From an uncultured Pelagibacteraceae bacterium (GTDB lineage: Bacteria > Pseudomonadota > Alphaproteobacteria > Pelagibacterales > Pelagibacteraceae), in NCBI GenBank assembly GCA_902597895.1, contig CACJZM010000002.1, forward strand, positions 1-64,000: DNA of 64,000 nucleotides. The letters are read 5' to 3'. Positions 1 through 64,000 of this stretch are shown piece by piece. Every line of letters starts with the position of its first letter. Position 1 is the stretch's first letter. The notes below the pieces were generated by a model. That model was not told where the DNA came from. It was given only the letters and a program-made list of their open reading frames with translations, and did no database searches. The position numbers were made by a program, and so were the translations under genes.

Positions 1-367
1 TATATTTTTTTATTAATTTTGTGAGTTTTTTAATTAACTTTAATGAAATATTAGGTCTAGCAGCATCATGAATAAATACTTTATTAGGTTTAAATTTATC
101 TATATAATTAATAGCTTTAAGTGAGGATCCAGCCCTTTCACTATCTCCATAAATAATTTTTAAATTTTTTTTATTTATTTTTTTAATAAATTTCTTATGT
201 GATTTATTTATTACAAGAATTACTTTTTTGAAAAGTTTTGACTTTATTGCCATATCAACTGAATGCTCCAAAACCATTTTGCCTTTATAAAAATTGAACT
301 GTTTTGGTATTTTAGAGTTAAATCTTCTACTTTTTCCTGCTGCCAGTATTACAAAAAACATTTTCAT
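1..367 (-). CDS. ispD: 2-C-methyl-D-erythritol 4-phosphate cytidylyltransferase (IspD or IspDF), partial, cut by left edge
   Basis: Reverse complement from 367 reads MKMFFVILAAGKSRRFNSKIPKQF... then ...GDSERAGSSLKAINYIDKFKPNKVFIHDAARPNIS, matching IspD nucleotide-binding and IHDAARP motifs. Missing from the ORF track because it runs off the window. Confidence 0.88.
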   Translation of the reverse strand, partial: MKMFFVILAAGKSRRFNSKIPKQFNFYKGKMVLEHSVDMAIKSKLFKKVILVINKSHKKFIKKINKKNLKIIYGDSERAGSSLKAINYIDKFKPNKVFIHDAARPNISLKLIKKLTKLIKKY

Positions 368-404
368 TACTTTATTTTCTTATTTTTTAATATATTTTTA
401 ATCT

Positions 405-2177
405 ATGTTAACTTTTTTAAAAAGAAACATTTTTATATCCATAGTTTTTATATTAACTTTGGCTGTCTCTTTTTTAACATTTTTAACTTTTATTGATAAA
501 AGTTTTGTTATTTTAAATGAAATCAATCTTAATTATTTGTTATTGTCAAATATTTGCCTTTTACTATTATTTTTCTTCATAATTTTTATAGAAGTTAAAA
601 ATTCAATTAAAAATAATATAAATGTAAGAGGATCAATCGCAAATAGGAAATATATAATTTTCTTTTCATTATTTACGTTGATACCATCTTTGCTTATTTC
701 AGTATTTTCTTTGTTTTTATTTTCTTTTGCGTTGGAAAAATATTTTGATAATAAAATTACTCTAGCAGTAAATAATTCTTATAAACTTGCAAGAGATTAC
801 GTTGATGAGAAACGGAATAAAATTGAATCTGATATTGTTCTTGTTTCTTTCGACCTTGGTAAAAACATAAAATTTTTATCTAATAATAAAGATATGTTAC
901 AAAATTTCTTAAATACTCAGAGAATACTTAGAGGATTAGATCAAATATATTTATTAGATATTAATAAAAAAATAATTCTTTCTTCTCCAATAAATAAAAA
1001 AATTCAAATAGAAGATAGAGCATTTCAAATGGTTCAAAATGACAATAGACCATTAAAAATTATTAATGCTTTTGAGAATAAATCAGCTGCAATTATTAAA
1101 GTTCAAAATACAAAAGATGTATTTCTTTACGTTGTAAACTTTTTAGACGAAAATATATCTAATTATCTAAAAGAATCTGAGGAGGCTCTAAACTTTTATT
1201 ATACTGTCGAAGACCAGAGGACTGGGATTAGAATTTCATTTGCTTTAATTTATATTATAATAGTTACTCTTTTATTATTTCTTTCAATTACAATAGCAAT
1301 TAGATTTTCTTCAAGATTTTTTATTTCTATAAATAATTTAATATCAGCATCATCTGAGATAGGTAAAGGAAACCTTAATACAAAAGTACCCGAAGTCAAA
1401 GCTGATCTTGAAATGGAAAGACTAAATAAAAATTTTAATGCAATGGTTGAAAAACTTCAGTCTCAACAGGAAAAACTTGTTAATTCAGAGCGACATGAGG
1501 CTTGGGAAAATGTTGCCCGAAAGTTAGCTCACGAAATTAAAAATCCTTTAACTCCAATTCAGCTTACAATTGACAATCTAAAATCAAAGTATTCAGATAA
1601 TCTAGACCCCTCTAATAGGGAAAAGTACAACTCAAATTTACAAACTATCTTAAAGCAAATAAAACAAATTGAAACTTTAGTTAATGAATTTTCCGATTTT
1701 GCAAGGATGCCAAAACCTCTTCTTAAAAGGAATAATATTGTGGAGGTAGTGAATAATAATATTGAAATTTTAAAAAATATTTCAAAAGATATCAAAATAA
1801 ACTTTAACTTAAAAAATCAAAAATCACTTTTTTTTATGTTTGATAATGAGCAAATAAGCAGAGTTTTTTTTAATCTAATTAAAAATTCAATAGAAAGTAT
1901 TCAAGAAAAATCAAGTAAATCAACAGATTTTGATAAAATAATAGATATAGAAATTATCGAAAGAAAAGATTATATAAGCATTAATTTATCCGATGCAGGA
2001 ATTGGATTTTTAAAAAATAATGCTAAGCAATTAATTAAACCATATTTCACTACTAAAGAAAAAGGATCTGGTCTTGGACTATCTATAGTGAATAAAATTA
2101 TTAACGATCATGATGGAAATATACAGTTTATGAACTCTAAAAACGGCGCAAAAATAGAAATAAAATTACCAAAGTAA
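405..2177 (+). CDS. ntrY: NtrY-like sensor histidine kinase
   Basis: N-terminal TM segments, HAMP-like region, H-box LAHEIKNPLTPIQL, GSGLGLSIV ATP-binding motif; followed by ntrX and trkA as in many alphaproteobacteria. Confidence 0.85.
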   Translation: MLTFLKRNIFISIVFILTLAVSFLTFLTFIDKSFVILNEINLNYLLLSNICLLLLFFFIIFIEVKNSIKNNINVRGSIANRKYIIFFSLFTLIPSLLISVFSLFLFSFALEKYFDNKITLAVNNSYKLARDYVDEKRNKIESDIVLVSFDLGKNIKFLSNNKDMLQNFLNTQRILRGLDQIYLLDINKKIILSSPINKKIQIEDRAFQMVQNDNRPLKIINAFENKSAAIIKVQNTKDVFLYVVNFLDENISNYLKESEEALNFYYTVEDQRTGIRISFALIYIIIVTLLLFLSITIAIRFSSRFFISINNLISASSEIGKGNLNTKVPEVKADLEMERLNKNFNAMVEKLQSQQEKLVNSERHEAWENVARKLAHEIKNPLTPIQLTIDNLKSKYSDNLDPSNREKYNSNLQTILKQIKQIETLVNEFSDFARMPKPLLKRNNIVEVVNNNIEILKNISKDIKINFNLKNQKSLFFMFDNEQISRVFFNLIKNSIESIQEKSSKSTDFDKIIDIEIIERKDYISINLSDAGIGFLKNNAKQLIKPYFTTKEKGSGLGLSIVNKIINDHDGNIQFMNSKNGAKIEIKLPK

Positions 2178-2185
2178 ATTTATAT

Positions 2186-3541
2186 ATGGCCTTAGAAATT
2201 TTAATAATAGATGATAATTCAGATATAAGACTTATTCTAGATGAATTGATAACTGAGGCAGGTTACAAAACAAGAATGGCTGCTAATTATAATCAGGCTT
2301 TAACTGAGATAGATAAAAAGCTTCCTGATGTAGCAATAATTGATGTTAAATTAGATAAAGGAGATAATGATGGTATTGAACTATTAACACACATCAAAAA
2401 AAAAAATAACGATATACCAGTAATTATAATATCTGGTCATGCAAATATTGATATGGCTATTAAATCACTAAAATCTGGTGCATTTGAATTTATTCAAAAA
2501 CCTTTTGATAAGGATAGACTATTAAACTTTATTAAAAGAGCGGTTGAAAATATAAATCTTAAAAATGAAAACTCTATTTTAAAAAATAAATTATTTCATA
2601 CATTTGAAATAATTGGTGAAAGTGAAAATATTCTCTCAATTAGAGAACAGATACAAAAAATATCAAACTCCGAAAGTAGAGTATTTATTTCTGGTCCTAC
2701 GGGTTCTGGCAAAGAACTAGTTGCAAGAAATATTTACAGAAATTCAAAAAGAAAAGATGGTCCATTTGTTATATTAAATGGTGCGCTTTTAGATATACAT
2801 TCTTATGAAAAAGAATTATTTGGTGAAGAAAAAAAAGATGGTTCAATTTCATATGGTGCATTAGAAAAATCTTCAGGTGGTGTTTTGCTAATTGATGAAA
2901 TTACTGAAATTCCTTTGGAGACTCAATCAAAGATTTTGAGAATTTTAATAGATCAAAAATTTAAACGAATAAATGGAACACATGATATCAAGGTAGATGT
3001 AAGAATATTATCTTCTACAAGCCAAGATATTAAAAGAGAAATTAAGAATGGAAATTTTAGGGAAGATTTGTTTCACAGATTAAATGTATTTAATATTTCT
3101 CTTTCTCCACTTATAAAAAGACTTGAAGATATTCCCTTATTGGCAAATTATTTTATTGAAAACATTTGTAAGTTTAACAATATTAAAACTTTTAAAATAG
3201 AAAATAATAATTATTTGTTAAGTTATTCTTGGCCTGGTAATGTTAGGGAGTTGAGAAATCTAATTGAAAGAGTTGCAATATTATCCCAAGGAGGAGATCA
3301 AGAAATAATATTAAATATTATTAAAGAATCTCTTACCCAAAGTGAAAATGATAAATTTTCTATCAATGAAACTTTAAATTTTCCTTTGAGAGAGGCTAGA
3401 GAAAATTTTGAAAAAGAATATCTAATTAATCAGTTAAAAAAGTTTGGAGGCAATATTTCAAAAACAGCCAAATTTGTTGGAATGGAAAGATCAGCGCTTC
3501 ATAGAAAACTTAAACTTTTAGGTGTTAAAGATTTAAACTAA
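2186..3541 (+). CDS. ntrX: NtrX-like response regulator (REC + AAA + Fis-type HTH)
   Basis: REC domain (IIDDNSDIR, IIDVKLD), Walker A GPTGSGKE, Walker B GGVLLIDEI, WPGNVREL, C-terminal Fis-like HTH (NISKTAKFVGMERSALHRKLKLLGV). Confidence 0.87.
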   Translation: MALEILIIDDNSDIRLILDELITEAGYKTRMAANYNQALTEIDKKLPDVAIIDVKLDKGDNDGIELLTHIKKKNNDIPVIIISGHANIDMAIKSLKSGAFEFIQKPFDKDRLLNFIKRAVENINLKNENSILKNKLFHTFEIIGESENILSIREQIQKISNSESRVFISGPTGSGKELVARNIYRNSKRKDGPFVILNGALLDIHSYEKELFGEEKKDGSISYGALEKSSGGVLLIDEITEIPLETQSKILRILIDQKFKRINGTHDIKVDVRILSSTSQDIKREIKNGNFREDLFHRLNVFNISLSPLIKRLEDIPLLANYFIENICKFNNIKTFKIENNNYLLSYSWPGNVRELRNLIERVAILSQGGDQEIILNIIKESLTQSENDKFSINETLNFPLREARENFEKEYLINQLKKFGGNISKTAKFVGMERSALHRKLKLLGVKDLN

Positions 3542-4914
3542 TGAATATAATTATTTGTGGGGCTGGTAGGGTAGGATTTGCGATTGCAAAAAGTTTAACT
3601 GAGCAAGATCATTCAATAACGGTTATAGATCAATCAAGTGAAGACATCCAAAAAATTAATGAGTCATTAGATGTTAAGGCTATAGTTGGGAAAGCTACAC
3701 TTCCAACTATTTTAGAAAAAGCCAATACTTCAGAAGCTGATATGATAATTGCTGTAACTAGAAATGATGAAATCAATATGCTCATATGCCAAATTGCATA
3801 TTCGATTTTTAAAGTACCAAAAACTATAGCTAGAATTAGATCGCAAGATTATTTAGATCCAAAATTTTCAACACTTTATAACAAAGAAAATCTTCCAATT
3901 GATGTAATTATTTCTCCTGAGTTTGAAATTGCAAAATCAATTCAAAGAAAACTAGAGTCACCAGGATCTCTAGATAATGTTCCTTTTGCAGACAATAAAA
4001 TAAGATTATTAGAAATATTTATAGATAAAAACTGCCCAATATCAAATACTAAACTTAATGAATTGACAAAAAAATTTCCAAAATTAAATGCAAATATACT
4101 TGGCGTAGTTAGAGATGGAAATTTTCTTTTTTTAAAAAAAAATGATTTTATGAAATTTAACGATAAAGCTTACGTTGTTATAAACTCATTACAAATGAAT
4201 GAGACATTGAAAACTTTTGGTCATCACGAAAAAATATCAAGTAAAATTTTAATTATAGGTGGTGGAAATATTGGGTTACATCTAGCTAAGAATATTGAAA
4301 AAACATTTGAAGATGCAAGGTTAAAGATAATAGAAAAAAATAAAGAAAGAGCAGAATTTTTAGCAAACGAGTTAAGCAATACTATTGTAATAAATGGAAA
4401 TGGTTTAGATGAAGATATTTTAGCAGAAGTGAATTTAGAAGATGTTGAAACTGTAATTGCTTTAACCAATGATGATGAAGACAATTTAATGGTAAGCGTA
4501 ATTGTCGAGAAATTTTCTAAAAATAAAAGAACGATGGCATTAACGAATAAACCAAATTATTCGCTTTTACAATCATCTTTAAAAATTGATGATTTGATAG
4601 ACCCAAGAAAAACAACCGTTTCAAGTATTTTAAAACATATACATAAAGGTACTATTGAGAATGCTTACACAATATTAAACGGTGATTATGAAGTTATTGA
4701 GGCTGAAATTATTGAAACTTCTGAATTGATAAATAAAGAACTTAAAGATAGTAATTTGCCAAACGAAATCAGAATAGGTGCAATTTTAAGAGAAGATAAA
4801 GTTATAATACCAAGATCAAATTTTATTTTCAAAAAAAATGACTCTGTAGTTTTGCTTGCCAAAAAAGATCAACTTCAGACAGTTGAGAGCATGTTTCGTT
4901 TAACTTCTGTTTAA
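3541..4914 (+). CDS. trkA: Trk system potassium uptake protein TrkA (two RCK_N/RCK_C units)
   Basis: MNIIICGAGRVGFAIAKSL and a second IIGGGNIGLHLAK Rossmann motif. Confidence 0.9.
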   Translation: MNIIICGAGRVGFAIAKSLTEQDHSITVIDQSSEDIQKINESLDVKAIVGKATLPTILEKANTSEADMIIAVTRNDEINMLICQIAYSIFKVPKTIARIRSQDYLDPKFSTLYNKENLPIDVIISPEFEIAKSIQRKLESPGSLDNVPFADNKIRLLEIFIDKNCPISNTKLNELTKKFPKLNANILGVVRDGNFLFLKKNDFMKFNDKAYVVINSLQMNETLKTFGHHEKISSKILIIGGGNIGLHLAKNIEKTFEDARLKIIEKNKERAEFLANELSNTIVINGNGLDEDILAEVNLEDVETVIALTNDDEDNLMVSVIVEKFSKNKRTMALTNKPNYSLLQSSLKIDDLIDPRKTTVSSILKHIHKGTIENAYTILNGDYEVIEAEIIETSELINKELKDSNLPNEIRIGAILREDKVIIPRSNFIFKKNDSVVLLAKKDQLQTVESMFRLTSV

Positions 4915-6317
4915 TGAGTAAATTATTAACCAATTATTTAGGTTTTTTTTCAGTACTAATTTCCGTTTTATCATTAGTAAATATTATTTATTGTTATTAC
5001 TTTAATATTTATTTAAATATAGATACTTATATCTACACCTTATTAACTTCATTATCATTAGGGTTTGGATTATTATTTTTTAAAAACAAAGTAACAAAAA
5101 TTACTATTTTCCATAAAATATTGACGGTTATATTAGGTTATTTTTTAATACCACTAATAATATCTATTCCTTATTATTTGAGCATTTATAACATTTCATT
5201 ATTGGACTGTTATTTTGAGGCTATTTCAGGTTTTACATCAACAGGATTTAGTATTTTTGAAAATATTAAGCATTTAGATCAAAGCCTAATCTTATGGAGA
5301 TCCACATCGCAGTGGATAGGAGGTATTTATTTTTTATTTTCAATTATTTTATTAATAGATATATTTGATGACAAAATTAAAAAATCACTAACAAATTTTA
5401 TATCTCTTAATAATTTAGAGTCATTCAAGCAGTCTATTAAAGTTTTTATTTTGTATTTTTTCTTAACAATTTTTATTTTTTTATCGTTAAATTTAGTAGA
5501 CATTAGATCTTTCGACTCTCTTAATCTTTCTATGACAATAATATCTTCAGGTGGCTTTTTGCCATTTAATAATCTGGATATAATTTTAAATACTAATTTA
5601 AAAAAAATAGCATTTTCTTTATTAATGTTATTTTCCTTCTTCAGTTTATTTTTGTCATATAACTTAATTTTTTTTAGAAGAAAAAATTTAAATTTTTTTG
5701 CTGAAGATATCTATCTATTTATCTATTTATCCTTAATAATATTATTCTTTTTTATCTTTCTTAATTTTGACTATAATTTTTCATTAATATTGTTTTCAAT
5801 AGCAAGCAGTATCTCTAATATAGGAATATCATTATCTAATGTTCCCAATAATCTGTATATATTATTTTTAATGTTAGTAATCGTTGGTGGATCTTACTTT
5901 TCAACAAGTTCAGGTATAAGATTTGTTAAACTGTTTGCTTTGTTAAAATTTTCACTAAATGAGATTTTGTCATATTCAAAGCCAAACTATGTTTATACAA
6001 ATAAATTTCAATTATTTGATACAAATATTGATTTAAAAGATATTTATAAATATTTTTTGACATTAATTATTTTTGTTAGTTCTTTTTTTCTTTTAACAAC
6101 TTTACTTACAATATCAGAAATCAATTTTGAAGATTCATTTAAAATAGGTATCTTAACTCTAATGAATACAACAACGTCATCTATGTATGGTTTAAACGAT
6201 TTTAATTTTTATGATTTAAATTCATATACAAAATTTATTTTAATTTTATTTATGACAATAGGTAGATTTGAGTTAATAAGTCTATTAATTATAATTAAAA
6301 AATTTTTTATCAAATAA
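4914..6317 (+). CDS. trkH: Potassium uptake protein TrkH family
   Basis: Multi-TM protein with P-loop-like AISGFTSTGFSIF, ISSGGFLPF, GGSYFSTSSGIRFVK; follows trkA. Confidence 0.87.
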   Translation: MSKLLTNYLGFFSVLISVLSLVNIIYCYYFNIYLNIDTYIYTLLTSLSLGFGLLFFKNKVTKITIFHKILTVILGYFLIPLIISIPYYLSIYNISLLDCYFEAISGFTSTGFSIFENIKHLDQSLILWRSTSQWIGGIYFLFSIILLIDIFDDKIKKSLTNFISLNNLESFKQSIKVFILYFFLTIFIFLSLNLVDIRSFDSLNLSMTIISSGGFLPFNNLDIILNTNLKKIAFSLLMLFSFFSLFLSYNLIFFRRKNLNFFAEDIYLFIYLSLIILFFFIFLNFDYNFSLILFSIASSISNIGISLSNVPNNLYILFLMLVIVGGSYFSTSSGIRFVKLFALLKFSLNEILSYSKPNYVYTNKFQLFDTNIDLKDIYKYFLTLIIFVSSFFLLTTLLTISEINFEDSFKIGILTLMNTTTSSMYGLNDFNFYDLNSYTKFILILFMTIGRFELISLLIIIKKFFIK

Positions 6318-7546
6318 TGACAGATAATATAAAAAGAATTACAGTTGATTTAATTAAAAATTATAAAACAAAAAAATTTAAAGATGCTTTAGTTCAAGCA
6401 GATATATTATCAAAACACAAAATTAAAAATAAACAAATAAATTTTATTTGTGGTGAACTTTTTTTATCTTTTAGATTATATAAAAAAGCACTATTTTCAC
6501 TCGCCTATTCAATTAAATTAGATCCTAATTTTTATATGGCATACAAACTTTTAGGTATAACTGAATATTCTCTAGGAAATTTTAATAAAGCTCTTAAAAT
6601 TTATAATGCAGCTAAAAAGTTAAATAATCTTGATGCAGATTTATTTTTTAATATTGCCAAATCCTATTCCGATTTAGGTAAATACGATTTATCAATTAAA
6701 AATTATATTAAATCGTTAAAATTAGATCCTAATAATAAAGAAACTAAAATTAATTTAATTAAATCTTTAACTTTTTTTAAACCAAAAGATCATTTAGGCA
6801 ATGAGATTATTAAACTAGACTTATCATTGTATAACTTAATATTACATTTCAGTTTTAGTAAAACCTTAGATAATAGTACTTTAAAAACCTATCTTAAAAA
6901 AAATTTTGACATTATTAAAACAAAAATTGATAACCTAGATTTTGACACTACTCAAATTTTCAGAAATAATCATGATCCATTAGATTGCCCAAGATATCAC
7001 ACAGCTTTCAATACATACAATATAATTCCCAAAAATTGTTTTAGTTGTTTCAAGGTCCAAGTTAATGTTTTTAATGTAGTTGATTTAATCAAATTACATT
7101 TTTTATTTGATAATATAACTTTTGTTAAAAATATTAAAAAATGCATGGTTGAAAAAAGAAAAGATATAGACGGAAATTATAAAGGTTTTATTTATTGTAA
7201 AACTGTTGATGAAGCTGAAACTTTAAAAGTTCAAATAGAGCAATTAATAAATAAATCTTTGAAGATTGATCACAAAACCATTGTTAAAAGAGGTTGTTCA
7301 GAATTCACTTTAAAATATCCTGATTATAAAATCACTGATAGCAAATCAAAATCCTTTTTTAAATATAACGATGAATGGCAAAAAAAAGAAAATATTATTA
7401 ATGAATTTTATCCTAAAAATATATCTAGTGAGTTGAATCCACATGATACCTTAAAAGGTAATTCTTTAAATGACATGATTACAATTAAAAATTGGATCAA
7501 TTATGCCGAGTCTATCAATGACTATAGTTTTAAAAAATTAACTTAA
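6317..7546 (+). CDS. TPR-repeat protein with uncharacterised cysteine-containing C-terminal domain
   Basis: N-terminal TPRs (SIKLDPNFYMAYKLLGITEYSLGNFNKALKIYNAAKKL...); C-terminal half with CPRYHTAFNTYNIIPKNCFSCFKV not recognised. Confidence 0.75.
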   Translation: MTDNIKRITVDLIKNYKTKKFKDALVQADILSKHKIKNKQINFICGELFLSFRLYKKALFSLAYSIKLDPNFYMAYKLLGITEYSLGNFNKALKIYNAAKKLNNLDADLFFNIAKSYSDLGKYDLSIKNYIKSLKLDPNNKETKINLIKSLTFFKPKDHLGNEIIKLDLSLYNLILHFSFSKTLDNSTLKTYLKKNFDIIKTKIDNLDFDTTQIFRNNHDPLDCPRYHTAFNTYNIIPKNCFSCFKVQVNVFNVVDLIKLHFLFDNITFVKNIKKCMVEKRKDIDGNYKGFIYCKTVDEAETLKVQIEQLINKSLKIDHKTIVKRGCSEFTLKYPDYKITDSKSKSFFKYNDEWQKKENIINEFYPKNISSELNPHDTLKGNSLNDMITIKNWINYAESINDYSFKKLT

Positions 7547-7598
7547 ATTTCTTTAATTATTGTTTATTTGTTGTATTAATTAAGAAAAATATCATTAA

Positions 7599-7675
7599 GC
7601 GCCCTTAGCTCAGCTGGATAGAGCATCGGTTTTCTAAACCGAGGGTCGGAGGTTCGAATCCTCCAGGGCGCGCCA
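7599..7675 (+). tRNA. tRNA-Arg (anticodon TCT), CCA encoded
   Basis: Cloverleaf GCGCCCT...AGGGCGC-G-CCA; anticodon loop TTTCTAA; TTCGAATC T-loop. Confidence 0.96.
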
Positions 7676-7800
7676 TAAATACAGTATATAATGACATTTT
7701 TACCGTTGCTGACCCTTTAACTTTCTGCTTTAATTATTGTTATTCAAAAATGAATTTTGAATATTTGTTAACAAATAAATAAACAATAAGAGGAATAAAA

Positions 7801-8841
7801 ATGTTTAAATTAATAAAACAATTGACTTCTTTTGTTGCTATGGTCGCAGTTCTGTTTGTATTTACTACAGAGACTATGGCTGCTAAGAAATCAAAAACTC
7901 TAAAAAACACTCAGAAAAAAGGTTTCGTAAGATGTGGTGTTTCTCAAGGTCTTCCAGGATTTTCTAATGCTGATGCAGCAGGAAATTGGACGGGTGTAGA
8001 CGTTGATGTATGTAGAGCTGTTGCTGCTGCAGTACTTGGTGATGCAAATAAAGTTAAATTCACACCATTAAGTGCTAAAGAAAGATTTACTGCTCTTACA
8101 TCAGGAGAAATAGATATCTTATCAAGAAACACTACATGGACACTTTCTAGAGACGCTGATATAGGACTTACATTTGTTGGTGTAAACTTCTATGACGGTC
8201 AAGGTTTCATGGTTAGAAAAAGTTCTGGTATAACTTCAACAAGTCAATTCAAAGATGGAATTTCAGCTTGTACTAACTTAGGTACAACTACTGAATTAAA
8301 TATGAGAGACTTCTTTAATTCTAAAGGAATTTCTTATACTCCAGTAACTTTTGAAAAAGCTGACGAAGTTGTAGCTGCATATGATGCTGGTAGATGTGAT
8401 ACATACACTACAGATAAATCTGGTTTAGCTGCACAAAGAATTAAGTTAAGCTCTCCAGACGATCACATAGTTTTACCTGAGACGATCTCAAAAGAACCTT
8501 TAGGTCCTGTTGTACGTCAAGGTGATGCAGTATGGGAAGATATCGTTAGATGGTCTTTAAATACTATGATCGAAGCTGAAGAATATGGTATTACTTCTTC
8601 TAATGCTGACTCAATGAAAACTTCTGATAATCCAGCAATCAAAAGATTAGTTGGTGCTGAAGGTGAAATGGGTGCTGCATTCGGTTTAGATAACGAGTGG
8701 AACTTAAGAATTATCAAGCAAGTTGGAAATTATGGTGAAAGTTATAAGAGAAATATAGCTGACACTGGTATTTTACCAGATAGAGGTCCAAATGAATTAT
8801 GGACTAAAGGTGGTATTTTATACGTTCCACCATCAAGATAA
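7801..8841 (+). CDS. aapJ: General L-amino acid ABC transporter substrate-binding protein
   Basis: Signal peptide, GFVRCGVSQGLPGFSNADAAGNWTGVDVDVCRAVAAAVLGD; followed by aapQMP-like genes. Confidence 0.92.
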   Translation: MFKLIKQLTSFVAMVAVLFVFTTETMAAKKSKTLKNTQKKGFVRCGVSQGLPGFSNADAAGNWTGVDVDVCRAVAAAVLGDANKVKFTPLSAKERFTALTSGEIDILSRNTTWTLSRDADIGLTFVGVNFYDGQGFMVRKSSGITSTSQFKDGISACTNLGTTTELNMRDFFNSKGISYTPVTFEKADEVVAAYDAGRCDTYTTDKSGLAAQRIKLSSPDDHIVLPETISKEPLGPVVRQGDAVWEDIVRWSLNTMIEAEEYGITSSNADSMKTSDNPAIKRLVGAEGEMGAAFGLDNEWNLRIIKQVGNYGESYKRNIADTGILPDRGPNELWTKGGILYVPPSR

Positions 8842-8860
8842 TTTAAGTTAATAATTATTA

Positions 8861-8892
8861 AAAAGGGCTAGATTTATCTAGCCCTTTTTTTT
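8861..8892 (+). terminator. Rho-independent terminator/attenuator after aapJ
   Basis: 12-bp stem AAAAGGGCTAGA-TTTA-TCTAGCCCTTTT followed by a T tract. Confidence 0.85.
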
Positions 8893-8905
8893 AATATCAC
8901 ATTTA

Positions 8906-10057
8906 ATGAACAACAAATTTAAAAGATTAATTCCACAATTTTTAACCCTTTTATTAGTCGTATTAATATTTGGTTTTTTTACCTTAAATGCCCAAGTTAA
9001 TATGGACAATAGAGGTATTGATTTTGGATTTGGTTTTTTAAAACAAGAGGCGTCTTTTGATATACAGTTTAGTCTTGTCGAATACGATGGTTTAGATCCT
9101 TATTGGTGGGCATATGTTGCTGCATTATTAAATACTTTGTTGGTAGCAGTTTTAGGGATTATATTTTGTACCATCATTGGTGTGATTGTAGGTGTTGCCC
9201 GTTTATCTTCAAATTACTTGATCAGAAACACAGCAGCATGGTATGTGGAATTTTTTAGAAATATTCCCTTATTATTGCAAATATTTTTTTGGTATTATGC
9301 AGCATTAAGAGCATTGCCCTTACCTCAAGATGCAGAACCTTTGTTAGGTGTTTCTTATCTTACAATAAAAGGTTTTTATATCCCTGCAATGATTTGGGAA
9401 AATTTAAATATTTTTTTATATTCTATAGTATTAGCAATCATCGGAATTATAATTGTTAGAACTTACGCAAGAAAATTACAAGAGAATGAAGGTAAACAAT
9501 TACCAGTATTTTATATATCTTTAGGTTTAATTGTAATATTACCTCTTCTATCGTTTTTAGTAGGTGGCGTTTCTCTTGATTTTGAAATACCAGTCATTAA
9601 GCAATTATCTATTACATCTTTTACATATGAAGGAGGTGTTGGTCTTCCACCAGAACTTATAGCTCTTACTTTAGCTTTATCTCTTTATACAGCAACTTTC
9701 ATAGCTGAATGTGTTAGAGCAGGAATTCAAGGTGTAGGAAAAGGACAAAAAGAAGCTGCTGCTTCAATAGGATTAAATCCAAATCAAATTTTAAAATTAG
9801 TAGTAATGCCTCAAGCTTTAAGAATTATAATTCCACCAACAACAAACCAATATTTAAATTTAACTAAAAATTCGTCTTTGGCTGCTGCGATAGCTTATCC
9901 AGATTTAGTACTTGTGTTTGCTGGTACAGCATTGATGCAAACTGGTAAAGCTATAGAAATTGTATCTATTACTATGCTTACTTATTTATCATTAAGTTTA
10001 GCGATAGCTGCTTTAATGAATTGGTATAATAAAAAAATTGAAATTAAGGAAAAATAA
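8906..10057 (+). CDS. aapQ: General L-amino acid ABC transporter permease
   Basis: EFFRNIPLLLQIFFWYYA, ECVRAGIQGVGKGQKEAAASIGL; adjacent to aapJ/M/P. Confidence 0.9.
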   Translation: MNNKFKRLIPQFLTLLLVVLIFGFFTLNAQVNMDNRGIDFGFGFLKQEASFDIQFSLVEYDGLDPYWWAYVAALLNTLLVAVLGIIFCTIIGVIVGVARLSSNYLIRNTAAWYVEFFRNIPLLLQIFFWYYAALRALPLPQDAEPLLGVSYLTIKGFYIPAMIWENLNIFLYSIVLAIIGIIIVRTYARKLQENEGKQLPVFYISLGLIVILPLLSFLVGGVSLDFEIPVIKQLSITSFTYEGGVGLPPELIALTLALSLYTATFIAECVRAGIQGVGKGQKEAAASIGLNPNQILKLVVMPQALRIIIPPTTNQYLNLTKNSSLAAAIAYPDLVLVFAGTALMQTGKAIEIVSITMLTYLSLSLAIAALMNWYNKKIEIKEK

Positions 10058-11304
10058 TGATTAGTAAAAATTTTACTACAAACTTGTATCTAGGGTCATT
10101 TTTAATATTAGTCAGTTTGATTGATGTTACCTTAAATTCATTTTTTAAATTAAACTTTACTAATTTTTTACCTGGATCGATAAGTTTTTTCTTACCTTTA
10201 ATTTTAGGTACAATAGGCCTTTATTTAATAAGAAGTGATTATACGGGTTTAAAACAATTAGATATTTTAAATAAAAATGTAAACACGTCTAATTTTAATG
10301 CAGTTTTAACTCTTTTAATTATCTTTTTAATTATAAAAGCAATACCCCCATCAATGAGCTGGATGATATTAGATGCCAATATTTCTGGTGATAGCAGAGA
10401 AGCTTGTACAGGTACAGGTGCTTGTTGGACATATATCAAAGTTTGGTTCAAAAGATTCATGTATGGAATGTATCCAAATGAATTGCACTGGAGAATAAAT
10501 GCAGCGTTCATATTAGTTATTGTTCTTGGAATGGCTGGTTTACTTGCTACAGAAAAGTTAAAAAAATATTTGGCTCTGTATTATGTAATAATTTATCCAA
10601 TTATTGCTTTTTTAATTATATATTATTTAATATCAGGTGGTGCTTTTGGATTAGAGTGGGTAGAAACAGGAGCTTGGGGAGGTCTTTCATTAACATTTAT
10701 AGTATCTTTCTTTTGTTTAATTTTCTGTTTTCCGTTAGGAATGATTTTCGCGCTTGGAAGAAGATCAAGTTTACCTACTGTAAGATATATTTCAATTGGT
10801 TACATTGAGTTTTGGAGAGGTGTACCATTGATAACAGTTCTATTTATGTCATCAGTAATGTTCCCCATGTTTTTACCAGAAGATTTTTTTATGGATAAAT
10901 TGGTTAGAGTGATTATAGCAATTACTTTATTTGAGGCTGCTTATTGTGCTGAAGTTATAAGAGGCGGTTTACAAGCTTTACCAAGAGGTCAATATGATGC
11001 TGCTAAATCATTAGGAATGGGATATTGGAAAATGCATATATTTGTTATTTTACCACAAGCATTGAAATTAGTGATACCAGGTATTGCAAATACATTTTTA
11101 GCTTTAGTTAAAGATACACCATTAATATTTGTTGTGGGACTGGCTGAAATAGCTGGAATGTTAGCATTAGCAAAAACTAACCCTGAATGGCTAGGTTTTG
11201 CAATGGAAGGATATATTTTTGCTTCTATAATTTTCTGGATAATTTGTTATGCTATGAGTAAATATAGTTATAATTTAGAAGCTAAATATAAAACAGAAAG
11301 ATAA
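10057..11304 (+). CDS. aapM: General L-amino acid ABC transporter permease
   Basis: [44 protein letters not shown]. Confidence 0.9.
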
Positions 11305-11306
11305 AA

Positions 11307-12041
11307 ATGTCTCAACCTATAATAAAAATAGATAATATGAATAAGTGGTTTGGAGATTTTCAGGTTTTAAAAGATATTAATCTTGAAGTAGAAAAAAATA
11401 AAAAAATTGTTGTTTGCGGACCTTCGGGATCTGGAAAATCAACCTTAATAAGATGTATTAATAGATTAGAAGAACATCAAAAAGGGACAATAGTTGTTGA
11501 TGGAAACGAATTATCAGAAAATACAAAAAATATTGAAGCTATAAGAGCTGAAGTTGGAATGGTTTTTCAACAATTTAATTTATTTCCTCATTTATCAATT
11601 TTAGATAACTGTACTTTAGCTCCAATATGGGTAAAAAAAATGCCCAAGAAACAAGCAGAGGAGTTAGCGCTAGATCAACTAAAAAAAGTTCAAATAGACG
11701 ACCAAGCACATAAATTTCCTGGTCAATTATCTGGTGGTCAACAACAAAGATGTGCAATTGCAAGAGCTTTGTGTATGGAACCTAAAATAATGTTGTTTGA
11801 TGAACCGACTTCAGCATTAGATCCTGAAATGATTAAAGAAGTATTAGATGCAATGGTTACCCTAGCAAAAGCTGGAATGACAATGATAGTTGTTACTCAT
11901 GAAATGGGCTTTGCTAAAGAAGTAGCAGATGAAGTAATTTTTATGGATGAGGGAATGATAGTTGAAAGAGCTGAAACTAAGGAATTCTTTGCTAACCCAA
12001 AAAGTGATAGAACTAAACTATTTTTGAGCCAAATACTTTAG
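11307..12041 (+). CDS. aapP: General L-amino acid ABC transporter ATP-binding protein
   Basis: Walker [10 protein letters not shown], signature LSGGQQQR, Walker [14 protein letters not shown]. Confidence 0.92.
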
Positions 12042-12100
12042 AATCGTTATATTTAATTCATGACTGCAGTGTGATATTTAGTCTTGACATAGATCTCATA

Positions 12101-12118
12101 TATTCAAAATTTTGAATA
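12101..12118. promoter_or_regulatory. 18-bp perfect palindrome TATTCAAAATTTTGAATA upstream of the XRE regulator
   Basis: Perfect inverted repeat about 80 bp upstream of ATG 12198; the same 9-bp arms occur upstream of aapJ. Confidence 0.4.
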
Positions 12119-12197
12119 AAATAATAAATTTATCTATTGCAGTATCTATTAAAAATTAGTTGAATTGTAGTTTATAAAATATTTAAGAGGGGTCTTA

Positions 12198-12569
12198 ATG
12201 GAAGATAATTTTAACAAACATTTAGGGAACAAGCTTAAGTTAAGAAGATTAGCTTTAGGTTTAACACAAACAAAGGTAGCAAAAGCTATCAATGTTACAT
12301 TTCAGCAAATTCAAAAATACGAAAAAGGAACTAATGGAGTAAGTTCAATTAGATTATTGCAACTTTCCAATTATTTAAAAGTTCCAATAAGCTATTTTTT
12401 TGAAGATTTTTCTGAATACTTAATTAATTTAGAAAAAACTAAAGAAGGACATATGACTGTAAATTATAATTTTTTAATTAAATTATATTCTGAGCTAACT
12501 AGCGAACAGAAAGTTAAATTTAATAAAAGTGTACAGTCTGTTGCGTCTGGAATTTCAAAAGTGGTTTAA
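12198..12569 (+). CDS. XRE/Cro-type HTH transcriptional regulator
   Basis: LGNKLKLRRLALGLTQTKVAKAINVTFQQIQKYEKGTNGVSSIRLLQLSNYLKVPISYFFED HTH_3; GAGGGGT just upstream. Confidence 0.88.
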   Translation: MEDNFNKHLGNKLKLRRLALGLTQTKVAKAINVTFQQIQKYEKGTNGVSSIRLLQLSNYLKVPISYFFEDFSEYLINLEKTKEGHMTVNYNFLIKLYSELTSEQKVKFNKSVQSVASGISKVV

Positions 12570-12588
12570 AATATAAGAATTTATTTTT

Positions 12589-12664
12589 TGGCTCCTCGGG
12601 CAGGACTCGAACCTGCGACCAATTGATTAACAGTCAACTGCTCTACCAACTGAGCTACCGAGGA
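12589..12664 (-). tRNA. tRNA-Asn (anticodon GTT), CCA encoded
   Basis: Reverse complement TCCTCGGTAGCTCAGTTGGTAGAGCAGTTGACTGTTAATCAATTGGTCGCAGGTTCGAGTCCTGCCCGAGGAGCCA. Confidence 0.96.
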
Positions 12665-12715
12665 ATGTAAAAACTTCAACTTACTTTTTTTAATAATTAA
12701 AACAAGATTTTTTTT

Positions 12716-12789
12716 TGGAGGCCACGCCCAGAATCGAACTGGGATACAAGGATTTGCAATCCTCTGCGTAACCATTCCGCCACGTGGCC
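12716..12789 (-). tRNA. tRNA-Cys (anticodon GCA), CCA encoded
   Basis: Reverse complement GGCCACGTGGCGGAATGGTTACGCAGAGGATTGCAAATCCTTGTATCCCAGTTCGATTCTGGGCGTGGCCTCCA. Confidence 0.95.
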
Positions 12790-12908
12790 ATAGAATATCT
12801 AAATATTAAATATTATCACTTCTGTATATTAAATATTACTAATTAGTCTATTAAATAAATAACTAATAATATTGTTAAATAATATTATTAAATTATAAAC
12901 TTAATAGC

Positions 12909-15536
12909 ATGAGTTTAGATAAATATTCACATATAGAAATAGAGGACCAAATTTACTCATATTGGGAAAAAAATAATCTTTTCAAGCCAGTAAAAAATAA
13001 GAAGAAATATTCAGTAGTCATTCCACCACCAAATGTAACTGGAAGTTTACATATGGGTCATGCATTAAACAATTCGATACAAGATTTATTAATTAGATAT
13101 CATAGAATGAATAATTTTGAGACCCTATGGCAACCGGGTACTGATCATGCTGGTATAGCAACTCAAGCATTAGTGGAAAAAAAGTTAAACAGTGAAAATA
13201 TTAAAAAGGAAGACTTGGGTAGAGATAAATTTATTGAAAAAGTTTGGGATTGGAAAGGCCAATACGGTGACATTATTATAAACCAACTGAAGAAATTAGG
13301 ATGTTCATGTGACTGGTCTAGAAATGCCTTTACAATGGACGAAAATTTATCGAAAGCAGTAATTAAAGTATTTGTAGATTTATATAAAAAAAAATTAATC
13401 TACAAGGCTGAAAAACTTGTAAATTGGGACACAGTTTTAAAAACTGCTATTTCAGACTTAGAAGTTGATCAAAGGGAAGTAAATTCTAAAATTTATTATA
13501 TTAAATATCCAATAGATGAATCTAACGAATTTATAACAATTGCAACAACAAGACCAGAAACAATGTTAGGAGATACTGCAATTGCAGTGAACCCAAAAGA
13601 TAAAAGATTTAAAAAGTATGTAAATAAATTTGCAATAATTCCAATAGTAAATAGAAAAATTAAAATTATTACTGATAATTATGCTGATCCTGAACAGGGA
13701 ACTGGTGCGTTAAAAATTACCCCAGCTCATGATTTTAATGACTATGATGTAGGCAAGAGGAATAATTTAGAAATTATTAATATTTTTACTAAAGATGGTA
13801 AAATAAATAATAATGCTATTTCATCTTATGTTGGATTAGATAGATTTGAAGCAAGAAAAAAAATATTAAACGAATTAAAAGAAAAAGATTTTTTTGTTAA
13901 AGAAGAAAATATTAAAAACAAAGTACCATATGGTGACAGATCTAATTCTGTTATTGAACCATTTTTAACAGAACAATGGTTTGCAGATGCTAAAAAACTA
14001 GCAGTTAAAGCAAAAAAAATTGTTAAATCTAAAAAAACAAATTTCTTTCCAGTTAATTGGTCTAAAACTTATTTTCAATGGATGAATAATATTGAACCAT
14101 GGTGTATTTCAAGACAATTATGGTGGGGCCATCAAATCCCTGCATGGTACGGTCCTGATAATAAAATTTTTGTAGAATTAAATGAAAAAGATGCCCTTAA
14201 GGCAGCAAAAAAATTTTATAAAAAAGATGTTAAACTTAAGAGAGATCCTGATGTATTAGACACTTGGTTTTCATCAGGTCTATGGCCATTTGCAACATTA
14301 GGTTGGCCTAAAAAAAATGATTATCTTAAAAAATTTTATCCAACAACAGTATTGGTAACTGGTTTTGATATAATATTTTTTTGGGTTGCTAGAATGGTTA
14401 TGTTTGGAATGGAATTATTAAATAAAGAACCATTTAAAGATATTTATGTTCATGCATTAGTAAGAGACGAGAAAGGTCAAAAGATGTCTAAGTCTAAAGG
14501 AAATGTAATTGATCCACTTGATCTAATTAAAAAATATAGTGCTGATGCATTAAGATTTACATTGTTATCAATGGCTTCACCAGGAACTGATGTTAAACTT
14601 TCTGAAGATAGAGTTAAAGGATATAGAAATTTTTTAAATAAGCTATGGAATGCAAATAATTTTCTAATACAAAACAAATGTAATTTAAAAATTTCAAAAA
14701 AACCTCCAAAACTAAAAGTTAATATAAATAAATGGATATATTCTGAATTATTAAAAACCTCTAATATAGTTAAAAAAAACATTGATGATTACCGGTTTGA
14801 TGAGGCAGCCAAGAATGCATATCATTTTGCATGGCATACTTATTGCGATTGGTACTTAGAACTATCTAAAACTATACTTTATTCGAATAATAATAAGGCA
14901 AAAGTAGAGGTTAAAGAGGTATCTAGTTTTATATTTAGCCAAATTTTAGTAATGCTACATCCATTTATTCCATTTGTTACTGAAAAAATATGGCTAACAA
15001 ACAAATTTGATAAAAATGGTAAAAATTTTCTGATGTTGTCTAATTGGATTTCTGGAAAATCAAAAAAAGACAGTGATTATGACCAAGTTAACAAAATAAT
15101 AGATATAGTATCTAATTTAAGATCTTTTAAAAATGAGCTTAATGTTAGCCCTGGCTCTTTTGTTGATATATCAATCCATAATATAAAAAAAAATAATAAA
15201 TCTTTTGTTTTGAATAATGATGTGATTATAAAAAAATTGGGAAGGATTAATAATCTTTTTGATAAAGACCAAAACAAAGCATCAGCTTCCTTAATTATTT
15301 CAGGAGATATGTTTAAAATTTACTTCGATGAAAATGTAGATTTAAGTACTATTAAAGAAAATTTATTAAATAGACAGAATAAGTACAAAGTAGAAATGGA
15401 CAAAATATCTCAAAGATTAAATAATAAAAGCTTTATTCAAAGAGCGCCAAAAGATATTGTTCAACAAGAAAAAAATAACTATAGTAATCTAAAAAAAGAT
15501 ATTGAAAAAATTTCTTTAACAATTGAAAGTTTATAA
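12909..15536 (+). CDS. valS: Valine-tRNA ligase
   Basis: [29 protein letters not shown] (HIGH), [18 protein letters not shown] (KMSKS). Confidence 0.95.
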
Positions 15537-17254
15537 TGAAAAAATTTAATAAAAAAAAGCTCCCAAGTAGACATACCTCGCTAGGCCCAGATAAAGCTCC
15601 ACAAAGGTCTTTTTATTATGCAATGAATTTAACTGAAAAAGACGTTGCTAAACCATTCGTTGGGGTTGTATCAACATGGAATGAAGCTGCTCCTTGCAAT
15701 ATTGCCCTCATGAGACAAGCTCAATCTGTTAAAAAGGGTGTACAAGCAACTGGAGGAACACCAAGAGAATTTTGTACAATTACAGTAACTGATGGTATCG
15801 CGATGGGACATGAAGGAATGAAATCTTCTTTAATTTCAAGAGATGTTATTGCTGATTCAACAGAGTTAACCGTTAGAGGTCACTGCTACGATGCATTAGT
15901 TGGTTTAGCAGGATGTGATAAATCTTTGCCAGGTCTAATGATGGCAATGGTTAGATTAAATGTTCCAAGTGTTTTTATTTACGGTGGATCAATTTTACCA
16001 GGTAGATTGAACGGTAAAGATATAACGGTTGTAGATGTTTTTGAAGGTGTTGGTAAATATTCTGCTGGTAAAATTTCTGAACATGCTCTTAGAAAAATAG
16101 AATTAAAAGCATGCCCTACAGCTGGCGCTTGCGGGGGACAATTTACTGCAAATACTATGGCGTGCGTATCTGAAGCAATTGGACTTGCATTACCTTATTC
16201 TGCTGGAACACCTGCTCCTTACAATAAAAGAGATAAATATGCTTTAGAAAGTGGAAAAGCAGTAATGAATTTATTAGCTAAAAATATTAGACCAAGAGAT
16301 ATTGTGACAAAAAAATCTTTAGAAAATGCAGCAACGATAGTTGCAGCAACGGGTGGTTCAACTAATGCAGCTTTACATCTGCCAGCTATAGCAAATGAAA
16401 TTGGAATTAAATTTGATCTTATGGATGTTGCAAAAATTTTTAAAAGAACACCTTACCTTGCAGATTTAAAACCTGGTGGAAAATATGTTGCTAAAGACAT
16501 GTGGAAAGCTGGTGGAGTTCCAATGTTATTAAAAACTCTTTTTGAAGGTGGATACATTCACGGTAATTGCATGACTGTTACTGGCAAAACTATGAAAGAA
16601 AATTTGAAAAATGTAAAATTTAATTCTAAGCAAAAAGTAATGAGAAAATATAATAATCCTTTATCACCAGATGGAGGTGTTGTTGGAATGAAAGGAAACT
16701 TAGCACCAGAAGGAGCTATTGTTAAAGTTGCAGGATTAAAAAGATTACAATTTACAGGTCGAGCAAGATGTTTTGATACTGAAGAGGCAGCTTATAAAGC
16801 TGTTAAAAATAGAAAGTATAAGGATGGTGATATTATAATTATTAGATATGAAGGACCTAAGGGTGGTCCTGGTATGAGAGAAATGCTTCAAACAACAGGA
16901 GCAATTTACGGTCAAGGCAAAGGTGAAAAAGTTGCACTTATAACAGATGGAAGATTTTCTGGAGCTACAAGAGGATTTTGTATAGGTCATGTTGGTCCTG
17001 AGGCATCTGTAGGTGGTCCGATAGCTTTATTAAGAAATGGTGACATAATTGATTTGGATGCAAAAAAAGGAACCATAAATGTAAGATTATCCAAAAAAGA
17101 ATTAGCTAAGAGAAGAAAGAAATGGAAACCAAAGAAAATTAACTTTGGAAATGGAACACTTTGGAAATATGCACAAACTGTTGGTCCAGCTTATTTAGGC
17201 GCTCCAACACATCCAGGTGGTAAAAACGAAGTAAAAACTTACGCAGATATTTAA
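15536..17254 (+). CDS. ilvD: Dihydroxy-acid dehydratase
   Basis: [63 protein letters not shown]. Confidence 0.92.
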
Positions 17255-18444
17255 TGAAAATAAGACCTGTAATTCTTTGCGGGGGTGCTGGCACAAGACT
17301 TTGGCCTAACGCTAAAAAACATCAAGCTAAACAGTTTATTGATTTTGGTAGTTGGACTCTATTAGGTAAAACTTTAGAGAGAGTTAAAGCCTCTATTTTT
17401 GATGCACCAATTATAAGCACAAATGCGAAATATCTAAAACAAGTAAAACAACATCTTAAAAAACATAAGATAAGAAAATTTAAGATAGTTTTAGAGCCAT
17501 CTAAAAGAAATACAGCACCAGCCATTTTAAGTACGGCATTAATAAAGGATATACCCAACGAACAACCTTTAATGTTCTTGGCTGCTGATCATTTGATAGA
17601 GAAGGTTGGATTATTTAATAAAGCTATCAAAAAAAACCAAAAGAAACTTACTCAAAATAATATCTTTATTTTTGGGATTAAACCCACAATGCCTTCAAGT
17701 GAATTTGGTTATTTTTTAACAAAAAATACCAAAGTATCTAGATTTATAGAAAAACCAAAAGAGTCTAAAGCTAAACAAATAATAAGTAAAAAGGGTTATT
17801 GGAATTCTGGAATGTTTTATTTGAGAAAAGATTCAATAATTAATAATTTCAAGAAATACCAACCAAATATTTACCGAAACTGCAACAAAGCTGTAACAAA
17901 AGCAAAATATAAAAGTAATGTGTATTATTTAAACAAACAAGCATTTACTAAAGCAACAGCTAAGTCTTTTGACTATGCAGTATTAGAAAAAACCAAAGAT
18001 ATAAACGCTATCAAATTAGATATTCCTTGGTCTGACTTAGGTTCTTGGAAAGAAATCTGTAAGATGTACGGACGAAATAAGAGACATTATTATAAAAAGA
18101 AGAATGTATTTCATAGACCTTGGGGTAGTTATGTAAATCTATTTAATGGTAAGGAATTTTTGATTAAAGAATTATATGTAAAGCCTAAAGGTATATTAAG
18201 TCTTCAAAAACATCATCATAGAGCTGAACACTGGGTAGTTACTCAAGGTAAACCTAAAATTACTTTAAATAAAAAATATTTTACAATGAAACCCGATGAA
18301 ACAATCTTTATTCCTTTAGGTGCAGTTCATCGAATTGAAAATCCCTACAAAAAACCAGTTAAAATTATTGAAGCTCAAGTAGGTTCAATTTTAAAAGAAA
18401 CAGACATCGTGAGATATCAAGATGTATATGGTAGAGTAAAATAA
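17254..18444 (+). CDS. manC: Mannose-1-phosphate guanylyltransferase / mannose-6-phosphate isomerase family
   Basis: PVILCGGAGTRLWPNAKKHQAKQFIDF; C-terminal cupin RPWGSYVNLF...HHHRAEHWVVTQG. Confidence 0.88.
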   Translation: MKIRPVILCGGAGTRLWPNAKKHQAKQFIDFGSWTLLGKTLERVKASIFDAPIISTNAKYLKQVKQHLKKHKIRKFKIVLEPSKRNTAPAILSTALIKDIPNEQPLMFLAADHLIEKVGLFNKAIKKNQKKLTQNNIFIFGIKPTMPSSEFGYFLTKNTKVSRFIEKPKESKAKQIISKKGYWNSGMFYLRKDSIINNFKKYQPNIYRNCNKAVTKAKYKSNVYYLNKQAFTKATAKSFDYAVLEKTKDINAIKLDIPWSDLGSWKEICKMYGRNKRHYYKKKNVFHRPWGSYVNLFNGKEFLIKELYVKPKGILSLQKHHHRAEHWVVTQGKPKITLNKKYFTMKPDETIFIPLGAVHRIENPYKKPVKIIEAQVGSILKETDIVRYQDVYGRVK

Positions 18445-19329
18445 TTATTTTACAAGAAAATTCACTTTTTTATTTGATAGATTTAAATGAATTTTTTTAT
18501 AAGAGCCAAAATTATCCCCATCAATTTGAACGGGTATTAAATCATTTCTATCAATAGTGATGTTTTGTGAATAAGTAGTAATAACATTTTTGTTTTTACT
18601 TAAGTCGCCATTAATAATAATTAAAAATATAGAATATAACAAATTGATCCTAGTTAAATCCTTAAATATATAGGTGACTAATTTATTTTCAAAAATATTT
18701 GTTTTATTTATTTTATGATGACCGGCGTAATATTTTGTATTTAAGGATAATATCCAGTCTGCTTGATAAAATTGCCCATCAAAATTAACATTTAATTTTT
18801 TATTATCCATAAATAAGAAATGTTGAAAACCCTTGATACCAAATATAATTTTACCAAGAATCTTTTTTATTTTTGAATTAATTGAATGAACAATTTTTGC
18901 ATCCCATCCTATACCGGCCATTAAAAAGAAATAATTTTCGTTAATTTTTACAAGATTAGAGGATTTATAATTGTTAGAAACTAACACATTTACTATATCA
19001 TCAACTTTTTTATTCATTGATAATTCAGCCTGAAGTAAATTTGCAGTCCCAGCAGGTATATAACCTAAGGCAAAATCATCTTTAAAATTAAAATCATTTT
19101 TTATTAATTCATTAATCGCAAAAGAAACGGATCCATCTCCACCAGCTACTATTAGTCGATCATAATTTTTTTGGTTAAAATCTTTAAAAATCTTTTTTGC
19201 TTGGTTTATTGTTTTAGTCTCAAAGTAGTCTACAGAATTGTTTTCTTTTAACTTAGATAAAACTCTATTTATGAACTTTGATTTTCTTCCTGAAGAAGAG
19301 TTTAGATTGTAAATCATACAATATAACAT
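18445..19329 (-). CDS. Diacylglycerol kinase-family lipid kinase
   Basis: DAGK catalytic signature IVAGGDGSVSFAINELI...LGYIPAGTANLLQAEL. Confidence 0.85.
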   Translation of the reverse strand: MLYCMIYNLNSSSGRKSKFINRVLSKLKENNSVDYFETKTINQAKKIFKDFNQKNYDRLIVAGGDGSVSFAINELIKNDFNFKDDFALGYIPAGTANLLQAELSMNKKVDDIVNVLVSNNYKSSNLVKINENYFFLMAGIGWDAKIVHSINSKIKKILGKIIFGIKGFQHFLFMDNKKLNVNFDGQFYQADWILSLNTKYYAGHHKINKTNIFENKLVTYIFKDLTRINLLYSIFLIIINGDLSKNKNVITTYSQNITIDRNDLIPVQIDGDNFGSYKKIHLNLSNKKVNFLVK

Positions 19330-19348
19330 AATTAATCCTTAAAAAATT

Positions 19349-19366
19349 TTTAACAAATTTGTAACA
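19349..19366 (+). promoter_or_regulatory. Putative Pho box TTTAACA-AATT-TGTAACA upstream of plcP-like gene
   Basis: Two 7-mers in 11-bp register, 61 nt between box end and the ATG at 19428; same motif in front of pstS. Confidence 0.55.
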
Positions 19367-19395
19367 TTTGAATGCAATAACATTTAAATGATTCG

Positions 19396-19413
19396 TGTTA
19401 CAGTTGTGTTAAA
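19396..19413 (-). promoter_or_regulatory. Putative Pho box (minus strand TTTAACA-CAAC-TGTAACA) upstream of lipid kinase
   Basis: Plus-strand TGTTACA-GTTG-TGTTAAA; 66 nt between box and the lipid kinase ATG at 19329. Confidence 0.55.
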
Positions 19414-19427
19414 AAATGATTTTTTAA

Positions 19428-20240
19428 ATGCCTAATATACTTAAATACAAAAGTATATTTATTTCTGATGTGCATTTAGGCACCAAAGGTTGTCAGGCAA
19501 TTAAACTTTTAGAGTTTTTTAAAAACTCAAGATCTGAAAATCTCTATTTAGTTGGTGATATTATAGATATTTGGGAAATGCAAAAAAGTTTTTATTGGCC
19601 ACAGGAACATAATGATGTAATTCAAAAAATTTTAAGAAAAGCAAGACATGGTACTAAAGTTTTCTACATTATGGGTAACCATGACGAAATGTTAAGAAAA
19701 TTTATTCCAATGCATTTTGGTGACATTCGAATGGTTAATAGAGTTATTCATGAAACAAATACTGGAAAAAAATATCTAGTCGTTCACGGTGATGCTTGGG
19801 ATGGTGTTATGAAATATGCTAAATGGTTATCTAAACTTGGATCAATAGCCTATAATTTATTGTTAAAATTAAATTTAATAATTAATTTTTTTAGAAGATT
19901 AAGAGGAAAAGGATATTGGTCTCTTGCAAAATTTTTAAAGTATAAAGTCAAAAACGCAGTCAAATATATTGGAGAATATGAAAAAACAGTCTCAGATTAT
20001 GCAAAAAGAAAAAAATTTGATGGAATTATTTGTGGCCACATCCATCATGCTGAAGATAGAGATTTTAATGGGGTAAATTATTTAAATTGTGGAGACTGGG
20101 TAGAATCTTGCACAGCATTAGCTGAAAATTATGACGGTAGTTTTGAAATATTATATTGGGACAAAATAAGAAAACAATATTTAGAACCTAAAGAAATAAT
20201 TAAACCAATTAAAACTGAAGACTTAAAAAAAGCTTCATAG
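19428..20240 (+). CDS. plcP: PlcP-like metallophosphoesterase (UDP-2,3-diacylglucosamine diphosphatase-related fold)
   Basis: Calcineurin-type motifs ISDVHLGTKG, LVGDIIDIWE, MGNHDE, VVHGDAWD, ICGHIHHAED; followed by a GT4 glycosyltransferase and pho/pst genes. Confidence 0.8.
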   Translation: MPNILKYKSIFISDVHLGTKGCQAIKLLEFFKNSRSENLYLVGDIIDIWEMQKSFYWPQEHNDVIQKILRKARHGTKVFYIMGNHDEMLRKFIPMHFGDIRMVNRVIHETNTGKKYLVVHGDAWDGVMKYAKWLSKLGSIAYNLLLKLNLIINFFRRLRGKGYWSLAKFLKYKVKNAVKYIGEYEKTVSDYAKRKKFDGIICGHIHHAEDRDFNGVNYLNCGDWVESCTALAENYDGSFEILYWDKIRKQYLEPKEIIKPIKTEDLKKAS

Positions 20241-20243
20241 TTA

Positions 20244-21251
20244 ATGAAAATTTTAATCGCTACAGATGCATATTTTCCACAAGTAAATGGTGTCGTAAGA
20301 ACCTTACATGAAACAGGCAACGTATTAAAAGAACAAGGTCATACCATAGAATATATCACACCTGACTTATTTTTAACTATTCCGATGCCGAAATATAATG
20401 AAATTAGATTATCTATAAATGTTTGGCCAAGAGTTGGTAACTTAATAAAGAAAATAAAACCTGATGCAATTCATATAGCTACTGAAGGTCCTATAGGAAC
20501 TATGGCAAGAAGATATTGTTTAAAAAATAATCTAAAGTTTACTACCAGTTTCCATACAAGGTTTGATAAATATCTTAAACTATATTTTCCAATTATACCT
20601 GCAAAATGGGCAGAAAAATTCTTAGCAAATTTTCATAACAAGGCTGAGAGAATTTTAGTAACAACAGAATCTATGAGAAAAGAATTAATCGATATAGGTA
20701 TAGATAATAATAAAATGATTACTTGGACTAGAGGAGGAAATCATGGAGCTTTTAAGAGCCCGAAAAAAATTGATTTACCTCATAAAAGACCTATTTGGAT
20801 TTATGTTGGAAGAGTTGCAGTTGAGAAAAATATAAGAGCTTTCTTAGAATGTGATTTAGAAGGTACAAAAATAATTATAGGAAAAGGACCCGATTTAAAA
20901 AAATTAAAAAAAGAATTCCCTAAAGACATTTTTTTAGGAGAAAAAACAAATGGTGAATTAGCATCACATTTTGCATCTTCTGATGTTTTTGTATTTCCTA
21001 GCAAAACAGATACATTTGGAATTGTAGTTTGTGAGTCATTGAATTGTGGAACTCCTGTAGCTGCATATCCTGTTCCAGGTCCTATAGATATATTTGAAGG
21101 CTCCAAAATAAATTGCTTAGATGATGATCTTAAAGTTTCAGCCCAAAAAGCTTTAAAAGTTGATAGAGAAGATTGTCTTGAATTTGCAAAAAAATTCACT
21201 TGGGAAGAAACAGCAAAAATATTTTTTAATAACGTTTCACCAAATTATTAG
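20244..21251 (+). CDS. GT4-family glycosyltransferase (Agt/SQD2-like, probable glycolipid synthase)
   Basis: ATDAYFPQVNGVVRTLHETG, YVGRVAVEKNIRAFLE, FVFPSKTDTFGIVVCESLNCGTPVAAYPVPGP. Confidence 0.85.
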   Translation: MKILIATDAYFPQVNGVVRTLHETGNVLKEQGHTIEYITPDLFLTIPMPKYNEIRLSINVWPRVGNLIKKIKPDAIHIATEGPIGTMARRYCLKNNLKFTTSFHTRFDKYLKLYFPIIPAKWAEKFLANFHNKAERILVTTESMRKELIDIGIDNNKMITWTRGGNHGAFKSPKKIDLPHKRPIWIYVGRVAVEKNIRAFLECDLEGTKIIIGKGPDLKKLKKEFPKDIFLGEKTNGELASHFASSDVFVFPSKTDTFGIVVCESLNCGTPVAAYPVPGPIDIFEGSKINCLDDDLKVSAQKALKVDREDCLEFAKKFTWEETAKIFFNNVSPNY

Positions 21252-21315
21252 ATAATTTTTCTTAATTTGTTTGCATTAAAAAGTTTAATGATGCAAAATT
21301 AACCTATCTAAATTT

Positions 21316-22461
21316 ATGGAATATTTTGTCATTCTACTTATAGTTGTTATAATTTATCTTCTATATTTACTTAATCAAAAAAAAAACAAACCAATAAATA
21401 CCGCCACAATAATCAATAAAAGAGAAGAAAAAACTAAAAGAGTAATTATTGATGAACTTGAGGATCAGTTTTTTGCATTAGATAAATTTAATATAATTAA
21501 ATATGCTAATCCAAGTGCATTAAAAAGATTTGGAAGTAGTTTAATTGATAAAAATATATCTTCTGTAATTCGAAAACCAGAATTAATAGAAAATATTGAA
21601 AAAGCTATCGTTGAAAATAAAACAAAAAACATTGATATTGAAATAGACCTCCCATCATATCAATTTTATAAAATTTATATTATTCCTGGCCCAACTCATT
21701 TATTTACTGAACCAGACTCTGTTGTGTTATTTTTAAAAGATTTTACTGAAATTACAAAAGCACAAAAATTTAAAACTGATTTTGTCGCTAATGTAAGCCA
21801 CGAATTAAGAACACCTTTAATGGCGATAAAAGGATCTTTAGAAACTATTAAAGGTCCAGCGTCTGATGATGAAAAGGCTAAAAAAAAATTTATGAAAATA
21901 ATGACTGATCAATCAAATAGAATGGAAAATTTAATTAATGATCTTTTAATACTCACAAGAATTGAATTAGAAGAACACATAAGGCCAAACTCTTCAGTTG
22001 ATATAAATGATCTTTTCAAAACAATCATCAGCAATTTTGAGGTTGTTTTAAAAAAAAAGAAATTAAATATTAATTTATCTCTCGCAAATCCAACAATTGT
22101 TATTGGAGATGAAAAAAAATTACAAACTGTTTTTTCTAATCTTTTAGATAACGCAATTAAATATTCAAATGAAAACAAGTCTATTTTTATATCAAGCAAA
22201 ATTAGCGATGGTAAATTGTTAGAAAAAAGTTTTATGATCAGTATTAAAGACGAAGGTGTTGGTATTCCTCAACGATATATTTCTAGAATTACAGAAAGAT
22301 TTTTTAGAGTAGATTTTGAACAAAGTAATAAGGTTGGTGGAACTGGTTTAGGATTAGCTATTGTTAAACATATAGTTACTCAACATCGTGGACACTATGA
22401 GATTCTAAGTGAGGAAAACCAAGGAACTGAAATTCAAATTTATTTACCAACGAAAACTTAA
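21316..22461 (+). CDS. phoR: Phosphate regulon sensor histidine kinase PhoR
   Basis: PAS region, NVSHELRTPLMAIKGSLETI H-box, GGTGLGLAIVKHIVTQHRG; upstream of pst-phoU-phoB. Confidence 0.88.
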   Translation: MEYFVILLIVVIIYLLYLLNQKKNKPINTATIINKREEKTKRVIIDELEDQFFALDKFNIIKYANPSALKRFGSSLIDKNISSVIRKPELIENIEKAIVENKTKNIDIEIDLPSYQFYKIYIIPGPTHLFTEPDSVVLFLKDFTEITKAQKFKTDFVANVSHELRTPLMAIKGSLETIKGPASDDEKAKKKFMKIMTDQSNRMENLINDLLILTRIELEEHIRPNSSVDINDLFKTIISNFEVVLKKKKLNINLSLANPTIVIGDEKKLQTVFSNLLDNAIKYSNENKSIFISSKISDGKLLEKSFMISIKDEGVGIPQRYISRITERFFRVDFEQSNKVGGTGLGLAIVKHIVTQHRGHYEILSEENQGTEIQIYLPTKT

Positions 22462-22551
22462 ATTTAAAAAGTATTATATTGTAATAGTTTTAGAAGGTTT
22501 TTTTAACAATTCTTTACTTGATTAATGTTAATCTTTTAATTAATTTTTTAT

Positions 22552-23160
22552 ATGGTTAAAATATTCAATAATATTTTGATTTTTGCTTTTGTGTTAAGCT
22601 CTATAACAACAAGTGTTTTTTCTAAAGATATCACAACATTATTAAGAAATCAGCAACTTACAGTTTTTGATATTGGAATTTTTAGATTAGAAGCAGATTT
22701 AAAAACCTCATTTCCTTCTATAAAAGATCATTTAGAAGTTACTGAAGCTGAATATTATACAGACGTAGTTACCTCGTATTCTAAAAATTCAATTGATTTA
22801 ATTGTTTCTGTTCCTATGAATGAAAATCTCAAGAAGGAAAATTATTTTTCAGATTCTTTTAGATGTAGGAATATTTTTAATTCTGTAAGAGATTTTTTAT
22901 TGAGGAATGAAAATTTGAGTAATTACAGATATACTATGGCTACAAGTTATTTAACCTCTATATTTTCAACCCCAAGTTCATGGCCTAGCTGGAGATATGA
23001 TGAAGAAATTAGAGAAGAATTAGTAAACTTAGTAAAATTAGAAATAACTTTACGTCCAAGCAATGAACTCGCTCTTAGTGAACAGGTAAACCCTGTTTCA
23101 TGTATCGGTGGCCTAGAAACTGATATTGATCAGTTAATTATATCAAAAAAATACAACTAA
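22552..23160 (+). CDS. Uncharacterised exported protein embedded in the pho/pst cluster
   Basis: 202-aa ORF with signal peptide MVKIFNNILIFAFVLSSITTSVFS|KD; no motif recognised. Confidence 0.75.
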   Translation: MVKIFNNILIFAFVLSSITTSVFSKDITTLLRNQQLTVFDIGIFRLEADLKTSFPSIKDHLEVTEAEYYTDVVTSYSKNSIDLIVSVPMNENLKKENYFSDSFRCRNIFNSVRDFLLRNENLSNYRYTMATSYLTSIFSTPSSWPSWRYDEEIREELVNLVKLEITLRPSNELALSEQVNPVSCIGGLETDIDQLIISKKYN

Positions 23161-23171
23161 AAAGTTACCTT

Positions 23172-23200
23172 TTTAACAAAAGTGTAACAATTCTGTAATA
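23172..23200 (+). promoter_or_regulatory. Putative Pho box TTTAACA-AAAG-TGTAACA-ATTC-TGTAATA upstream of pstS
   Basis: Three 7-mers at exact 11-bp period (23172, 23183, 23194); pstS ATG at 23270. Confidence 0.65.
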
Positions 23201-23269
23201 TTAAAGATTCAATAAATTTATACGAGTCAGTCATCTTTTAATTAATAAATAACGAAAGGATTAAAGATA

Positions 23270-24301
23270 ATGAAAAAACTAACTATAGTAATTGCTTCTT
23301 TAGTTGCGCTTTCAATTGCAACTGTTGCTCAAGCAAGAGATCAAATTAAGATAGTTGGTTCTTCTACGGTATTCCCTTATGCAACAGTTGTTGCTGAAAG
23401 ATTTGGTGCTACAGGTTTTAAAACTCCTGTAATCGAGTCTACTGGTACTGGTGGTGGAGCTAAACTATTCTGTGCTGGTGTAGGTGAACAACATCCAGAT
23501 ATTACAAACGCATCAAGAGCTATGAAAGATAAAGAAAAAGCTCTATGTAAGAAAAATGGTGTAAATGAAATCGTTGAGATCGTAATTGGTAACGATGGTA
23601 TTACATTAGCTTACAGCAAAGATGCAAAACCAGTAAACTTTACTAAAGAACAATTATATTTAGCACTAGCTGCTCATACGGTTGTTGATGGTAAATTAGT
23701 TCCAAATATTTATAAAACTTGGGACCAAATTGACCCTAGCTTACCAAAACAAAAAATTTCAGTGATGATCCCACCAGGAACATCAGGAACTAGAGATGCT
23801 TGGAATTCTTTAGTGATGAAAAAAGGTATGACTAAAGAAGCTAAAGCTCTTTATAAAGCTGGTTTTGAAGCTGGAAATAAAAAATACAAAAAACCTCAAA
23901 AACTTTACAGAGAAGATGGTGCTGCTATTGAAGTAGGAGAAAACGATAGTTTAATCATCCAAAAGCTAACTCAAGATAAAGATATGTTCGGTTTCTTTGG
24001 TTTCAGTTATTTCCTAGCTGCTAAAGATAAATTGCAAGCAGCAAGTATTGATGGTGGACAGCCTTCACTTGAATCAATTCAAGATTACAGTTATGCAGTT
24101 GCTAGACCACTATTCTTTTACGTGAAAAAAGCTCACGTTGGTGTGATCCCTGGTTTGCATGAATTTGTAAAAGAGTTCACTACAACTAAAGCGATAGGTA
24201 AAAGTGGTTATTTAGCTGATATTGGTTTAGTACCATTAGATAAAAAGTTATACAGAACAACTAGAACTAATGCGAAAGATCTAGTTGCTATGGGTAATTA
24301 A
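23270..24301 (+). CDS. pstS: Phosphate ABC transporter substrate-binding protein
   Basis: Signal peptide, DQIKIVGSSTVFPYATVVAERFGATGF, PPGTSGTRDAW. Confidence 0.93.
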   Translation: MKKLTIVIASLVALSIATVAQARDQIKIVGSSTVFPYATVVAERFGATGFKTPVIESTGTGGGAKLFCAGVGEQHPDITNASRAMKDKEKALCKKNGVNEIVEIVIGNDGITLAYSKDAKPVNFTKEQLYLALAAHTVVDGKLVPNIYKTWDQIDPSLPKQKISVMIPPGTSGTRDAWNSLVMKKGMTKEAKALYKAGFEAGNKKYKKPQKLYREDGAAIEVGENDSLIIQKLTQDKDMFGFFGFSYFLAAKDKLQAASIDGGQPSLESIQDYSYAVARPLFFYVKKAHVGVIPGLHEFVKEFTTTKAIGKSGYLADIGLVPLDKKLYRTTRTNAKDLVAMGN

Positions 24302-24325
24302 TTATTCCTCTGTTAACAAATGATT

Positions 24326-24357
24326 AAAAAGGGGGTCTTTTTAGACCCCTTTTTTTT
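24326..24357 (+). terminator. Rho-independent terminator/attenuator between pstS and pstC
   Basis: AAAAAGGGGGTCT-TTTT-AGACCCCTTTTTTTT. Confidence 0.85.
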
Positions 24358-24392
24358 AAATTAAGAGTACAGTCCTCAATAAAGGAGATTCT

Positions 24393-25778
24393 TTGAACTT
24401 AATATTATTTACATTTATTGTTCTTCTAGGTTTCACAAGTTATTATTTTGGACGCAAAAAAGCATATACAATTCAATCTACAAAAAAAAGATTAACTGCA
24501 TTACCACAATTTTATGGTTATTATCTTGCAATCTGGTGTGCAATACCAGCCTTTATAATTTTTTCTTTATGGGCAATTTTCGAGCCCTCAATTGTAAAAC
24601 TATTAATCTTAAGTGATTATTCAAATCAAGGTTATCTTGATGATGAATTAAATTTAATATACGAAAAAACAAAAGCATTGTCTCGAGGTCAATTCACTGG
24701 AGAAATTACACCTTTTATTGAAGCTTCAGCTGAAAAATATTTAAGTCTTCGATCAATAGCTCAAAGTTCAAAAGTTGTTATAGTATTATCTGCAATCATT
24801 GCCTCTGTTGCTTATGCTTATAAAAGAATTTCATCTAATTCTAGAACAAGAGAACCAGTTGAAAAATTTTTGAACGCAGTTTTATTTACAGCTTCATTAG
24901 CCGCAATATTAACTACTGTTGGAATAGTTTTCTCACTTATATTTCAAACTATAGATTTTTTTAAAGTAATTCCATTATTTGATTTTGTCTTTGGAACTCA
25001 CTGGTATCCAGCAAAAGCATTTGTTAGAGATTCTTCCGAGGCTTTAGATCCGACAATGTATTCTGATACTTTTGGAGCGGTCCCTATTTTTGCAGGCACA
25101 TTTTTTATTGCATTTATAGCTATGTGCGTTGCTATCCCAATTGGATTAATGAGTGGAATTTATTTAGCTGAATATGCATCAATTAAAGTTAGACAATATG
25201 CAAAACCTTTAATTGAAATTTTAGCTGGTATACCAACAGTTGTTTATGGTTTTTTTGCTGCCCTAACTGTTGGCCCATTTTTGAAAGAATTAGGAACCTC
25301 AATGGGTCTTGAAGTTTCAGCTGAAAGTGCTTTAGCAGCAGGAGGGGTAATGGGTATTATGATTATACCATTTATTTCAAGTTTAAGTGACGATGTAATT
25401 ACTAGTGTGCCTCAAAGTTTAAGAGATGGAAGTTACGCTATGGGAGCAACTAAATCAGAAACAATCAAGAGAGTTATTTTTCCCGCGGCATTGCCGGGTA
25501 TAGTTGGATCTATTTTGCTTGGTGTTTCAAGAGCTATAGGAGAAACAATGATAGTTGTTATGGCCTCTGGTTTAGCAGCCAATTTAACTTTAAATCCATT
25601 AGAATCTACTTCAACAATTACAGCTCAAATTGTAGTTATTCTAATTGGTGACCAAGCTTTTGGTGACCCGAAAACGCAAGCTGCTTTTGCTTTAGGTATG
25701 TCATTATTTTTAGTAACGCTTTGTTTAAATATTGTGGCCTTAAGAGTAGTTAAAAGATATAGAGAGAAATATGAATAA
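24393..25778 (+). CDS. pstC: Phosphate ABC transporter permease PstC
   Basis: GIPTVVYGFFAALTVGPFL, SYAMGATKSETIKRVIFPAALPGIVGS; TTG start preceded by AAAGGAGA. Confidence 0.92.
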   Translation: MNLILFTFIVLLGFTSYYFGRKKAYTIQSTKKRLTALPQFYGYYLAIWCAIPAFIIFSLWAIFEPSIVKLLILSDYSNQGYLDDELNLIYEKTKALSRGQFTGEITPFIEASAEKYLSLRSIAQSSKVVIVLSAIIASVAYAYKRISSNSRTREPVEKFLNAVLFTASLAAILTTVGIVFSLIFQTIDFFKVIPLFDFVFGTHWYPAKAFVRDSSEALDPTMYSDTFGAVPIFAGTFFIAFIAMCVAIPIGLMSGIYLAEYASIKVRQYAKPLIEILAGIPTVVYGFFAALTVGPFLKELGTSMGLEVSAESALAAGGVMGIMIIPFISSLSDDVITSVPQSLRDGSYAMGATKSETIKRVIFPAALPGIVGSILLGVSRAIGETMIVVMASGLAANLTLNPLESTSTITAQIVVILIGDQAFGDPKTQAAFALGMSLFLVTLCLNIVALRVVKRYREKYE

Positions 25779-27039
25779 AAATAAAGAACAATTATTAAAT
25801 AAAAGATACAAGGCTGAGCAGAGATTTCGCTTATACGGTCAAAGTGCAATTTTTATGGCACTTTTATTTTTAACAATCTTTATTTTTAAAATTTTTTCAA
25901 CTGGCTATTCTGCTTTTCAAAAAACTTGGCTCATTGTTCCAGTAAATTTTGATGCTGAATTAATGATGTTAGATGAAAATCCAACAAAACAAGATATCGA
26001 AGATGCGGACTATTACGAAATAGCACTTCAATCAATGTGGAATTTAGACCCTAACGCTAATGAGGATCAACAAAATCAATTAAAAAGAATGGTTTCTTAT
26101 TTCTTTGAAAGAGAGATAAAACAAGAATTATTAAAAGATCCAAATTTATTAGGAAAAACCAAAGAAGTTTACCTAACTGCATCTGATGACTTAGATCAAG
26201 TTTTTAAAGGTAATTATCCAAGAGATTTACCTGAAGACCAAAGAAGAGTAAGCGATTATCAATTAAAAATTTTTGATCAACTTGTTGCAAATGGCAAGGT
26301 TGAAAGTAAATTTAATATTAGCTTTTTTACAAATGCTGACTCAAGAGAAGCAGAACTAGCTGGAATAGCAAGTTCATTTATGGGCTCAATTTTTTCTATA
26401 CTTGTTTGTTTAATGATAGCTTTTCCTGTAGCGGTTCTAGCAGCAATCTATCTTGAAGAATTTGCCCCTAAAAATAGATTCACTGATTTTATTGAAGTAA
26501 ATATAAATAACTTAGCAGCAGTTCCATCTATAGTTTTTGGTCTATTAGGGTTAGGCGTTTTATTAGCTATATTTCAACTACCAAGGTCTACCCCATTGGT
26601 TGGAGGTATCACTTTGTCCTTAATGACTTTACCAACAATAATTATAGCTGCTAGAGCATCTTTAAAAGCGGTTCCACCAAGCATAAGAGAGGCAGCACTT
26701 GCTATGGGAGCAAGTCGAATGCAAACCACAATGCATCATACAGTTCCTCTTTCTATGCCTGGTACGTTATCAGGAACAATAATTGGTTTAGCTCAAGCTT
26801 TAGGAGAAACTGCACCCCTAATTTTAATTGGAATGGTTGCTTTTGTTAACACGATACCTGGATCACCTATGGATCCTGCTGCAAGTTTACCAGTTCAAAT
26901 TTATATTTGGGCTGAAAGTGCTGAAAGGGGATTTGTAGAAAAAGTTTCAGCATGTATAATGGTCTTACTTGGCTTTTTAATAATAATGAATTTATTTGCG
27001 CAAATAATAAGACACAAGTTTGAGAAAAAATGGAGTTAA
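25771..27039 (+). CDS. pstA: Phosphate ABC transporter permease PstA
   Basis: [48 protein letters not shown]. Confidence 0.92.
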
Positions 27040-27040
27040 A

Positions 27041-27796
27041 ATGATAAAGATTAAAGCAAAAGATGTTGATGTTTTTTACGGAAAAAAACAAGCACTCTTT
27101 AATATAAGTTTAGATATTGAGGAAAATCAAGTCACGGCATTAATTGGTCCATCTGGTTGTGGTAAATCAACTTTCCTAAGATGTCTTAATAGAATGAATG
27201 ATGTAATTGATATCTGCAGTGTTAAAGGAGAAATTTTAATTAATGACTTTAATATCAATGATAAAGGTTGTGATGTAGTAAGACTAAGAGAAAAAATTGG
27301 TATGGTTTTTCAAAAACCTAATCCTTTCCCAAAAACTTTATATGAAAATGTATCTTACGGTCCAACAATTCATGGTATAGCTCAATCAAAACAAGAAATG
27401 GATGAAATTGTTGAAACTAGTTTGAAAAAGGCTGCACTATGGGAGGAGGTAAAAGATAGGTTGCATGAACCTGGAACTGGATTATCTGGAGGGCAACAGC
27501 AAAGACTTTGTATTGCTAGAGCAATTTCTGTAAGACCTGAAGTTATATTAATGGATGAGCCTTGTTCAGCATTAGATCCTATAGCAACAGCACAAATTGA
27601 AGAATTGATTGATGAGTTAAAAAAAGAGCACACAATAATAATTGTAACTCATTCTATGGCTCAAGCGGCGCGTGTATCTCAAAATACAGGTTTTTTTCAC
27701 TTAGGACAATTGATAGAACATGGATCTACTGATAAAATATTTAAGAATCCTGATAATAAAAAAACCCAGGACTATATAACCGGGAGGTTTGGATAA
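27041..27796 (+). CDS. pstB: Phosphate ABC transporter ATP-binding protein PstB (start corrected from ORF-track 27020)
   Basis: [57 protein letters not shown] at 27041 directly follows the pstA stop. Confidence 0.94.
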
Positions 27797-28503
27797 TGCC
27801 TGAAGCACCACATACAGTTAAATCTTACGAAGAAGAACTAAAAAATCTGAATGCTAATATAATTAAAATGGGAAGCTCATGTGAGGAAGCTTTGGGTAAA
27901 GCAATTCAAGCCATTACTACAAGAAATAGCGACTTTGCGGAAGCCGTAATTAATGATGATGAAAAAATAGATAAATATGAAACTTTGATTGAACAACAAG
28001 TTGTAAATTTAATTGCTTTGAGACAACCTATGGCAATTGATTTAAGAGAGACAGTAACAGCTTTGAAAATGTCTTCAGATTTAGAAAGAATAGGTGATTT
28101 AGCAAAAAATATATCCAAGAGAACACTTTTACTTAATGAAAATCTTCCAAAGAACTTGGTAGATACATTAAATAGAGTATCTACCAGTGTTCAAAAACAA
28201 TTAAAATCAACATTAGACGCTTATCTAGAAAGATCTGCGCCAATGGCAGTAAATGTTTGGGAAGGTGATGAGCAAATAGATGATTTAACAAATCTTTGTA
28301 TGCAAGAAGTTATAAAATATCTTAAAGAAAATGAAAAAAATTTAGAGGATGGAACTCACTTGTTGTTTGTGACCAAAAATATTGAGCGTATTGGTGATCA
28401 TACTACGAATGTTGCAGAACAAATTTTTTATTTAGTTAAAGGTGAATATTTAGAAGGTGACAGACCTAAGGGCACCGTGCCAATTGTAACTGGAGAAAAA
28501 TAA
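27796..28503 (+). CDS. phoU: Phosphate transport regulator PhoU
   Basis: Two PhoU repeats (LETVTALKMSSDLERIGDLAKNI-type and KNIERIGDHTTNVAEQ). Confidence 0.93.
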   Translation: MPEAPHTVKSYEEELKNLNANIIKMGSSCEEALGKAIQAITTRNSDFAEAVINDDEKIDKYETLIEQQVVNLIALRQPMAIDLRETVTALKMSSDLERIGDLAKNISKRTLLLNENLPKNLVDTLNRVSTSVQKQLKSTLDAYLERSAPMAVNVWEGDEQIDDLTNLCMQEVIKYLKENEKNLEDGTHLLFVTKNIERIGDHTTNVAEQIFYLVKGEYLEGDRPKGTVPIVTGEK

Positions 28504-28506
28504 TTT

Positions 28507-29190
28507 ATGTCAGCTCATGTTTTTATAGCTGAAGATGAAGCATCAATTGTTAGTTTGTTAAAGTACAATCTTGAAAAAGAAGGTTATAAAGTCAGTCATT
28601 CAGAAAATGGAGAAGATGCTCTTAAACAAATAAAATCAAAACAGCCAGATTTGATATTAATGGATTGGATGTTACCTGAATTATCTGGTGTTGAAATTTG
28701 CAAAAACTTAAAAAAAGATAATAAGTTTAATGATATTCCTGTCATTATGTTAACTGCAAAAGGGGAGGAAGAAGATAAATTAAAAGCATTTGATACAGGT
28801 GCAGATGATTATGTAACTAAACCTTTTAGTCAAAAAGAATTAAATGCTAGAATTAAATCTTTATTGAGAAGATCTAAACCTCAATCATCATCAGACATTG
28901 TAGAATTTACTGATTTAAAAATAGATCGGATTACAAAAAGAGTTTACAGAAATGATAAAGAAATTACTTTAGGTCCAACTGAATTTAAACTATTAGATTT
29001 TTTTATCAAAAATCCAAAAAGAGTTTATTCAAGAGAACAACTTCTAAATAATGTTTGGGGGGAAGATATATATGTTGAGTCTAGAACAGTAGATGTTCAT
29101 ATTAGAAGATTAAGACAAGCAATTAACATACAAAATACAAAACCTTTAATTAGAACAGTGAGATCAGCTGGTTATTCTTTAGAATCTTGA
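28507..29190 (+). CDS. phoB: Phosphate regulon response regulator PhoB
   Basis: REC (LMDWMLPELSGVE) plus winged helix (LGPTEFKLLDFFIKNPKRVYSREQLLNNVWGEDIYVESRTVDVHIRRLR). Confidence 0.93.
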   Translation: MSAHVFIAEDEASIVSLLKYNLEKEGYKVSHSENGEDALKQIKSKQPDLILMDWMLPELSGVEICKNLKKDNKFNDIPVIMLTAKGEEEDKLKAFDTGADDYVTKPFSQKELNARIKSLLRRSKPQSSSDIVEFTDLKIDRITKRVYRNDKEITLGPTEFKLLDFFIKNPKRVYSREQLLNNVWGEDIYVESRTVDVHIRRLRQAINIQNTKPLIRTVRSAGYSLES

Positions 29191-29696
29191 AGATCTTTGG
29201 GTCTTATAAATTCTTTTAAAACTCCTTTTTTCTCAACTTCATTCCAGGATTTAATATCAAACTCAATTTTTGCAAATGCAGCTGTTGGGAATTTATAATT
29301 CATTAGTTTAAAATTATTCGTATTATGATTTTTTGTAAGATTTCGTACTAAATTTTTCACTGATGGTTCATGGTTTATAATCAAAATTGATTTATATTCA
29401 CTGGATATTTCTTTAATTTTTTTTGTAATTGCATTCTCATCAACTAAATATAAATCTTTTGAAAAATTAATTTTTTTTGGTTTATTAATTTTCTTGGACA
29501 AAATTTGAAAAGTTTTTTTTGTCCTTTTTGATGATGAAATTAATGCATAATCAAATTTAAATTTTTTTTTAACAAAAAATTCACAAATCGTTTTTGCATT
29601 TTTCTTGCCTCTTTTACTTAGCGGTCTATCAAAATCATTAATACTTAAATCATCCCAACTAGATTTTGCGTGTCTCATGACGTATAATTGATACAT
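29172..29696 (-). CDS. SixA-like histidine phosphatase (start corrected from ORF-track 29789)
   Basis: MYQLYVMRHAKSSWDDLSINDFDRPLSKRGKKNA; RHG catalytic motif at the N-terminus; the longer ORF start overlaps ppk. Confidence 0.82.
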   Translation of the reverse strand: MYQLYVMRHAKSSWDDLSINDFDRPLSKRGKKNAKTICEFFVKKKFKFDYALISSSKRTKKTFQILSKKINKPKKINFSKDLYLVDENAITKKIKEISSEYKSILIINHEPSVKNLVRNLTKNHNTNNFKLMNYKFPTAAFAKIEFDIKSWNEVEKKGVLKEFIRPKDLQDSKE

Positions 29697-29709
29697 AAAA
29701 TCTAAATAT

Positions 29710-31866
29710 ATGACTGCTTTAAAAAAACAACATAAAGAAGAGCTGAAATCTAAATATATAAATAGAGAGCTTTCTTGGTTAAAATTCAACGACAGAGTTC
29801 TTTTAGAAGCGCAAAATATCGAAAATCCACTTTATGAAAGAGTAAAATTTTTATCAATTGCTGGGTCTAATCTAGATGAATTTTTTATGGTCCGTGTTGC
29901 TGGATTATATAGCCAAATAAAACAAGAAGTTGACTCATTAAGTTCTGATGGTCTGACACCCGATGAACAAATGGATGAGGTAGTACTTGAAACTAAAAAT
30001 TTATTTAAAAAACAGAACAAAATTTTTATTCAACTGATTATGGAATTAAAAAAAAATAATATCAGTTTAGTTAAGCCAGTTAATTTAAATACTAAGGATA
30101 AAAAAAAACTTCTAGAAATATTTAAAGAAGAGATTTACCCTTTATTAACACCATCAGCAATTGACCCTGCACATCCATTTCCATTTATAATCAATCAAGG
30201 AAGAGCAATTGTAATGAAGTTAAGAAAAAAAAATAAAAAAAGGATTTTAAACTCAATAATTGTAATACCGAAAGCATTATCTAGATTTATTGAAATAGAG
30301 TCTTCAAAAGATCATAAGAAGTTTGTTATTCTCGATGATGTAATAAGTTTTTTTGCTAATGAAATTTTTCCAGATCATTATTTAGAAAAAAAAATGATTT
30401 TTAGAGTAATAAGAGATAGCGATGTGGAGATTCAAGAGGAAGCAGAAGATTTGGTTAGATCTTTTGAATTGGCTTTAAAAAGACGTAGAACGGGTGATAT
30501 TGTTCGTTTAGAGGTTCTTGAAAATAGTGATAATGAATTGGTAAAATTTATAACTAATAAATTAGAAATAAATTCTGACTATATTTATGATGTTGCTGGC
30601 CTTGTTGGAATTCAAGATATAGATCAAATATGTAAAATAAAAAATCCAAAATTAAGATTTAAACATTTTACACCTAGAGAAGTTGAAAGATTAAAAGAAT
30701 ACAATGATAATTTTTTTGAAACTATTAAAAAGAAAGATTTAGTTGTTCATCATCCTTTTGAAACATTTGACTCAGTAATTGAATTTTTAAACCAAGCAGC
30801 AAATGATAAAAAAGTTATAGCTATAAAACAAACTCTATATAGAACAACTTTAGACTCACCTATTGTTAAAGCTTTAATAACAGCAGCAGAAAATGGAAAA
30901 ACAGTAACTGCTTTAATTGAAATTAAAGCTAGATTTGATGAGGAAGCTAATATTCAACTATCAAGAAGTTTAGAAAAAGTAGGTGTTCAAATTGTTTATG
31001 GTTTTGCCAAATATAAAACTCATGCAAAATCTTCATTAGTTTTAAGAAGAGAACAAGGTAAAATACAAACTTATTTTCATTTAGGAACTGGCAATTATCA
31101 TCCTGTAAATGCTAAGATTTATACTGATTTGTCTTTATTTAGTTCTGATAAAAAAATGGCATCAGATGTTGAAAAGTTTTTTAATTATGTAACAGGTTAC
31201 GCAAAACCAAAAAATTTAAACAAAATTTCTATTTCACCAGTAAATATGAGACAAACCTTAAATAAAAATATTGATGCTGAAATTGAAAATTCTAAAAATG
31301 GAAAATTTGCAGCTATTTGGGCAAAAATGAATTCATTAGTAGATCCAGAAATTATTGATAAACTTTATGAAGCTTCGAATGCGGGTGTAAAAATTCATTT
31401 ATTTGTAAGGGGTGTTTGTTGTTTAAGACCAGGAGTTAAAGATAGATCAGAAAACATAGTTGTAAAAAGTATCATAGGAAGATTTTTGGAGCATTCTAGA
31501 ATTTATTGTTTTAGTAACGGTACTAAAAAAATGCCTAATAGAAATGCAAAAGTATATATATCTTCAGCTGATTTAATGCCAAGAAATTTAAATAGAAGAG
31601 TAGAACTTCTAGTTCCAATTGAAAATGAAACCGTTCATGAACAGATTCTAGATCAAATAATGTTAGCAAATTATCTCGATACTAATCAGAGTTGGGAGCT
31701 CAATGCTGATGGTAATTATAAAAAAATTAAATATATTAAGAGCGATTCCTTTTCAGCTCATGAATATTTTATGAATAATCCGAGCTTATCTGGAAGGGGT
31801 AAAGCTAAATTAAAAATGCAGCCTAAACAACTGCAATTAAGATTGATAAAAAGTGGAAGTAATTAA
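29710..31866 (+). CDS. ppk1: Polyphosphate kinase 1
   Basis: INRELSWLKFNDRVLLEA, KQTLYRTTLDSPIVKAL, YGFAKYKTHAKSSLVLRRE, HLGTGNYHPVNAKIYTDL. Confidence 0.94.
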   Translation: MTALKKQHKEELKSKYINRELSWLKFNDRVLLEAQNIENPLYERVKFLSIAGSNLDEFFMVRVAGLYSQIKQEVDSLSSDGLTPDEQMDEVVLETKNLFKKQNKIFIQLIMELKKNNISLVKPVNLNTKDKKKLLEIFKEEIYPLLTPSAIDPAHPFPFIINQGRAIVMKLRKKNKKRILNSIIVIPKALSRFIEIESSKDHKKFVILDDVISFFANEIFPDHYLEKKMIFRVIRDSDVEIQEEAEDLVRSFELALKRRRTGDIVRLEVLENSDNELVKFITNKLEINSDYIYDVAGLVGIQDIDQICKIKNPKLRFKHFTPREVERLKEYNDNFFETIKKKDLVVHHPFETFDSVIEFLNQAANDKKVIAIKQTLYRTTLDSPIVKALITAAENGKTVTALIEIKARFDEEANIQLSRSLEKVGVQIVYGFAKYKTHAKSSLVLRREQGKIQTYFHLGTGNYHPVNAKIYTDLSLFSSDKKMASDVEKFFNYVTGYAKPKNLNKISISPVNMRQTLNKNIDAEIENSKNGKFAAIWAKMNSLVDPEIIDKLYEASNAGVKIHLFVRGVCCLRPGVKDRSENIVVKSIIGRFLEHSRIYCFSNGTKKMPNRNAKVYISSADLMPRNLNRRVELLVPIENETVHEQILDQIMLANYLDTNQSWELNADGNYKKIKYIKSDSFSAHEYFMNNPSLSGRGKAKLKMQPKQLQLRLIKSGSN

Positions 31867-33364
31867 AAGTAAAAATAGTTTAAAATTAAAACAGGCAAAA
31901 TTAGCTATAATAGACATTGGATCAAACTCTATAAGAATGCTAATTTATGAGGATTTCAGTTCTTCTCGTGTGCCTTTTTTTAATGAAAAAGCAGTTTGTG
32001 AACTTGGAAAAAACTTAGATAAATCCAAAAAGCTTCATAAATCCGGTGCTGAATATGCTTTAAAAGTTTTAAAAAGATTTTCTGAAATTTTAAATGTTTC
32101 AAAAATCACAAATCTAAAAATCATTGCAACAGCAGTTATAAGAGAAGCAACTGATACAAAACCTTTTATTGATGAAGTTGAAAAACTTTTTAAAACTAAG
32201 ATTAATATATTATCAGGCGAAGAAGAAGCTACATGCACAGCTGAGGGAGTAAAAATAGGTTTTGAAAATGTTGATGGATTAGTTGCTGATCTTGGAGGTG
32301 GTAGTTTAGAATTAGCTCGAGTTGAAAACAATATAGTAACCAATAAAACCTCATTACCTGTTGGTGTTTTAAGATTATTAAATAATCCTATAATTAAAAA
32401 AAGAAATTTAGCAAAATATATTAAAAAATTATTAAAAGAAGAAAAATGGCTTTCAAAAAAAAGATTTAATAATTTATATTTAGTTGGAGGTACTTGGCGA
32501 TCATTATTTAAATTACATCTTTTTCAAAATAATCATCCGGTACATATAATTCATCAATATAGTATTGATAATAATGTTTTATCTAAGTTTGTTGAAAAAA
32601 TTTCTTCTTTTAATAAATCTAAACTTAAAACAGTTGAGTATATTTCAAAATCTAGAACACCATATTTACCTTATAGTTGCATTATACTGGATGAAATTAT
32701 GAGAGCTACAAATCCAAAAAATATTATTTGTTCTATAAGTGGTTTGCGTGAAGGTTCTTTATCAATTGACTATTTTAAAGATGTAAAAGAATCAGAAATT
32801 TTTCATAAAGCTCTTGAGAATGTTGCAAAAAAAAGAGGTGATTTAGGATCGAATTATAAAAAATATTATGATTTTATTCAGCCAGTTTTTGAAGGAAATG
32901 AGCACTTTAATAAGAAGTTATTATATTTGTCATGTGTATTAAGTCATATGGATTGGGGATTAGGCGCATTTCAAAAAGCCGAATTAGTATTTCAAGAAAC
33001 GATTAACACCCCATTACTTAGATTAACTCACAAAGAAAGAATACAATTAGCTTTATCATGCTATTGGCGGTACTGTAGTATCAAGTACAATCCAAAGATT
33101 GAGTATCTAACTTTTTTGAATAATAATGAAATTTTTTCAAGCAAACAAGTTGGAGCAGCATTGAGATTTTCACAATCATTGACCTCGATATCTACGATAT
33201 TTCTTGAAGAGTTTAAATTGTATAAAAGAGGTAATGCTGTATTTTTAAAAATTCCATCACAACATCAAGAAATAATTTCAAAACAAGTTACCAAAAGATT
33301 TAAAGCTCTTGCTAGAGAATTATTTTTAGAACCAAGAGTAATTTATTCAAATAATTCAAAATAA
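31853..33364 (+). CDS. ppx: Exopolyphosphatase / GppA family (GTG start, overlaps ppk by 14 nt)
   Basis: LAIIDIGSNSIRMLIYE, LSGEEEATCTAEGV, GLVADLGGGSLELARV. Confidence 0.91.
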   Translation: MEVIKSKNSLKLKQAKLAIIDIGSNSIRMLIYEDFSSSRVPFFNEKAVCELGKNLDKSKKLHKSGAEYALKVLKRFSEILNVSKITNLKIIATAVIREATDTKPFIDEVEKLFKTKINILSGEEEATCTAEGVKIGFENVDGLVADLGGGSLELARVENNIVTNKTSLPVGVLRLLNNPIIKKRNLAKYIKKLLKEEKWLSKKRFNNLYLVGGTWRSLFKLHLFQNNHPVHIIHQYSIDNNVLSKFVEKISSFNKSKLKTVEYISKSRTPYLPYSCIILDEIMRATNPKNIICSISGLREGSLSIDYFKDVKESEIFHKALENVAKKRGDLGSNYKKYYDFIQPVFEGNEHFNKKLLYLSCVLSHMDWGLGAFQKAELVFQETINTPLLRLTHKERIQLALSCYWRYCSIKYNPKIEYLTFLNNNEIFSSKQVGAALRFSQSLTSISTIFLEEFKLYKRGNAVFLKIPSQHQEIISKQVTKRFKALARELFLEPRVIYSNNSK

Positions 33365-33483
33365 ACTGAAATTAATTAAACTTTAATAATAAGTAAAAAT
33401 TTCTGTAACTTAATTTTTTTAAGGTGATTTGCAAAATTTAAATATTTATTATTTTCCCCTGTTTAAATTTTGTTAATTAGCTA

Positions 33484-33517
33484 CTTTCTTCCTTCTCTTA
33501 AATGAGAAGGGAGAAAG
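33484..33517. other. Strong intergenic hairpin, not terminator-like on either strand
   Basis: CTTTCTTCCTTCTC-TTAAAT-GAGAAGGGAGAAAG: 14-bp stem with one G.U, no following T tract. Confidence 0.6.
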
Positions 33518-33528
33518 ACGATTTGGAA

Positions 33529-33738
33529 TTAATTATTTATAGATGCAGAGGACTCCTCTGCATTTTTCTTAGCAAGCTTTTTTGCTTTTTTTTCTGCAGC
33601 CTTTTTTTCTAAACCAGCAATTTTAATATTAACTTTTGCCAATTTTTTTTCTTTAGCCGTAATTTTATTTTTCAAGATATCAATTGCTTTTAAAATTTTT
33701 GTTTTTTTCTTCTCATTTTTTTTTAACTTTTTTCCCAT
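33529..33738 (-). CDS. Small Lys/Ala-rich coiled-coil-like protein
   Basis: MGKKLKKNEKKKTKILKAIDILKNKITAKEKKLAKVNIKIAGLEKKAAEKKAKKLAKKNAEESSASINN; GGAGG Shine-Dalgarno just before the ATG at 33738. Confidence 0.65.
   Translation of the reverse strand: MGKKLKKNEKKKTKILKAIDILKNKITAKEKKLAKVNIKIAGLEKKAAEKKAKKLAKKNAEESSASINN
33543..33568 (+). terminator. Probable Rho-independent terminator of the plus-strand ppx transcript
   Basis: ATGCAGAGG-ACT-CCTCTGCAT followed by T5; overlaps the 3' end of the opposite-strand small ORF. Confidence 0.55.
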
Positions 33739-33817
33739 GTTTGCCTCCAAATTATTAGAAGATCAATTTAATCACATAAATCATAAATCTGAAAGTTAAT
33801 TTGATACAACCTGTAGT

Positions 33818-34309
33818 TTACTGATTATCTAGATTTTTTATTAAATATAAAAACATTGCAATATGAGAACTATTATTAAATTTTTGATTAAATATTAATT
33901 TAAATATGTCGCTTTTATTAAACAGATGAATTCTAATACCTTTTTCTGGCTTTGAAATTTTAATTAAGTCTTTTGTATAATAACCGGTAATTTTAGTAGT
34001 TAATCGCCCTGGCTCTGTATAAAAAGTTATTATTTTTCTCAATTTTGATCTTGATCTATATCCTGTTTCTTCTTTTAATTCCTTATGCGCTGATTGCAAA
34101 GTTGTTTCCTTTTTTTCTACTATGCCTGAAGGAAACTCATAATTAATTTTATTAATTGGAACTCTTTTTTGAGAAACTACCATATATTTGTTGTTAATCT
34201 TTGGTATTACTAATGAAAGATTAGATGTTTTAAGATAATGATAAAACTCTTTTTTCTTAAATTTTTTGTTAATTAAACTTATTTGATTGGTAAGTTTTAT
34301 ATTTTTCAA
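33818..34309 (-). CDS. NUDIX hydrolase (ADP-ribose pyrophosphatase-like)
   Basis: FPSGIVEKKETTLQSAHKELKEETGYRS resembles the Nudix box. Confidence 0.83.
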   Translation of the reverse strand: MKNIKLTNQISLINKKFKKKEFYHYLKTSNLSLVIPKINNKYMVVSQKRVPINKINYEFPSGIVEKKETTLQSAHKELKEETGYRSRSKLRKIITFYTEPGRLTTKITGYYTKDLIKISKPEKGIRIHLFNKSDIFKLIFNQKFNNSSHIAMFLYLIKNLDNQ

Positions 34310-34965
34310 TTTTTCTCTAAAAATAACTTTTTAACAATAAATACAGCAATTAACATTCCCACAAGTTCAGCTAAAATATAATAAGGAGTGTTTAAATAAC
34401 TAATACCAGTAAAAGACTCTGTAAATGTTCTGGCAATTGCAACAGCTGGATTTGCAAAAGAAGTTGAAGAAGTAAACCAATAACCAGCAGTAATATAAAG
34501 ACCAACACTAGCTGCAACAGCAATTTTGCCTGACTTCATGGAGCCGAAAATTATTATTATAAGCCCCAATGTTGCTATTACCTCAGATGTAAATATGTAA
34601 ATTCCATCTCTTGACTTAGTAGATAATTCATAAATTTCATGTTCAAAAAAGAAATTTGCTAAACCAACACCAATCAAGCAACCTAGCAATTGAGCAATGA
34701 TATAGTAGGGTAATAGTTTCTTTTTTAATTTACCTGTTATTGCCATTGCGATACTTACAAATGGATTAAAGTGAGCTCCTGATACATCAGCAAATACTGT
34801 AATAAGCACAAATAAACCTGCTCCTGTTGCTATTGTGTTTGCAATTAACATCACAGCAACGTCATTAGTTAGGTTTTCAGCCATTAAACCTGAGCCAACA
34901 ATAATCATTACTAAAAAACAACTGCCTAATAGTTCAGCAAGAAAATAACGACTTTTATTTTTCAT
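34306..34965 (-). CDS. MIP/aquaporin family channel (AqpS-like by context)
   Basis: AELLGSCFLVMIIVGSGLMAE, SGAHFNPFVSIAMAI (NPF variant), SFANPAVAIAR (NPA). Confidence 0.85.
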   Translation of the reverse strand: MKNKSRYFLAELLGSCFLVMIIVGSGLMAENLTNDVAVMLIANTIATGAGLFVLITVFADVSGAHFNPFVSIAMAITGKLKKKLLPYYIIAQLLGCLIGVGLANFFFEHEIYELSTKSRDGIYIFTSEVIATLGLIIIIFGSMKSGKIAVAASVGLYITAGYWFTSSTSFANPAVAIARTFTESFTGISYLNTPYYILAELVGMLIAVFIVKKLFLEKN

Positions 34966-35386
34966 TTATTAGTTCCTTTATTCTTTTATGAATATTATTA
35001 TAAACTTTTTCAATTATTTCATCTTTTTGATTTAAATCATTTGCTTCATTAAGTAATTTTACAGGATCTTCTATATCCCAATGAATTATCTGATCTTTAT
35101 TTGGCCAAATAGGGCAGACTTCGTTATTGGCATTATTACAAACTGTAATCACGTAATCCATTTTAATTTGACTATTAACGAACTCATTAAAATTTTTAGA
35201 TCTATAATTTGAAAGATCATAATGTTTTGATAATAAATAATTCTTCACATCTTCATTAATTTTTCCTGTTGGGTTACTCCCAGCACTAAAACCTTTATAT
35301 AAATCCTCATACTCGTTATTTATTATACTTTCAGCAATAATACTTCTCGCCGAATTACCTGTGCATACGAACAATATATTCTTCAT
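34955..35386 (-). CDS. arsC: Low-molecular-weight phosphatase-type arsenate reductase
   Basis: ILFVCTGNSARSIIAESI (CX5R P-loop), VITVCNNANNEVCPIWP; adjacent aquaporin. Confidence 0.85.
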   Translation of the reverse strand: MKNILFVCTGNSARSIIAESIINNEYEDLYKGFSAGSNPTGKINEDVKNYLLSKHYDLSNYRSKNFNEFVNSQIKMDYVITVCNNANNEVCPIWPNKDQIIHWDIEDPVKLLNEANDLNQKDEIIEKVYNNIHKRIKELINEK

Positions 35387-35608
35387 CTAAAAAATAACTT
35401 TATAAATACCAATTACAAACAATGGAATTTGTAATCCAAAGTTAGTAAGTATCGCTTTATCTTTGCTCATAAATCCTGCAATAGTCCATCCAACAACTCC
35501 TAATCCATGAAAATATATATTTAATGGATATATATTTAAATTTGTAAGAAGTATTCCTACTAAAACTAAAAACGTACTGATCCACTTTAGATATTTTTTT
35601 ATAAACAT
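35387..35608 (-). CDS. Small membrane protein, unknown
   Basis: 73 aa, hydrophobic segments, preceded by AAGGAAA; abuts arsC. Confidence 0.6.
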   Translation of the reverse strand: MFIKKYLKWISTFLVLVGILLTNLNIYPLNIYFHGLGVVGWTIAGFMSKDKAILTNFGLQIPLFVIGIYKVIF

Positions 35609-35666
35609 AAAATTTCCTTTCGTTATTATTATTTCAGTTATGTTAAGAATTTATTAAAATAAAGGA

Positions 35667-36068
35667 TTATCTACACTTTTTACATAATCCAAAAAACTCA
35701 AGATTATATTTACTATATTTCATACCATCTTTGTCTTTGAAATTAGCTAAGTATTTAGAAAGACCTGCGCTACTTATTTCTGTTACTTTTTCACAAATCT
35801 CGCAGATTGAAAACGCAGTAGCTTTAGCTACCTGACAACTCGAATTATGGCAGGCAATAAAGGCATTTCGACTTTCAATTTTATGAATTTTTCCTATTTC
35901 AACTAATTTATCTAAGGCTCTATAAACCTGTAACGGAGCTTTAATACCTTTTTTTTGAACATTAAAAAGAATTGTATAAGCTTTTAATGGTTCAGGAGAT
36001 TTATCTATTAAATCGAAAATAATCTGCTGATTTTTTGAAAGATTATGTTCTTTATGCATTTTGTTCAT
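35667..36068 (-). CDS. zur: Fur-family regulator, probable Zur
   Basis: PLKAYTILFNVQKKGIKAPLQVYRALDKLVEIGKIHKIESRNAFIAC, CEICEKV, CKKC; downstream of znuCB. Confidence 0.82.
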   Translation of the reverse strand: MNKMHKEHNLSKNQQIIFDLIDKSPEPLKAYTILFNVQKKGIKAPLQVYRALDKLVEIGKIHKIESRNAFIACHNSSCQVAKATAFSICEICEKVTEISSAGLSKYLANFKDKDGMKYSKYNLEFFGLCKKCR

Positions 36069-36083
36069 ATTACCGATTCCTTC

Positions 36084-36887
36084 TCAATTTTTCAATTTAA
36101 TCGTTTGTTTTATTTTTAAAAGTGAAAGTATAAATAGAAATAAAGCTGCAGCCACAATTGATGGTCCTGAAGGTGTATTAAATTCTAATGATGAAAATAG
36201 ACCGATTAAAACTGATAGCAAACCTCCAATAATTGAATATGTTACCATTTTTAATGGACTATCAGATATATTTCTAGCCATTGCTGCTGGTATGATTAAC
36301 ATTCCTGTAATTAATAATAAACCTACCATTTTGATTGATATAGCAATAATAGCTGCCATTAAAATTGTAAATATAGCTTTAGCTCTATCAGGATTTAAAC
36401 CTTCAGCTTCAGCTAATTCATAATTTACTGTTGATGCAAACAATGGTTTCCATATTAATTTAAGTATCAGTAATATTAAAGCACCACCAAACCATATAAT
36501 ATATATGTCGTTAACGGTTACAGCTAAAATATCTCCAAATAACAATCCCATGATGTCAAATCTTATAAATGTTAAAAAACCAATAACTACAAGACCAACA
36601 GCTAATGAAGAATGTGCTAAAAGACCTAGTAAAGCGTCACCAGGAAGATTAGTTTTATTTTGTAGTTGAACTAAAATTAAAGCTATTAAAGATGAAGTTA
36701 TAAATACAGAAAAAGCAATATTAAATTCTAAAGAATAAGCAATAGTAACACCAAGTAGGGCAGAGTGAGCAAGAGTATCACCAAAATACGACAATCTTCT
36801 CCATATTACAAAGCAACCTAGAGGTCCTGTAACAAATGCAACACCAATTCCTGCAAAAAGAGCTCTTATAAAAAAATCATCAAACAT
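36084..36887 (-). CDS. znuB: Zinc ABC transporter permease
   Basis: ALFAGIGVAFVTGPLGCFVIWRRLSYFGDTLAHSALLGV, AMAALIAISIKMVGLLLITGMLIIPAA-type helix. Confidence 0.9.
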   Translation of the reverse strand: MFDDFFIRALFAGIGVAFVTGPLGCFVIWRRLSYFGDTLAHSALLGVTIAYSLEFNIAFSVFITSSLIALILVQLQNKTNLPGDALLGLLAHSSLAVGLVVIGFLTFIRFDIMGLLFGDILAVTVNDIYIIWFGGALILLILKLIWKPLFASTVNYELAEAEGLNPDRAKAIFTILMAAIIAISIKMVGLLLITGMLIIPAAMARNISDSPLKMVTYSIIGGLLSVLIGLFSSLEFNTPSGPSIVAAALFLFILSLLKIKQTIKLKN

Positions 36888-36888
36888 A

Positions 36889-37638
36889 TTAATTTTTTTG
36901 TTTTATACTTCCATCATTAGAATGAACATGGTCGTGTTTATGTTCATATCTAGATAGTATTTGAGAAGCTTGTTCTCCAAATAAAGCTTTGTATTCATTA
37001 TTTTTTGCAACATCAATTGGAGATCCAGAGCAACATACGTGACCATTTAAACATACAACATGATCTGTAGCACTCATTACGGTGTGTAGGTCATGAGAAA
37101 TTAATAAAATTCCACAATTTAATTTATCAGATATTTCTTTAATCAATTTATAGAGAGCTATCTCTCCCGTAAAATCCACACCTTGAACTGGCTCATCAAG
37201 AACTAGTAATTCTGGTTTTTTTGAAATAGCTCTAGCAAGCAGTACCCTTTGAAACTCACCTCCAGATAGATTTCCTAAATTTTTATTTTTTAGATTTAAA
37301 ACACCAGTTAATGTTAAAGCTTTATTTATTTCTTCATCTTTTAGATTTTCAGTTAAAACCATGAAATCATGTACCCTTAATGGCAATGTCCAATCTACAG
37401 AAATTTTTTGAGGCACATACCCAATTTTATCAGTAAATTTCTCTACATTACCCTCAATTTTTTTATAAATACCCAATGCAATCTTTGCGGTTGTGCTTTT
37501 ACCAGATCCATTAGGGCCAATAAGAGTAACAATTTTACCTTTTTCTACTTCTAATGATACGCCTTGTACAAGCCATTTATCATTTTGACGTATACCTGCA
37601 TTTTTTAATTTTACTAAAATATTATTTTCAGAGCTCAT
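36889..37638 (-). CDS. znuC: Zinc ABC transporter ATP-binding protein
   Basis: GPNGSGKSTTAKIALG, LSGGEFQRVLLARAI, LLVLDEPVQGVDF. Confidence 0.9.
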   Translation of the reverse strand: MSSENNILVKLKNAGIRQNDKWLVQGVSLEVEKGKIVTLIGPNGSGKSTTAKIALGIYKKIEGNVEKFTDKIGYVPQKISVDWTLPLRVHDFMVLTENLKDEEINKALTLTGVLNLKNKNLGNLSGGEFQRVLLARAISKKPELLVLDEPVQGVDFTGEIALYKLIKEISDKLNCGILLISHDLHTVMSATDHVVCLNGHVCCSGSPIDVAKNNEYKALFGEQASQILSRYEHKHDHVHSNDGSIKQKN

Positions 37639-37658
37639 TTTATCACTTGACTTATTAA

Positions 37659-37673
37659 TGTTATATTATTACA
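37659..37673. promoter_or_regulatory. Putative Zur box 1 (TGTTATATTATTACA)
   Basis: Near-palindrome in the divergent znuCB/znuA intergenic region; resembles the TGTTATA-N-TATAACA Zur-type operator. Confidence 0.55.
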
Positions 37674-37677
37674 CAGC

Positions 37678-37690
37678 GTTATATTATAAC
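37678..37690. promoter_or_regulatory. Putative Zur box 2 (GTTATATTATAAC)
   Basis: Perfect palindrome around a central T, 4 bp after box 1. Confidence 0.6.
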
Positions 37691-37710
37691 AACAACAAAA
37701 TATTTTAATT

Positions 37711-38820
37711 ATGAAAAACTTAAAAAAATTGCCATTTATCCTTACAATCATATCATTCTTGTCATTATTTTCATCAGTCAATGCTGAAATTAAGGTGGTA
37801 GCATCTATTAAACCTATACATTCATTAGCTAGTTATTTAATGGATGGGGTTGCTAAGCCAGACTTAATAGTTGATGGATACTCTTCTCCACACGGTTTTG
37901 CACTTAAACCTTCTCACGCTAAAATGTTACAGAACGCAGATATAATTTTTTGGGTAGGTGAAGATTTAGAGAATTTTTTGGTTAAACCTCTTAACTCAAT
38001 AGCAAAAAAAGCTGAAAAAATAGAATTAATGGAGATTAAAGGACTAGAAAAATTAAAGTTTAGAGAAAGAAATATTTTTGATGGTCATGAAGGTCATGAT
38101 GAGCACGGACACGATGAAGATGGTCATAAAGAAGATGATCATGATGAGCACGGACACGATGAAGATGGTCACAAAGAAGATGATCATGATGAGCACGGAC
38201 ACGAAGAAGATGGTCATAAAGAAGATGATCATGACGACCACGGGCACGATGAAGATGGTCATAAAGAAGATGATCATGACGAACATGGACATGATGAACA
38301 CGAAGGCCATGCGCATGGTGAGTATGACCCACACATTTGGTTAGATCCGGAAAATGCTAAAGTTATTTTAAATGAAATGGTTGAACATTTAATAGAAAAT
38401 GATGAAAAAAATGCTTCAACTTATAAAAAGAATTTAAAAAAAGCTCAAAAAGATTTAGATAAACTTTTAAAAAAAGTAAAATCTGATCTAAATAAAGATT
38501 TTAAATCAATTGTTTTTCACGATGCATATCAATACTTTGAAAAAAGATTTGATGTTAATGTGTTAGGTGCATTTACAGTAAATACAGATGTTATGCCAGG
38601 TGCTGAACAATTGGCAGAAATCAGAGAAATTATTGAACACGATAAGGTAAGTTGTATATTCTCTGAGCCTCAATTTAACCCAGACATAATTAATGCTGTG
38701 GCTAAAGATATGGATATTCAAACTGGAGTACTTGATCCATTAGGTGCAACTTTAGATCCTGGTAAAGATTTATATTTTGATTTAATTAAAAATATGTCTA
38801 AATCTTTCAAAGGTTGTTAA
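37711..38820 (+). CDS. znuA: Zinc ABC transporter substrate-binding protein with long His/Asp/Glu-rich loop
   Basis: VVASIKPIHSLASYLMDGVAKPDLIV, SPHGFALKPSHAKML, DPHIWLDPENAK, His-rich loop. Confidence 0.92.
   Translation: MKNLKKLPFILTIISFLSLFSSVNAEIKVVASIKPIHSLASYLMDGVAKPDLIVDGYSSPHGFALKPSHAKMLQNADIIFWVGEDLENFLVKPLNSIAKKAEKIELMEIKGLEKLKFRERNIFDGHEGHDEHGHDEDGHKEDDHDEHGHDEDGHKEDDHDEHGHEEDGHKEDDHDDHGHDEDGHKEDDHDEHGHDEHEGHAHGEYDPHIWLDPENAKVILNEMVEHLIENDEKNASTYKKNLKKAQKDLDKLLKKVKSDLNKDFKSIVFHDAYQYFEKRFDVNVLGAFTVNTDVMPGAEQLAEIREIIEHDKVSCIFSEPQFNPDIINAVAKDMDIQTGVLDPLGATLDPGKDLYFDLIKNMSKSFKGC
38098..38310 (+). repeat. 45-bp tandem repeat (four full units plus partial) encoding DEHGHDEDGHKEDDH
   Basis: Units at 38098, 38143, 38188 and 38233, with a degenerate partial unit from 38278. 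Confidence 0.92.
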
Positions 38821-38862
38821 TTTAAAATTGATCTTTTGTAATAAATAATATCTAATAAAGGG

Positions 38863-39861
38863 ATGAGTACAGTTTCCCTTACGTTAGATGCAATATTTGA
38901 CCTAGCTAAAAAAACATTATTAGCAAATGAATGTAATGAAGAAACAGCATCAATACTTGCAGATTTAATAATGAAAGCTGAAAGAGATGGTTCATTATCT
39001 CATGGTCTATTTAGACTACCAGCTTATGTGACAGGACTTAAAAGTGGTAAAATAAATGGCAAAGGTAAACCAGAAGTTAAAAAAATATCACCAAGTGTAA
39101 TAAAAGTTTCAGGAAATAATTGTTTAGCTCCTGTAGTTTTAAATAAAGGTATTCCAGAATTAGTAAAAGCTGCAAAAGAAAATGGAGTAGCAGTTTTAGC
39201 TATTAATAATTCACATCATATGGCTGCTATGTGGCCTGAAACAGAAATGATAGCAGAGCAAGGGTTAGTAGCTTTTGCTTGCACATCTTACAAACCTGCT
39301 GTTGCACCCGCTGGAGCAACAAAAGCATTATTTGGAACAAATCCAATTTCCTTTGCTTGGCCAAGAAAAGGAAAAACACCAGTTGTGTATGATATGGCAA
39401 CTGCATCAATGGCAATGGGTGAAGTACAAGTTGCTAAAAGGGAAGGTCACAAAGTACCTCTTGGTACAGGATTGACTAAAGATGGTAAAGAAACCACGGA
39501 CCCTGGTGAAATAGTTGATGGTGGAGTTTTACTACCGTTTGGAGGCTATAAGGGCTCTGGAATTGCTATGATGGTCGAATTAATGGCAGGAGCCTTAGTT
39601 GGAGATAATTTTAGTTTTGAAACAGCTGCAAAAGATAATAATGATGGTGGCCCACCAAGTGGTGGTGAATTTATTTTAGCAATATCACCAGATAAACTAT
39701 CTGGAAATGATTGGAATAAACATGCAGATGAATTTTTTGAAAAAATGAAATCTATGGATGGTGTAAGGTTACCAGGTGAAAGAAGACATAAAAATAGATT
39801 AGACAAAGGTCCAAGAAATATAAATGAAGAATTGGTAAATAAAATTAAATCTTTAAGCTAA
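38863..39861 (+). CDS. Ldh2/MDH-type NAD(P)-dependent oxidoreductase (malate/L-lactate dehydrogenase or pyrroline-2-carboxylate reductase family)
   Basis: SHGLFRLPAYV, LAINNSHHMAAMWPETEMIAEQGLVAFACT, FGTNPISFAWPRK, LPFGGYKGSGIAMMVE. Confidence 0.82.
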   Translation: MSTVSLTLDAIFDLAKKTLLANECNEETASILADLIMKAERDGSLSHGLFRLPAYVTGLKSGKINGKGKPEVKKISPSVIKVSGNNCLAPVVLNKGIPELVKAAKENGVAVLAINNSHHMAAMWPETEMIAEQGLVAFACTSYKPAVAPAGATKALFGTNPISFAWPRKGKTPVVYDMATASMAMGEVQVAKREGHKVPLGTGLTKDGKETTDPGEIVDGGVLLPFGGYKGSGIAMMVELMAGALVGDNFSFETAAKDNNDGGPPSGGEFILAISPDKLSGNDWNKHADEFFEKMKSMDGVRLPGERRHKNRLDKGPRNINEELVNKIKSLS

Positions 39862-40629
39862 TTCCAATTCAATAGGTGTATGATCTGATGGTTTTTGTTT
39901 ACCACGTGGATATTTATTTATATTTACATTTTTAACATTTCCAATTAACGAGTTTGACACTAAGAAATGATCAATTCTCATACCATTATTTTTTTGCCAA
40001 GCACCACTTGTATAATCCCAAAATGTATAACCTTCTTTATCAGGATGAATATATCTATATGCATCATTAAATCCCAAGTTTATAATTTCTCTTAATTTTT
40101 TTCTTATCTCTAATCTAAACAATGCATCATCTTCATAGCCTTTTGGATTATGAACATCCTCTGGTGAGGGTATAATATTAAAATCTCCTCCTATAATTAT
40201 ATTCTCATTTTTTTTTAAAAGAGATTTTAACTTTTTAATTAAACTATCTAACCAATAGAGTTTATAAGTATACTTTTCTGTATCAACGGGATTTCCATTT
40301 GGTGTATAAACATTAATTAAAAAAATATTTTTTTTCTTTAATTTTATATCTGCAGAAATCAATCTTGACTGTTTATTTTTATCCTTAAAAATATCATTTT
40401 GTATATTATCTAGTTTTTTTTTGGAAACTATTGCTACACCGTTGTAACTTTTTTGACCAAATACGTAGTTTTCATAATTTAAAGATTGAAAATCATCAAA
40501 TGGATAGGTCTCATTAGGAGTTTTAATCTCCTGCATCATCATTATATCTGGTGAAAATTTTTTTAAATATTCTTTAATATTTTCAATTCTAGCTCTGACA
40601 GAATTCACATTCCAGGAGCTAATTATCAT
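39853..40629 (-). CDS. xthA: Exodeoxyribonuclease III
   Basis: SWNVNSVRARIENIKEYL, MMQEIKTPNETYP, GGDFNIIPSPEDV, SDHTPIELEL. Confidence 0.92.
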   Translation of the reverse strand: MIISSWNVNSVRARIENIKEYLKKFSPDIMMMQEIKTPNETYPFDDFQSLNYENYVFGQKSYNGVAIVSKKKLDNIQNDIFKDKNKQSRLISADIKLKKKNIFLINVYTPNGNPVDTEKYTYKLYWLDSLIKKLKSLLKKNENIIIGGDFNIIPSPEDVHNPKGYEDDALFRLEIRKKLREIINLGFNDAYRYIHPDKEGYTFWDYTSGAWQKNNGMRIDHFLVSNSLIGNVKNVNINKYPRGKQKPSDHTPIELELA

Positions 40630-40950
40630 TTACACTGAAAATGAAACACCACATCCACATGAAGATTTGCTTTGTGGATTATTAATTTTAAATGAATCTC
40701 CTATTAATTCTTTAACATAATCAATTTCTGATCCTTTTAATAAATCTGCTGAAGTTTTATCAATAAGTATATTGTTTTGAACTAAGTCATCTTCTTGAGG
40801 TTTTTTATCAAATGAAAAATCGTATTGAAATCCTGAACAACCACCACCTTTTATCGCGATTCTAAAAAAAATACCCTCATCCTTTTTTGATAGGATGTTG
40901 TTGATATGTTTTATCGCATTATCAGTAAATTTAATTTCTTTAATCATCAT
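40630..40950 (-). CDS. A-type iron-sulfur carrier (HesB/IscA/ErpA family)
   Basis: GGCSGFQYDFSFD and C-terminal SCGCGVSFSV. Confidence 0.88.
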   Translation of the reverse strand: MMIKEIKFTDNAIKHINNILSKKDEGIFFRIAIKGGGCSGFQYDFSFDKKPQEDDLVQNNILIDKTSADLLKGSEIDYVKELIGDSFKINNPQSKSSCGCGVSFSV

Positions 40951-40997
40951 TCAACCCTGATATTACTAATATAATAGTAAATTACCATTTTTAAAGA

Positions 40998-42107
40998 ATG
41001 AAAAATTACAAATATCTAGCGATAATTAGTAGCAAAGGTAGAATATTTAAGGAACCTGGCTCAAATTATAGAAGTCCTTTTCAAAGAGATAGAGATAGAA
41101 TAATACATAGTTCAGCCTTTAGACGACTAAAACATAAAACCCAAGTATTTGTAAATACTGAGGGTGATCACTATAGAACCAGAATAACACACTCAATAGA
41201 AGTTGCTCAGATAGCAAGAACAATATCAAAATATTTACATCTAAATGATGATCTAACAGAAACATTAAGTTTAGCACATGACTTAGGTCATACCCCGTTC
41301 GGCCACGCTGGTGAAGATGCTTTGAATGAGTGTATGTTAGATTATGGTGGATTTGATCATAACCTACAAACATTAAGAATAGTTATGTTTTTAGAAAAAA
41401 AATATATTAAATTTAATGGTCTTAACTTAACAATTGAAACTTTAGATGGACTTCTAAAGCACAATGGGCCATGCAAAGATACTAAATTAATAAATAATTT
41501 AATTGGAGTTAAGAACTTTAAAAATAAAATTAATCTTAAAAAAAATTCAACACTTGAAGCTCAGATAGCCTCAATATCAGACGACATCGCATACAACAAT
41601 CATGATATCCAAGATGGATTTAATGCTAAACTTTTCAGTGTAAGTCATTTAAAGGAAATAAATTTTTTTAAAGACATAATCAATAGTTACCCTAAATCTA
41701 AGGATTTAAATATAATAATTTATCAAATGATAAGAGACTCGATTAATCTTATGGTAAAAAATTTAATTAACACAACAATTTTAAATTTAAAAAAAAATAA
41801 TATTAAAAAGATAAATGATATTTATAATTACCCTGGACAAATAGTTAATTTTTCTGATGATTACATTCAAATTATTAATGAAATAAGATTTTTTTTGAAA
41901 GAAAGGATGTATAAAAATAAAAATGTAATATCAAAAAATAATCATGGAAAAAAAGTTATCAAAAGTATTTATGCTCATATAAACAGATATCCTAAAAGAT
42001 ATTTACCCTATAATTCAAAGAAAAATTATAAAGAAAGAGCAATAGCTGATTATATATCTGGCATGACTGATAGATATGCTTTAAATATTTATAAATCTAT
42101 AAAATGA
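40998..42107 (+). CDS. dgt: dGTPase-like HD-domain triphosphohydrolase
   Basis: SPFQRDRDRIIHSSAFRRLKHKTQVF, RTRITHSIEVAQIAR, LAHDLGHTPFGHAGE. Confidence 0.9.
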   Translation: MKNYKYLAIISSKGRIFKEPGSNYRSPFQRDRDRIIHSSAFRRLKHKTQVFVNTEGDHYRTRITHSIEVAQIARTISKYLHLNDDLTETLSLAHDLGHTPFGHAGEDALNECMLDYGGFDHNLQTLRIVMFLEKKYIKFNGLNLTIETLDGLLKHNGPCKDTKLINNLIGVKNFKNKINLKKNSTLEAQIASISDDIAYNNHDIQDGFNAKLFSVSHLKEINFFKDIINSYPKSKDLNIIIYQMIRDSINLMVKNLINTTILNLKKNNIKKINDIYNYPGQIVNFSDDYIQIINEIRFFLKERMYKNKNVISKNNHGKKVIKSIYAHINRYPKRYLPYNSKKNYKERAIADYISGMTDRYALNIYKSIK

Positions 42108-43831
42108 ATATATTTGAAAATTATAAAAACAAAATTATTTCAATTTTAAATGAAGCAGCTAGTGAAGGTCATATTGTGCTACCTAATAATTTAAATGGTA
42201 TTAATGTTGATAGCACTCCTAAATCAATCGACTTTGATATTTCTACAAATGTATCAATGGTACTAGCTAAATTAAATTCTAAATCTCCAGAAGAATTATC
42301 AAAAGTTATAATTGAATTAATTAAAAAAAAAGATACTAAAATTGATTTAATAGAGTTTGCTAAACCTGGTTTTATTAATATTAAATTTACCAAAAAGTTC
42401 TGGAGTGAGTTTTCTCAAAGTGTTATTGAAAATGAAATATCATATGGTTCGAGTAAACTTAAAGGCAGAAAAATACTTGTAGAATATGTGTCAGCTAATC
42501 CTACTGGCCCACTTCATGTTGGACATTGTAGAGGCGCTATATTAGGTGATGTTATCTCAAATCTTTTAATTTTTAACAATAATGATGTATCAAAAGAATA
42601 TTACGTAAATGATCATGGTAACCAAATTTATCATTTTACCTATTCTATATATCTAAGAATTCGAGAAAAATTATTTAATGAAAAATTCCCAATTGATAAT
42701 GAAGATTTATATCCTGGAAATTATTTAATAGATATTGCAAGCAATATAATAACAAAAAAAAAGATCTTAGATTTTTCTAATTATGAAAATATTAAAGAGG
42801 AGTTAAAAACAGCATCAGTTAATGAATCTTTAGCTCTTATAAAGAAAAATTTAAATGATCTTGGAATTAAACACGATAATTTTATCAGTGAGACTAAAAT
42901 TGTTAATGATAATGAAGTAGATAAAGTTGTAAAGAAACTACAAGATAGTAATTATATTTATACAGGAAAAATAAATGCCCCGGTAAAAGAAAATAACGGT
43001 GAATGGGTTGAACGTGATCAATTATTATTTAAATCAACAAGCTTTGGAGATGATAAAGACAGAGCTCTTCAAAAAAGTGATCTTAGCTGGACTTATTTTG
43101 CTAGTGATGTTGCTTATCACAATACAAAGATAAACAGAAAATTTGATAAATTAATAAATATACTTGGCGCTGATCATGCTGGATACATTAAACGAATTTC
43201 ATCAGTTGTTGAAGCTTTATCAGGAGAAAAAAATAAACTTATTTGTAAAGTTAGTCAGCTAGTTAAACTTATTAAAGATGGCAAACCTTTTAAAATGTCA
43301 AAAAGAAAAGGTGACTATATAACTGTTGATGATCTACTAGATCAGGTTGGAAAAGATGCAACAAGATTTATTATGTTAAGTAGAAGCAGTGATGTAGAAC
43401 TAGATTTTAATTTTACAAAAGTAAAAGAAAAATCAAAAGATAATCCACTTTATTATGTTCAGTATTGTTACGCTAGAATCTCATCAGTTTTTAGAAATAT
43501 TAATTTAGATATCAAAGATAAAGTAAATATTAAAAATTATTCATTTGAATATTCAAAGGATGAAATTAATATCTTAAGAAAAGTTTCAGAATGGCCAAGA
43601 TGCATAGAAACATCATCAAGTAAATTAGAACCTCACAGAATACCTGTTTATTTGTTTGAACTAGCATCTGATTTTCATAGTTATTGGAATATGGGCAGAG
43701 AAGATGTAAAAAAAAGATTTATAGATAATGATAGAATATCTGATGACAAAATTGTATTTTTAAAGTTGGTATCAATAGTAATTAAATCTGGAATGAATAT
43801 ATTAGGAGTAAATACTCCAGAAAAAATGTAA
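42104..43831 (+). CDS. argS: Arginine-tRNA ligase
   Basis: VEYVSANPTGPLHVGHCRGAILGD, DHAGYIKRISSVVEAL, KMSKRKGDYITVDDLLD. Confidence 0.94.
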   Translation: MNIFENYKNKIISILNEAASEGHIVLPNNLNGINVDSTPKSIDFDISTNVSMVLAKLNSKSPEELSKVIIELIKKKDTKIDLIEFAKPGFINIKFTKKFWSEFSQSVIENEISYGSSKLKGRKILVEYVSANPTGPLHVGHCRGAILGDVISNLLIFNNNDVSKEYYVNDHGNQIYHFTYSIYLRIREKLFNEKFPIDNEDLYPGNYLIDIASNIITKKKILDFSNYENIKEELKTASVNESLALIKKNLNDLGIKHDNFISETKIVNDNEVDKVVKKLQDSNYIYTGKINAPVKENNGEWVERDQLLFKSTSFGDDKDRALQKSDLSWTYFASDVAYHNTKINRKFDKLINILGADHAGYIKRISSVVEALSGEKNKLICKVSQLVKLIKDGKPFKMSKRKGDYITVDDLLDQVGKDATRFIMLSRSSDVELDFNFTKVKEKSKDNPLYYVQYCYARISSVFRNINLDIKDKVNIKNYSFEYSKDEINILRKVSEWPRCIETSSSKLEPHRIPVYLFELASDFHSYWNMGREDVKKRFIDNDRISDDKIVFLKLVSIVIKSGMNILGVNTPEKM

Positions 43832-44103
43832 TGTTTAAAGAAATAAAACTAGCTTTTTATATAATTACAATTTCTTTATTTTTATTTTTAACATCAAAAT
43901 ATTATTTTTCCGATGCAAATATTAAAAATTATTTTAGAAAAATTAATACAATAGATCAGTCAATAAAAATTATTGGTGAAAAACTAATAGTATTAGAAAG
44001 TGATACTGAAAATATTATTCAAGATGTTGATAAAAACAATGACACAAATAAAAAAAATAAGAACTTTTCTTTTTGGGAGCTTTTAAATAATAATGATGGA
44101 TAG
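43831..44103 (+). CDS. Small single-TM protein between argS and nagZ, unknown
   Basis: N-terminal TM (LAFYIITISLFLFLTSKYYF); start overlaps argS stop and end overlaps nagZ start. Confidence 0.6.
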   Translation: MFKEIKLAFYIITISLFLFLTSKYYFSDANIKNYFRKINTIDQSIKIIGEKLIVLESDTENIIQDVDKNNDTNKKNKNFSFWELLNNNDG

Positions 44104-45043
44104 AAAAAAAGCATTTATTGTTGGTATAAAGAGTACCAAATTAAGCAAAAAAGAAATTATTTTTTTAAAAAAGCATAAACCATGGGGAATTATTCTTTTT
44201 TCAAGAAATATAAACTCAATTAAACAAACAAAAAATCTAACAGATCATATTAGAATAATATTTAAGGATAAAAACTATCCTATAATTATTGACGAAGAAG
44301 GTGGTACAGTATCAAGATTAAAAAAAATCATAGATACATCAATATTTAGTCAAAAGTATTTTGGAAATTTGTATAGAAAAGATAAAAAAAAGTTTGGTAT
44401 ATATTTTTCAGTTTATATTAATCAAATATCACATATTCTAAAATTATTAGGTATTAACATTAATACGGTACCCGTTCTTGATGTCATAAGAAGTTTTTCC
44501 AGCAGGGTATTAAAAGATAGATGTTACTCGTCAAATCCAAAAACTGTTTCTGATCTAGGTAATTTATGTATTAAGATCTTTGAAAAAAATGGTATTGCAA
44601 CAGTTATAAAGCATATTCCTGGTCATGGTCTTTCATCTAAGGACACACATTATGATCTACCCAAGATAAAAGAAAAACTATCCAAACTGAAAAAAAATGA
44701 TTTTTATCCATTTAGAAATAAGTCTTCATATTTAGCCATGACTGCACATATTATTTATGAATCTATTGATAAATTAAATACTGCAACACATTCAAAGAAA
44801 GTAATAAAAATTATTAGAAATAATATTGGATATAAAAATATAATTATGACTGATGATATATCAATGAAAGCACTTAAATTCTCATTAAAGGAAAATACAA
44901 TAAGAGCTTTTACTGCAGGTTGTAATATTGTTTTGCATTGCAATGGTAATATTAAGGAAATGACAACTGTAGCTAATAATTCTCCATTTATTACTAAATT
45001 TATTAGAAAAAAAAATACTAATTTAAATCTTATATTTGGATAG
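44093..45043 (+). CDS. nagZ: Beta-N-acetylhexosaminidase (GH3, NagZ-like)
   Basis: PIIIDEEGGTVSRLK, TVIKHIPGHGLSSKDTHYDLP, IIMTDDISMKAL. Confidence 0.87.
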   Translation: MMDRKKAFIVGIKSTKLSKKEIIFLKKHKPWGIILFSRNINSIKQTKNLTDHIRIIFKDKNYPIIIDEEGGTVSRLKKIIDTSIFSQKYFGNLYRKDKKKFGIYFSVYINQISHILKLLGININTVPVLDVIRSFSSRVLKDRCYSSNPKTVSDLGNLCIKIFEKNGIATVIKHIPGHGLSSKDTHYDLPKIKEKLSKLKKNDFYPFRNKSSYLAMTAHIIYESIDKLNTATHSKKVIKIIRNNIGYKNIIMTDDISMKALKFSLKENTIRAFTAGCNIVLHCNGNIKEMTTVANNSPFITKFIRKKNTNLNLIFG

Positions 45044-45055
45044 AATACATTTTAT

Positions 45056-45787
45056 ATGGATGATTCTTTAGATTTTAAAGTGGATATTAATAATTTTAGT
45101 GGTTCATTAGAAGTTCTTTTAGATTTAGCAAAATCTCAAAAAGTTGATCTAGAAACTATATCAATAACAAAATTAGCAGATCAGTTTCTTGAATTTATCA
45201 AAACCACTGAAAATATAAATCTTGAACTAGCATCTGAATATTTATTAATGGCAACATGGCTAACGTACCTAAAATCTAAATTATTGTTACCAGAAACTGA
45301 TGAGGAAGAATTTAAAGCATTAGAAGTTGCTGAAAAATTAAAATTACAACTTAAGAAATTAGAATTAATTAGATTGTTATCAGATCAAATGCTCAAAAGA
45401 AAAAGATTAGGTAGGGACATTTTCTTTAGAGGTATGAAAGGTAATATTAGATCAATATATAGTTCAAAGTACTCACTTACTTTATTTGAAATTTTAAAGG
45501 CGTATTCAACTATTATTATGACTAAAGATTTTCAAACAATGAATATTCCAAGATTACCTGTTTTAACCACTGAAGAAGGAATAAAAACAATAAAAAATTT
45601 GTTTGGGAGTCTTAAAGACTGGAAAAATATTCATGATATAATTCCAAAAGATTTTTTTAACTCTAGTAGTTTAAAAAAAACTGGTTTATCTGGAGTTTTT
45701 TCTGGTTCACTTGAATTAGCAAAGGAAGGAAATATCTCTATAAAACAAAATAATCTATTTGAAGATATTTATATAAAAGAAAAATAA
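45056..45787 (+). CDS. scpA: Segregation and condensation protein A
   Basis: FSGSLEVLLDLAKSQKVDLETISITKLADQFLEFI, ASEYLLMATWLTYLKSKLLLP. Confidence 0.9.
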   Translation: MDDSLDFKVDINNFSGSLEVLLDLAKSQKVDLETISITKLADQFLEFIKTTENINLELASEYLLMATWLTYLKSKLLLPETDEEEFKALEVAEKLKLQLKKLELIRLLSDQMLKRKRLGRDIFFRGMKGNIRSIYSSKYSLTLFEILKAYSTIIMTKDFQTMNIPRLPVLTTEEGIKTIKNLFGSLKDWKNIHDIIPKDFFNSSSLKKTGLSGVFSGSLELAKEGNISIKQNNLFEDIYIKEK

Positions 45788-46477
45788 ATGAATAAAATTA
45801 AAAAAAAAAATAATATTGTTAGTTTTCCAAATAATCTGACCAATGGAGAAAAAGAGGTTGAAGCAATAATTTTTGCTGCTGCAGAGCCTCTTGATATTGA
45901 TACAATTGAGTCTAAATTATCTAAAAAAATTGATGTTCAAAATATTTTAGAAAAGTTACAAAAATTGTACTCTAACAGGGGTATTAATTTAGTATGTATA
46001 TCAAAAAAATGGTCATTCAGAACTTCTGAGTCATTATCCAACTTAATGTCTGAACAAAAAACTATTGAAAAAAAACTTTCAAGAGCTGCCGTTGAAACGT
46101 TAGCAATTATTGCTTATCATCAACCAGTTACACGAGCTGAAATTGAGGAAATTAGAGGTGTAGCTTTTGGTACTAATACATTAGAAATTCTAATGGAGCT
46201 TAATTGGGTTAGACCTCAAGGAAGAAAAGATGCGCCAGGTAAGCCGATACAATATGGGACTACAGATAATTTTTTAAGCCATTTCAATATTCAAAAACTC
46301 TCAGATTTACCAACTATTGATGAATTAGGAACAGCAGGGTTAATTGATACGTCAAATGTAGATTCTAAAATATTTGGAACAGGTAAATTTTATAAAGAAA
46401 ATCAAGATGAAACAAAGGAAAATATTTACTCTGATATTGATGAAATGTTAAATAGCACTCTTAACAAAGATGATTAA
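45788..46477 (+). CDS. scpB: Segregation and condensation protein B
   Basis: VEAIIFAAAEPLDIDTIESKL, AAVETLAIIAYHQPVTRAEIEEIRGVA. Confidence 0.9.
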   Translation: MNKIKKKNNIVSFPNNLTNGEKEVEAIIFAAAEPLDIDTIESKLSKKIDVQNILEKLQKLYSNRGINLVCISKKWSFRTSESLSNLMSEQKTIEKKLSRAAVETLAIIAYHQPVTRAEIEEIRGVAFGTNTLEILMELNWVRPQGRKDAPGKPIQYGTTDNFLSHFNIQKLSDLPTIDELGTAGLIDTSNVDSKIFGTGKFYKENQDETKENIYSDIDEMLNSTLNKDD

Positions 46478-46527
46478 TAGAAAATAATTTTCTTTTAAAA
46501 ATTTGATAATAAAGATATAAAGTACTC

Positions 46528-46737
46528 ATGAGTATAGGATTTTGGCAAATAGCGATAGTAGTAATTTTAGTGGTCCTACTTTTTGGTAGAGGTAAAATCT
46601 CTAGCCTTATGGGAGATGTGGCTAAAGGAATAAAAAGCTTCAAAAAAGGCATGGCCTCCGACGCTATAGAAACAGAAACAACTAAAAATGTTTCTGAAAA
46701 TCAAGATACAAACAATCAAGATACAAATAAAGATTAA
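46528..46737 (+). CDS. tatA: Sec-independent translocase TatA
   Basis: [39 protein letters not shown]. Confidence 0.92.
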
Positions 46738-46742
46738 TTCAA

Positions 46743-46985
46743 ATGCCAACAATTGGCTGGTTTGAAATTTTAATAATTGTAACAGTCGCAATTCTAGTTG
46801 TAGGACCTAAAGATTTTCCATTTATGTTGAAAAAAATAGGTTCGTGGATTGGTAGCGTTAAAAAATATGTTGGCAATGTCCAAAATGAAGTTAACAACTT
46901 TGAAGATTTTGGAACTGAAGAAAAAAATACAAATAAAGACATCAACAAAAATAAACAAGAAACTGAAATAGATAATGGAAAATAA
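46743..46985 (+). CDS. tatB: Sec-independent translocase TatB
   Basis: MPTIGWFEILIIVTVAILVVGPKDFPFMLKKIGSWIGSVK; between tatA and tatC. Confidence 0.9.
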   Translation: MPTIGWFEILIIVTVAILVVGPKDFPFMLKKIGSWIGSVKKYVGNVQNEVNNFEDFGTEEKNTNKDINKNKQETEIDNGK

Positions 46986-47739
46986 TAAGGAAACAGGTTT
47001 CGTATCCCACTTAGTTGAATTAAGACAAAGATTAATTAATTCATTAATATTTTTGGCTGTTTTGTTTGTTATTTGCTATTTTTTTTCTGAGCATATTTAT
47101 GGTTTTTTAGTTGAGCCATATGCTGAAGCAGTCAAAAAAGATGGATCTGATAGAAGATTAATTTTTACTGCCCTTCAAGAAACATTCTTAACATATCTAA
47201 AAGTCTCATTTTTTACAGCCTTTTTTATAACAAGTCCCTATATACTTATACAAATATGGAAATTTATTGCTCCCGGTTTATATGACAATGAAAAATCAGC
47301 AATTATGCCATATCTTATTGTTACACCAATTTTATTTCTTCTAGGAGGTATGCTTGTCTACTATCTTATAATGCCTTTAGCATTTAAGTTTTTTTTATCT
47401 TTTGAAAGTAGTGGCATGTCTACAGGATTACCAATACAATTGGAGGCTAAAGTTAATGAATATTTATCTCTAGTAATGAAGCTAATATTTGCTTTTGGAT
47501 TAAGTTTTCAATTGCCTGTCGTTCTAAGTTTATTAGCACGTATAAACGTTATCGATTCTGCTTTTTTAAAACAAAGAAGAAAATATGTAGTTGTAATAAT
47601 ATTTGCTGCAGCAGCAGTGCTTACACCACCCGATCCAGTCACCCAAATAGGTTTGGCTATACCTTTGTTAATATTGTATGAATTATCAATTTTTTCAGTA
47701 AAAATTATTGAGAAAAAAATAGAAAAAGAAAATGCATAA
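46975..47739 (+). CDS. tatC: Sec-independent translocase TatC
   Basis: HLVELRQRLINSLIFLAVLF, FWKFIAPGLYDNEK-like, LLGGMLVYYLIMPLAFKFFLSF. Confidence 0.94.
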   Translation: MENNKETGFVSHLVELRQRLINSLIFLAVLFVICYFFSEHIYGFLVEPYAEAVKKDGSDRRLIFTALQETFLTYLKVSFFTAFFITSPYILIQIWKFIAPGLYDNEKSAIMPYLIVTPILFLLGGMLVYYLIMPLAFKFFLSFESSGMSTGLPIQLEAKVNEYLSLVMKLIFAFGLSFQLPVVLSLLARINVIDSAFLKQRRKYVVVIIFAAAAVLTPPDPVTQIGLAIPLLILYELSIFSVKIIEKKIEKENA

Positions 47740-48991
47740 TATTAAAGATATTCGTAAAAACTTTGATGAATTTGTAAATTCAATTAAAAAAAGAAATCAA
47801 GATTTAAAATTAGAAAATATATTAGAATTAGACAAAAAAAATAGAAATTTAATTCAAAATAAAGAAATTTTAGAAAAAGAAAAAAAAGACATTTCAAAAT
47901 CAAAAGATAAAAGTTTATTTGAAAAATCAAAAAAGATATCAACTGAAATTGATTTATTAAATACTCAACAAAATAAAATTAAAACCGAAATTGAAAATAT
48001 TCTTTCATCTTTACCTAACTTAGCATTGAATGACGTTCCTGTAGGTAAAGATGAAAAATCTAATGTTGAAGTTGAAACAAAAGGTGAAATTAGAAAATTT
48101 GATTTTAAACCCAAGTCTCATTATGAGTTAGGTGACAGTTTGAAGATGTTGGATTTTGATGTAGCAACAAAAACTTCTGGTACTAGGTTTGTTTTTGTTA
48201 AGGATAAATTGGCTCAGTTAGAAAGAGCTTTATCTAATTTCATGTTAGACACTCATATAAAAGAGAATGGATATGAGGAAATTTCTCCTCCATTAATAGC
48301 CAATGAAGATTCTATGTATGGTACAGGTCAATTGCCTAAATTTGAAAATGATCAGTTCGAATTAAAAATTGACGAAAAAAATGATAGAAAATTCTTAATT
48401 CCTACGGCTGAAGTTATTCTTACAAATATCGTAAAAGATAAAATTTTAAATATTAAAAATTTGCCTTTGCGTTATGTTGCATCAACCTCATGCTTCAGAA
48501 AAGAAGCTGGAAGTTACGGTAAAGATACAAAAGGAATGATCAGACAACATCAATTTTATAAAGTTGAATTAGTTAGTATTGTTGAAAATAACAAATGTGC
48601 AGATGAACTGGAAAGAATGACAAAGTGCGCTTCTGCAATTTTGGATAAATTAAAGTTACCTTATAGAAAAGTATTACTTTCCACTGGTGATATGGGATTT
48701 AGCGCTGAAAAAACATACGATCTGGAGGTTTGGCTTCCGTCAGAAAATAAATTTAGAGAAATTTCTAGCTGTTCCTCATGTGGAACGTTTCAAGCTCGAA
48801 GAATGAAAACAAGATATAAAAATTCTTCAAATGACACAGAATTTGTTGGAACTTTAAATGGCAGTGGTCTCGCTATTGGAAGATCATTAATTGCAATTTT
48901 AGAAAATTATCAAAATGCCGATGGATCAATAAATATTCCAGAAGTACTTATACCCTACATGAATAATTTAAATATTATCAAAAGCAAATAG
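47732..48991 (+). CDS. serS: Serine-tRNA ligase
   Basis: GTGQLPKFENDQF, RYVASTSCFRKEAGSYGKDTKGMIRQHQFYKVELV, LNGSGLAIGRSLIAILENYQ. Confidence 0.95.
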   Translation: MHNIKDIRKNFDEFVNSIKKRNQDLKLENILELDKKNRNLIQNKEILEKEKKDISKSKDKSLFEKSKKISTEIDLLNTQQNKIKTEIENILSSLPNLALNDVPVGKDEKSNVEVETKGEIRKFDFKPKSHYELGDSLKMLDFDVATKTSGTRFVFVKDKLAQLERALSNFMLDTHIKENGYEEISPPLIANEDSMYGTGQLPKFENDQFELKIDEKNDRKFLIPTAEVILTNIVKDKILNIKNLPLRYVASTSCFRKEAGSYGKDTKGMIRQHQFYKVELVSIVENNKCADELERMTKCASAILDKLKLPYRKVLLSTGDMGFSAEKTYDLEVWLPSENKFREISSCSSCGTFQARRMKTRYKNSSNDTEFVGTLNGSGLAIGRSLIAILENYQNADGSINIPEVLIPYMNNLNIIKSK

Positions 48992-49044
48992 CAGTTGTTT
49001 TAATAATATAGATAGTATAAACAATTCATAAATATTATAATATT

Positions 49045-49332
49045 ATGTCAGGATCAGGAATAGGACAGTTCATACCATTAATTTTAATTTTTGTTATTTT
49101 TTATTTTTTTCTAATAAGACCTCAGCAAAAAAAAGTAAAAGATCATAAAATTATGGTTGAAAACTTAAAAAGAGGTGACAAAGTCGTAACAGCAGGCGGT
49201 ATAATTGGTACTGTTGATAGAGTAATTGACAATGATAAAGTTGAAGTTTCAATATCTGACGATGTAAAAGTAGAAATAATTAAAGCAACAGGAATACAAG
49301 CTCTATTAAATAATCCAGAAACAAAAAAATAA
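49045..49332 (+). CDS. yajC: Preprotein translocase subunit YajC
   Basis: FVIFYFFLIRPQQKKVKDHKIMVENLKRGDKVVTAGGIIGTV. Confidence 0.93.
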   Translation: MSGSGIGQFIPLILIFVIFYFFLIRPQQKKVKDHKIMVENLKRGDKVVTAGGIIGTVDRVIDNDKVEVSISDDVKVEIIKATGIQALLNNPETKK

Positions 49333-49344
49333 CATTAAAAAACA

Positions 49345-50898
49345 ATGTTATACTTTTCAAAATTAAAAATTTTATCTGTTATAGTTATTACATTAATTCT
49401 ATCTTATTTTGCCTTATCTAATTTTTTTTCTTTTGATGATAATTTCTTTAAAAAAAAAATCAATCTTGGATTAGATTTACAAGGTGGTTCATATCTACTA
49501 TTAGAAATAGATAATGAACCTGTAATTATTCAACAAGTGCAAAATAAATTTTTTGAGATAAAAAAGTATTTAAAGAATAAAAATATCCAATTTAAAAACA
49601 TTGAGATTATAGATAATCAAAATATAAAATTTGAAATTAACTCAGATGAATCAAACCTTATTGAAGATATTTTTTCTGATAAAGAAAGTGAAATAAATCC
49701 ATATTTTCCAAAATTTAAAACTCATCAGTTTAATCTAAATATTGCCAATAATGATGTTCTATTAGAACTATCTGATTATGGTTTAGTATTAATAAAGGGC
49801 GCATCTCAAGAACAGGCGATTGAAATTGTCAGAAGAAGAGTTGATGAAGTTGGAACCAACGAGCCTAATATATTAAAAAGAGGCAGTGATAGAATATTAG
49901 TCGAATTACCAGGCTTGAATAACCCTGATAGAATTAAATCTCTTCTAGGCAAAACCGCTAATCTTACTTTCAAATTTGTTACAAATAATTCAGAAGAATC
50001 TTTTGGAACTGAAAAACTATCATTTGAAGATGGTACAGAAGTTATTGTAAGCAAGCGTATAGTTCTTAGTGGTGAAAACCTTATTGATGCTAACCCAAGA
50101 ATGGATAATCAATCCAATCAAACTGTTGTTTCTTTCAATTTAGATAGGGTGGGTACTAAAAAATTTGCAAAAGCAACTACTAATAATGTCGGAAAGAAAT
50201 TAGCAATAATTTTGGATAATAAAATTATTAGTGCACCAACAATCCAAGAGCCTATTGTTGGTGGATCTGGACAAATAACTGGAGATTTTACTTTTCAATC
50301 AGCAACAGATATGGCTTTACTACTCAGATCAGGTGCACTTCCTGCACCTTTAAATATTATTGAGGAACGTACTGTCGGACCTGACCTAGGTCAAGATTCA
50401 ATTAATTCAGGTATATTGTCTTTGATAATTGGATTCACATTAGTTATTTTATTTATGCTAATAAAATATAAAATTTTTGGATTAATAGCTAATGTCACAC
50501 TAATATTTAATTTGTTTTTGCTAATTGGAATACTGACATTATTTGAAGCTACACTAACTTTACCAGGTATAGCAGGAATAATTTTAACTGTGGGTATGGC
50601 AGTAGATGCCAATGTTTTAATTTACGAGAGAATTAAAGAAGAAAAAAAAGGGGAGGAAAATCAATTGCTAGCCTTTGATAGTGGATATACAAAATCAAGA
50701 ACCACTATTTTGGATGCTAATATAACAACTTTAATAGCTGCTGCTATATTGTTTATTTTAGGCTCAGGTCCTGTCAAAGGATTTTCTGTAACTTTAGGAG
50801 TTGGGATACTAACAACACTGTTTTCAGTTTATTTTATAGCAAGGTTGATTACTTCTATTTATGTTTCAAAAAACAAACATAAGGAGAAATTAATATAA
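49345..50898 (+). CDS. secD: Protein translocase subunit SecD
   Basis: INLGLDLQGGSYLLLEID, VRRRVDEVGTNEPNI, GMAVDANVLIYERIKEE. Confidence 0.94.
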   Translation: MLYFSKLKILSVIVITLILSYFALSNFFSFDDNFFKKKINLGLDLQGGSYLLLEIDNEPVIIQQVQNKFFEIKKYLKNKNIQFKNIEIIDNQNIKFEINSDESNLIEDIFSDKESEINPYFPKFKTHQFNLNIANNDVLLELSDYGLVLIKGASQEQAIEIVRRRVDEVGTNEPNILKRGSDRILVELPGLNNPDRIKSLLGKTANLTFKFVTNNSEESFGTEKLSFEDGTEVIVSKRIVLSGENLIDANPRMDNQSNQTVVSFNLDRVGTKKFAKATTNNVGKKLAIILDNKIISAPTIQEPIVGGSGQITGDFTFQSATDMALLLRSGALPAPLNIIEERTVGPDLGQDSINSGILSLIIGFTLVILFMLIKYKIFGLIANVTLIFNLFLLIGILTLFEATLTLPGIAGIILTVGMAVDANVLIYERIKEEKKGEENQLLAFDSGYTKSRTTILDANITTLIAAAILFILGSGPVKGFSVTLGVGILTTLFSVYFIARLITSIYVSKNKHKEKLI

Positions 50899-51800
50899 TG
50901 GAAAAAATTAATATACCTTTTAACTTATTCTACAAAAAATTTAATTATTTGTCTCTATCTTTAATCTTTGTATCCATATTATTTTTATTATTTAAAGGTT
51001 TAAATTATGGTGTAGACTTTAAGGGAGGTACGCTAATAGAATTAAGAGCTAATGATAATACTATAAGTATCTCAGATTTAAGAAAATCATTTACAGATAT
51101 GAATCTAGGAGATGTTAGTGTTAAAAATTTTGGTAATGATAATGATTTCATTGTTAAATTTGAAAAAAAAGAAAACCTTGAAGAAAATTTTATTGAAAAT
51201 TTAAAAGTTGAATTGAAAAAAGACTTGGGTAATTCTTTTAATTTTAGGAGAGTTGAAAGTGTTGGACCAAAAGTGAGTTCAGAGTTATTAAAATCAGGTA
51301 TTTTAGCAATTCTTTTATCATTAGGCGCTATGCTAATTTATATATGGATTAGATTTGAATGGCAATTTAGTCTTGGAGCAATAGCGGCTATTTTCCATGA
51401 TGTTATTATAACACTTGGTTTTTTTTCAATATTAAATCTCGAAATAAATTTATCAATTGTTGCAGCTGTATTAACTATTGTAGGTTATTCAATGAACGAT
51501 ACAGTTGTAATTTTTGATAGAGTTCGAGAAAATTTGAAAAAATTTTCAGATATAAAAATTTATGACCTAACAAATATTTCTATAAACGAAACATTATCTC
51601 GAACAATAATAACATCCGCTACTACACTATTAGCTTTATTATCTATATTTATTTTTGGTGGAGAGATATTGAAAGGTTTTTCATTTGCTATGATACTTGG
51701 TGTTATAATTGGAACCTATTCTTCAATTTATATAGCTAACCCAATTTTAGTAATGCTAAAAGTATCTCAAAAAACTATACTTAAAGAAGAGAAAGAATAA
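50898..51800 (+). CDS. secF: Protein translocase subunit SecF
   Basis: GLNYGVDFKGGTLIELR, LTIVGYSMNDTVVIFDRVREN. Confidence 0.94.
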   Translation: MEKINIPFNLFYKKFNYLSLSLIFVSILFLLFKGLNYGVDFKGGTLIELRANDNTISISDLRKSFTDMNLGDVSVKNFGNDNDFIVKFEKKENLEENFIENLKVELKKDLGNSFNFRRVESVGPKVSSELLKSGILAILLSLGAMLIYIWIRFEWQFSLGAIAAIFHDVIITLGFFSILNLEINLSIVAAVLTIVGYSMNDTVVIFDRVRENLKKFSDIKIYDLTNISINETLSRTIITSATTLLALLSIFIFGGEILKGFSFAMILGVIIGTYSSIYIANPILVMLKVSQKTILKEEKE

Positions 51801-52403
51801 TTAATATAAATTCTGTGCTGCTACCATTGAAAGTAGCATCGGTAAAGATAATAGAGTATTAGTTCTTGATGCAATTAAAGCTCTTTTTGCCGCTATTGGT
51901 TTTTCTTCTGGTGTAGCTTCAACAATACCTAAAACTTTCTTTTGGCTTGGCCAAATCACAAACCAAACATTTATAGCCATTATAATACCCAACCACATAC
52001 CTATTCCTATTGCAGTATTTCTTCCTCCACCACTTCCAATACCCAAAACCATTGCATCGTGAACATATCCATTTAAATATGCAACAATTAATCCAGTGAT
52101 CACAGTTACTAATGCTGCCCATCTAAACCAAAACAATGCAGAAGGTGCTATTACTTTTGTGATAGCTGGTTTCTGTTCATCTGTTATTTTCGACATGTTT
52201 GGAACTTGTACAAAATTAAAATACCATAACAGTCCTATCCACATTATACCTGCCGCTACATGAAAGTATCTAAACAACCAGCTCCAAAAGTATGTATCTA
52301 TATCAAAACCACCAACACCAAATGACAAAAAAATGAAAAGCAAAATCGACAACAACAATGATGTATGAATTACTTTTGATAATGATGAAAAGAAATTACT
52401 CAT
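51801..52403 (-). CDS. PuuD/DUF989-like membrane protein, membrane domain only
   Basis: WLFRYFHVAAGIMWIGLLWYFNFVQVP... and VWFVIWPSQKKVLGIVEA resemble the urate hydroxylase PuuD membrane domain; no CXXCH cytochrome c domain present. Confidence 0.65.
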   Translation of the reverse strand: MSNFFSSLSKVIHTSLLLSILLFIFLSFGVGGFDIDTYFWSWLFRYFHVAAGIMWIGLLWYFNFVQVPNMSKITDEQKPAITKVIAPSALFWFRWAALVTVITGLIVAYLNGYVHDAMVLGIGSGGGRNTAIGIGMWLGIIMAINVWFVIWPSQKKVLGIVEATPEEKPIAAKRALIASRTNTLLSLPMLLSMVAAQNLY

Positions 52404-52434
52404 GATTCTATTATATACTAAATAAATAAATTTA

Positions 52435-55311
52435 TTAAGCTGTTTTTTTGAACCTATTACTCAGCAAAGGTTTTAAAAATTGGCCTGTAAAACTATTTTT
52501 AACATTACAAATTTCCTCAGGTTTACCTTCTGCTATAATTTCCCCACCTTTCACACCACCCTCTGGTCCCATATCTATAATATAATCTGCTGTTTTAATT
52601 ACATCTAAATTATGTTCAATTACCACAACACTATTTCCAGTTGCGACAAAAGTGTGAAGTATTTCCAAAAGTTTTTTAATGTCGTGTTGATGCAATCCAG
52701 TGGTTGGTTCATCTAAAATATACATTGTCCTTCCAGTAGACCTTTTAGATAGTTCTTTTGCTAATTTAATTCTTTGAGCTTCTCCTCCAGATAGTGTTGT
52801 AGCTTGCTGACCAATCTTTATGTAGCCCAAACCAACTTTCTTTAAAGTCAATAATTTCGATCTTATATTAGAAATATTTTCGAAGTATTCGCATCCTTCA
52901 TCTACTGTCATATTTAAGACATCAGCTATGCTTTTTTCCTTATATTTAATCTCCAGAGTTTCTCTATTATACCTTGTTCCTTTGCACTCATCACATTCAA
53001 TATATACATCTGGTAAAAAGTGCATTTCATAAGTAATAACTCCATCTCCTTCACATGCTTCGCATCTGCCACCTTTAACATTGAATGAAAATCTTCCAGG
53101 TTTATATCCTCTGCTTTTCGATTCTGGTAAACCGGTAAACCAATCCCTAATGGGTCCAAATGCTCCTGTATATGTTGCGGGATTAGATCTAGGTGTTCTA
53201 CCAATAGGTGACTGATCAATATCTATTACTTTATCAATTAATTCTATTCCTTTAAAACTTTTAAATGGCATTGGTATTTTTCTTGATTTATTATTATTTA
53301 AAGAAAGATTTAAGGCATTATATAAAGTTTGTAATATTAAAGTAGATTTACCACTTCCAGAAACACCAGTAATACAAGTTAAACTTCCTAAAGGTATTTT
53401 TAAATTTACATTTTTAAGGTTATTTCCACTTGCACCACCTATTTCTAAAAATCTTCCATTCTTTGCTAATCTTCTATTTTTTGGTATAGGTATAAAAAAC
53501 TTATTAGACAAATATTTTCCAGTAATACTCTCATTGCTCTTTATAATTTCATCATAATTTCCTTGAACAATTACTTCACCTCCATTCTTACCAGCCTCTG
53601 GACCTAAATCAATTATATGATCAGCGTTTTCCATTGTTTCAGTGTCATGTTCGACTACAATAACGGTGTTACCTAAATCTCTTAATCTTTTAAGAGCATT
53701 AATTAATTTTACATTATCTTTTTGATGTAAACCGATTGAAGGTTCATCAAGTACATACAAAACTCCAGTTAAACCTGAGCCTATTTGAGAAGCTAATCTA
53801 ATTCTTTGTGCTTCACCGCCGGATAAAGTTCCAGACTCTCTAGATAAAGTTAGGTAATCCAAACCCACGTTTAGAAGAAAATCTAATCTTTCATTGATTT
53901 CTTTTAAAATATGCTCAGCGATTTTTAACTGTCTAGTATCAAGTTTTGTGCTTAATGATTTAAACCATTCTCTAGAGTCAATTATAGATTTTTCTGAAAC
54001 TTCACTTATATTTAATTTGTCAATTTTTACGCACAAGGCTTCTTCTTTTAATCTCATACCGTTACATCTCTCACACTTAGTATCTGATTGGTATTGTGAT
54101 ATTTCTTCTCTTTTCCAATCACTATCTGTTTCTAGATATCTTCGTTCTAGATTATTAATTACACCTTCAAAAGTTTTTTTATGTGAATATTTTTCATAAC
54201 CATCATCATATGAAAACTTTATTTCTTCATCATCTGAACCATATAAAATAATATTTTTAATTTTTTTAGAAAGTTTTTCCCATTTATCGTTTAATGAAAA
54301 ACCGTAATGTTTAGATAGAGACGATAGGGTTTGAGCATAGTATAAAGAAGTAGATTTTGCCCATGGTAAAATAGCGCCATCAGCTAAAGTTTTTTTTTCG
54401 TTTGGAATTACTAAATTTGGATCCACGTTCAATTTTACACCTATTCCCTCACATTCTTCACAGGCACCATATGGACTATTAAATGAAAATAACCTAGGCT
54501 CTATTTCTTCAATAGTAAAACCACTTTCAGGACAAGCAAAACTAGTAGAAAAAATTATATTTTCAATTTTTCTAAATTTTTTTGGAAGTGTTTCATTTTC
54601 ATATTCAACAAAAAGCAAACCATTTGATAAATTAACAGCTGTTTCAACACTTTCGGCTAATCTATTTCCTAAAGATGAATTTAGAATAATTCTATCAACT
54701 AAAACAGAAATATTATGTTTGATTTTTTTATTTAATTCTGGTGCTTGATCAATGTCATATAGCTTATCATCGATTTTAATTTTTCTAAATCCTCTTTTTT
54801 TATAAGAAAGTATTTCTTTTTTGTATTCACCCTTTCTTCCTCTAACTACCGGTGAAAATAAATATATTGTTGATTTTTTTGGAAGTTCTTTAATTTTATC
54901 AACAATTTGAGAAATTGTTTGTGATGTTATAGGCTTACCAGTAAATGGAGAGTAGGGTATCCCAGCTCTTGCATATAATACTCTCATATAATCATATATT
55001 TCTGTGACTGTAGCAACTGTTGATCTTGGGTTTTTTGATGTATTTTTTTGTTCAATAGATATAGCTGGGCTCAAACCCTCAATAAGATCAACATTAGGTT
55101 TCTTCATTTTATCTAGAAATTGTCTTGCATATGCTGATAAGCTTTCAACATATCTTCTTTGACCTTCAGCATATATTGTATCAAATGCTAGAGAGGATTT
55201 TCCTGAACCTGATAGGCCTGTAATTACAATAAATTTATCTTTAGGAATTTCTAAAGAAATATTCTTCAGATTGTGTTCTTTTGCGCCCTTTATAACTATC
55301 TTTTTTAGCAT
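52435..55311 (-). CDS. uvrA: Excinuclease ABC subunit A
   Basis: [72 protein letters not shown]. Confidence 0.96.
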
Positions 55312-55402
55312 AATTTTAGTTGATTTAGTTTAATATAATTAATATTCAATTCAAATTGTGATATATAATAACTTTAAATCAAATCAATATATTTAAAATA
55401 AT

Positions 55403-55852
55403 ATGGCAGGAAGTTTAAATAAAGTACTTTTAATTGGACGATTAGGCGCAGACCCCGAGATCAAACAAATGGTTAATGGAAAAAGTGTTGCACGTTTGAG
55501 TTTAGCTACAAGTCAATCATGGAAAGATAAATCTACTGGTGAAAAAAAAGAAAAAACAGAATGGCACCGAATAGTAGTTTTTAATGAAGGATTAGTTAAT
55601 GTTGTTCAACAATATTTAAAAAAAGGAGCACAAATATATGTTGAAGGACAATTATCTACGAGAAAATGGAAAGACGAACAAAGTGGACAAGATAAATATT
55701 CAACAGAAATTCTTATTCAGGGATATAATTCATCTCTAACAATGCTTGGTGGTGGAAATCAAAACTCAATCCCATCTCAAGATAATAAACAAACTATTGA
55801 AGACACATCGCAAGCTGCACCAAATGATTTAGACGACGATATACCATTTTAG
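55403..55852 (+). CDS. ssb: Single-stranded DNA-binding protein
   Basis: [40 protein letters not shown]; acidic C-terminus DLDDDIPF. Confidence 0.95.
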
Positions 55853-55857
55853 CTTTT

Positions 55858-58437
55858 ATGCAAGATAACCAAATCTCTAAAGATAAAAATATAAAATCTA
55901 TTTCAATGTATGATGAAATGAGTTCGTCATATCTATCTTATGCCATGAGTGTAATTATAAGTAGAGCTTTACCTGATGTAAGAGATGGACTCAAACCTGT
56001 ACATAGAAGAATTATTTATGCTATGCATAAAGGTGGTTTTGATTGGTCTAAACAATTCAGAAAATCAGCAAGAATAGTAGGAGATGTAATTGGTAAATAT
56101 CATCCACATGGTGATCAAGCTGTTTATGATGCTTTAGTAAGAATGGTTCAAGAATTTTCTATGAGTCAGCCACTAATTGATGGTCAAGGAAATTTTGGCT
56201 CAATTGATGGTGACCCACCAGCAGCAATGAGGTATACCGAAACCAGATTAGCAAAAATTTCACAACATTTAATTGATGAAATTGAAAAAAATACAGTTGA
56301 GTTTAAGAGTAACTATGACGAAACAGAAAAAGAGCCAACAGTCCTTCCAGCTCAATATCCAAATTTATTAGTAAATGGAGCAGGAGGAATAGCAGTTGGA
56401 ATGGCAACAAGTATACCACCTCATAATTTGGGTGAAGTAATTGACGGAACGTTAGCATTAATAAACAACAAAGATATTAAAATTTCTGAGTTGATGAAAT
56501 TTATTCCAGGACCAGACTTTCCTACAGGAGGAATAATAATTGGAAAAAAAATTATTAAAGAAGGTTATAAATCAGGCAGAGGCTCATTTAAAATTCGTGG
56601 TGATATTAGCGTAGAAAATTTGAAAAATGGTAGAGATAGACTAATTATTTCTTCAATACCTTACCAGGTAAATAAATCCAATCTTAATGAGAGAATTGCA
56701 GAATTGGTAAGAGATAAGAAAATTGAAGGCATAAGAGATATTAGAGATGAATCTAATAGCCAGGGTATTCGAGTTGCTATCGATTTAAGAACTAATGTGG
56801 AGCCTGAAACTATTAAAAGACAACTTTTCAAATATACAACTGTAGAAAGTTCATTTGGATTTAATACACTTGCAATTGTAAACAACAAACCAAAAACTTG
56901 TAATTTAAAAGATTTTTTAGAAAATTTTTTACAGTTTAGGGAAGATGTTGTTATCAAAAAAACAAAATTTGATCTTAAAAAAGCTGAGACAAGAGCACAT
57001 ATACTTATTGGTTTGTCAGTTTCTGTCGAAAATTTGGATAAAATAATAAAAATTATTAGATCATCAAAAAATCCTGATGATGCAAAAAATTCTTTACTTA
57101 AAAATAAATGGAAAATAACAAAATCACAAAAATTTTTAAAGTTAATTGAAAATAAAAAAAGTACGTCCTTTTATTCCTTATCAGCGGAACAAGTGACAGC
57201 TATATTAGAGTTAAGATTACAAAAACTAACTGCCATAGGAATTTCAGAAATAGAAGATGAAATTAATAAACTTTCTAATTTAATCCTCCAACTAAAAAAA
57301 ATTATTAGTTCAAAAAAAGAATTACTTAAAGTGATAAGCGAAGATCTTAAAAATATTAAAGAGAAATTCTCAGTGCCTAGAAGAACAAAGATAATTGATG
57401 CTGTATTAAATTATGATATTGAAGAAACAATTCAAAAAGAAAATGTTATTATTACTGTTACATTGCAAGGCTATATCAAAAGAGGTGCATTAAGCAGTGT
57501 TAAACAACAAAAAAGAGGTGGAAAAGGAAAAACTGGTATAGTTACTAGGGAAGAGGATTCAGTTGTTCAAACCTTATCAGTTAGTACTCATACTCAAGTT
57601 CTTTTCTTTTCGACTGAAGGTCTAGTATATAGATTGAAAGGTTGGAAAATACCAGAAGGATCAGCTTCATCAAGAGGAAAATCACTTTTTAATATTTTAC
57701 CATTAAAGAACCATCAATCAATTAGTTCAATTATGCCTTATCCAGAAGAAAGCGAAAACAATAAAAAATTACATATAATATTTGCTACTGCCAAAGGTAA
57801 AATAAGAAAAAATAATTTAGATGATTTTTCATCAATTAATACGAGTGGTAAAATTGCAATGAAGTTAGATAATGACGATAAAATTGTAGGTGTAAAAATT
57901 TGTATCGATGATCAAGATATAATTTTAAGCACTAAGTTAGGAAAATGTATTAGATTTGAATCAAAAAAACTTAGAGTTTTTAAAGGCAGGTCCTCAAAGG
58001 GAATTAGAGGAATAAATTTGCAAGAAAACGATAGTATAGTTTCACTTTCAATACTTGATCATGATGATACTAAAAAAAATGGAAAAATTAGTAAAACTGA
58101 TAAATCAGAAAAATTAGCAAAAGAAAATTACATCCTCTCAATAACTGAAAATGGATTTGGTAAAAGAACATCTCATTATGAATATAGAGTTACAAATAGA
58201 GGAGGAAAAGGAATCATAGGTATCATTAACTCTTCAAGAAATGGAAATATTTCATCGTCATTTCCTGTAAATGAAGGTGATGATGTGCTTATTTCAACAA
58301 ATAAAGGAAGAGTAATCAGAACAGCAGTTAAAGAAATAAGAATTGCTGGTAGAAATACTCAAGGTGTTAGAATTATTAAGTTATCTGGTGAAGAAAAAGT
58401 TGTTTCAGCAATTAAAATTGATGATAATTTGAAATAA
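55858..58437 (+). CDS. gyrA: DNA gyrase subunit A
   Basis: [52 protein letters not shown] (GyrA box-like). Confidence 0.96.
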
Positions 58438-58931
58438 TGAAAAAAATTGCTATTTATCCAGGTACATTCGATCCTATAACATATGGACATATTGATGTTA
58501 TACAAAAAGCATTAAAAATATTTGATAATATAGTTGTTGCTATATCTGATAGTAAACAAAAAAATCAACTTTTTTCTGTTGATGAAAGAATTGATATAGT
58601 TAATCGTGCATTATTCTTTGATCTAAAATTAAAAAGAAGCAAAATAAAAATAATTTCATTTAATTCTTTAACAACAAGACTGTGTAAAAAATTTAATTCA
58701 AAAATAATTTTGCGAGGATTAAGAGCAGTTTCTGACTTTGAGTATGAATTTCAATTAGCAGGAATGAATAGAAAATTAGATAACGATATCGAAACTATTT
58801 TTTTAATGTCAGATGTTAAAAACCAGATAATTTCATCTAGGTTAATAAAGGAAGTTGTTGAATTAAAGGGAAATATTAAAAATTTCACAACAAAAAGTAC
58901 TATAAAATCGCTAAAAAAAAAATATGAGTAA
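58437..58931 (+). CDS. coaD: Phosphopantetheine adenylyltransferase
   Basis: IAIYPGTFDPITYGHIDVIQKAL, RGLRAVSDFEYEFQLAGMNRKL, ISSRLIKEV. Confidence 0.94.
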   Translation: MKKIAIYPGTFDPITYGHIDVIQKALKIFDNIVVAISDSKQKNQLFSVDERIDIVNRALFFDLKLKRSKIKIISFNSLTTRLCKKFNSKIILRGLRAVSDFEYEFQLAGMNRKLDNDIETIFLMSDVKNQIISSRLIKEVVELKGNIKNFTTKSTIKSLKKKYE

Positions 58932-59481
58932 GTTTTTTTTTTATATCTTTATTTTTTTTTATTTTTTAACTAACAATATAAACGCACAGGAGAATATAAT
59001 GATTTTAAAATTAAAAGACGGAGATGTAGTAATTGAACTTTTTCCAGATGTAGCCCCAAAACATGTTGAGAGAATTAAAAAGTTAGCTAATGATGGATTA
59101 TACGACAATGTTGTATTTCATAGAGTTATAGATGGATTTATGGCTCAAACAGGAGATGTCAGATTTGGCAATTCATCAAACAATAATTTTGATTTAAATA
59201 AAGCTGGTATGGGTGGATCTAACCTGCCAGATTTACCTGCTGAATTTAATGATTTGCCTCATGAAAGAGGAACAGTATCAATGGCAAGATCTTCTGATCC
59301 AAATAGTGCTAACAGTCAATTTTTTATTTGTTTTAAGCCAGCTCCTTTTTTAGATAGACAATATACAGTATTTGGAAAAGTCGTTGAGGGAATGGATTAC
59401 GTTGATAGTATTAAAAGAGGTGATGGACAGAATGGTGCGGTTTCAAATCCTGATAAGATTATCAGTTTTAAATCTAAATAA
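58924..59481 (+). CDS. Cyclophilin-type peptidyl-prolyl isomerase with signal peptide
   Basis: YDNVVFHRVIDGFMAQTGDV, GTVSMARSSDPNSANSQFFICF; hydrophobic N-terminus. Confidence 0.92.
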   Translation: MSKFFFYIFIFFYFLTNNINAQENIMILKLKDGDVVIELFPDVAPKHVERIKKLANDGLYDNVVFHRVIDGFMAQTGDVRFGNSSNNNFDLNKAGMGGSNLPDLPAEFNDLPHERGTVSMARSSDPNSANSQFFICFKPAPFLDRQYTVFGKVVEGMDYVDSIKRGDGQNGAVSNPDKIISFKSK

Positions 59482-59497
59482 AAAAAATAATATTTAA

Positions 59498-60610
59498 ATG
59501 GAAAATGATAAGTTTTCTTTTAAATTATTAAAATCATCTAACGAATTTAGACGTGGTGTAATTAAAACTCCTAGAGGAGAGATAAACACACCTGTTTTTA
59601 TGCCGGTTGGAACACAAGCAACTGTTAAAGGTGTCTTTATTGATGATATAATTAAAACAGGTAGTCAAATTATCTTATCTAATACTTATCATTTAATGTT
59701 AAGACCAGGTGTTGAAAGAATATCTTCAGTTGGAGGTTTGCATGAATTTATGAATTGTAAACTTCCAATCTTAACAGACTCTGGTGGATACCAAGTTATG
59801 TCATTATCTAAACTAAATAAAATAGACAGAAAATTAGGAGCAATATTTAAATCACATATCGATGGAAAAGAATATATTCTTAGTCCTGAAGAGAGTATTA
59901 AAATTCAAAAAGGATTAAATTCGGACATTTTAATGGTTATGGATGAATGTCCAAAAAAAACTAAAGATTATGAAAAAATAAAACTATCAATGGATCTATC
60001 AACAGAGTGGGCTATGAGATCCAAATATGAATTTGGAAATAATCCAAAAAAAGCTTTATTTGGTATAGTACAAGGTGGTCTATTTAATGATTTGAGAAAA
60101 ACTTCTTTGGAAGAACTTCAAAAAATAGGTTTTGATGGTTATGCAGTAGGAGGTTTGGCCGTTGGAGAAACACAGACTGAAATGTTTAAAGTTCTCAACA
60201 ATATTGTTCCAATGATGCCAAAAGACAAACCAAGATACTTAATGGGTGTTGGCACTCCATCTGACATTTTAGGTGCAGTTAAAAGAGGTATAGATATGTT
60301 CGATTGTGTTATGCCCACAAGATCTGGTAGAACAGGTTTGGCGTTTACTTGGGAAGGAAGAGTAAATATTAGAAATTCTAAATATAAAAATGATAACACT
60401 CCATTAGATAATAAAACTTCAAAATTTAATTTAAACAAATATACAAAGAATTATTTAAATCATTTATTTAATACAAACGAAATGCTTGGTTCAATGTTGT
60501 TAACTTTGCACAATATAAATTTCTACCAAGAGTTAATGGGACAAATTAGATATCATATAGAAAATGGCAGTTTTCTTAAATTTCATGATCGATATTTCAA
60601 TAAAATATAA
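59498..60610 (+). CDS. tgt: Queuine tRNA-ribosyltransferase
   Basis: NTPVFMPVGTQATVKGV, LSNTYHLMLRPG, LTDSGGYQVMSLS, DCVMPTRSGRTGLAFT. Confidence 0.94.
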   Translation: MENDKFSFKLLKSSNEFRRGVIKTPRGEINTPVFMPVGTQATVKGVFIDDIIKTGSQIILSNTYHLMLRPGVERISSVGGLHEFMNCKLPILTDSGGYQVMSLSKLNKIDRKLGAIFKSHIDGKEYILSPEESIKIQKGLNSDILMVMDECPKKTKDYEKIKLSMDLSTEWAMRSKYEFGNNPKKALFGIVQGGLFNDLRKTSLEELQKIGFDGYAVGGLAVGETQTEMFKVLNNIVPMMPKDKPRYLMGVGTPSDILGAVKRGIDMFDCVMPTRSGRTGLAFTWEGRVNIRNSKYKNDNTPLDNKTSKFNLNKYTKNYLNHLFNTNEMLGSMLLTLHNINFYQELMGQIRYHIENGSFLKFHDRYFNKI

Positions 60611-60658
60611 TTTAACAGATTGATTATTGAAAAAAAATGAATATAAGAAAGTTTTAGT

Positions 60659-60734
<76 letters not shown>

Positions 60735-60745
60735 TTATTAGATTA

Positions 60746-61570
60746 TCAAAGATTAATTGGTGGATAATCTAATATAATATTGTTCGTCCACTCATTTATT
60801 TTTTTAATCCTGTTATCCGGGGAAGGGTGCGTACTCATAAATTGTGGGGGTTCTTTACCTTTGTTTGCTTCTTTCATTCTTTCCCAAATTTTTGGAGTCT
60901 CTCTTATATCATAACCAGAAAGAGACGAAAAAATTAAACCTAGATAATCAGCCTCTGACTCTTGCTTTCTATTAAATGGATTCATTATTCCTATTTGTGA
61001 TAATAAACCAACAGTATCCATTCCTGTAGCTTGGTTTACTTTAGACAAACTTCCACCTGTAGCTATATCAAAAATAGTTGTACCAGTTCTTAATAGAACG
61101 CCTCGACTTGCTCTTTCAACTGAGTGTTTGGCCACAGCATGTGCAATTTCGTGACCCATTACTGCTGCTAATCCATCTCTATTTTTTGTAACATCTAGTA
61201 TTCCAGTGTAAACTGCAATCTTGCCTCCAGGCATGCACCATGCATTTTTAACTTTTTTATTTTCAATTAATATATATTCCCAATTAAATCCTAATGTTGG
61301 ATCTTTAATATTTGTTCTATCAAAATACTCAGCAATTGAATTTTCCATTCTTTTACCAATATCTTTTATTTCATTAAGTTGACCAATATCATCACTAAGC
61401 TTCTCTTTACTTTTTACTTTTTCGTAAATTTGAGCTGCTTGTGCATTTAGATTGGCTTCTGGAATTATTTTTAATTGTTTTCTTTCAGTTATAGGAACAG
61501 ATGAACAAGAACTTATTCCAATTGTCAAACATCCACAACCTAAATACTGTAAAAAAAATCTTCTATCCAT
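60746..61570 (-). CDS. M48-family metalloprotease, probable lipoprotein
   Basis: MGHEIAHAVAKHSVERASR (HEXXH), MDRRFFLQYLGCGCLTIGISSCSS leader. Confidence 0.87.
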   Translation of the reverse strand: MDRRFFLQYLGCGCLTIGISSCSSVPITERKQLKIIPEANLNAQAAQIYEKVKSKEKLSDDIGQLNEIKDIGKRMENSIAEYFDRTNIKDPTLGFNWEYILIENKKVKNAWCMPGGKIAVYTGILDVTKNRDGLAAVMGHEIAHAVAKHSVERASRGVLLRTGTTIFDIATGGSLSKVNQATGMDTVGLLSQIGIMNPFNRKQESEADYLGLIFSSLSGYDIRETPKIWERMKEANKGKEPPQFMSTHPSPDNRIKKINEWTNNIILDYPPINL

Positions 61571-61674
61571 TATAAATCAATCTATTTTAATAAAAATTCA
61601 TTAAATTAAGGTATTAATGTATATGATATGCTCGATTTAATCAAAATATTTGCTATATAGTAATAATTAAACAT

Positions 61675-62292
61675 ATGGCAAAATCTAAAAAAAAAATTTC
61701 TATATTTAATAAATTAAGAAACTATTTCTTTGCTGGAATTGTTGTTTTAGTTCCTATAGGTTTTACATTATATTTAACTATATTTCTAATTTCTGTTTCA
61801 TCTAATATAATTCCTAAAGAAATAAATCCTAACAACTATCTTCCATTTTCAATACCTGGTCTAGAAATTTTGTTATCAGTAATATTCATTACTATTGTTG
61901 GTGGATTATCTGTTTCATTTATCGGGAAAAAATTTCTAACAATTCTTAATGATTTGTTAAAAAAAATTCCTGTCTTAAGGACTATATACTCTGCGATTGG
62001 TCAAATGACAGAGTCTTTTACTAGCAATAAAGGAAAAAAGAAAAGCGTTGTTCTAATTGAGTATCCAAGAAAAGGTTCATGGGCTGTTGGATTTGCAACA
62101 AAAGAAAACAAAAGCCAAATAAGTAAAAAAACAAATAGAAATTTAATTAATGTATTTGTGCCTACAACACCAAATCCTACAAGTGGATTTTTACTTATGT
62201 TTCCAAAAGAAGAGGTTATTTATTTAGATATGACTTTTGAAGAAGCTTCAAAGTTTATAGTGTCAGCTGGAACTTCTAATCCAAAAAATTAA
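61675..62292 (+). CDS. DUF502 family membrane protein
   Basis: LRNYFFAGIVVLVPIGFTLYLTI, IPVLRTIYSAIGQMTESF, VFVPTTPNPTSGFLLMFPKEEV. Confidence 0.85.
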   Translation: MAKSKKKISIFNKLRNYFFAGIVVLVPIGFTLYLTIFLISVSSNIIPKEINPNNYLPFSIPGLEILLSVIFITIVGGLSVSFIGKKFLTILNDLLKKIPVLRTIYSAIGQMTESFTSNKGKKKSVVLIEYPRKGSWAVGFATKENKSQISKKTNRNLINVFVPTTPNPTSGFLLMFPKEEVIYLDMTFEEASKFIVSAGTSNPKN

Positions 62293-64000
62293 ACTATATC
62301 ATTTAATATGTCTGCTCTATCATAAAGTTTAAGCAGAGGTATATATTGTTTTAAACTCTCATTGTTGTTTTCTATAATTTTAATTTCTTTCTCTGCTAAT
62401 ATGAATAAATCCTCATTAATAACGGGATCTGCTAGTCTAAAATTCTTTATGCCGCTTTGTTTGAAACCAAGCAAATCACCATAGCCTCTTAACTTCATAT
62501 CCTCTTCAGAAATTTTAAATCCATCGTTAGTACTTTTCAAAATTTTTATTCTTTTTCTTGCATTTTCACTTATACTTTCTTTTAAAATTAATATGCAAAA
62601 TGACTCTTTATTACCTCTACCAACTCTTCCTCTGAGCTGATGAAGTTGTGAGAGTCCAAACTTATTTGCATTTTCAATTATTATTACTGTTGCATTAGGA
62701 AAGTCTATTCCAACTTCAATTACAGTTGTAGAAACCAATATATCAATTTTTTTATTTAAAAAGTTTAATAAAATTTTATTTTTTTCTTCTTTATCTAAAA
62801 GCCCATGTAATAAACCAACTCTATTATTAAATTTTTTTTTTAAATTTTCATATCTTTTAACAGAAGACTGGTGATCAACTTTTTTAGACTCTTCAATTAA
62901 TGGACATACCCAAAATATTTGATTTTTTTTAGTAATTTGCGTACTTACAAATTTTATTACATCATTAATTTTATTTTCGATTTTACTGTAGGTTTTAATA
63001 TCTTTTCTATTTTTTGGCTTACTTTTTAATATAGTGACATCCATATCTCCAAAAATAGTCATAATCATTGTTCTAGGTATTGGTGTCGCGGACATAACCA
63101 AAACATCACAATTCTTTCCTCCTTTATCAGATAATTTCTTTCTTTGTTTAACTCCAAATTTATGTTGTTCATCGATAACTATTAAGCCTAAATTACGATA
63201 GATGATTTTTTCTTGAAATAATGAATGAGTTCCTACTAATAGATCAATTTTATTATTTTTTAAATCATTTAAAATTTGTTTTCTTTCAGAATAATCAGTC
63301 TTACTTGTTAAAAGTTTTACTGTAATGTTTTTTCCGAAAAGCTGTTTTGCTAATTCATAATGTTGGATAGCGAGAATTTCTGTTGGTGCCATAAAACTTG
63401 CTTGAAAATTGCTATTTATAACATTTAGACAGCATACTAAAGCTACAATGGTTTTTCCACTACCTACGTCACCTTGTAAAAGTCGAAACATTTTCCGATC
63501 TGAAGATAAATCATTGTTTATGTCATTTATTGCATTTAGTTGATCTTTTGTTAGGTTGAAATTTAATTTTTCTTTGATGTTTTCAAATGGAGTTGAGTTA
63601 AATTTCTTTTTTATTTTTTTTGTTTTCTTGATAGATTTTCTAATATTTGAATTTATCAACATAGTTGAAAATATTTCATCAAAAATAAGTCTATTTAGAA
63701 AATCTCCTTTTTTTTTTATATTTTTTGGGTCATGTAATTGGATTACTGATTTTTTCCAATCGATATAATTAAATTTTTTCAAAATTCTATCACTTAGCCA
63801 CTCGTCTAAATCTGGCAAATTACCCAACACTTCACTTATAACTTTGTTATACATTTTTTGATTTATACCTTCAGTCAAACTATAATTTGAAAAAACTTTT
63901 TTGATTGAATTTGTATCAGATGATATATGTGTAGGATTAGTTATCTGGTATTTTTTTTTGAAGTAACCAATTTTACCACTTATTACTATTTTTCTATTTA
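62289..64000 (-). CDS. recG: ATP-dependent DNA helicase RecG, partial, cut by right edge
   Basis: LLQGDVGSGKTIVALVCCLNVI, MAPTEILAIQHYELA, VIDEQHKFGVKQR, QLRGRVGRG; frame stays open upstream of 63878 with OB-fold-like SGKIGYFKKKYQITNPTHI. Confidence 0.94.
   Translation of the reverse strand, partial: NRKIVISGKIGYFKKKYQITNPTHISSDTNSIKKVFSNYSLTEGINQKMYNKVISEVLGNLPDLDEWLSDRILKKFNYIDWKKSVIQLHDPKNIKKKGDFLNRLIFDEIFSTMLINSNIRKSIKKTKKIKKKFNSTPFENIKEKLNFNLTKDQLNAINDINNDLSSDRKMFRLLQGDVGSGKTIVALVCCLNVINSNFQASFMAPTEILAIQHYELAKQLFGKNITVKLLTSKTDYSERKQILNDLKNNKIDLLVGTHSLFQEKIIYRNLGLIVIDEQHKFGVKQRKKLSDKGGKNCDVLVMSATPIPRTMIMTIFGDMDVTILKSKPKNRKDIKTYSKIENKINDVIKFVSTQITKKNQIFWVCPLIEESKKVDHQSSVKRYENLKKKFNNRVGLLHGLLDKEEKNKILLNFLNKKIDILVSTTVIEVGIDFPNATVIIIENANKFGLSQLHQLRGRVGRGNKESFCILILKESISENARKRIKILKSTNDGFKISEEDMKLRGYGDLLGFKQSGIKNFRLADPVINEDLFILAEKEIKIIENNNESLKQYIPLLKLYDRADILNDIV

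Follow-up and report, generated by a model that had tools for sequence, protein, structure and literature searches.

SAR11 bacteria rank among the ocean's most abundant cells, and the replacement of phospholipids is one of their main responses to phosphate scarcity. In the 64,000-nucleotide stretch of Pelagibacteraceae DNA analysed here (hereafter the window), a lipid kinase gene and a plcP-like gene diverge from a short spacer that carries two facing Pho-box-like repeats. The question raised by this locus is whether the phosphate regulator PhoB controls the genes on both sides, namely those which strip and glycosylate membrane lipids and the one whose product could feed diacylglycerol back towards phosphatidate. 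On the evidence of the sequence and its conservation among relatives, we consider it quite probable that the spacer acts as a two-way Pho-regulated promoter for plcP-agt and the lipid kinase, the plcP side being the more strongly supported of the two.

The divergent spacer and its Pho boxes

The genes of the locus are ordered as a sugar-phosphate nucleotidylyltransferase gene, the kinase gene (- strand), plcP, agt, phoR, an unknown open reading frame, pstS with the remaining pst genes, phoU, phoB, a phosphohistidine-phosphatase-like gene (- strand), ppk and ppx; the names of the pst and phoU, phosphatase, ppk and ppx genes were assigned from translations and gene order. The features on which the argument depends are as follows.

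18445-19329, - strand: DAGK_cat lipid kinase, 294 aa (PF00781, 1.8e-22)
19349-19366, + strand: Pho box facing plcP, TTTAACA-AATT-TGTAACA
19390-19394, no strand: conserved GATTC (GANTC, the CcrM motif) adjoining the - box
19396-19413, - strand: Pho box facing the kinase, TTTAACA-CAAC-TGTAACA
19428-20240, + strand: plcP, metallophosphoesterase, 270 aa (PF00149, 8e-13)
20244-21251, + strand: agt, GT4 glycolipid glycosyltransferase (PF13439, PF00534)
21316-22461, + strand: phoR sensor kinase (phoR_proteo TIGR02966, 2e-84, under the curated cut-off)
23172-23200, + strand: triple Pho repeat before pstS, TTTAACA-AAAG-TGTAACA-ATTC-TGTAATA
23270-24301, + strand: pstS (PF12849, 4.4e-42; TIGR02136, 5.2e-40)
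28507-29190, + strand: phoB response regulator (TIGR02154, 331.8 bits, above the cut-off of 296.2)

A metallophosphoesterase gene followed by an agt-type GT4 gene is the layout of the PlcP lipid-remodelling operon, and the PlcP protein scored below the cut-offs of the LpxH models. The start of agt lies 4 nt past plcP, and the two genes are likely to share one transcript. Phospholipase C activity releasing diacylglycerol is known for PlcP homologues (PMC8231724). The open reading frame between phoR and pstS (22552-23160, 202 aa) has no Pfam or NCBIfam match; many SAR11 Pho loci have it in the same position (35-95% identity), and no homologue was found in the plcP-lacking genomes read.

The paired boxes are real, as both sequences, their coordinates and strands, and the 98-bp length of the spacer were recovered exactly as given in the preliminary description; the spacer spans 19330-19427, between the kinase ATG (19329, -) and the plcP ATG (19428, +). 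The distance of 61-66 nt from box to start codon given there was measured as 61 nt for plcP and 66 nt for the kinase, and compares with 69 nt between the last repeat and the ATG of pstS. Both boxes consist of direct heptamer repeats in the 11-bp register that had been attributed to PhoB, as found also at pstS, and they face each other at a distance of 29 bp. By-eye reading of the spacers revealed no clear -10 hexamer for either promoter at the usual spacing of about 10 nt after the last repeat; the candidates in the window, AATAAC (19376-19381, +) and TAAATG (19386-19381, -), are both weak.

This geometry also admits another function for the second site. Lying 29 bp downstream of the + box and within the predicted plcP leader, the - box might be a PhoB site that restrains plcP by blocking the polymerase just downstream of the plcP start when PhoB-phosphate is high. 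Its repeats, however, point to the kinase at a distance from the ATG that matches the layouts at plcP and pstS, and since a roadblock needs no such orientation, we regard this function as improbable.

Several counts speak against a chance origin of the boxes. With zero mismatches, the motif TKTMACAN4TKTMACA has three matches in the window, namely the two spacer boxes and positions 23172-23189 before pstS, and the stricter form with TKTAACA in both halves has likewise three in the whole 1.01-Mb genome, two in the spacer and one at pstS. Given how often TKTAACA occurs in the window, the expected number of pairs in the 11-bp register is 0.036 per 64 kb, against three observed. A weight matrix trained on the repeat units of pstS promoters only, and for that reason independent of the spacer, placed its four top sites in the window at 23183, 19396, 23172 and 19349. 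Given the strict genome count, this matrix and the register expectation together, chance was rejected. When one mismatch was allowed, the motif was no commoner genome-wide than its reversed control, which means that weaker matches are no evidence and only strict ones count; the search for additional Pho sites across the genome with a loosened motif was abandoned on this ground. One near-match, TGCAACA-AAGC-TGTAACA at 17881-17898, lies inside the nucleotidylyltransferase coding sequence and is probably due to chance.

CtrA sites (TTAA-N7-TTAA) have the same 11-bp register as Pho repeats, and the + box variants TTTAATAAATCCTTAACA of two relatives (L012, L013) match the CtrA consensus exactly, so that the presence or absence of this regulator matters for the reading of the repeats. 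Four winged-helix regulators are encoded in the genome, namely PhoB, an orphan, one resembling ChvI/CreB and one resembling OmpR that has a histidine kinase next to it, and CtrA was not found among them; relatives have four such regulators in 11 of 12 cases and three in the remaining one. A published survey likewise reported no ctrA in Pelagibacter (PMC2877005). Moreover, the two boxes of the window read GTAAC, like pstS. The possibility that the repeats are CtrA sites was thus rejected and retains next to no probability, and the same motif at pstS, together with the absence of CtrA, makes PhoB the natural binder. In the relatives read, pstS is also preceded by triple repeats in the 11-bp register, more divergent in genomes lacking plcP. 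In one of the pstS promoters (L242, genome G126), Escherichia coli-like TGTCATA/TTTCATA repeats replace TGTAACA, and the sequence of the Pho box therefore varies between SAR11 lineages.

The lipid kinase and its tie to plcP

The product of the leftward gene matches PF00781 at 79.7 bits (gathering score 23.6), while TIGR00147 for YegS/Rv2252/BmrU lipid kinases (99.9 bits, cut-off 118.65) and all equivalog models fell under their cut-offs. Its closest solved structure is Staphylococcus aureus DgkB (2qv7; phmmer E 1.4e-19, a distant match), with which it shares the PF00781 domain and the GGDG nucleotide-binding motif, the latter being invariant in 11 relatives along with other core motifs. The two proteins differ at Asp97 of DgkB, which is Leu98 in the window and Leu or Ile in relatives, and at the Glu273 position, which is Asp in this genus. 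Asp97 is an active-site residue of DgkB, and Asp occupies this position in every solved relative among the aligned matches. A change of this residue, which is part of the third conserved motif, was found in bacteriocin-resistant Lactococcus mutants (PMC7864038). As domain and motifs are kept but Asp97 is replaced, DAGK_cat lipid kinase is the best name for the enzyme. A structure prediction from 11 sequences (mean pLDDT 64, pTM 0.46) was too weak for a fold search.

The conversion of diacylglycerol to phosphatidate is a plausible, though uncertain, reaction for this enzyme, because it has the PF00781 domain, is usually the sole such gene in its genome, and is tied in its presence to plcP. In a family sample of 397 genomes, 80 genomes of the genus have the kinase and 81 have plcP, the two sets being the same bar one genome, in which plcP begins 38 nt from a contig end. 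In the 13 genomes tested, each plcP-positive genome contains exactly one PF00781 gene and the six complete plcP-negative relatives contain none, while DgkA is absent from 12 of the 13, its single occurrence being in a plcP-negative genome. The kinase is divergent from plcP even where kinase identity is only 36-39%. As a rule beyond the genus, the association breaks down: neither a PF00781 nor a PF01219 gene was found in the PlcP-bearing genomes examined from a sister family (f2), and within another group (g8) some genomes have PlcP and no PF00781 gene and others have the kinase without plcP. In two g8 genomes of the latter kind (L223, L224), a lipid kinase of 33% identity and phoR are divergently arranged, as though the intervening plcP-agt had been lost.

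The regulation might be as proposed and the enzyme nevertheless phosphorylate a lipid other than diacylglycerol, as in the case of E. coli YegS, which is reported to act on phosphatidylglycerol (review PMC12673472). The replacement of Asp97 by Leu98 suggests that the substrate may not be diacylglycerol, and the sub-threshold scores of TIGR00147 and all equivalog models point the same way. On the other side stand the identity of the nearest solved relative, DgkB, the invariance of GGDG and the other core motifs, and, within the genus, the obligate pairing with an enzyme that makes diacylglycerol. A different substrate thus seems possible but rather unlikely.

Conservation of the boxes and apparent exchange of alleles

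Conservation was read in 47 distinct spacers and in a set of 137 type-I loci with 57 distinct spacers, where type I denotes a kinase with at least 74% identity to that of the window. Among the 80 kinase-bearing genomes of the genus, 60 fall in the type-I range, 5 have kinases of about 63% and 14 of 58-59% identity, and 1 has a fragment. The + box is near-universal in Pelagibacteraceae: it is kept in all lineages of the 47 spacers, though weaker in a few, persists down to kinases of 51-59% identity, and is visible also in genera with 36-39%. At a kinase identity of 62% the - box is present in degenerate form, and at 36-59% it is missing. In type-I loci both boxes are present in 56 of the 57 distinct spacers, the remaining one having one mismatch, and the offset from + to - box is 47 bp in all 56 spacers with both. 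The mean pairwise difference in these loci is 0.019 for the + box and 0.043 for the - box, compared with 0.111 in the remaining spacer sequence and 0.211 for four-fold sites of the kinase, and the substitutions in the - box remain mostly within the forms of the pstS repeats (TTTAACA, TTTAATA, TGTAACA).

The expectation that the boxes would be conserved at orthologous loci was therefore borne out for the plcP-facing box in all lineages read, and for the kinase-facing box only with type-I alleles. Of the PhoB co-regulation put forward in the preliminary description, control of plcP-agt is strongly supported, as the box carries the pstS motif, is kept in all relatives read, and has the PhoB and PhoR genes a short way downstream. 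For the kinase, Pho control is well supported in this lineage by the sequence, orientation, distance and conservation of its predicted box; such control does not hold as a general rule, since the box is degenerate or missing in other lineages, where kinase and plcP are thus paired without it.

Within the spacer, the 18-bp frames of highest conservation begin at 19388-19390 and not at the - box; on the kinase side, conservation is greatest over about 19388-19407, a stretch which includes the GATTC and is offset from the box itself. This shift indicates that another element may be under selection there. The conservation might then reflect a GcrA/CcrM (GANTC) site or a core-promoter element, the match of the - box to the Pho motif being incidental. 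In favour of such an element, ATGATTCG adjoining the - box is invariant, GATTC is present also where the - box is missing and precedes plcP in nearly all the spacers read, and each genome tested encodes one CcrM-like methylase and one GcrA. An unrelated element, however, would not be expected to give a 14/14 motif match with mostly pstS-like substitutions over 57 spacers, and we consider a purely incidental box to be very improbable.

GANTC is depleted in the window (91 occurrences against 162 expected), and three of its nine intergenic occurrences lie in the two Pho promoters, at 19390-19394, 23206-23210 and 23224-23228; the GATTC of the pstS promoter is GAGTC in some relatives and lost in others. 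Where the kinase-facing box is missing (L077-L080, L073, L074, L010), an inverted repeat GATTCTA...TAGAATC or a near-form occupies the same place, possibly as the site of another regulator or as a promoter element.

The distribution of the - box appears to have been shaped by recombination. The type-II locus L099 has mostly 90-96% DNA identity to the window from the interior of agt to phoB, and only 67-84% across the kinase, the spacer, plcP and the plcP/agt junction. In the agt tree this locus clusters with the window and in the kinase tree it lies outside all type-I kinases; in the plcP tree it again joins the window, though on a longer branch. The drop in identity and the discordant trees suggest that a block made up of the kinase, the spacer and at least part of plcP has been swapped. 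The - box accordingly travels with the kinase allele, which is a further point against a role in blocking plcP. In type-II spacers there is no kinase-facing box, and the + box abuts the kinase start codon, where bound PhoB should be of no help to kinase transcription and might hinder it. A more tentative extension, to which we give a low probability, is that kinase-spacer-plcP alleles are exchangeable units with opposite Pho logic, type I inducing the kinase and type II leaving it uninduced or blocked, and that GANTC may add an input from CcrM/GcrA. If this were true, alleles would recombine between cells with near-identical PhoR/PhoB and a promoter that can be swapped would determine how phosphate-stressed cells turn over their lipids; the GANTC conserved in the plcP promoter, and in many cases in that of pstS, could bring in cell-cycle input through CcrM/GcrA. 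The natural contrast between alleles with and without the kinase-facing box, beside a near-identical PhoB, renders the question directly testable.

A probable two-way Pho promoter and related systems

In the two-way promoter that we favour, PhoR would phosphorylate PhoB when phosphate is scarce, and PhoB-phosphate would bind both facing direct repeats. The + site would recruit RNA polymerase towards plcP-agt, so that PlcP would strip phospholipid headgroups and Agt glycosylate the resulting diacylglycerol, while the - site would recruit polymerase leftward and presumably induce the lipid kinase, which might feed some of the diacylglycerol released by PlcP back into phospholipid synthesis as phosphatidate and limit its build-up. 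Because the boxes face each other at such close range, the promoters would overlap, each transcribing across the box of the other; they should therefore compete, and probably balance each other rather than fire independently. Joint induction of the kinase and PlcP, if it occurs, would make remodelling a controlled cycle, in which headgroup removal is followed by either glycosylation or re-phosphorylation of the diacylglycerol, and not a one-way loss.

Parts of this system are already known. The plcP-agt operon of HTCC7211 and other alphaproteobacteria has the same order of plcP and agt, a predicted Pho box and the same lipid logic (PMC4796936, PMC8231724), and a Pho box in the plcP gene cluster of SAR11 had thus been predicted before (PMC4796936); in the text consulted, the operon is described with neither a divergent kinase nor a second, kinase-facing box, unlike that of the window. 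In the literature searched, no published Pho box at a rhizobial dgkA was found. The phosphate island fGIp-C of HIMB59 (PMC10734472) likewise contains DGK, a glycosyltransferase, PhoR-PhoB and pst, together with an LpxH that is probably PlcP-like; it differs in gene order, and the paper contains no promoter analysis and places the kinase among the genes that have no direct function in phosphorus metabolism. In Pseudomonas putida BIRD-1, proteomics revealed that PlcP, DagK, OlsA and OlsB are up on phosphate depletion (PMC5082522). The joint rise of PlcP and DagK resembles the present proposal, DagK being likened by name and not by orthology, although this is another organism for which a shared divergent promoter is not described. 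The link of the kinase to phosphorus-poor oceans is also known, as a DAGK-domain cluster, a metallophosphoesterase and a glycosyltransferase were reported as HTCC7211-only and over-represented in the phosphorus-poor waters of BATS and MED (PMC3686209). Beside these precedents, the box that faces the kinase and its loss in some alleles appear, as far as the literature searched shows, to be new.
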